The notes under the pieces are model-generated. The model worked only from the letters and a program-made list of their open reading frames with translations, did no database searches and was not told the DNA's origin. Below are positions 1 through 32,378 of a stretch of DNA of 32,378 bases, piece after piece. Origin of the DNA: Polyangiaceae bacterium (GTDB lineage: Bacteria > Myxococcota_A > Polyangia > Polyangiales > Houyiibacteriaceae). The stretch's first letter is position 1, and every line of letters begins with the position of its first letter. The translations under genes and the position numbers were made by a program. Where the stretch lies: NCBI GenBank assembly GCA_027009115.1, contig JALVDI010000281.1, forward strand, positions 1 to 32,378. The letters run 5' to 3'.

Positions 1-963
1 GGCGACCATCGTGCCGAGCACCCCGTCGGTGGCCCCGAGCGCGCGGCGCACCTTGGGGGCGTCGGCGGCGTGGCAGAGCACCTTCACGTGGGGACCGGCG
101 TCCATCGTCGCCCAGGCCGACACACCCCGCTCGCGGAGCTTCTCGACGGTGCGGAGCACGGCGATCGTGGTCGGCTGCCAGTAGAGCACGGACGGTCGCG
201 CGCTCATGGCGCATGCGTGGAAGCTATAGGTGCTCTGCTCCATCGCCTCGCCGAGCGCGTCCAGATCCCGCTGGCGGAGCGCCCGCTTGATCTTCCGCGT
301 GAGCCCCGCCGCCTTCTCCACCCAGGCGTCGTAGAGCGGCGAGGTCTTGCGCGAGCGCTCCATGCCCTGAGTCGAACCGATTTTCTTGGGGCCCGCGGCG
401 GCCTTCGCGACCACGAGGCGTACGTCCCACCAGTCTTCGGGATGGAGCGGGCGGGCGGCGAGGTCCGCGTCGCCCTTCACGCCGGCGGGCAGCTCCGCCC
501 ACCCGCCGAAGATCGACCGGGCCGCCGACGCACTCGACTGTCGGGCCAGCGCGCTCAGGCGCCTGGGGCTCCATTTCAGGCCTGCTGCTCGGGTGGCCGC
601 AGCGGCCAGAGCGGCGAACCCGGAGGCGCTCGACGCGAGGCCCGCAGCCGTCGGGAAGTCGTTGCGCGAGTCGACCCGAGCGCGGATGCGATGCCCCGCG
701 GCGCGTCGCACCCGATCGAGAAGCTGCACGACCCTGCGGGCCTCGGACTCCGTCGCCGGCCGGCCGTCGAGTCGCACCTGGTCGGCGTCGAGGGAAGGGT
801 CGAAGGCGACCGTCGTCTCGGTGAGCAGGCCGTCGAGGGTCAACGAGACGCTCGGGACGGCCGGGAGGTTTCGCCGGACGTCGCTCTTGCCCCAGTACTT
901 GGCCACGGCGATGTTCGCGCGAGCGCGCGCGAAGGCCTCTCCGACGTTCTTGTGCTTGCTCAT
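1..963 (-). CDS. mvaD: Diphosphomevalonate decarboxylase (C-terminus truncated by window edge)
   Basis: Minus-strand open frame from ATG at 963 to the window edge. Translates as MSKHKNVGEAFARARANIAVAKYWGKSDVRRNLPAVPSVSLTLDGL...NDFPTAAGLASSASGFAALA, with the GHMP/MVD signatures (AVAKYWGK, PTAAGLASSASG). Confidence 0.93.
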   Translation of the reverse strand, partial: MSKHKNVGEAFARARANIAVAKYWGKSDVRRNLPAVPSVSLTLDGLLTETTVAFDPSLDADQVRLDGRPATESEARRVVQLLDRVRRAAGHRIRARVDSRNDFPTAAGLASSASGFAALAAAATRAAGLKWSPRRLSALARQSSASAARSIFGGWAELPAGVKGDADLAARPLHPEDWWDVRLVVAKAAAGPKKIGSTQGMERSRKTSPLYDAWVEKAAGLTRKIKRALRQRDLDALGEAMEQSTYSFHACAMSARPSVLYWQPTTIAVLRTVEKLRERGVSAWATMDAGPHVKVLCHAADAPKVRRALGATDGVLGTMVA

Positions 964-1892
964 CCACCTGCCTCGGCGACCAAGGTCATGGTCGCGTGCT
1001 CGCGCAGCGCGGCTTCGATCTCCGTCGCTGCCTCCATGCTGGGCGCCAGCGCGATCATGCAGCCGCCCCCCCCCGCACCCGTCAGCTTCGCGCCCAGCGC
1101 GCCCGCTCCTCGGGCGACCCGACAGAGCGTCTCGAGCTTCTCCGTCGACAAGAGCAGCGCGCTCAGGAGCGCCTGGTTCATGTCCATGAGCTGACCCAAA
1201 CCCCGCAGGTCGCCAGCCTCGACGGCCAGCTTGGCGTTGCGGACCAGCGCTTCGATTCCGTCGAAGATCTCGCCGATCCGTTCGGGCTCCTTGTCGTACT
1301 GCTTGCGGACGAAGTCGACGACCTCCTTCGTGCTCGAGGACTCTCCGCTGTGAGCGACGACGAGGGGGAGCGGCCTGGGGACACAGAGGCGCTGCAGCGG
1401 CTGGGAGCGCTGGAAGATCGCCACGCCGCCACAGGCCGCCATGGCGTTGTCGACCCCGGACGGGTTGCCGTGGAACACCTGCTCCCAGCGGAGGGCGATC
1501 TCCGCGATCTCGTCGTCCGAGGGAGGTGGCTCGCCTTCCTCTCGCCACCGAGCGTCCAAGGCGCGCAGCACCGCGACGCCGATGGCGGCCGAACAGCCCA
1601 GGCCGGCGCCCCCGGGGAGGGCGACCTCGCAGCGCACCCTTACGGGCGGCCGTTCGCCGAAGTGGGCCAGCAGCGCTTCGAAGGCGCGCGCGAGGGGCTC
1701 GTCGTCGCCGGGCGCGACGCGCTGGTCCCAGGGCATGCAGTGCAGCTCATGGTGTCCGTCGGCACTCTCGGCGGTCGCGCGGGCGCCGATACCCAGCCCT
1801 GCAGCGAGGGCCGGCTTGCCGTAGACGACGCTGTGCTCGCCCAGGAGGATGACCTTGCCGCGTCCGAATGCTGGCTCCACGGCCCGCCTCAT
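960..1892 (-). CDS. mvk: Mevalonate kinase (GHMP kinase family)
   Basis: 310 aa; GKVILLGEHSVVYGKPALA, LPGGAGLGCSAAIGVAVLRAL and KLTGAGGGGCMIAL motifs. Overlaps the mvaD start by 4 bp. Confidence 0.93.
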   Translation of the reverse strand: MRRAVEPAFGRGKVILLGEHSVVYGKPALAAGLGIGARATAESADGHHELHCMPWDQRVAPGDDEPLARAFEALLAHFGERPPVRVRCEVALPGGAGLGCSAAIGVAVLRALDARWREEGEPPPSDDEIAEIALRWEQVFHGNPSGVDNAMAACGGVAIFQRSQPLQRLCVPRPLPLVVAHSGESSSTKEVVDFVRKQYDKEPERIGEIFDGIEALVRNAKLAVEAGDLRGLGQLMDMNQALLSALLLSTEKLETLCRVARGAGALGAKLTGAGGGGCMIALAPSMEAATEIEAALREHATMTLVAEAGG

Positions 1893-1941
1893 AGCATGGC
1901 GCGCCGGGCTGTCCTACGGGGGGCGCCAAGGGCGCGGCCAG

Positions 1942-2961
1942 TCAGCTCGAGCGGACCGCGAGCCGTCGAGCCAGCCAACGCAAGGTTTCGACTCCCGGGC
2001 CTTTGAAGGGGGCCGCATCCAACGCCGCATTCGCTTCGCTCAGGAGCGTGGTCAGGCGGGCTTCGACGTTTGCGCGCGCGCCGCTTGCGACGATCAGCTC
2101 GGAGGCCGCGGCCACCTGAGCGTCCGTCGGCGACGGGGCGCTCATGAGCGCGTCGATGGGGCCGCGCTGGTCTGCTGGGACGATCCGCTCCGTCTCGGCG
2201 ACCAGGGAGTTGCGCTTCTTGTGGCGGAGGTCGTCGCCCGGTTTGCCGGTCGGGCCGCCGAAGGTGCCCAGCAGGTCGTCGGCGAGCTGGAATGCCTCGC
2301 CGATGGGGTTGCCCCAGGCGAGCAGCGCGGCGATCGCCTCGTCGCTGGCCGCTCCGAGGAAGGCGCCCAAGAGCAGGGGGCCGCGCACCGTGTACGAGCC
2401 CGTCTTGAGGTCGTGCATGCGCGAGACGTCGGGGTTCGCCGTCAGGTCGAGGTGCTGTCCGAAGAAGACCTCTTTCTGGATCCTCACGAACTGCGCGAGC
2501 GCGCGGTCGCGGTGCGATGCCGGGAAGGGCGCCTCGAGCATCAGCTCCAGGGCGTAAGCCGCTGCGAGGTCTCCGGCGAGGATCGCCAGGGCGTTGGCGA
2601 GGTGAGGTTCGTAGCCCTTGTCGCGGAAGAACACATGGACCGCCGGCCCCCCGCGTCGCTCGTCGTCCTGGTCCATCCAGTCGTCGTGGATGAGCAGGAA
2701 GGACTGGAGCACCTCGACCGCTGCCCCGGCGGAGGTCGTCGCGTCCGGGTCGCCGTCCGGCGCGACGCAGCGGTACGCGGCCTCGAGCACCACCGGCCGC
2801 AGCCGCTTGCCGCCGCGGAGCGTCAGCTCGGCGACGCCCTCGGTCAGTTCCACGGATGCGGGCGAGATCTCCTGCGCCTCGGCGGTCTTGGCTGCGAGGT
2901 AGGTGCGGAGCTTGGCGTCGATGCGTTCACGGACGGAAGCGATCCAGGCGTCGTGGTCCAT
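1942..2961 (-). CDS. Polyprenyl (geranylgeranyl/farnesyl-type) diphosphate synthase
   Basis: 339 aa; GGKRLRPVV, first Asp-rich motif IHDDWMDQDD, second motif FQLADDLLGTFG, GKPGDDLRHKKR. Confidence 0.92.
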   Translation of the reverse strand: MDHDAWIASVRERIDAKLRTYLAAKTAEAQEISPASVELTEGVAELTLRGGKRLRPVVLEAAYRCVAPDGDPDATTSAGAAVEVLQSFLLIHDDWMDQDDERRGGPAVHVFFRDKGYEPHLANALAILAGDLAAAYALELMLEAPFPASHRDRALAQFVRIQKEVFFGQHLDLTANPDVSRMHDLKTGSYTVRGPLLLGAFLGAASDEAIAALLAWGNPIGEAFQLADDLLGTFGGPTGKPGDDLRHKKRNSLVAETERIVPADQRGPIDALMSAPSPTDAQVAAASELIVASGARANVEARLTTLLSEANAALDAAPFKGPGVETLRWLARRLAVRSS

Positions 2962-3045
2962 GGGGGACGCTTAGGTCGTTCCAGGACGAGGAGCAACTCC
3001 AGAGCCTCCCAGCGATCGTGGTGGGGAAGGTCCCGAGGCTCGATT

Positions 3046-3077
3046 CGTATGCGGTCTTGAACGTATGCAGTCTTGAA
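3046..3077. repeat. Tandem 16-bp direct repeat in divergent intergenic region
   Basis: CGTATGCGGTCTTGAA (3046-3061) followed immediately by CGTATGCAGTCTTGAA (3062-3077); 15/16 identical. Confidence 0.9.
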
Positions 3078-3139
3078 GTGGGTAGGTGTTTCGCGATAAC
3101 AGACCGCAGCCGCGAGAGGCAGCGAGGAAAGGAGGGGTG

Positions 3140-3958
3140 ATGCAGCCCGAAGGTCAGGGGGGACACCCACCGCAGGGGATGCCCCAGCAGCAGTTTCAGC
3201 AGCAGCCGGCGCCAGCGCAGGCGCCGATGCAACCCGCGGCGCCCGCCGCGCAGGCTGCGCCGTTGCGGCACGAGATCACACACGGGCCATCCTTCGCCAT
3301 GTTGCGCTGCGATCTTGCACCTGGGCAGTCGGTGGTGGCCGAAGCCGGGGCGATGGTCGCGCGGCACAGCGGTGTGGCGATGGAGGTGAAGATGAACGCC
3401 AACCCCTCGGCGGGGATTTGGGCGACCATCAAGGCCTTCTTCATCGCTTTCGTCCGCAAGCTCGTGGGCGGGGAGACCTTCTTCGTCAACCACTTCACGG
3501 CTCCCCAGGGAGGCAGCGTCTGGATCGCGCCGACCCTCGCCGGGCAGATCAGCCACCGGCGCATGCAGGGCGAAACGATCACCCTCTCGACCGGTGCCTA
3601 CCTCGCCAGCAACGGCAACCTGGAAATCAAGCTCAAATTCGGCGGGCTCAAGTCCCTGTTGGCCAAGGAGGGGGCGTTCTTTCTTCAGATCTCCGGCCAC
3701 GGCGACCTCTGGTTCACCAGCTACGGAGGCATTCACGCCGTCGACATCAACGGCCCGTTCATGGTCGACAACGGTCACCTCGTCGGCTTCGAGGGGAACC
3801 TCAACTTCAACATCCGCAGCGTCGGCGGCGGCATGATGGGCCTCGTCGCGTCCGGCGAGGGACTCGTCTGCGAGTTCAACGGCCAGGGCCGCGTGTATCT
3901 GCAATCTCGAAACCTGGGCGCGCTGGTGGGGTGGCTCACGCCGCTCCTGCCTCGCTGA
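3140..3958 (+). CDS. AIM24/TIGR00266-family protein with Q/P/A-rich N-terminus (paralog 1)
   Basis: ORF 3086..3958. ATG at 3140 is preceded by AGGAGG, giving MQPEGQGGHPPQGMPQQQ... Core similar to the next two ORFs (VVAEAGAMVA, GGETFFVNHF, SGEGLVCEFNGQGRVYLQSRN). Confidence 0.85.
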   Translation: MQPEGQGGHPPQGMPQQQFQQQPAPAQAPMQPAAPAAQAAPLRHEITHGPSFAMLRCDLAPGQSVVAEAGAMVARHSGVAMEVKMNANPSAGIWATIKAFFIAFVRKLVGGETFFVNHFTAPQGGSVWIAPTLAGQISHRRMQGETITLSTGAYLASNGNLEIKLKFGGLKSLLAKEGAFFLQISGHGDLWFTSYGGIHAVDINGPFMVDNGHLVGFEGNLNFNIRSVGGGMMGLVASGEGLVCEFNGQGRVYLQSRNLGALVGWLTPLLPR

Positions 3959-3973
3959 GGGAGGCTGTTCGCG

Positions 3974-4651
3974 ATGGATATTCAGATCGGTTACCGACCC
4001 GCGCAGGCGATGGCCCGCGTGGTCCTTCAGAACGGCGAGCAGATCCGCGCCGAGAGCGGCGCCATGGTTGGAATGAGCACGAACGTGCACATCGACACCA
4101 GCGCCGCCGGCGGGATCATGAAGGGGCTCAAGCGCATGTTCGGCGGCGAGAGCTTCTTCCAGAACACCTTCACCGCGCAGGGCGGACCGGGCGAGGTGCT
4201 TCTGGCCCACTCCCTGTGTGGCGACATCGTCCCCCTCGACATGACGCCCCAGGGCTTCTTCATTCAGTCGTCGAGTTACATCGCGTCGAGCCCCTGGGTG
4301 CAGATCGACACGAAGCTCGGCGGCTTCAAGAGCTTCTTTGCCGGTGAGGGCGTCTTCGTGCTCAAGGCGACAGCGCAGCAAGAAGGGAAGGTGCTCGTCG
4401 GCGCCTTCGGAGGCATCCAGGAGCTCCAGTGCGACGGGAGCCTGGTCATCGACACGGGGCATCTCGTCGCCTGGGACGCCACCCTTCAGTACAACGTCGG
4501 CAAGAGCGGCAGCGGCTGGATCGCGTCCTTCCTCAGCGGTGAGGGGCTCGTCTGTCACTTTCAGGGGCAGGGACGCATCTGGATCCAGACGCGCAATCCC
4601 CAAGAATACGGCGGCCTCGTGGGGCGGATGCTCCCGCCGCGGGAGCAGTGA
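3974..4651 (+). CDS. AIM24/TIGR00266-family protein (paralog 2)
   Basis: 225 aa; IRAESGAMVGMS, GGESFFQNTFTAQG, SGEGLVCHFQGQGRIWIQTRN. Confidence 0.88.
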   Translation: MDIQIGYRPAQAMARVVLQNGEQIRAESGAMVGMSTNVHIDTSAAGGIMKGLKRMFGGESFFQNTFTAQGGPGEVLLAHSLCGDIVPLDMTPQGFFIQSSSYIASSPWVQIDTKLGGFKSFFAGEGVFVLKATAQQEGKVLVGAFGGIQELQCDGSLVIDTGHLVAWDATLQYNVGKSGSGWIASFLSGEGLVCHFQGQGRIWIQTRNPQEYGGLVGRMLPPREQ

Positions 4652-4654
4652 GTC

Positions 4655-5341
4655 ATGCGCTACGAACTCAAAGACAAACCCGACTTCGGCATGGTTCAGG
4701 TCCTCTTCGACCAGCCGGGTGAGCAGCTCCTGGTCGAGTCCGCCGCGATGGTCGCCAAGGACAGCGCCATCGACATGAAGACCCAGATGCAGGGGGGGCT
4801 GATGCAGGCCGCCAAGCGCAAGATGCTCGGCGGCGAGAGCCTGTTCCAGAACACCTTCACGGCGACCGCCCCAGGGCAGCAGCTATGGATCGCCCCGAGC
4901 GCCGAAGGCGACGTGCAGGCCCTCGAGCTCGATGGGACCTACGAGGTGATGCTCAACAGCGGCGCTTTCTTGGCGAGCGCGCCCTCGGTGGCCCTCGACA
5001 CCAAGTGGGGCGGGGCCAAGGGCTTCTTCAGCGGGACGGGTTTCTTCCTGCTCAAGTGCGCCGGCCATGGGCCGCTGTTCTTCTCGAGCTATGGCGGCAT
5101 CCACGCCGTCGACGTCGGGCCGGCGGGGTATATCTGCGACACCTCGCATGTGGTTGGCTTTACGAGCGGCTTGAACTACCAGGTGACCAAGGTCGGCGGG
5201 CTCAAGTCGCTCTTCCTCAGCGGTGAAGGGCTCGTCTGCAACTTCCAGGGACAGGGTCGCCTGTGGATGTCCACCCGCAACGCCAACGCGCTTGCCGCCT
5301 TCCTCCACCCCTTTCGGCGCGTCAAGAGCCGCAACAACTGA
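4655..5341 (+). CDS. AIM24/TIGR00266-family protein (paralog 3)
   Basis: 228 aa; LLVESAAMVAKD, GGESLFQNTFTA, SGEGLVCNFQGQGRLWMSTRN. Confidence 0.88.
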   Translation: MRYELKDKPDFGMVQVLFDQPGEQLLVESAAMVAKDSAIDMKTQMQGGLMQAAKRKMLGGESLFQNTFTATAPGQQLWIAPSAEGDVQALELDGTYEVMLNSGAFLASAPSVALDTKWGGAKGFFSGTGFFLLKCAGHGPLFFSSYGGIHAVDVGPAGYICDTSHVVGFTSGLNYQVTKVGGLKSLFLSGEGLVCNFQGQGRLWMSTRNANALAAFLHPFRRVKSRNN

Positions 5342-7641
5342 GGGCGACGGGCGCGCTCCTTGCGCTGGTCGCGATCCTGAGCGCCGGCTCGGTCCGAGCG
5401 CAGCGGGGCGTCGACCCGCCGCGGCTGCGCCCGGTCCTTCGGCTCTTTGCCACCGGCGGCGTCGCGGGGGAGCTGGCCACCCCTGCGTGTGGGTCGTCCC
5501 ACTTGGAGGCCGCCGAGATCGCGCGACGCGACGTGTGGCAGCGGGATCGGGCCGCCTCGCTCCTCGTGGACACCGGGGGTCTCTTGGCGCGGCACGGCGT
5601 CGCGCGGTTTGCTTCGCGTCGAGAGCCCGAAGCCCTCGCGCGGCTCGTGAGCGCGCTGGGGTACCGGGCTCTGGCGCTCGGGGAGGCGGACCTGGGCGAT
5701 CCGCGCGAGCTCTTGCTGCGCCGGGCCCGCGCCCTGCGCCGGCGCGGTGTCCCTTACCTTGCGACCAACCTCCGCTGCGCGCCGGAGTCGGCCCAGGTCT
5801 GTGAGGTTCTCGTCACCGGCGCCGACGGCGTGCCCATCGCTCGTCAGGGTGGCGAGAAGGTCGCGCTGCTCAGCTACCTGGATCCGGGGGTGGGCCACCG
5901 CGTCGGCCCCGACCGTATGCAGGGCCTGCGGCTCGAGCCCCTCGAAGGCGCGATGCGCAACGGTGTCCGGGCGGCGCGTGCGGCGGGAGCGACGCTGGTC
6001 GTCGCGATCGTCGACCACCAAGGCTCGGGAGCCGTGGGCGCCGCGCGCATTCTCAATGTGGTGGCGCAGCTCGATGAAGCGGACAAGCCCGATCTCGTCC
6101 TCGCTGCGAGCGCAGGCACCGAGCTGCTCTTCGCACGCCCCGTCGGCTTTCGTCCCGCCTTCGTGGCCGCGCCCACCCGCAGCGCCGTCGACGCTCGGAT
6201 CCGTCACAACGGCGAGAGCTACGACATCCTTGCGCACCCATCCGGGGACGGCCCCGTGGCTCCGGCTTTCGCTGCCTTCATGGCTTCTGTCGGGCCTCTG
6301 TACTGCCAGGAGCTCGGTCATGCGCTGGTCGGTGGGCGGGTGAACCCCGCGCTCGGTGAGCTTGGCCCCCGGGCCCTCGCCGAGCTCCTGGCGGGGGTCA
6401 TGCGTCACGCTGCGCGCGCTGACGTTGCCGTCCTGAACGCCAGCGCCATCGACGGGCGGTGGCCGGGGGTCCGCGAAGGCACCCTCTCCGCCAGCGATGT
6501 GAACGTCGCCGTCCAGTACGACGAGCCCTTGATGCGGGCGACCGTGCCCGCGCTCTGGCTGCGTGACTTCGCGCGGCGCCACGCCGACGACGACGAGGCG
6601 CTCCTGAAGCTCGGGCTGACGATCGACAACCCCTACGGCACGCTCGAGAAGATCAAGATCAACGGGCGGCTCCTCGATTTGGAGGCGTACTACGATGTCG
6701 TCACGATCCGCTTTCTCGCGGAGGGGGGCGACGACGGAGTGGTGCCTGGCGGCGTCGAGTGGGAGCAGCTCGAAGGGCTCACGCTCCGAGGCGTGCTGCT
6801 CAGCTACTTACGAGAGGAGCGCGAGGAAGATCCACGGCAGGCGCTCCCGGATCCCTCGGAGCAGCTCGAGTGGACGCTACGCATCGACAGCGACCTGACC
6901 TTCAGCGGTTCGGCGGTGCGCGACCCCGGGGGCTATGCCGAAGGGCCCTTGCAGAACGCCAACCAGACGCAGCTCGGGGTGAACGCGAACCTCGCCCTCA
7001 ACGCGCTGTCCCGGCGGGCCGCTTGGGAGAACCTGCTGACCGCGACCTACACCCTCGCGGCGACGAGCGAGACGAACGGCTTCGACGAAGGCGCCGATCA
7101 GCTCGTCTACCGCACCACGGGCAACTACCGCGGCTTCCGGGTGCTCCGGGACGAGCTCTACGTGCCGGATCTCGTCGCCGAAGGCTTGCTTCGCAGCGAA
7201 TTCACCAAAGCCGACGACCGTGACACGCACTTCCTGAACCTGCGCTTCACCGGCGGCCTCCAGTGGCGCTTGCACCTCAAGGTCAAGCTCAAGCTGGTCG
7301 GTGGTTTCGAGATCCTGGAGGCCACGAGCGGCGCCGAACGCAGCGTTCATCCGGGCCTTGGCGCCCAGCTCAACATCGACCCGTGGCTCCTCATGCGCTC
7401 GGGGCTCCGCAAGCTCACCCTGACCGTGGGCGCGGACTACTTCGTCTCGGGGCTGGGGGGCCTCAACCGCCACCTCTTGCAGGGCCTGTTCGACCTCCAG
7501 CTCAATCTCAACCGCTTCCTCGCGCTCTCGTTCAACGTGACGCTCTATGGCCTCAAAGAGCGTGACGACGACTTCTCCTTCGCCACGCAGACGAACGTCG
7601 CAGTGCGCGTCTCCTGGACCGGGCGCCACCTCGCCCACTGA
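5263..7641 (+). CDS. Exported UshA/5'-nucleotidase-like protein with degenerate metallophosphoesterase motifs and probable C-terminal beta-barrel
   Basis: 792-aa ORF. Signal peptide RATGALLALVAILSAGSVRAQ. Contains a 5'-nucleotidase C-terminal-like segment (ADVAVLNASAIDGRWPGVREGTLSASDVNVAVQYDEPLMRATVPALWL) and ~230 C-terminal residues rich in alternating/aromatic strands. Start uncertain: ATG 5263, or CTG 5338 overlapping the upstream stop. Confidence 0.75.
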   Translation: MDVHPQRQRACRLPPPLSARQEPQQLRATGALLALVAILSAGSVRAQRGVDPPRLRPVLRLFATGGVAGELATPACGSSHLEAAEIARRDVWQRDRAASLLVDTGGLLARHGVARFASRREPEALARLVSALGYRALALGEADLGDPRELLLRRARALRRRGVPYLATNLRCAPESAQVCEVLVTGADGVPIARQGGEKVALLSYLDPGVGHRVGPDRMQGLRLEPLEGAMRNGVRAARAAGATLVVAIVDHQGSGAVGAARILNVVAQLDEADKPDLVLAASAGTELLFARPVGFRPAFVAAPTRSAVDARIRHNGESYDILAHPSGDGPVAPAFAAFMASVGPLYCQELGHALVGGRVNPALGELGPRALAELLAGVMRHAARADVAVLNASAIDGRWPGVREGTLSASDVNVAVQYDEPLMRATVPALWLRDFARRHADDDEALLKLGLTIDNPYGTLEKIKINGRLLDLEAYYDVVTIRFLAEGGDDGVVPGGVEWEQLEGLTLRGVLLSYLREEREEDPRQALPDPSEQLEWTLRIDSDLTFSGSAVRDPGGYAEGPLQNANQTQLGVNANLALNALSRRAAWENLLTATYTLAATSETNGFDEGADQLVYRTTGNYRGFRVLRDELYVPDLVAEGLLRSEFTKADDRDTHFLNLRFTGGLQWRLHLKVKLKLVGGFEILEATSGAERSVHPGLGAQLNIDPWLLMRSGLRKLTLTVGADYFVSGLGGLNRHLLQGLFDLQLNLNRFLALSFNVTLYGLKERDDDFSFATQTNVAVRVSWTGRHLAH

Positions 7642-7681
7642 TCGGCGCGCTCGTCGTTTGCGCTGGCCGGCGGTCGAGGCG

Positions 7682-7687
7682 TAGGGT
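7682..7687 (+). promoter_or_regulatory. Candidate -10 hexamer (TAGGGT) for near-leaderless transcription of 7695 gene
   Basis: TAGGGT ends 8 nt before the ATG at 7695, so predicted +1 is about 7694. Confidence 0.4.
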
Positions 7688-7694
7688 TGGCTCC

Positions 7695-8087
7695 ATGCGC
7701 GTCGTCGGCTTCGTTCTCCTCTTGGTTGGGCTCGGATGCAGCGATCCGGGCCCGGTCCAGCAGACGCACCGGGGGCGCCTCGAAGAAGGCGACTCGGTCC
7801 ACCCTCAGGACGGCTCGTTCTACGACGCCTACACTTTCGAGACCAAGCAGGGCGCGTCGATCGTCGTCGAGCTGCGGTCGGACGACTTCGACCCCTACCT
7901 CCTGCTCAACGGTCCCGAGGGGGACCAGCTCGCCCAGAACGACGACGTCTCCGAAGGCGATCTCACCGCGCGCCTGGCGCTGACGGCGCCCGCCGACGGC
8001 ACCTACACCGTGTTCGCCAACTCCCGCTCGGCAGGGGAGACCGGGGCCTACACTCTGACCATCGAGGCGCGCCCGGCGGCTCCGTAG
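7695..8087 (+). CDS. Lipoprotein with bacterial pre-peptidase C-terminal (PPC)-like domain
   Basis: Lipobox MRVVGFVLLLVGLGCSD; DAYTFETKQGASIVVELRSDDFDPYLLLNGPEGDQLAQNDD...APADGTYTVFANSRSAGETGAYTLTIE. Confidence 0.8.
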   Translation: MRVVGFVLLLVGLGCSDPGPVQQTHRGRLEEGDSVHPQDGSFYDAYTFETKQGASIVVELRSDDFDPYLLLNGPEGDQLAQNDDVSEGDLTARLALTAPADGTYTVFANSRSAGETGAYTLTIEARPAAP

Positions 8088-8221
8088 CCTCGGCTCTGCC
8101 CCGACAGCCCGTCAGGGGTTGGGTGTGCTCCGCTATCCCACACTCCCCGTTCCCTTGGGCCGACGGATCGAGCTCAGACGCGATCTTCGGTCAGGGAGAG
8201 GATCCCCGCCGCCGGTCCTGG

Positions 8222-8227
8222 TAGACT
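8222..8227 (+). promoter_or_regulatory. Candidate -10 hexamer (TAGACT) for leaderless transcription of 8234 gene
   Basis: The last base is 7 nt before GTG 8234, so predicted +1 coincides with the start codon. Confidence 0.45.
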
Positions 8228-8233
8228 CTGTGG

Positions 8234-9187
8234 GTGATGCGCGCAGGCACCCTCGCACTGCTCTTGCTCTCGACGAGCGTCGGTACGCTCTCGGCTCAGG
8301 AGCCGACCGCTCAGCAGCGGCAGCAAGCAGCGCAAGCCTACGACCGCGCAGCGGCGCTCTTCGTCCAAGGACACTTCGCCCAGGCGGGTCAGTGGTTCAT
8401 GACCGCGTACCGCCTTGCTCCGGCGAAGGCCGCGCTGTTGCAGGCGGTGCGCGCGTATCGGCGTGCCGGACAGCTCGAGCGAGCCGGCACCCTCGCGATT
8501 CTCCTGTCGCAGGAGTACCCGAACGACGCACCGTCGGTGGAGCTCGCCGCGGAGGTCATGGAGGAAGCGGGTCGTCGCGCGCTCCTGGTGACCGTGGATT
8601 GCGAGGGGTGTGAGGTCGAGGTGGACGGGCGGATGCTCGCGACCCGCGCGGCCTACGTCACGCCCGACGAGAACCACCGCGTCGTCGGTCACTTCGGTGC
8701 CGCGCATGTCGAAGAGGTCGTCCATGGCGCTGCGCGCGAGCAGCGACAGGTTCGCTTCGAGCGCCCCGCCGGCGCGGAGGTCGTCGAGGAGGAGCTCACC
8801 GAAGGCGAGCGTCGTCGTCGGGAGGAGCGCCGCCGCGAAGAGGCGGGACCGGCCTACAAGGTGATGTCGCCCGGCGTGTTCTACGTCAGCCTCGCGGCGA
8901 CCGTCGCCTTGGCCGGCGTGACGGTGTGGTCGGGCGTGGACACCCTCAGCGGCGTGGGTGCCTACGAAGCGAACCCGACGCGCGAGGCCTACGAAGCCGG
9001 GCAGGACAAAGAGCGACGGACGAACATCCTGCTGGGTGTGACCGCCGGCGTGGCGGCGTGGACGATCGTGACCGCCGTCCTGACGGACTTCTCGGGTCGC
9101 GATGACGAAGAAGACGACGACCGCGTCGAGGCTGCCATCGCCCCCAGCCGGGGCGGCGCCCAGTTCATGCTCCGAGGGACCTTCTGA
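8234..9187 (+). CDS. Exported TPR/PEGA-like protein with C-terminal transmembrane helices
   Basis: Signal peptide MMRAGTLALLLLSTSVGTLSAQ; helical-repeat-like N-terminus; PEGA-like segment VTVDCEGCEVEVDGRMLATRAAYVTPDENHRVVG; hydrophobic helices near the C-terminus. GTG 8234 or ATG 8237. Confidence 0.72.
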   Translation: MMRAGTLALLLLSTSVGTLSAQEPTAQQRQQAAQAYDRAAALFVQGHFAQAGQWFMTAYRLAPAKAALLQAVRAYRRAGQLERAGTLAILLSQEYPNDAPSVELAAEVMEEAGRRALLVTVDCEGCEVEVDGRMLATRAAYVTPDENHRVVGHFGAAHVEEVVHGAAREQRQVRFERPAGAEVVEEELTEGERRRREERRREEAGPAYKVMSPGVFYVSLAATVALAGVTVWSGVDTLSGVGAYEANPTREAYEAGQDKERRTNILLGVTAGVAAWTIVTAVLTDFSGRDDEEDDDRVEAAIAPSRGGAQFMLRGTF

Positions 9188-10932
9188 TGAGCCTCAAGCG
9201 GAGAAACTCCATGATGACGGCGTCGCTTCCGGCCGTCTCGCCGGTGCTCCCGACGCACACGCAGTCGCAGCACCTGGGCCGCTATCAACTGCTGGCCAAA
9301 CTTGCTGCCGGCGGAATGGCGACCGTTTATCTTGGCCGCATCGCCGGTGCCGGCGGCTTCGACCGCCGTGTCGCGATGAAGGTCCTGCACCCGCACCTGG
9401 CCGAGGACGCCAACATCCGCGACATGTTCCTCGACGAAGCGCGCCTCGCGGCGCGCATCCGCCACCCCAACGTGGTCCCGGTCATCGATGTCGGCGAAGA
9501 GCCCGGCCAGGGCACCTTCCTCGTGATGGAGTACATCGAGGGTGTCGACTTCTCGAAGGTCATCCGCGCCGCGGCCAAGCGCGCCGCGCGCCTCGCACCC
9601 CCGGTCGTGCTGCGCATCGTCGTCGACATGCTCGCCGGTCTGACCGCCGCGCACGAGCTCAAGGATCCACAAGGCAACCACCTCGGCGTCGTGCACCGCG
9701 ACATCTCGCCGCACAATGTGCTCGTAGGGACCGACGGCATCTCGCGCATCACCGACTTCGGCATCGCCAAGGCCGAGGGGCGCATCTCGAGCACGCAGAC
9801 CGGCCAGCTCAAGGGCAAGCTCGCCTACATGCCCCCCGAGCGCCTCAGCCGAAAGGGCGGCAAGGTCATCGACGACGCCCGCGGCGATCTCTTCGCGACG
9901 GCGATCTGTTTGTGGGAGGGCTTGACGGGCAAGCGCCTCTTTCGGGGCGACGACGACCTCGAGACGGTGCGCAAGGTCCTCTACGAAGAGATCCCGAAGC
10001 CAAGCAGCATTCGCCCGGACCTGGAGCCGCTGGACGAGGTGGTCCTCAAGGGGCTCGCGCGGGACCCGGACGAGCGTTACCAGACGGCTCGCGAATTCCG
10101 CATCGCCCTCGAAGAGGTCGCTCCGAAGGTGGGCGGGCTCGGTCGCCCCGAGCACGTCACTCAGCTCCTCGACGCACTGATCGGGCCGAGCCTCGAGCGC
10201 CAGCGGCAGGCCGTGGAGGCGGCGGTGCAGGCCGCGGAGGCCGCGATGCTCGACGCGCCGATGCCCTCGCACGGGCCCGTGACCGGCTCGTACCGCCTGG
10301 CCGCGGAGCGCACCCCTTCGGTGACCGAGGGCACGGCGCTGACGACCGAGCGCGCGGGCGGGACGATCTGGAAAGTGTCGGCGCTGGTCTTGCTGCTCGC
10401 CCTGGTCGGGCTTGGGGCCTACATGTTCGGCCGGGACACGACCCCGCCGCCGGCCGTCGCGCCGGCCACGACGACGGCGGCGCCTCCGGGGGAAGCGGGG
10501 GGTGGGCTCTCGCCCCCGCTGCCGGCCGGTGAGCCGACGGCGCGACGGGCGAGCGCCCCCGCGCCGGCGACGGTCGTGACCGCGACGGGCTCGACGGCGG
10601 CGGAGCCTGCGATCGGTGGGAGGACCATGGCGGCAGAAACCACAGCCACCCCCGCCGAGGCCACGGAGGCTACCGCCGACGCCACAGAGGGTACCGCCGA
10701 GGTCACGGAGGCCGCCGACCGCGGAGAGGTCGCCGAGTCGGACTCGGCCATGGGGACGGACTCGGCCATGGGGACCCGTGCACGGGTCAGCGCGCGGATG
10801 CGTGGCCACTCGATGCGCCGTCCGCCGCGCGCCACCGCGCCGGCGGAGCCGCCGCCTCCCCCGACTCCGATGGTGACCCGCCCAACCATGACGACGACCG
10901 TGGACGTCCTCGACAACCCCTATGCCCAATAG
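9187..10932 (+). CDS. Transmembrane Ser/Thr protein kinase (Pkn2 family) with low-complexity extracytoplasmic tail
   Basis: 581 aa; LAAGGMATVYLGR glycine loop, VAMKVL, VHRDISPHNVLV, ITDFGIAKAEG, KLAYMPPE; TM segment VSALVLLLALVGLGAYMFG; P/A/T-rich C-terminus. Confidence 0.93.
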   Translation: MSLKRRNSMMTASLPAVSPVLPTHTQSQHLGRYQLLAKLAAGGMATVYLGRIAGAGGFDRRVAMKVLHPHLAEDANIRDMFLDEARLAARIRHPNVVPVIDVGEEPGQGTFLVMEYIEGVDFSKVIRAAAKRAARLAPPVVLRIVVDMLAGLTAAHELKDPQGNHLGVVHRDISPHNVLVGTDGISRITDFGIAKAEGRISSTQTGQLKGKLAYMPPERLSRKGGKVIDDARGDLFATAICLWEGLTGKRLFRGDDDLETVRKVLYEEIPKPSSIRPDLEPLDEVVLKGLARDPDERYQTAREFRIALEEVAPKVGGLGRPEHVTQLLDALIGPSLERQRQAVEAAVQAAEAAMLDAPMPSHGPVTGSYRLAAERTPSVTEGTALTTERAGGTIWKVSALVLLLALVGLGAYMFGRDTTPPPAVAPATTTAAPPGEAGGGLSPPLPAGEPTARRASAPAPATVVTATGSTAAEPAIGGRTMAAETTATPAEATEATADATEGTAEVTEAADRGEVAESDSAMGTDSAMGTRARVSARMRGHSMRRPPRATAPAEPPPPPTPMVTRPTMTTTVDVLDNPYAQ

Positions 10933-12184
10933 TCTCGCCCTCTTCGCTTTGCTCGTAAGCGGCGCCGCGCTCAGCGGCTGCAACGTGTACAAGGCCTCCT
11001 TCCTCGATGCCGGAGGCGACGCCGGTCAGCTCGGCTGCCGGCGCGGCACCGCGGACTGCGACCGCAACGGGAGCTGCGAGTCGAACCTCGACAGCCCCAT
11101 GACCTGCGGGAGCTGCGACAACCGCTGCCTCGGGGCGCAGGTGTGCAACCCCAGCAGCTTCACTTGCGAAGGCGACGCCGGCATGTTCGACGCGGCTCTG
11201 CCCGATTCGGCGCTCCCCGACGCCGGCGATGCCTCGATGGACGCCGGCCCGGTCGTTTGCGGGAACGTGCCGCCGCCGCGCCCGACGACCCCCGACGACA
11301 TCGATGTCGAGACCCACACCTGGGCCCTCAAGGACATCGTGCTCGATCAACGAGGCAAGTGGCAGGACATCGGCTGGAACCTCGACGGGCGCTGCACCTT
11401 CGATATCACCGACGAGCACCTGTGCACGCCCCCCACGGCCCCCGTGCCGCCCCTGGACGGACCGGGCGGTGTCGACAACTCCTTTGGCCAGCACATCCTG
11501 GGTCTGGTCGCCATGTTCAACACCACTTTCGAAGTCGTCGCCCAGCGTTCGATGGAGGAAGGGCAGTCGATCATCGTGCGCCTGACCAACTGGAACGGCA
11601 TGGACGACGACCCGAGCGTCGATGTGGCTCTCATGGCCGCTGCGGGCGTTCGGCGCCCCGACGGGACGACCGTCCCGCAGTGGGACGGCAGCGACCGGTG
11701 GGACGTCGCCTCCACGAGTTTCCGTGGCGGCAATCCGGAACAGCCGCTCATTCGCGCAGACAATGCCTACGTCGCCGGCCGGATGATCGTCGCCAAGTTG
11801 CCCGATCGGCAGCCGATTATCGTCCCTTGGGTGTCGACGAACTCCTTCGAGCTTCGGTTGACGGATACGACCTTCACGGCCGAGATCTCTGAGGACGCCA
11901 ACACGCTTCAGCGCGTGTGGCTCACCGGGCGTTACGGCGTGATCGACCTCGCCGATGCCTGGGAGCGCTCGGGCCTCTGCGACGGCGGTGCCCTTCGAGC
12001 GCTGGTGGACATGGAGATCAGCGAAGACATGGACGTGCGAAGCACTCCGGGCACCGGTGGAATGGGTGCGACGTGCGATGCCATCAGTCTGGCCCTGGAG
12101 TTCACGGGCTATCGCGCAGACTATGGGACCCTCGTCACACCCGAACCCCCCCCTCCCGTCGAGTGCATCCCGGATCCCACCTGA
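10922..12184 (+). CDS. Cys-rich lipoprotein (paralog A), overlapping kinase gene by 11 bp
   Basis: Lipobox LFALLVSGAALSGCN; TCGSCDNRC motif; conserved block WALKDIVLDQRGKWQDIGWNLDGRCTFDITDEHLC shared with the next ORF. Confidence 0.8.
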   Translation: MPNSLALFALLVSGAALSGCNVYKASFLDAGGDAGQLGCRRGTADCDRNGSCESNLDSPMTCGSCDNRCLGAQVCNPSSFTCEGDAGMFDAALPDSALPDAGDASMDAGPVVCGNVPPPRPTTPDDIDVETHTWALKDIVLDQRGKWQDIGWNLDGRCTFDITDEHLCTPPTAPVPPLDGPGGVDNSFGQHILGLVAMFNTTFEVVAQRSMEEGQSIIVRLTNWNGMDDDPSVDVALMAAAGVRRPDGTTVPQWDGSDRWDVASTSFRGGNPEQPLIRADNAYVAGRMIVAKLPDRQPIIVPWVSTNSFELRLTDTTFTAEISEDANTLQRVWLTGRYGVIDLADAWERSGLCDGGALRALVDMEISEDMDVRSTPGTGGMGATCDAISLALEFTGYRADYGTLVTPEPPPPVECIPDPT

Positions 12185-13341
12185 AGCGCGACCGACACCC
12201 CAACGGCTCTCTCGCGGCCTTGCTGGCCGCCTGGGTGGGGATCGGGTGTTGCTCCGGTTCCGGGTCCATGGTCACGGATTCCGGCACGGACAGCGACGGG
12301 ATGTGCGAGGCCGACTTTGGCGACGCTCGCTCCTGTCGCGACGACTGCTCCCTCGTCTGCGAAGGGGGAGACGCATGCGTTGCCCCGCGCTGCGAACCGG
12401 TCGATGCCGGTATGGAGGAGGAGTGCGGCGTCCGCTGGCCCGCGCGGCCCGATCGGCCGGACGCGCTCGACGACCAGGAAGTCGTCTTCGCCCTGAGAGA
12501 CCTGCAGCTCGATCAGCGGGCGAGCTGGGCCGAGCTGGGGTGGGACCTCGATCAGCGCTGCACCCTGAGCACGGCCGACGAAGCGAGCTGCATTCCGCCC
12601 GGCGCGTCGTCGCCCCCCCTCGACGGGCGGGAGGGCCGCGACAATGTCTTCGGGGCTACGATCTTGGAGGAGCTCGCGGACGCGGACCCGGGCCTGGGAG
12701 CGGCGGTGCAGGCGCGTATGAGCGCAGGCGAGGCGCTGTTGTTGCACATCGGCGGCTGGAACGGTCAAGCCGACGATCCCCTCGTCGAGGTGTGGCTCGC
12801 GCAGACCGTCGGCGTCGACCGGGCCGACGGCGAACCCGAACCTCAGTGGGACGGGGCGGACGTGTGGGACGTGTCGAGCGCGAACTTCGTGACCATGGCC
12901 AACCGGCCGCGGCTGGGGGACGACCGCGCGTACATCGCGAACCGCACGCTCGTGGTGCGCCTGCCGGATCGCGAAGAGCTGGTGTTTCCCCTCTCGGGGG
13001 GTGCGCAGCTCGAGCTGCGGATGACCGAGACGAGGTTGACGGGCACCCTGAGCGAGGACACTCGTCGTCTCGAAGACGTCGTCATCACCGGGCGCTTCGC
13101 GCTCATCGACCTCGAGGCCGCGCTCGGCAAGGCCGGCATCTGTCCGGGCACCGAGCTGCGCGCGCGTCTCGAGCGCCGGCTCGCGACCTCCCTCGATCTT
13201 CGTAGCGATCCCGAAACCGCTAGCCCGGGAGTCACCTGCGACGCGGTGAGCGCGGCGTTCCCACTCGTCGGCGTTCGGGCGGGGTTGGGGGCGAGGGTCG
13301 AGCCTCCTCCGCCTCCGGAAGACCGTTGCCCTGCGGGATGA
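12163..13341 (+). CDS. Cys-rich lipoprotein (paralog B)
   Basis: Frame of ORF 11917..13341. Plausible starts are GTG 12163 or CTG 12181, followed by NGSLAALLAAWVGIGCCSG. Shares FALRDLQLDQRASWAELGWDLDQRCTLSTADEASC...PPLDG with paralog A. Confidence 0.75.
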   Translation: MHPGSHLKRDRHPNGSLAALLAAWVGIGCCSGSGSMVTDSGTDSDGMCEADFGDARSCRDDCSLVCEGGDACVAPRCEPVDAGMEEECGVRWPARPDRPDALDDQEVVFALRDLQLDQRASWAELGWDLDQRCTLSTADEASCIPPGASSPPLDGREGRDNVFGATILEELADADPGLGAAVQARMSAGEALLLHIGGWNGQADDPLVEVWLAQTVGVDRADGEPEPQWDGADVWDVSSANFVTMANRPRLGDDRAYIANRTLVVRLPDREELVFPLSGGAQLELRMTETRLTGTLSEDTRRLEDVVITGRFALIDLEAALGKAGICPGTELRARLERRLATSLDLRSDPETASPGVTCDAVSAAFPLVGVRAGLGARVEPPPPPEDRCPAG

Positions 13342-13509
13342 ACGCCGGCTTTCCCTGCCTCGGCGACGGTTTTTCTCCCCCGTGGGCCGCCCCTGGCGGC
13401 AGAGCGGGGTGTTCGTTCCGGACAGCTTCTGTGATACGAGGCTGGGGAAGCTGGTGAGGGGGCGCTGCGTAGTAAGGGTGAACTCGCCCACAGACAGGAG
13501 GAATTCGCA

Positions 13510-14058
13510 ATGAAGTGCTCGAAGTGGATGCTCGTCCTCGCGGTCGTGTCGTCGATCGGATGCGGGAGCAACGAAGACGATGCGCATGAACAGCAAGTAG
13601 AGGCTGCCGCCGAGGAGGTCGCGGCGGCCGCCGACCAGGTCGCGCAGGAGGCTGTCGCCGAAGCGGCCGGAGCGGCTGCCGAAGCGACGAACCAGGCCGG
13701 TGAGGCAACCGCAGCGGCCAACGCGTCGGCCATGCAGGGCCTCGCCCAGCTCGGTGAGGCCCTCGGCCAGGCTCTCGAAGCCGGCGCTCAGGCAGAGGGC
13801 GGCACGCCCTGCGAGCAGTCCTACAACGGAGCGAGGGCGATGATGGAGGCGCTCAGCAAGCAGCTCGGGTCGGGGAACGAGGCCAACCTGCCGAGTCGCG
13901 AGGCTTACCTCGAAGCATGCGGTCGTCTGCCGGAGCAGGCGCAGCAGTGCATGGTGCCCTCGTATGCGATGCAGCACATGCAGGAGTGCCGGGAGGTGGG
14001 GAACGATCCGCAGGTGCAGCGGCTGCGCGAGATGATGCGCGGCGGCAGCGCGAACTGA
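13510..14058 (+). CDS. Ala-rich helical lipoprotein
   Basis: ATG preceded by AGGAGG; MKCSKWMLVLAVVSSIGCGSNE lipobox; long Ala/Glu/Gln-rich helix, then a Cys-containing C-terminal domain. Confidence 0.8.
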   Translation: MKCSKWMLVLAVVSSIGCGSNEDDAHEQQVEAAAEEVAAAADQVAQEAVAEAAGAAAEATNQAGEATAAANASAMQGLAQLGEALGQALEAGAQAEGGTPCEQSYNGARAMMEALSKQLGSGNEANLPSREAYLEACGRLPEQAQQCMVPSYAMQHMQECREVGNDPQVQRLREMMRGGSAN

Positions 14059-14082
14059 GGCGCCCGCGGAGGCGCCCGCAGC

Positions 14083-14874
14083 GTGTTCCCGCCCTCGACA
14101 CGTCTGCAGCTGGCGCTGGTGGTGGCCGCCGTCGGGGCCGCCACGCAGCTCGCCGTCCGCGGCAGAGGGCGCCTCTTCGGGGTCCCGGCCGACTCGCCGA
14201 CGGAGCGCGACCGCGGCTGGGCCGCCGGGGTGCGGGTCGGGGCTGCTGGGATTGGTCTGGGGTGCGTCGTCGTCGTGCTGGGCGCTCGAGACCCGCGCGG
14301 GGTCCTGTCGGCCCTCGCCGCCGGCGTGCTCTTGCCGGCCGCGGCGCTGGCTCTCGGGCGCTGGCGGATGGCCGTGCGCCACGCCGCGCCTCCACCCACG
14401 GAGTGGTGGCGGCTCGCGTCGGTGCCGCTGCACCTCGTCAATGCCGCGACGGTGGCCGTGGGTGCGGCGCTCTTCGCGTGGCTGCTCCCCAAGCTGCCGA
14501 GCATCGTCCCTCTGCATTGGGCGGTGCTCGGACACGGCGGGTACGGTTCGCCGACCAAGTTGTGGTGGTCGCTGCTGCCTTTGAGCCTCAACACCGGGTT
14601 GCTCGTGCTCGCGGCTCGGCAGCTCGCAGGCGTCTGCAACCACCGCAGGCTGGCGCTCCTGCGCTTTACCGAGGTGCTCTTGGTCGGCTTCGACGTGGCG
14701 ATCGTCGTCGTGTGGCTGGGCGCCGCGGCGAGCGGTCGTCCGGAGCTACGGGTTCTGCGGCCGGCCTTGCTCCTCGCCGGTGTCGTCGTCGCCGCGGCGC
14801 TCCTCGGGGGCCTGGTGGCGAGCGTTTCTCTGCGTCGTCCGGGGCGCCCTCAGTATGAACGGGCGCAGTCGTGA
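14083..14874 (+). CDS. Multi-TM membrane protein, DUF1648-like
   Basis: GTG start; multiple hydrophobic segments; LPSIVPLHWAVLGHGGYGSPTKLWWSLLPLSLNTGLLVL resembles the DUF1648 motif. Confidence 0.65.
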   Translation: MFPPSTRLQLALVVAAVGAATQLAVRGRGRLFGVPADSPTERDRGWAAGVRVGAAGIGLGCVVVVLGARDPRGVLSALAAGVLLPAAALALGRWRMAVRHAAPPPTEWWRLASVPLHLVNAATVAVGAALFAWLLPKLPSIVPLHWAVLGHGGYGSPTKLWWSLLPLSLNTGLLVLAARQLAGVCNHRRLALLRFTEVLLVGFDVAIVVVWLGAAASGRPELRVLRPALLLAGVVVAAALLGGLVASVSLRRPGRPQYERAQS

Positions 14875-14887
14875 TAGAGGCAAAGCC

Positions 14888-15454
14888 ATGATCGTCGGCT
14901 GGCGCGAATGGGTCGCGCTTCCGGAGCTTGGCATCCCGCTGATCAAGGCGAAGGTCGACACCGGCGCGCGGACCTCCTCTCTGCATGCGCGGGACGTGTC
15001 GATCTTCTCGCGGAAGAAGCAGCGCTGGGTTCGCTTCACGGTTTACCCGACCCAGCGATCGACGCGGACTGCCGTCGTGTGCGCCGCGCCCCTCGTCGAC
15101 GAGCGTTGGGTCCGCAGCTCGAACGGGCGCGCCCAGCTTCGCCCGGTCATCGTGGCGGAGCTCGACCTCGGCGGCGAGAGTTGGGACATCGAGCTCACCC
15201 TGACCGACCGAGACGTCATGGGTTTCCGGTTGCTGCTCGGTCGCCAGGCGGTGCGTGGGCGCGCGATCGTCGATCCGGGACGCTCCTTTCTCACGCGGAC
15301 GGTGCGCCCGAAGAAGAGGCGTGCCACCAAGAAGAAGCCGACGACCAAACGCGCCAAGGTGCCCAAGCCTTCCCGGTCCAGGCCTGCCGACCGACCGACC
15401 GTCGCGTGGAAGGTGGGGGCGCCTCGCAAACCCTCGACGAAGCGCCGCCGATGA
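14888..15454 (+). CDS. Retropepsin-like/RimK-associated protease family protein with basic C-terminal tail
   Basis: Start ATG 14888 within ORF 14780..15454. MIVGWREWVALPELGIPLIKAKVDTGARTSSLHA...MGFRLLLGRQAVRGRAIVDPGRSFLT, then a K/R-rich tail. Confidence 0.85.
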   Translation: MIVGWREWVALPELGIPLIKAKVDTGARTSSLHARDVSIFSRKKQRWVRFTVYPTQRSTRTAVVCAAPLVDERWVRSSNGRAQLRPVIVAELDLGGESWDIELTLTDRDVMGFRLLLGRQAVRGRAIVDPGRSFLTRTVRPKKRRATKKKPTTKRAKVPKPSRSRPADRPTVAWKVGAPRKPSTKRRR

Positions 15455-15533
15455 GTCCGATGGTCGGCGAACAGTACGGACCATGGCGTCGTTGCTCGCC
15501 GTTGACCTTGGTCTCTGCAGCCGAGGCCCGTCG

Positions 15534-17024
15534 TCAGCTTCGGCGGGCGCGGGCCCGGCTCATGCCACGTTTGTCGAGCAGCCGGTAAAGCGTGACCGGC
15601 GTCACGCCCGCGGCTTTGGCTGCCCGACGGACGTTCTGGCCGTGTCGTTCGAGGAGCTCGCGGAGCCACTGGGTTTCGAGGGGCGCCAGCCAGCGTTCGC
15701 GCATCTCCGCGAGGGTCGGCTCCCCGTGGCGCGACGGCGGGGCCGGAGCGGTGGGAGGCGCGTCACGGATCATCGCGGGCAGGTCCTCGGCGGTGATCGC
15801 CTCGCCGGAGGCCATGAGCACCGCGTGCTCCATCGCGTTCTTGAGCTCGCGCACGTTGCCGGGGAAGTCGTAGGCCATCAGAACCGCGAGTGCGTCGGTG
15901 GAGAGACGGCGCACCGGGCGCTCATGCTTCTCGGCGGCCTGTTTGAGGAAGACCCGCGCCATGGTCTCGAGGTTGTCTCTCTTGTAGGAGCGCAGCGGCG
16001 GAAGCTCCATCGTCATCACGCTCAGCCGGTAGTAGAGGTCTTCGCGGAAGGTCCCCTCCCGGGCCATCGCGGGCAGGTCGCGGTTGGTGGCGCAGATGAG
16101 GCGCACGTCCACCGTGCGCGGGGCTTCGTCGCTGCCCAGAGGTTGAATCTCGCCGTCCTCGACGGCGCGGAGCACCTTCGCTTGCAGCGGGACCGGCAGC
16201 TCGCCCAGCTCGTCCAGAAAGAGCGTGCCGCCGTCGGCCTTGACGAACTCGCCCTTTTTGTCTCGGGTGGCGCCGGTGAAGGCCCCCTTGACGTGCCCGA
16301 AAAGCACGCTTTCCAGGAGTGTCTCTGGGATCGCCGCGCAGTTGACCGTGACGAAGGGCGCGTCGGCGCGGGCGCTGTTGAAGTGGATGGCGTGAGCCAC
16401 GAGCTCTTTGCCTGTGCCGCTCTCACCGTGAACCAGAACCGGGACGTTCGTCCGCGCGACCCGCTCGATGCGCCGCTCCACTTCGAGCCACTCGGGGCTG
16501 AGGCCCTTGATGAGAAAGGGCCGGCCGCTCTTATCACGGGAGGCATGGTAGAGCTGCGCTCGGCGCAGGAACTTGGCCGACGAGGTGGCGATCTCTTGCA
16601 GCGCAGCGAGCGTCGTGTCGTCGAAGGAGTGCTTGCGGCGCGACGAGACGCTGAGGACCCCGATGGCGCGCCCTTGGTACGGAATGGGCGCGGCGGCGAC
16701 GGAGGCGACCTCGAAGTAGTAAGGCGCGTAGTGCGGGTCCGTCGCCGCATCCACACAGAGATAAGGTTCGTTCTGTGCGTAGGCGTAAGCTGCAACGCCG
16801 TTGAAGCCCCCGTCGGCGCGCCGGAGGGGCAGGACGTCGTCGGGGAGGGTCACGATGAGCCCCTCGACGACATGGAAGTGGATCGCCAGGCCGTTCTTGG
16901 CTTCGTCCCACAGGAGGATGGCCCCGTGGTGGGCGCCCGTGCGTTCGAGGGCGAGCTCCATGATCCGGCGCTCGAGGGACTCGACGTCGGAGACATCGTG
17001 GAGGGCCTCATCGGTTGAACTCAT
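15534..17024 (-). CDS. GAF-domain sigma54-dependent enhancer-binding transcriptional regulator
   Basis: 496 aa; N-terminal GAF-like region, VHGESGTGKELVA Walker A, GAFTGA sigma54-contact loop, LFLDELGELP Walker B, C-terminal Fis-type HTH (RRAAKAAGVTPVTLYRLLDKRG). Confidence 0.95.
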   Translation of the reverse strand: MSSTDEALHDVSDVESLERRIMELALERTGAHHGAILLWDEAKNGLAIHFHVVEGLIVTLPDDVLPLRRADGGFNGVAAYAYAQNEPYLCVDAATDPHYAPYYFEVASVAAAPIPYQGRAIGVLSVSSRRKHSFDDTTLAALQEIATSSAKFLRRAQLYHASRDKSGRPFLIKGLSPEWLEVERRIERVARTNVPVLVHGESGTGKELVAHAIHFNSARADAPFVTVNCAAIPETLLESVLFGHVKGAFTGATRDKKGEFVKADGGTLFLDELGELPVPLQAKVLRAVEDGEIQPLGSDEAPRTVDVRLICATNRDLPAMAREGTFREDLYYRLSVMTMELPPLRSYKRDNLETMARVFLKQAAEKHERPVRRLSTDALAVLMAYDFPGNVRELKNAMEHAVLMASGEAITAEDLPAMIRDAPPTAPAPPSRHGEPTLAEMRERWLAPLETQWLRELLERHGQNVRRAAKAAGVTPVTLYRLLDKRGMSRARARRS

Positions 17025-17032
17025 AAAACCAC

Positions 17033-17038
17033 AGTATA
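17033..17038 (-). promoter_or_regulatory. Candidate -10 (TATACT, minus strand) of the regulator gene
   Basis: Plus strand AGTATA. Predicted +1 is about 17026, 2 nt upstream of the ATG at 17024. Confidence 0.4.
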
Positions 17039-17051
17039 GCGCATAGATCTA

Positions 17052-17073
17052 GCTGTTTCACCAAATAAACAGC
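17052..17073. promoter_or_regulatory. Candidate enhancer-binding-protein site (perfect 7-bp inverted repeat, 8-bp spacer)
   Basis: GCTGTTT-CACCAAAT-AAACAGC; arms are exact reverse complements; lies between regulator and sigma54 promoter. Confidence 0.65.
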
Positions 17074-17112
17074 GCTCGCCGGTTTTCCCAAGGATCTTCA
17101 TGTGTAGGTGCT

Positions 17113-17128
17113 TGGCACCCTATGTGCT
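17113..17128 (+). promoter_or_regulatory. Sigma54 (-24/-12) promoter
   Basis: TGGCACCCTATGTGCT against consensus TGGCACGnnnnTTGCW; the GG and GC doublets are present at correct spacing, upstream of ATG 17182. Confidence 0.8.
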
Positions 17129-17181
17129 CTTCGGTCCGCCAACTTCAACGAGCACCGAACCGAAACCTGCTGGAGAATCCG

Positions 17182-17943
17182 ATGAACCGCTCGATCCTTG
17201 TCTTCGCCCTCGCCCTCGTCGCCCTCGCTGGTTGTGCCTTCGAGTCCGGCAGCGAGTCCGCCGCGAGCGCCGCCGCCGTGACCGGTCGGCCCTACTTCGA
17301 CCTCTTCGAGGGAAGCGACGGCGACTGGTACTTCAACCTCAAGGCTGCCAACCACGAGACCATCCTCCGCTCCGCGAGCGGCTACGCCACACGGACCGGG
17401 GCGCTGAACGCCATCCTCAGCGTGCTGGACAACGGCGAGCGGGAGGAGCGCTTCGAGCAACGTACCGCCGCCAACGGCGAGTACTACTTCGTCCTCGACG
17501 CCCGCAACGGCCGCACCATCGCGGTGAGCGAGACCTACATCAGCTACGCGAACGCGCACCGCGGCATGCTCGCGGTCATTCGCAATGTGGGCGCGTACCT
17601 CGACTTCATGGCGTCCCGCACCGGCGCGCGCTTTCAGGTCTTCCAGGGTGCTGACGACCGCTTCTACTTCAGCCTTTACGCTGGGAACGGCGAGATCGTC
17701 CTGCAGTCGCAGGGCTACGTGGACGAAGCCTCGGCGCTGAATGGGACCTTCTCGGTGGCGGCCAACGGCGTCCACGCCGAGCGCTTCGAGCTGAACGAGG
17801 CAGCCAGCGGCGGCTATTACTTCAACCTGCGCGCCTCGAACGGCCGGGTCATCGGCACCAGCGAGGTCTACACGACGCGGGCGTCGGCCGAGCGCGGCAT
17901 CGAGGCCGTCATGGCCCTCTTGCCCGAGGTCGAGCTGCTCTGA
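17182..17943 (+). CDS. Lipoprotein with about four DUF1508 (YegP-like) repeats
   Basis: MNRSILVFALALVALAGCAFESG lipobox; repeats YFDLFEGSDGDWYFNLKAANHETILRSASGY / YYFVLDARNGRTIAVSETY / FQVFQGADDRFYFSLYAGNGEIVLQSQGY / YYFNLRASNGRVIGTSEVY. Confidence 0.85.
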   Translation: MNRSILVFALALVALAGCAFESGSESAASAAAVTGRPYFDLFEGSDGDWYFNLKAANHETILRSASGYATRTGALNAILSVLDNGEREERFEQRTAANGEYYFVLDARNGRTIAVSETYISYANAHRGMLAVIRNVGAYLDFMASRTGARFQVFQGADDRFYFSLYAGNGEIVLQSQGYVDEASALNGTFSVAANGVHAERFELNEAASGGYYFNLRASNGRVIGTSEVYTTRASAERGIEAVMALLPEVELL

Positions 17944-17977
17944 CGACTGCCTGGTTCGGGCTCGCGTGAACCGAAAC

Positions 17978-18010
17978 GCGGCGGCGGGTTGATCCCGTCG
18001 CCGCATTTTC
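17978..18010 (+). terminator. Rho-independent terminator
   Basis: GCGGCGGCGGG-TTGAT-CCCGTCGCCGC (11-bp stem with one G-U pair), then ATTTTCTTCC. Confidence 0.8.
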
Positions 18011-18058
18011 TTCCTCGGTCTCCGTCGGCGCCGCCTGGATCTCGTTGTAGCGGAGCGT

Positions 18059-18064
18059 TACGGT
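18059..18064 (+). promoter_or_regulatory. Candidate -10 hexamer (TACGGT) for leaderless transcription of 18071 gene
   Basis: Fits TAnnnT; the last base is 7 nt before GTG 18071. Confidence 0.35.
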
Positions 18065-18070
18065 CCGAGC

Positions 18071-19585
18071 GTGCTCGAGCGCGTCGCGCTGCATCAGACC
18101 CGTTTCCGGACCCCAGGCGTCACGCCCGACGCCCGCGGTGTCCTGCTCGGCCAGCGCGGACTCGTGCTCTTTCCCAGCCTCGACCGCCTCGTGGCCTTCC
18201 TTCGCGCCTACAGCGAGGAGAGCTCGCTGGACGAGCTGCTGCCCAGTCTGGTCCTCCGGCGGGTCGTCACTCCCCTCAAGACGCGGGAGCTGATGGTCGC
18301 CTTCGCCGCCGAGTCGTCCTACCGGATGGACCGGATCGCCGCTGCAGCGAAGCTGACCGGCGGCTTCGTCTTCACCGGCACCTCGAGACACTTCGTCAAG
18401 TACCGCGACGGCCTCTCGCCTCTGGGCTACGACGTCCAGGAGCTCGTCGAGGACCCCGCGGATCTCGTGCTCTACCACGACGGTTTCCGGCAGACGTACC
18501 GCTTCGAAGGCGAGATTGCGCTGCGCGACCTCGTGTTCAAGTTGACGCCTGAGCGGGTGCCGGCGGGGCTGCGCGCCGAGTCCACCGAGCTCCTCTGGGT
18601 GACGAGCGAGGTCGGGATCGGAGGCGCGATCCTCGGCTATCTCTTCCGGTGGCAGGTCCCGGCACGTGCGGCGCTCGTCGAGTGGCCCGCGACGAGTGCC
18701 TTCGACGACCGGCCGCGGCGGCTGTACCTCTTCGAGATCCGTGAGGCACCGGAGCGGGTGGTGTCCCTCCTCGCCTCGCTTCCAGGGGTGCATGTCTACG
18801 AGCCGCTCGGCAAGACCTTCGCCGTCGAGCTCGGCTACCGGCATCCCATCGCCCTCGACTCGTGCCGCTCGCTCTTTGGTGACGGCGGGCTGTATCTCTT
18901 CGGGGGGGATGGTTCGCCGCTCGTGATCCGGCCGCTCCCGCCGATGGCGCCGATCCGTTCGCTCGTGCGCAGCGCGATCGCTCTGGACGACGAGCCGGTG
19001 GAAGCCGCCGTGGGTTCGGGGTCGGAGCGCTCCCTGGAGCTCGCGCTCCCGCTGCGCTTGGCCCCGACCGTCGCACCATGGAAGGCGGTGACCGCGACGG
19101 TCGTACCGGCCCGGCAGCGGGCCTGGCTCGAGCGGCTGCTCTACGCGCTCCCTCCGCATACTCTCGCGGCGCTTCGCCTCGCGGTCGGCTCGGACCGCTA
19201 CTACCTCGTCGATCCGCGGGGCATCGAGGGCGTCCCCTTGGGGACCTTCCACACGGAGGTTGCACCACGGATCTATGTGCCGGCGGGCTCGACGCTCGTC
19301 CCCGCCGTCCGCCCCGCCGTCCTCGAGGAGCTGGTCGGTGGCAGGGGCGATGGTTTTGTTTTCTTCGACGCCGCGGAACCTCGGCCGCGCCTCGTGCCCG
19401 CGGTCGCCTTTGGTCCCGTGTCGCGCCGCGCCCTGCGCGCCGTCGACGCCGCGCCGGTCGTCGCCGATCCGCTCCCGAGCGAGGAGCCCGAGCTGCCGTT
19501 GCTGCGCTACGATCGTCCACGCCGCTTCCCGCTCTGGGGCATCCCCGGAAAAGAGGCGCGCTCGGATGAGTCCGAGGAGACCTGA
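18071..19585 (+). CDS. Uncharacterised protein, first gene of MoxR-vWA cluster
   Basis: 504 aa, GTG start, no family recognised by eye; next gene starts at the adjacent nucleotide. Confidence 0.75.
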   Translation: MLERVALHQTRFRTPGVTPDARGVLLGQRGLVLFPSLDRLVAFLRAYSEESSLDELLPSLVLRRVVTPLKTRELMVAFAAESSYRMDRIAAAAKLTGGFVFTGTSRHFVKYRDGLSPLGYDVQELVEDPADLVLYHDGFRQTYRFEGEIALRDLVFKLTPERVPAGLRAESTELLWVTSEVGIGGAILGYLFRWQVPARAALVEWPATSAFDDRPRRLYLFEIREAPERVVSLLASLPGVHVYEPLGKTFAVELGYRHPIALDSCRSLFGDGGLYLFGGDGSPLVIRPLPPMAPIRSLVRSAIALDDEPVEAAVGSGSERSLELALPLRLAPTVAPWKAVTATVVPARQRAWLERLLYALPPHTLAALRLAVGSDRYYLVDPRGIEGVPLGTFHTEVAPRIYVPAGSTLVPAVRPAVLEELVGGRGDGFVFFDAAEPRPRLVPAVAFGPVSRRALRAVDAAPVVADPLPSEEPELPLLRYDRPRRFPLWGIPGKEARSDESEET

Positions 19586-20740
19586 GTGGCCGAGGACCTC
19601 GGCAAGATCGGGCGGCTCTTCGAGAGCTTCGCCAGTGCTTTCCTGCGACCGCTGTTGGTCGGGGGAGAGGCCCGGACCACCCGGGCCCTGCCGCCCGGCT
19701 TGCTCGACCCCTTCGCGCAGGCGTCGTCCAGCGACCCGGAGGTGGCTGAGGCTCTGAGCGACGGGGTCCTGTCCGCGGCCGCAGAGATTGCGCCGATCGG
19801 CACGGTCCCCTCGCCGGACCGGGGGGCGATGGCGCTGGTGATGGCGGCGCACGACCTCGCCCTCGTCACCGACCCGATGCTCGACCGGGTCGTGGCGCGC
19901 CGAGCGCGGCCGAAGGTGGTCGAGTGGGCGGCGACGCTCGCCGAGGCCATCGGTCCTCCGCGGACTCGCGGGGAGGCCCTCCACCGTCATGTCTGGTTCG
20001 ACCGCTTCCTCGCCCTGGAGCGAGAGGACACGGTCGTGCGCAACTGGGCTTATACCTACCGCTTCTACGGACGGCCCCCGCCGGCGAACGTCGTGGCGCT
20101 GCCGAGGCTTCGCTTCGTGCGCCAAGAGCACAACCGGGTCGGGCTCCTCGAGCTCATCGACGCGGACGAGGACGGTCTCGGGCTTCGCTCCCTTCTCGAC
20201 GGGCTGCTCGCTCGCTCGCCGGTGACGCAGCTGCTGCGCTGGCGTCGGCTCCGCCGCCCGCGGCTGGGGGCGGCGGCCCTCGCGTGCCTCTCCGACGCCC
20301 GTCTGCGGGCCGGCGTCGCCCACCAGCTCGTCCGCGCCGGCACCGAGGGGATCGAGGCGGCCTTTGGCTTCGCGCTTCGTGAGCTCCACGCTCAAGGCGC
20401 GCCGCCCTCCCACCTCCGGGTGGCGCTCTCGTTCGTCGCCGAGCTGCAGCTCCTGGAGCTCGTCGATCCACGGACCGAGCCTGCCCCACCGGAGCCCCTC
20501 GAGAGCGACGACGCGCGGCTCTACGCGGCGGTGCTCCCCGCGCTCGTGTCCGTCGATCCGGCGGCGGCCCTGAACACCCTCGCGCCGTCGGACCGAGCTC
20601 GGGCGCTCGAGCGTGCCACGGCGCTACGGGCCGTGTCCGGCGACGCCTCGCTCGATTTTGTCCGCTCCCTGCTGGATCGGTCCTTGCCCCTCTCGCTATC
20701 CTCCCCCGCCGTCTCGCACCCTCCGAGCCACCCCGTCTGA
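19586..20740 (+). CDS. Uncharacterised protein, second gene of MoxR-vWA cluster
   Basis: 384 aa, GTG start directly after the upstream TGA; alpha-helical composition; no family recognised. Confidence 0.75.
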   Translation: MAEDLGKIGRLFESFASAFLRPLLVGGEARTTRALPPGLLDPFAQASSSDPEVAEALSDGVLSAAAEIAPIGTVPSPDRGAMALVMAAHDLALVTDPMLDRVVARRARPKVVEWAATLAEAIGPPRTRGEALHRHVWFDRFLALEREDTVVRNWAYTYRFYGRPPPANVVALPRLRFVRQEHNRVGLLELIDADEDGLGLRSLLDGLLARSPVTQLLRWRRLRRPRLGAAALACLSDARLRAGVAHQLVRAGTEGIEAAFGFALRELHAQGAPPSHLRVALSFVAELQLLELVDPRTEPAPPEPLESDDARLYAAVLPALVSVDPAAALNTLAPSDRARALERATALRAVSGDASLDFVRSLLDRSLPLSLSSPAVSHPPSHPV

Positions 20741-20747
20741 AGACCAC

Positions 20748-21920
20748 GTGCCCGCCAACCTCACGATCGCTCGCAAGCTCCAGCAGGTCGCTCGAACGCT
20801 GGAGGGGACCTTCCTCGGCAAAGCCGAGACCGTGCGGCTCATGCTCATCGCCGCCCTCGCCGGCGAGCACATGGTGCTGGTCGGGCCTCCCGGCACCGCG
20901 AAGTCCGCGCTCGTCCGGATGCTGTCAAAGCTCATCGAGGCTTCCTACTTCGAGTATCTGCTGACCCGATTCACCGAGCCCAACGAGATTTTCGGGCCCA
21001 TCGACATCGCGGCCTTTCGCAGCGGCGAGTACAAGCGGCGCACCGCGGGCATGCTCCCCGAAGCCGAAATCGTCTTCCTCGACGAGGTCTTCAAGGCCAA
21101 CTCGGCGATCCTCAATTCGCTCCTGAGCGTCCTCAACGAGCGCATCTACACTGTCGGGGGCACGGTCGTGCGCGTGCCCCTCATCAGCGCCTTTGGCGCG
21201 AGCAACGAGGTCCCCAACGACGAAGACCTGATGGCGGTCTTCGACCGCTTCCTGCTGCGGGTGCGCAGCGACAACCTCGACAGCTACCATTTCCACGAGC
21301 TCTTGCTTCGCGGCCTTCAGCACGAGGTCGACAAGATCACCGGTCGTTACGACCAGCAGCCGCCGCTGCTCACCAGCCAGGAGCTACACGCCGTCCACGC
21401 GGACTTTGCTTCGCGCATGCGTTTCAGCGACGAGTTCTTGGCGGCCTACAAGGGCCTCGTGTTCCAGATCCGCGCCGAAGGCGTCAGCCTGTCGGACCGC
21501 CGTGCGATCAAGATGCTCAAGCTCTTTGCCGCCAGCGCGCTGCTCGATGGGCGACCGCAGGCGAACCCGAGCGACTTCTTCGTCCTCCGGCACATCTGGA
21601 ACAACCTCGACCAGGCCGAGATCCTCGACGGGATCGTCGCCCCCGTGCTCGAGGCGTGGTACCGCGACAACCCGGAGACACGGCGTTTCGGTGCGACGGA
21701 GGTGGGGCTCGACGCCCTCATCGAGGAGATCAACCGCATCCGTGATCTTCTGACGAGCGACCGGTCGATGAGCGACATCCAGCTCTTCAGCCACCTGAAG
21801 GCGCTCGGCGAGATCAAAGCGGCCCTCGAGGCGATCGGCACGCCCCCGGCGCGGGAGGCCGTCGGTCGCGTCGAACAGCTCCTCGGTCACGTGTTCCAGA
21901 GCGGCAAGTTCGCGCCGTAG
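20748..21920 (+). CDS. MoxR-family AAA+ ATPase, RavA-like
   Basis: GTG 20748 in frame of ORF 20613..21920; MVLVGPPGTAKSALVRML Walker A, FEYLLTRFTEPNEIFGPIDI, LPEAEIVFLDEVFKANSAILNSLLSVLNER Walker B, GASNEVPNDEDLMAVFDRFLLR. Confidence 0.93.
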   Translation: MPANLTIARKLQQVARTLEGTFLGKAETVRLMLIAALAGEHMVLVGPPGTAKSALVRMLSKLIEASYFEYLLTRFTEPNEIFGPIDIAAFRSGEYKRRTAGMLPEAEIVFLDEVFKANSAILNSLLSVLNERIYTVGGTVVRVPLISAFGASNEVPNDEDLMAVFDRFLLRVRSDNLDSYHFHELLLRGLQHEVDKITGRYDQQPPLLTSQELHAVHADFASRMRFSDEFLAAYKGLVFQIRAEGVSLSDRRAIKMLKLFAASALLDGRPQANPSDFFVLRHIWNNLDQAEILDGIVAPVLEAWYRDNPETRRFGATEVGLDALIEEINRIRDLLTSDRSMSDIQLFSHLKALGEIKAALEAIGTPPAREAVGRVEQLLGHVFQSGKFAP

Positions 21921-21952
21921 TCGCCGGCGAGCGCCAGAGGGCTGCGTCGCGC

Positions 21953-21958
21953 TATACC
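21953..21958 (+). promoter_or_regulatory. Candidate -10 hexamer (TATACC) for leaderless internal transcript at 21965
   Basis: The last base is 7 nt before GTG 21965. Confidence 0.35.
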
Positions 21959-21964
21959 CTGGGG

Positions 21965-23482
21965 GTGCCCCTCGCCGCTCGCCTTCATGGGACCGCCACG
22001 GGCCGAGAGATCGGCTCGCTCGCCCTGAGCGTCGTGCGCGCCGACAACCCCATGGTTGCCGTGCGTGCCGCGCACTGGCGCAACTCCCTGCTGCGGGTCG
22101 GGCTGCCGGTGCCCCTTTGGGCGGTCCACGATCTCGGCCTCCTTGCCGCCGTCGATGCCGAGTGCGGTCCGCCGGGGCCGCGTCCCGTCGGCCTGTCGTT
22201 GCCGGAGCCGGCGGCCGCCGCTCTCGAAACCTACGCCCAAACCCTCTCGGAGCTGGCGCACAGCGAGGTGCTGGAGAAGGCCCGCCGCTGGCGCCTCGGC
22301 GACGAGCTCGTCGCCGTGCTGCTGCTCAAAGTCCTCGGGCCCCTTTATGAGCGCTACCGCGGGGCTCGCCTCGGTGGTATCGACACGGCGGCGCTTCCTC
22401 TGGATCCGGAGGTCTACCGGGACGTCGAACCGCAGCTTGCGGAGCTCTTCACAGCTCACGACCGCACCGACGATCTTGGGTTCCTGCAGCACCTCGCACG
22501 GGAGCGGCTGCGCCTGATCACGGCGGTCGAGCAGATCGATCTCGACACGCTGCGTCTGCTGGGCATGTTCGGCGCCGAGGCGACGGCTGCTGGAGCGATG
22601 CAGATGCTCGATCTGCTCCACGTCTTCGAGTCGCCGGAAGCGAACGACGTCGTCAATTTCTCGCTCGACCTCCTGCCGAGCATCCTCGAGACGAAGAGGG
22701 CCAGCGGCCAGCAGGTGTTCTCCGTCGACGGGTACGCGGGGGTCGAGCGGCGCGGCACCCTCGACTCGCTCGTCCTCAGCGAGCTCGCGTTCGACGATGA
22801 GCTCTTTGACCGGCGCTTCGTCGAAAAGGAGGTCTTCTACTACGCCCGCGAGAAGCAGCAGGAAGAAGACCGTCGCCTTCACTACATCCTCGTCGATGCC
22901 TCGGCCTCGATGCGGGGGCAGCGATCCGTCTTTGCCCGTGGCCTCGCCCTGACGCTGATCAAGAAGCTCCAGCTCCGCGGTGAGGACGTCTACTTTCGGT
23001 TCTTCGATTCCCGCCTCTACGAGCTGCAGCACGCCCGCCATGGGCGCAGCGGCGGTGGCGCCATCAGCGTGCCCTACGTGCTGTCGTTCAAGGGCGAGCG
23101 CGGCCGCAACTACGCCAAGGTCTTTGGGATGCTCGTGGGGGAGCTCCAACGGCTCCAGCGCCGCGAGCGTCGCTCGCCGATCGTCTACATCCTCACCCAC
23201 GCGCAGTGCCACGTGCCTCTCGAGACGGTGGAGCGTCTGCGAAGCATTGCCCGGCTCTATGGGGTCTTCATGTTGCCGAGCACCGGAGAGCTCGACCTGG
23301 ACTATCTCCACCGATTGCACACGGTGCAGGTCGTCGACAGCGCCTCCCTGGCGGTCCGTGACACGCGCGCGGCCCGCGCGCTGGAGATCGTCGACGATGC
23401 CGCCGACGCCGGAAGCGGCAAACCCGATCCGTCGCCAAGCCGTCCCAGCGTGCCGTCGCCGCCCCCGGGCGAACGCCTCTGA
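21965..23482 (+). CDS. vWA-domain protein (MIDAS) partnered with MoxR ATPase
   Basis: 505 aa; HYILVDASASMRGQRSVFARGLALTLIKKLQLRGEDVYFRFFDSRLY contains the DxSxS MIDAS motif. Confidence 0.9.
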   Translation: MPLAARLHGTATGREIGSLALSVVRADNPMVAVRAAHWRNSLLRVGLPVPLWAVHDLGLLAAVDAECGPPGPRPVGLSLPEPAAAALETYAQTLSELAHSEVLEKARRWRLGDELVAVLLLKVLGPLYERYRGARLGGIDTAALPLDPEVYRDVEPQLAELFTAHDRTDDLGFLQHLARERLRLITAVEQIDLDTLRLLGMFGAEATAAGAMQMLDLLHVFESPEANDVVNFSLDLLPSILETKRASGQQVFSVDGYAGVERRGTLDSLVLSELAFDDELFDRRFVEKEVFYYAREKQQEEDRRLHYILVDASASMRGQRSVFARGLALTLIKKLQLRGEDVYFRFFDSRLYELQHARHGRSGGGAISVPYVLSFKGERGRNYAKVFGMLVGELQRLQRRERRSPIVYILTHAQCHVPLETVERLRSIARLYGVFMLPSTGELDLDYLHRLHTVQVVDSASLAVRDTRAARALEIVDDAADAGSGKPDPSPSRPSVPSPPPGERL

Positions 23483-23536
23483 GCTCCTTGGCCTTGGCGG
23501 CCGGGACGGACCCCTCGTGCTACAACGGAACGGTCC

Positions 23537-25324
23537 GTGGCGACAGTGGACGAGCAGGAGGCCATGCGCCGGGCGCGCGCCGCCCTCCAGGGAGGAACCC
23601 CTGCGCAGGCCCTTGCCGACCTCTGGTCGTTCGTCGAGCGCACCCACCTTTCCGCCGGTGAGGTCGCGGAGGCTCTGCGAGAGATGGCACGGGTCTACGA
23701 GTCCTTGGGCCGCGAGCGCGCCGTGGCGACGATCCTGCTGTTTCTCGGTGAGGCGGAGGCGGCGTATCGGGCGTCGGCGCACCCGACGGATCGGGCTCGG
23801 GCCGCCATCGCGAACGGCCGCCTCGCGGACGCCGCGCGGCACTACGTCGAGGCCGGCTGGCTTGGCCACGGCGCCATCCAGCTCGAAGACGCCGGCGACG
23901 ATCGAGGCGCGCGGGTCCTATGGGAGCGGCTCGCGGCCGACCCGCGGCTGCGGAAGGATCTCTACACCTCGGGCCTGGTGCACTTCAACTTGAGTCGCGC
24001 GTGCGAGCGCCTCGGCGATCGGGCTGCGGCGCGTGAGGCGGTCGCGCAGTCGATGCACCTGCTCGAAGGTGCGGCGGACGGCTTCGAGGCGCGAGGGCTG
24101 CGCGAGCGTGCCTTCGACTGTTACCAGATCTTGCTCACCCTCGGTCGCGACGGTGCCTTCGAGAACCTCGCCGAGGGCTATCTCAACTGCATCCGCGTGC
24201 TGAAGGAAGACAACCTCAAGTACTACGTGCTGCAGTACTTCGAGGACTTTCAAGGGTTGGCCCTCGAGCGTGGCGAGCTTCATGCCGCGGCAACCCTCTT
24301 CCGAGAGGCGGCGGAGTTTGCACGGCGCCACGCGCTGCCCTACGAAGACCACTACCGCCGTCGGGCAGGCGAGACGCTGGTCCGCGCCGCCGAGCGAGCG
24401 ATCGCCGAGGGCGCGCCCCATGAAATGGCCGAGAATGCCTACGCGGCGGCCATCGACGCCTACAACGATCTGGGTGCCTATGCCGCGGTTCGGGACGTCT
24501 ACGCTCGTCTGGCGGAGCTCGACCTGGGCGACAAACGCAAGGCTCGCTACGCGCGCTTGCACGAGCGTTTGCGGGGGGAAGAGGACGAGCCTCGGCAGCT
24601 CGTGGCGTTCCCCGACTACCTGCGCATGGATTCGGCGTATCCGGAGATCTGGCGCTTTGACGTGATCGAGTGGGAGCAAGAGGGCGACGCCGCCGAGACG
24701 ATGGGGGAGGTGCTCCTCGACCCGAAGTGGCCCGAGTTCACGCGTCGGCGGGCGCTGCTGTGCCGGCTTCATCTGCTTGGCTGTGGCGAGACGCCACTTA
24801 CCGAGCGCACGCTGGTCGCCCTCGCGCATCATCTCGGCCGCGTGGAGATCTACGCGTCTCTGGCGCCTCTCGAGCGTCTGGTCGAAGACCCCAGGCCGAA
24901 GGTGCGGGCCGCGTGCCTCCGTGCCGCCCGCCAGCTCTTCTTCAAGCGGAGCTTCGTGCTCGTCATGCGTGGCCTGCGGGACGAGGACGAGGCCGTGCGC
25001 CGGGAGGCCATCGAGGCGGTTTCGGCGCTCCACTTCGGTCACGCCTTCGACCCGTTGCAACGGATCTATCGTTCGAGCACGGACCGCCAGGTGCGCAGCA
25101 AGGCGCTCGCCTCCATCGGAAAGATTCCGTCCCTCGAAGCCGCGGAGCTGCTGATCGACGTGCTCCGTCAGGGGGATGCGGCCGAACGCGCGCTCGCGGC
25201 AGATCTCTTGGCGCGGGCCGAGCACCCCGAGGTCGATGCGCTTCTGCGGCGGTCGCTCGCCCATGAGACCGGCGCGGTGCGCGAGGCGCTCGAGCGCGTG
25301 CTCCGCCTGCGCAGTCCCGCCTGA
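23537..25324 (+). CDS. TPR-like/HEAT-repeat protein, last gene of MoxR-vWA cluster
   Basis: 595 aa; N-terminal helical TPR-like arrays, C-terminal HEAT-like repeats (DPRPKVRAACLRAARQLF / DEDEAVRREAIEAVSALHF / STDRQVRSKALASIGKI). Confidence 0.82.
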   Translation: MATVDEQEAMRRARAALQGGTPAQALADLWSFVERTHLSAGEVAEALREMARVYESLGRERAVATILLFLGEAEAAYRASAHPTDRARAAIANGRLADAARHYVEAGWLGHGAIQLEDAGDDRGARVLWERLAADPRLRKDLYTSGLVHFNLSRACERLGDRAAAREAVAQSMHLLEGAADGFEARGLRERAFDCYQILLTLGRDGAFENLAEGYLNCIRVLKEDNLKYYVLQYFEDFQGLALERGELHAAATLFREAAEFARRHALPYEDHYRRRAGETLVRAAERAIAEGAPHEMAENAYAAAIDAYNDLGAYAAVRDVYARLAELDLGDKRKARYARLHERLRGEEDEPRQLVAFPDYLRMDSAYPEIWRFDVIEWEQEGDAAETMGEVLLDPKWPEFTRRRALLCRLHLLGCGETPLTERTLVALAHHLGRVEIYASLAPLERLVEDPRPKVRAACLRAARQLFFKRSFVLVMRGLRDEDEAVRREAIEAVSALHFGHAFDPLQRIYRSSTDRQVRSKALASIGKIPSLEAAELLIDVLRQGDAAERALAADLLARAEHPEVDALLRRSLAHETGAVREALERVLRLRSPA

Positions 25325-25469
25325 GGCGCGTTTCAACATGCCGTCGTGCGTCGCTCCGCGGACTGGGTGCGACCTGGCCGCGTCCACGTGCGGAAAGAAC
25401 GCCGAGTCTTGTCGAGGTGATGGGCGGCCGCGGGCCAACAAGCGGCGACGAGAGGTCTTGAGATGACTT

Positions 25470-26807
25470 CTAGTCGAGTAGGCGCGCTTGGGCGATGAGC
25501 TCGCGCCAACCGGGGCGGGTCCCGCTGAGCAGCAGGCCTACGCGGAAGAGCCGGGCACCGAGCCGGATCGACAGCCAAGTCGAGGCGAGGAGCACCGCGA
25601 GCGCACCGGCGACTTCCCAGAGCGCGATGCCGTCGGGGGCGATGCTCATGCGCACGATGACCGTCAACGGAGCGCTGAAGGGGATCCAGGTCAAGAGCTG
25701 TCCCAGCCAACCGTGCGGCTCTTCGAGCAGGACGATCATGGTCATCAGCGGGAGCACCGCCAGAAGCGCCCAGCCCAGGGTCAGCTTTTGGCTCTCCGGT
25801 ACGCTGCTGCCGAGGGAGCCGGTGGCGAGCATGAGGCTGCCGATGAACAGGTAGCCCAGCACAAAGAAGAGGGGCGAGGCGAGCAGCGCCTCCCAGGGGA
25901 TGGGGATGTCCATGGACGCGACGAGGGTCGCGAAGGCCAACCCGCCGCCGACGACCATAGCGGCCCACACCAAGAACTGCAGGAGCCCGGCGGCGCCGAG
26001 CCCGAGCAGCTTGCCGGTGAGCAGCTCGTCGGGATCGGCGGAGCTCAGGAGCACTTCGACGACTTTGCTCTCCTTGTCGAGAGCCACGGTCTGCACGAGA
26101 TAGCCCGACGACGAGAGCAGAGCCGTCAGCAGGAGCACGCCGAGCAAGAAGGGGATGCCTGCCCGTACGACGATCTCAGCGGCCCGATCCTCGGAAGGAA
26201 CCAGACCTCGCTCGGTGGCGACGGTCCGTCGAAGCTTGAGCGGTTCGAGAACCCGGACCAGACGCGCATCGTCGATGCGCCCTCGGAGCAGTCGGTCGCG
26301 AAGGAGGCGTTCGAGCACGGGTTCGACCGTCGCTCCACGGACGCTGATGACCGGGCCCGTGGGCGACTCGAAGACGTGCACGTCGCCGGACTCCATGTAG
26401 TCGTCTTCGACGACGTACACCGCCGCGAGGCGACCCCATCCGAGCTGTTCGAGTGCCGCGTCGTTGTGGTCGAAGCGCGCAAAGAGCACGGGGCTGATGT
26501 AAAGAAAATCACGCCCGTCGGGGTCGAGCCCGACGCTGACGACGGCCTCCTGCGCTTCCGGATCGAGCTCGGCGAAGGGGAACCAGATCGCGCGGTCGCT
26601 GAGGACCCCGTCGTGGTCGACCAGGCCGTAGATCGCAGCGCGCTCGATGCGCGAGGAGAGGAAGGCCCCTTGAAGGGCGAGGAGTCCGCCGCTCAACGCC
26701 GAGAAGAAGATGGGCAGCCCAAAGGTGACCAGTACGTAGCTCCAGCGTCGGGCGACGTTGAGGAATTCGAAGCGGGCGACCGCTCGTACCTTCGCCCAGC
26801 GAATCAC
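25470..26807 (-). CDS. ABC-2 type transporter permease (NatB-like)
   Basis: 445 aa; N-terminal TM, large extracytoplasmic loop, LSSSGYLVQTVALDKESKVVEVLLSSADPDELLTGKLLGLGAAGLLQFLVW. Confidence 0.9.
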   Translation of the reverse strand: MIRWAKVRAVARFEFLNVARRWSYVLVTFGLPIFFSALSGGLLALQGAFLSSRIERAAIYGLVDHDGVLSDRAIWFPFAELDPEAQEAVVSVGLDPDGRDFLYISPVLFARFDHNDAALEQLGWGRLAAVYVVEDDYMESGDVHVFESPTGPVISVRGATVEPVLERLLRDRLLRGRIDDARLVRVLEPLKLRRTVATERGLVPSEDRAAEIVVRAGIPFLLGVLLLTALLSSSGYLVQTVALDKESKVVEVLLSSADPDELLTGKLLGLGAAGLLQFLVWAAMVVGGGLAFATLVASMDIPIPWEALLASPLFFVLGYLFIGSLMLATGSLGSSVPESQKLTLGWALLAVLPLMTMIVLLEEPHGWLGQLLTWIPFSAPLTVIVRMSIAPDGIALWEVAGALAVLLASTWLSIRLGARLFRVGLLLSGTRPGWRELIAQARLLD

Positions 26808-27718
26808 GGCGAGCTCTCCCGTACCCGGCTCAAGAAGATCTCTTCCATGGTCGCCAGGACCTCTTCGAAGTGCGTCACGTGGACGCCCGCGGTGACGAGG
26901 GCACGCAGGACCTCACCGCTGTCGGCGCCGTCGCGCAGACGAAGCTGCACCCAGCCGTCCTCGTGGACGACGGCGGTGACCATCGGCAGTTCGGGCAGCT
27001 GCCCTTCGACACGGACGCGGACCATCGGGTGCGAGTGCTGTCGGCGCACCTCGTCCAAGGGACCGTAGAGGACGCGGCGCCCGGCATGGATCAAGGCCAC
27101 TCGATCGCAGAGCTCCTCGACCTGGTTCATCATGTGGGTCGAGAGGATCGTCGCCTTGCCCGCGCTGCGCCGCTCACGGATGAGCCGCTTGACGAGGTCG
27201 ACGTTGATGGGGTCGAGGCCGCTGAAGGGTTCGTCCAAGACGCAGAGATCGGGTTCCGTCAGCAACGCGCCGGCGATCTGGACCTTCTGGCTCATGCCCT
27301 TGCTGAGGGTGTCTGTGTTGCGCCGGGCGACGTGCAGGAGCCCGACTTGGTCGAGCCAGTGTTTGGCCGCGTCACGGGCCCGGCGTCGGCTAAGCCCCTT
27401 GAGGCGTCCGAAATAGGTCAACGCGTCGAGGACCTTCGTCTTCTTGTAGAGGCCCCGCTCTTCGGGGAGATAGGACACGCGGTCGAGGGTCTCGCGTCGG
27501 AGCCGCTCGCCGAAGAGCCTCACCTCCCCTTCGTCGGGCCGCAAGATGTCCAGGCCGATGCGGATGAGGGTCGTCTTGCCGGCGCCGTTGGGGCCGAGCA
27601 GGCCGAACACCTCGCCCGCGTAGACGTCGAGGTCGACGGAGCGCAGCGCTGCTGTCTCGCCGAACGACTTGCGAACCCCCTCGAAGGCCAGCACGGGCTC
27701 CGTCCCGTTCGAGGTCAT
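26804..27718 (-). CDS. ABC transporter ATP-binding protein
   Basis: Start ATG at 27718 inside ORF 26804..28468; LLGPNGAGKTTLIRIGLDIL Walker A, LSKGMSQKVQIAGALLTEPDLCVLDEPFSGLDPIN signature and Walker B. Confidence 0.93.
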   Translation of the reverse strand: MTSNGTEPVLAFEGVRKSFGETAALRSVDLDVYAGEVFGLLGPNGAGKTTLIRIGLDILRPDEGEVRLFGERLRRETLDRVSYLPEERGLYKKTKVLDALTYFGRLKGLSRRRARDAAKHWLDQVGLLHVARRNTDTLSKGMSQKVQIAGALLTEPDLCVLDEPFSGLDPINVDLVKRLIRERRSAGKATILSTHMMNQVEELCDRVALIHAGRRVLYGPLDEVRRQHSHPMVRVRVEGQLPELPMVTAVVHEDGWVQLRLRDGADSGEVLRALVTAGVHVTHFEEVLATMEEIFLSRVRESSP

Positions 27719-28182
27719 CCGACGCCTCGCCGCACCATCGCTCGGCGCACCAGGTCGAGCGGGAAGAGCGCCGCGGAGCCCTGCGTGACGAGGCGAGCGT
27801 AGACGAAGCGACGGGCGCCGGGTTGAGGGTCGTAGAGTTGCAGCGCGGTCACGTTCGCAGCCGCACAGACGGTGAGCACTGCGAGCATCGCGATCGTCGC
27901 CGCGACGGCCCCCAGGACCCACCAACGCGGAAGCTCGCGCGGCGCGATGTGCGGGAGCGCCGGCACGAGCGCGAGCGCGAGCAGACCCGTCGCAAACGCC
28001 GTCGAGCGCAGCTGCGCGACGGGCGCCACGAGCGTCGGGATGGCAGCCGGTGTGTACGGCGCTTGGTGCGCGAGCAGCTCCCAGGCGAGGGCCAGCACGC
28101 CGACGGCGATCGCCCCCAGGCCGAGTCGGAGGCCGGTCTTCTGGTCGTGTCGGAGCATCGTCGGGGACGCCACGGGCGGCAT
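27715..28182 (-). CDS. Small membrane protein, operonic with ABC transporter
   Basis: 155 aa, three or more hydrophobic segments; stop overlaps the ABC ATPase start (ATGA). Confidence 0.65.
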   Translation of the reverse strand: MPPVASPTMLRHDQKTGLRLGLGAIAVGVLALAWELLAHQAPYTPAAIPTLVAPVAQLRSTAFATGLLALALVPALPHIAPRELPRWWVLGAVAATIAMLAVLTVCAAANVTALQLYDPQPGARRFVYARLVTQGSAALFPLDLVRRAMVRRGVG

Positions 28183-28188
28183 CCTGCC

Positions 28189-29256
28189 TCATCGGAGCGC
28201 GACGTCGAGGATCTTCCGCGTCAGCGTCGAGACGCCACGGTCTTCCGCCAAGCGCTCGACCTCGACCAGCGCCAGGTCGGCGTGCGGGGTGGCCGCGGCG
28301 CCGGTGGCCCGAAAGACGCGCAGGTGGAGCCGGCGGTGGCTGAGCAGGTGTGTCAGCTCGCCCCGGGGCGTCTGCGGGAGCCGGGCGCGGATCCCGGCGG
28401 CCCTCAAGGCATGTCGTGCTTCGGTTCCAAGGTCGGCGCCTCCTGCCTCGCGCATCGGGACCGACCACAGGCCCCCGAAGAGCTCCCCGTCACGGCGCTC
28501 GAGCCAGACTCGGAGCGGGCGCGCTCGGGTCGCGACCACCGCGACGAGTTCGAGGCGGCGCGCCCTCGTTTTGGGGCGTGGTACCGGCAGCGTTTCGGCG
28601 ATGGGCCGGCCTGCGCACCAGCGCTCGACGGGGCAACGCGGACACGCGGGGGCGCTGGGTGTGCAGACCAACGCACCGAGCTCCATCAGCGCCTGGTTCA
28701 GCGCGCCTGGTCGGGGCCCGTCGACGAGGGCCGCGGCGTCTGCCCACAGCGCGCGCTCTGTGACGGCTCGGCCCAAGGGTGTCTCGATGCGCCGGAGCCG
28801 GGCGAGCACCCGCGCCACGTTGCCGTCCACGACCGGTTCGCGCGCGCCGAAGGCGATGCTCCCGATGGCTCCCGCCGTGTAACGACCGACGCCGGGCAGG
28901 GCGAGCCGCGCCTGCGCGTCCCGAGGGACCTGTCCACCGTAGCGGGCCACGACTTCGCGGGCGCCGCGGTGCAGCAGGCGGGCGCGTCGATAGTAGCCGA
29001 GGCCGCTCCAGACCCCGAGGACCTCGTCTTCCGAGGCCGCCGCGAGATCTGCGACGGACGGGAACCGTGCGAGGAAGCGTTCGTAGTAGGGGATCGCCGT
29101 GTCGACGCGGGTTTGCTGGCACATGATCTCCGAGACCCAGATCGCGTAGGGGTCTCGGGTTGCTCGCCACGGCAGCGGCCGCGCGTGGGCGTCGTACCAG
29201 CGGAGGAGCGCGCGCCGGACGCGCTGCGGGTCCCAGGGGTTCGTTGCCGAAGCCAT
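28189..29256 (-). CDS. mutY: A/G-specific adenine glycosylase
   Basis: MASATNPWDPQRVRRALLRWYDAHARPLPWRATRDPYAIWVSEIMCQQTRV..., HhH LPGVGRYTAGAIGSIAFG, VDGNVARVLAR, and C-x6-C-x2-C-x5-C iron-sulfur motif. Confidence 0.95.
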   Translation of the reverse strand: MASATNPWDPQRVRRALLRWYDAHARPLPWRATRDPYAIWVSEIMCQQTRVDTAIPYYERFLARFPSVADLAAASEDEVLGVWSGLGYYRRARLLHRGAREVVARYGGQVPRDAQARLALPGVGRYTAGAIGSIAFGAREPVVDGNVARVLARLRRIETPLGRAVTERALWADAAALVDGPRPGALNQALMELGALVCTPSAPACPRCPVERWCAGRPIAETLPVPRPKTRARRLELVAVVATRARPLRVWLERRDGELFGGLWSVPMREAGGADLGTEARHALRAAGIRARLPQTPRGELTHLLSHRRLHLRVFRATGAAATPHADLALVEVERLAEDRGVSTLTRKILDVALR

Positions 29257-29264
29257 CGCCGAGC

Positions 29265-29927
29265 TCAGGGCAGGGGCGCCGGCGGCGGCAGCGCCACGAC
29301 CGAGGCCTCCCGCACGGCGCTCCCTTCGAGGTCGAAGAAGCGCACTTCCATGGCCTCGAAGTCGACGAGGGCAAACCCTGGTTCGTCGCCGCGTCGGAGC
29401 GTGCCGGGGTTGATCACGGTCAGCCCTTGGAACTGGCGGACCATGCGCTCGTGGGTGTGGCCGCCCAGCATGAAGTGCACGCGCTGGTCGCTCATGAGCG
29501 CGCGCAGCGCGTCGATGGACTGGAGGGCATAACCCCGGGTGTCGGGTTTCAACACCGCCATGTCGTCTTTCGCGACGCCGTGACAGAGCAGCAGTGGGCC
29601 CGCGACCGTCGAGAGGTGCCGCACGCGGGGCAGGGACTGCAGCCATCGTCGGTTGTCGTCGCTCAGCACCGTCGGAGGTGTGGCGTCGTCGAGGGAGCGC
29701 ATCTGTCCGGCCAGCAGCCAGCGTTCGTGGTTGCCGGCGACGCAACGAACGTCCCTCTCTTGCAGGAGCTGGCACGCCCGGTTCACGTCGCCGCGTCCAT
29801 CGACCAGATCCCCCACGCAGAGGATGGCCCCGACCTCCAGCCCTTGCAGGTGGTCGAGGGCGAGGGCGAGGTGCTCGTCCTCGCAGTGCACATCGCCCAC
29901 GGCGCCGATGCGGCGAAGCTCGTTCAT
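29265..29927 (-). CDS. Calcineurin-like metallophosphoesterase
   Basis: GAVGDVHCEDE, LCVGDLVDG, VAGNHERW, LLCHG, MLGGHTHE; a complete metallophosphoesterase motif set. Confidence 0.92.
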   Translation of the reverse strand: MNELRRIGAVGDVHCEDEHLALALDHLQGLEVGAILCVGDLVDGRGDVNRACQLLQERDVRCVAGNHERWLLAGQMRSLDDATPPTVLSDDNRRWLQSLPRVRHLSTVAGPLLLCHGVAKDDMAVLKPDTRGYALQSIDALRALMSDQRVHFMLGGHTHERMVRQFQGLTVINPGTLRRGDEPGFALVDFEAMEVRFFDLEGSAVREASVVALPPPAPLP

Positions 29928-30005
29928 CGCGCGAGCCTCGAGCCCATCTCAAGAGCCCTCGCTTCGCGGTCTGGGCACACCCTCCGCCGCCATTCTCTCA
30001 CCTGG

Positions 30006-30113
30006 GGAATACTCGGCGCACTCGGCATTCTCGGCATTCTCGGCGCACTCGGCATTCTCGGCGTACTCGGCATTTTCGGCATTTTCGGCGTACTCGGCAT
30101 TCTCGGCACTCTC
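30006..30113. repeat. 9-bp minisatellite, 12 units, GGCATTCTC consensus
   Basis: Units: GGAATACTC, GGCGCACTC, GGCATTCTC x2, GGCGCACTC, GGCATTCTC, GGCGTACTC, GGCATTTTC x2, GGCGTACTC, GGCATTCTC, GGCACTCTC. Confidence 0.95.
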
Positions 30114-30298
30114 TCGGGTCGTCGGCGGCATAGGTCGCAGCCCGTCCACCCATCGACGGACGTCGGTATGTTGAGATGTGCTTTTGGCACTTCCTCGGCT
30201 CGCCGCGGCATCGGGCGCACCCGGTCCACGGATCGACGAGGGTTCTTCCGCACCGCATCGCGACACGCGCGGTGTCGTTGGAAGGCATCCTACTCTGG

Positions 30299-30304
30299 TA
30301 TGGT
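30299..30304 (+). promoter_or_regulatory. Candidate -10 hexamer (TATGGT) for leaderless transcription of 30311 gene
   Basis: The last base is 7 nt before GTG 30311. Confidence 0.4.
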
Positions 30305-30310
30305 CCAGAA

Positions 30311-32378
30311 GTGATCCGCCAGATTCCCGCCGCGCTGCTGCTCGTCGTCCTGGTGGGGCGCACCGGCCAAGCGCAACCTCTCGACCCGAGCGACGTCCCC
30401 GAGCCGCTTCGCCCCTGGGTGGGTTGGGTCCTCGACGGCCACCGAACCTACGGCTGCGCCTGGGTCGGCGGCGAGCAGCACTGCCGTTGGCCTGGCGTGC
30501 TGCGGCTCGACCTCGGCGAGCAGGGAGGCCCTTTTTCCCTGGATGTCGTGACCGACCGCGAGGTCGACGTGGCGCTCCCGGGCGGGCCCGGGATCTTCCC
30601 GCGGGAGGTGACCGTCGACGGCCGATCGAGCCCCTTGCTTCGCGCCTCGGACGGGAGCCCTCGTGTCCGCGTGCCTGCGGGGGCGCACCGCGTCGCGGGC
30701 CGCTTCGAGTTGTCGAGTCTCCCGGAGCTCTTGCCCCTCCCCGACGACCTCGCGCTCGTCTCCCTTCGGCTCGATGGGGAGCCGGTGCGCGCGCGCCGCA
30801 ACGAAGCAGGCGACCTGTGGCTGCGCGCGAGCGCCGCCGAGGAGGGAGTCGGCGAAGGCCACGTCGAGCTGGAGGTCTACCGGAAGCTGAGCGATGGCGC
30901 GCCGTTCACGGTCACCACGCGGCTGGTGGTGCGCGCCTCCGGCGAAGCGCGCGAGATCACCCTCGGGACGGTGGCGCTCGCGGGGCTCACGGTGACCGAG
31001 CTCCGCTCGGACCTCGCGGCGCGCCTGGACGCCGAGACCGGTCAGCTCGTGGCCCAGGTGCGGCCCGGGTCCTTCGAGATCACCGTCGTCGCGCGGTCGG
31101 CTGCCCCTCCGTCGTCGCTCGCGCCGGTCGCGCAGCCGGAGCCCTGGCCACCGCAGGAGATCTGGGTCTGGGAACCCGACGAAGCGCTGCGGCAGGTGGA
31201 GGTGTCCGGCGCCGCGGCCATCGACGCGGCTCGGACGAACCTCCCGGACGACTGGTCTGGGCGCACAGCCTATGTGCTGACGCCCGACCTGACCCTCACC
31301 CTCACCACGACCCGACGCGGAGAGCCGGCTCCTCCCCCGAACGCCTTCGAGTTGGAGCGGGAGATCTGGCTCGACCTCGACGGCGAGGGCGTCACGGGCC
31401 GCGACGAGCTGCACGGGCGCATGAACCGGACCTGGCGTCTGGATCTGCGCGAAGGCGAGCTCGGTCGGGTCGCGATCAACGGAGAGGATCAGCTCATCAC
31501 CGAGGGCGAGTCCGGGCGCGGCGTGGAGGTGCGCAATCGAGACGTGCGCCTGGTCGCCGACTGGCGCCTCGACGAGGGCACGTCGTCGTTTCCGGCGGTG
31601 GGGTGGTCCGAAGACGTGCAGGCGCTGAGCGCCACGCTTCACTTGCCGCCGGGCTGGCAGCTCCTGGGGGCGAGCGGCGTCGACGAGGTTCCCGGCACCT
31701 GGGTCCACAAGTGGAACCTCTGGAGCATCTTCTTCGTGCTCGTCGTGAGCCTGGCGATCGCGCGGCTGTCGAGCGTGTCTCTGGGGTTGCTGGCCCTGCT
31801 CACCCTCACGCTCTGCTACCACGAGCCCGGCGCTCCCTTCGTCGCGTGGATGTTCTTCGTTCCGCTGCTGGCCCTACGGCGCGCGATCCCTGCGGGTCGG
31901 GTGCAGCGGGTCGCCTCGCTGCTGTTCTGGTGCTCGGTCGCGGCGCTCCTCTTGGTCGCCGTGCCCTTCGCGGTCGCCCAGCTCCGCACCAGCCTCTATC
32001 CTTTCACGGCCGAGCAGGGCGGCGGCCGGTTTGGGCTCGCCGGTGCCTTCCGGTCCGTGGACGAAGCCGGGGCGTATGAACCGCCGCCGGCCGCGCCTGC
32101 CGCCGAAGCCGCTCCGGCGGGGGGCGTCTCCGACGACATTGCGGCCTTGTCCTCGGCGCCCGTGAGGCGACGTTCGTCCATGTTGGTGGGCAACGCAGGC
32201 AGCGGCGCGCGGGCCGGCTCCTCGATTTCGAGCGGCTGGGTGGACCCCAACGCCGTCGTTCAGACGGGGCCAGGGATCCCCTCGTGGGGGCGAGGGCGAG
32301 GCTACGAGCTGCGCTGGTCGGGGCCTGTGCGCGCCGACCACCGCTTCCAGCTCTATCTCGTGCCGCCCTGGCTCTTCC
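30311..32378 (+). CDS. Exported/membrane protein of unknown function (3' end beyond window)
   Basis: Open frame from GTG: MIRQIPAALLLVVLVGRTGQAQPLDPSDVPEPLRPWVGWVLDGHRTYGCAWVGGEQHC...; internal TM helices near 31730-31990; runs off the window edge, so absent from the ORF track. Confidence 0.75.
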   Translation, partial: MIRQIPAALLLVVLVGRTGQAQPLDPSDVPEPLRPWVGWVLDGHRTYGCAWVGGEQHCRWPGVLRLDLGEQGGPFSLDVVTDREVDVALPGGPGIFPREVTVDGRSSPLLRASDGSPRVRVPAGAHRVAGRFELSSLPELLPLPDDLALVSLRLDGEPVRARRNEAGDLWLRASAAEEGVGEGHVELEVYRKLSDGAPFTVTTRLVVRASGEAREITLGTVALAGLTVTELRSDLAARLDAETGQLVAQVRPGSFEITVVARSAAPPSSLAPVAQPEPWPPQEIWVWEPDEALRQVEVSGAAAIDAARTNLPDDWSGRTAYVLTPDLTLTLTTTRRGEPAPPPNAFELEREIWLDLDGEGVTGRDELHGRMNRTWRLDLREGELGRVAINGEDQLITEGESGRGVEVRNRDVRLVADWRLDEGTSSFPAVGWSEDVQALSATLHLPPGWQLLGASGVDEVPGTWVHKWNLWSIFFVLVVSLAIARLSSVSLGLLALLTLTLCYHEPGAPFVAWMFFVPLLALRRAIPAGRVQRVASLLFWCSVAALLLVAVPFAVAQLRTSLYPFTAEQGGGRFGLAGAFRSVDEAGAYEPPPAAPAAEAAPAGGVSDDIAALSSAPVRRRSSMLVGNAGSGARAGSSISSGWVDPNAVVQTGPGIPSWGRGRGYELRWSGPVRADHRFQLYLVPPWLF

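Follow-up and report, generated by a model that had tools for sequence, protein, structure and literature searches.

According to Kaur et al. 2020 (PMC7159879), MoxR-vWA ternary systems serve multicellular prokaryotes as conflict systems, a role that was read from domain content and genomic context. Those closest to the locus described here are the FtsH ternary systems (MoxR-vWA subsystem 3) and the beta-propeller ternary systems (subsystem 4), whose MoxR ATPases carry the P-loop variant GXXXTAKS; in some vWA domains of ternary systems, one or both Asp residues are lost (PMC7159879). MoxR ATPases are also paired with vWA partners in RavA-ViaA, NorQ-NorD and CbbQ-CbbO, and the NorQ hexamer is plugged by the vWA domain of NorD (PMC9976466).

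Here we describe five genes, named A to E in their order on the DNA, from a Polyangiaceae bacterium (assembly GCA_027009115.1, contig JALVDI010000281.1). The window, by which we mean the whole stretch of DNA analysed, comprises 32,378 nt (positions 1-32,378, forward strand), and the cluster occupies positions 18071-25324. We propose that its products are probably the five subunits of a MoxR-vWA remodelling system, which is inherited vertically, forms a distinct sister to the FtsH/beta-propeller ternary systems and serves the cell as an endogenous assembly or quality-control machine.

The five genes and their products

A preliminary description of this DNA had reported five closely spaced co-directional genes, and this holds: all five ORFs lie on the + strand at the positions listed in Table 1, the stop codon of A (19585) is followed without a gap by the GTG start of B (19586), 7 nt separate the end of B (20740) from the GTG start of C (20748), and the gaps C-D and D-E measure 44 and 54 nt. 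All five show the GC3-rich pattern of real genes and their start residues agree with those of the orthologues. For C, the mechanical ORF starts at 20613; we placed the start at 20748 (390 aa) because conservation supports it. GC content is even across the window and that of the cluster is typical of it. The strong terminator noted just upstream exists as a hairpin, but such sites are no more common near the cluster than in shuffled sequences (3 found, 3.9 expected). It begins 34 nt past the preceding gene and is most simply read as the end of that gene, which encodes a lipoprotein-like product with four DUF1508 (PF07411) repeats (17122-17943). Elsewhere in the window, at 3086-5341, three tandem paralogous ORFs form one sequence cluster; we take them to resemble AIM24-type proteins.

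Table 1. Genes and sequence features of the five-gene cluster (positions refer to the window)
Feature	Position	Strand	Basis or remark
Terminator-like hairpin	17978-18004	+	11 pairs, 10 G-C; most likely belongs to upstream DUF1508 gene
Gene A, 504 aa, alpha/beta protein, remote homologue of fvmX7/bpX2	18071-19585	+	Orthologue family matches, profile comparison, AlphaFold
A residues 173-452, part aligning with genuine fvmX7 proteins	18587-19426	+	hhalign
Gene B, 384 aa, mostly helical, no known family	19586-20740	+	Orthologue alignment, AlphaFold
Gene C, 390 aa, MoxR AAA+ ATPase, bpMoxR family	20748-21920	+	PF20030 match, orthologue clade
Walker A of C, GPPGTAKS (GXXXTAKS variant)	20883-20906	+	Orthologue motif count
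Gene D, 505 aa, predicted helical N-terminal region and divergent vWA, without beta-propeller	21965-23482	+	ivWA matches, hhalign
MIDAS motif DxSxS of D, DASASMRG, residues 311-318	22895-22918	+	Orthologue motif count
THAQCHVP in D, residues 411-418	23195-23218	+	H412 presumably where a canonical vWA would carry the second MIDAS Asp
Gene E, 595 aa, N-terminal TPR-like repeats and C-terminal HEAT repeats	23537-25324	+	Pfam, orthologue scans
HEAT_2 match in E, residues 445-525	24869-25111	+	Pfam, E=3.7e-13

The most readily classified protein is C, which matches the bpMoxR family PF20030 at E=1.8e-75 (253 bits, cut-off 27) and is an AAA+ ATPase of the bpMoxR type whose P-loop is intact: G-x-x-GTAKS is present in all 71 orthologues checked, among which [VI]FLDE occurs in 65 and FDRF in 67. 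The name "RavA-like" given to it before is imprecise. RavA is indeed its best sequence relative in the PDB (E=4e-60, covering C residues 2-295), but the family is bpMoxR, and the RavA equivalog model scores 190.8 bits where the cut-off is 681. The C orthologues form a single clade (support 0.948) apart from the FtsH- and propeller-type MoxR proteins of the same phylum.

Both A and B had been left unrecognised, which still applies to B but no longer to A. In Pfam scans, the window's own A had no match at E≤1, whereas 12 of 21 orthologues matched bpX2 (best E=4.3e-8) and six matched fvmX7 (best E=1.7e-12); the cut-off of the fvmX-type accessory domain PF20005 is exceeded by A orthologues in many genomes, the window's A lying below detection. 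A profile built from 75 A sequences aligned by hhalign to genuine fvmX7 proteins with a probability of 98.6 (E=6.8e-16), and A aligned to an X-like protein encoded near MoxR in Polyangium with a probability of 96.3 (E=1.6e-9). By sequence, A is a remote homologue of the X-type (fvmX7/bpX2) third component, and from the overlapping matches we infer that A, fvmX7 and the bpX2 region represent one homologous "X" component. The AlphaFold model of A (mean pLDDT 88.6, pTM 0.64), in which strands alternate with helices and a loop and the tail are of low confidence, suggests a protein built of repeated alpha/beta modules. A PDB fold search with this model returned nothing at E≤0.001, the PDB sequence search nothing convincingly like A, B or D, and sequence and fold searches of the PDB gave no enzyme similarity for A or B.

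The Pfam scan of the window's B likewise gave no match at E≤1, and its orthologues gave no credible family. Its AlphaFold model (mean pLDDT 94.3, pTM 0.90) consists mostly of helices, with a few strands near residues 145-186, and the fold had no match in the PDB at E≤0.001 and none among viral models. P212 is invariant among the orthologues, and R134-H135, R146, D148, G162, T214 and R241 are nearly so. Compared with the bpX, fvmX and VMAP families, which the preliminary description had named as candidates, A found relatives as above, B had no credible match, and none of the five proteins matched a VMAP or inactive STAND (iSTAND) domain. Two assignments of B were rejected. That it corresponds to the C-terminal region of a fused fvmX7 protein was ruled out by an hhalign probability of 0.2; its identification as fvmX1 was not accepted, since one of 75 members reached E=3.8e-5, yet the best value that searches with the fvmX1 family returned for any recognisable B gene was E=0.07 (in G008) and profile comparison with a genuine fvmX1 protein gave a probability of 1.2.

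The window's D falls below the Pfam cut-off for ivWA, which 20 of 33 orthologues match at E up to 0.1, and aligns with helical_N-ivWA proteins (PF19996/PF19997) with an hhalign probability of 98.0 (E=2e-13). D thus appears to resemble these proteins, with an altered metal site predicted. The first MIDAS signature, D-x-S/T-x-S-M-x-G, is present in all 46 orthologues checked; H412 is invariant across 33 aligned orthologues, most of which have THAxCHVP, and we take this residue, from the sequence pattern and general knowledge of vWA domains, to occupy the position of the second MIDAS Asp. Domain scans of D and its orthologues gave no propeller or WD40 match, as the preliminary description had already seen. 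The proline/serine-rich C-terminal tail of D is poorly conserved, and some relatives have a much shorter one.

HEAT_2 was matched by all 23 E orthologues, and TPR-type or SNAP-like domains by a few of them. E has neither a propeller nor a variable N-terminus, and its mean column identity over these orthologues is 54%. Homology of E to the C-terminus of fvmX7 or to the small TPR protein encoded near MoxR in Polyangium found no support.

Gene order and co-occurrence in relatives

About 20 other species, some of them from further families of the class, have the genes in the order A-B-C-D-E, whose conservation is therefore far beyond chance. Loss of this order among homologous loci had been named beforehand as evidence against the cluster; it is kept in the window's family, in sister families and in class-level outgroups. 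We found the co-directional arrangement in nine genomes, in six MAGs, some of which may coincide with the nine, and in six genomes from other families of the class. In two of these genomes (G040 and G148), C is separated from D by several kb of inserted DNA. The inserts among B, C and D that some relatives have include histidine kinases and other genes; these recur inconsistently, and we therefore do not count them as parts of the system.

In other genomes the genes have come apart to different degrees. Some members of the window's family have A-B-C together and D or E further off, and genomes of the Polyangiaceae type (Sorangium, Polyangium, Labilithrix and relatives) keep just A-B linked at the locus, with C and D-E elsewhere. 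Cultured carriers of the A-B locus include Sorangium cellulosum So ce26, Minicystis rosea and Polyangium fumosum. One genome (G151) has A-B on one contig, C on a second and D-E on a third, each of 2.5-3.6 Mb; in one family (f7), even A and B are apart.

We searched A in 284 genomes of the phylum and obtained 47 positives, 45 of them strong (E≤1e-72) and two weak (G066 and G098). Co-occurrence was then scored in 65 genomes, the 45 strong positives and 20 others; the genomes are not independent and the 18 A-negatives among them were not randomly sampled, so we claim no p-value. All 45 strong positives carry B, C (E≤3e-134) and E, in agreement with the TPR/HEAT protein having been named as a partner, and 44 carry D, the exception (G287) having a contig that ends inside C. 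At the thresholds used, B, D and E are missing from the remaining 20 genomes, which also lack a C orthologue; their best C match (1.5e-90, in G066) belongs to a separate propeller-type system with WD40. Because the genes co-occur even where they are unlinked, in Polyangiaceae, the pattern argues strongly for all five proteins working together. B and E belong to the set throughout as additional members, and the five are inherited and lost together.

Absences of the set are scattered over several separate genera and families and look like lineage losses. Among 58 close relatives, the median genome size is 7.6 Mb in carriers and 3.95 Mb in non-carriers, one genus dominating the latter. In a single pattern-based scan beyond Myxococcota, all named matches were Myxococcota- or Deltaproteobacteria-type records; divergent members may be spread more widely.

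Among the neighbours of the cluster and of the dispersed genes, no functionally telling gene recurs, and inspection of the dispersed loci revealed lineage synteny only, which we judged uninformative about function. In six Polyangiaceae loci, a gene that by eye looks dUTPase-like or TsaB-like directly follows C, and in several loci of this family a large predicted ATPase with TPR-like repeats, also named by eye, just precedes C.

Relationship to known MoxR-vWA systems

With the FtsH ternary systems (PMC7159879), the five-gene set shares a MoxR with the GXXXTAKS motif, and D appears to resemble their divergent vWA protein with an N-terminal helical region. The preliminary description had suggested a variant ternary system with A and B as partners, and both the family links of A, C and D and the presence of A and B with C and E in all 45 strong positives bear this out. 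In contrast to FtsH ternary systems, however, the set has no FtsH, Ubl-conjugation or effector gene (no tandem FtsH-type AAA+ component was found in the five proteins or the immediate neighbours scanned), contains B and E in addition and is inherited vertically; A is only remotely similar, and genuine FtsH-type relatives occur elsewhere in some of the same genomes. One of these, locus L242, belongs to a genome that has A-E elsewhere (G056) and encodes an X7-type protein (fvmX7, 1123 aa) directly upstream of a bpMoxR (333 aa) and a helical_N-ivWA protein (493 aa). This X-MoxR-vWA order is that of A-(B)-C-D, and the system is paralogous. In another genome (G259, locus L244), an FtsH-like AAA/M41 protein is encoded near a strong fvmX7 protein.

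The beta-propeller ternary systems (PMC7159879) share with the set a bpMoxR ATPase, bpX2, which A orthologues match, and a TPR-like protein. They differ from it in that D has no propeller, E has HEAT repeats instead of one, and a WD40 protein and a component with a variable N-terminus are missing. Published-type relatives are found in the same genomes as the five-gene set, so the two coexist and the five-gene system is distinct. It is possible that some five-gene loci are already among the examples of PMC7159879.

Several further loci were recorded in the course of these comparisons. L287:2474-11012 of Polyangium sp. y55x31 encodes an fvmX1 protein, a bpMoxR-like ATPase, a small TPR-like protein and an A-like protein; ORFs beside the fvmX1 protein look JAB- and E2-type by eye, and the locus is probably an FtsH/Ubl-type ternary system. 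The propeller-type system of G066 (L187:6806-12974) consists of bpMoxR, a TPR-like ORF, an A-like protein with a TPR end and a 766-aa WD40 protein. At L246:3583-5948 (G002), an ivWA protein adjoins a leucine-rich-repeat protein.

The set resembles RavA-ViaA in combining a MoxR ATPase with a vWA partner, but the match to RavA is limited to part of C, D matches no PDB chain, and three subunits are extra. With NorQ-NorD and CbbQ-CbbO it shares the general architecture and probably a mechanism of ring plus vWA protein (PMC9976466), whereas its subfamily is different and no cognate enzyme is encoded nearby.

Inheritance and probable function

Pairwise distances of all five proteins track those of RpoB (Mantel r 0.92 for A, 0.91 for B, 0.90 for C, 0.89 for D and 0.88 for E, with none of 1000 permutations reaching the observed r), and inheritance is therefore vertical. 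Among the five, the distances correlate at r 0.86-0.97. The system is single-copy in its genomes, and no A was found among 72,556 plasmid and 50,697 phage records. This differs from the patchy, mobile distribution typical of defence systems. Vertical inheritance and retention or loss as a set thus look like those of a stable cell function rather than of a mobile defence cassette. Relative to RpoB, divergence (as -ln identity) is 3.1-fold for A, 4.7-fold for B, 1.5-fold for C, 2.6-fold for D and 2.9-fold for E; the fast evolution of A and B (3 to 4.7 times RpoB) could reflect conflict or merely weak constraint.

These data bear directly on the conflict or stress role that the preliminary description had raised for such modules, and they do not support it. 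An anti-phage or abortive-infection system, in which D and C would keep A or B inactive as long as no invader is detected, is unlikely: although A, C and D are homologous to components of the FtsH/beta-propeller ternary systems read as conflict systems (PMC7159879) and A and B evolve faster than C, domain scans and orthologue alignments revealed neither an effector domain nor a hypervariable part among the five proteins, PADLOC models gave only weak generic ATPase matches, and the genes are strictly co-retained when dispersed. The single-copy, RpoB-like inheritance (r about 0.9), the lack of plasmid and phage matches, the dUTPase-like or TsaB-like genes beside C in Polyangiaceae and the window-typical GC content of the cluster argue in the same direction. 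An ancient, fixed immune role may nevertheless be compatible with stable vertical inheritance.

Housekeeping-like vertical inheritance would also suit a factor dedicated to the maturation of a single enzyme or respiratory complex, comparable to CbbQO, NorQD or RavA-ViaA and with A or B as client or adaptor. NorQ/NorD illustrates the general MoxR/vWA mechanism (PMC9976466), and within the PDB the sequence closest to C is that of RavA. We nevertheless regard this as quite improbable, for no enzyme, cofactor or respiratory gene recurs beside the cluster or the dispersed genes, A and B are without enzyme similarity, and C stays far below the RavA equivalog cut-off. That A-B and C-D-E are two co-located modules acting separately, as their separation in Polyangiaceae (A-B, C and D-E) and the several-kb inserts between C and D in several genomes might suggest, is most improbable, since neither was found without the other in the 65 genomes tested and a comparison of the A and B distances with those of C, D and E gives correlations of r 0.89-0.94.

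For the endogenous remodelling system that we favour, we envisage the following mechanism by analogy to NorQ/NorD and the general model of PMC7159879. C would form a hexameric ring on which D docks, and the DxSxS/His site of D could capture a peptide. C would then hydrolyse ATP and so remodel the conformation of A, or of A and B in complex, for which E may supply a TPR/HEAT platform as scaffold. Such remodelling would serve an endogenous complex in large-genome Polyangia by driving its assembly, maturation or quality control.

In a wider sense, the cluster could represent, as we tentatively suggest, a fifth MoxR-vWA class: a vertically inherited five-subunit machine of Polyangia and a few related families, with ancestry shared with presumed immune systems, a place in core physiology, an undescribed fold in B and a His in place of the second MIDAS Asp. 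The branch has the core of a ternary system, yet in genomic terms it behaves as an endogenous machine, being single-copy, vertically inherited and kept after the operon has scattered. It thereby lets one ask what the MoxR-vWA-X core does without an attached effector, with A and B as defined candidate clients of the MoxR-vWA engine.
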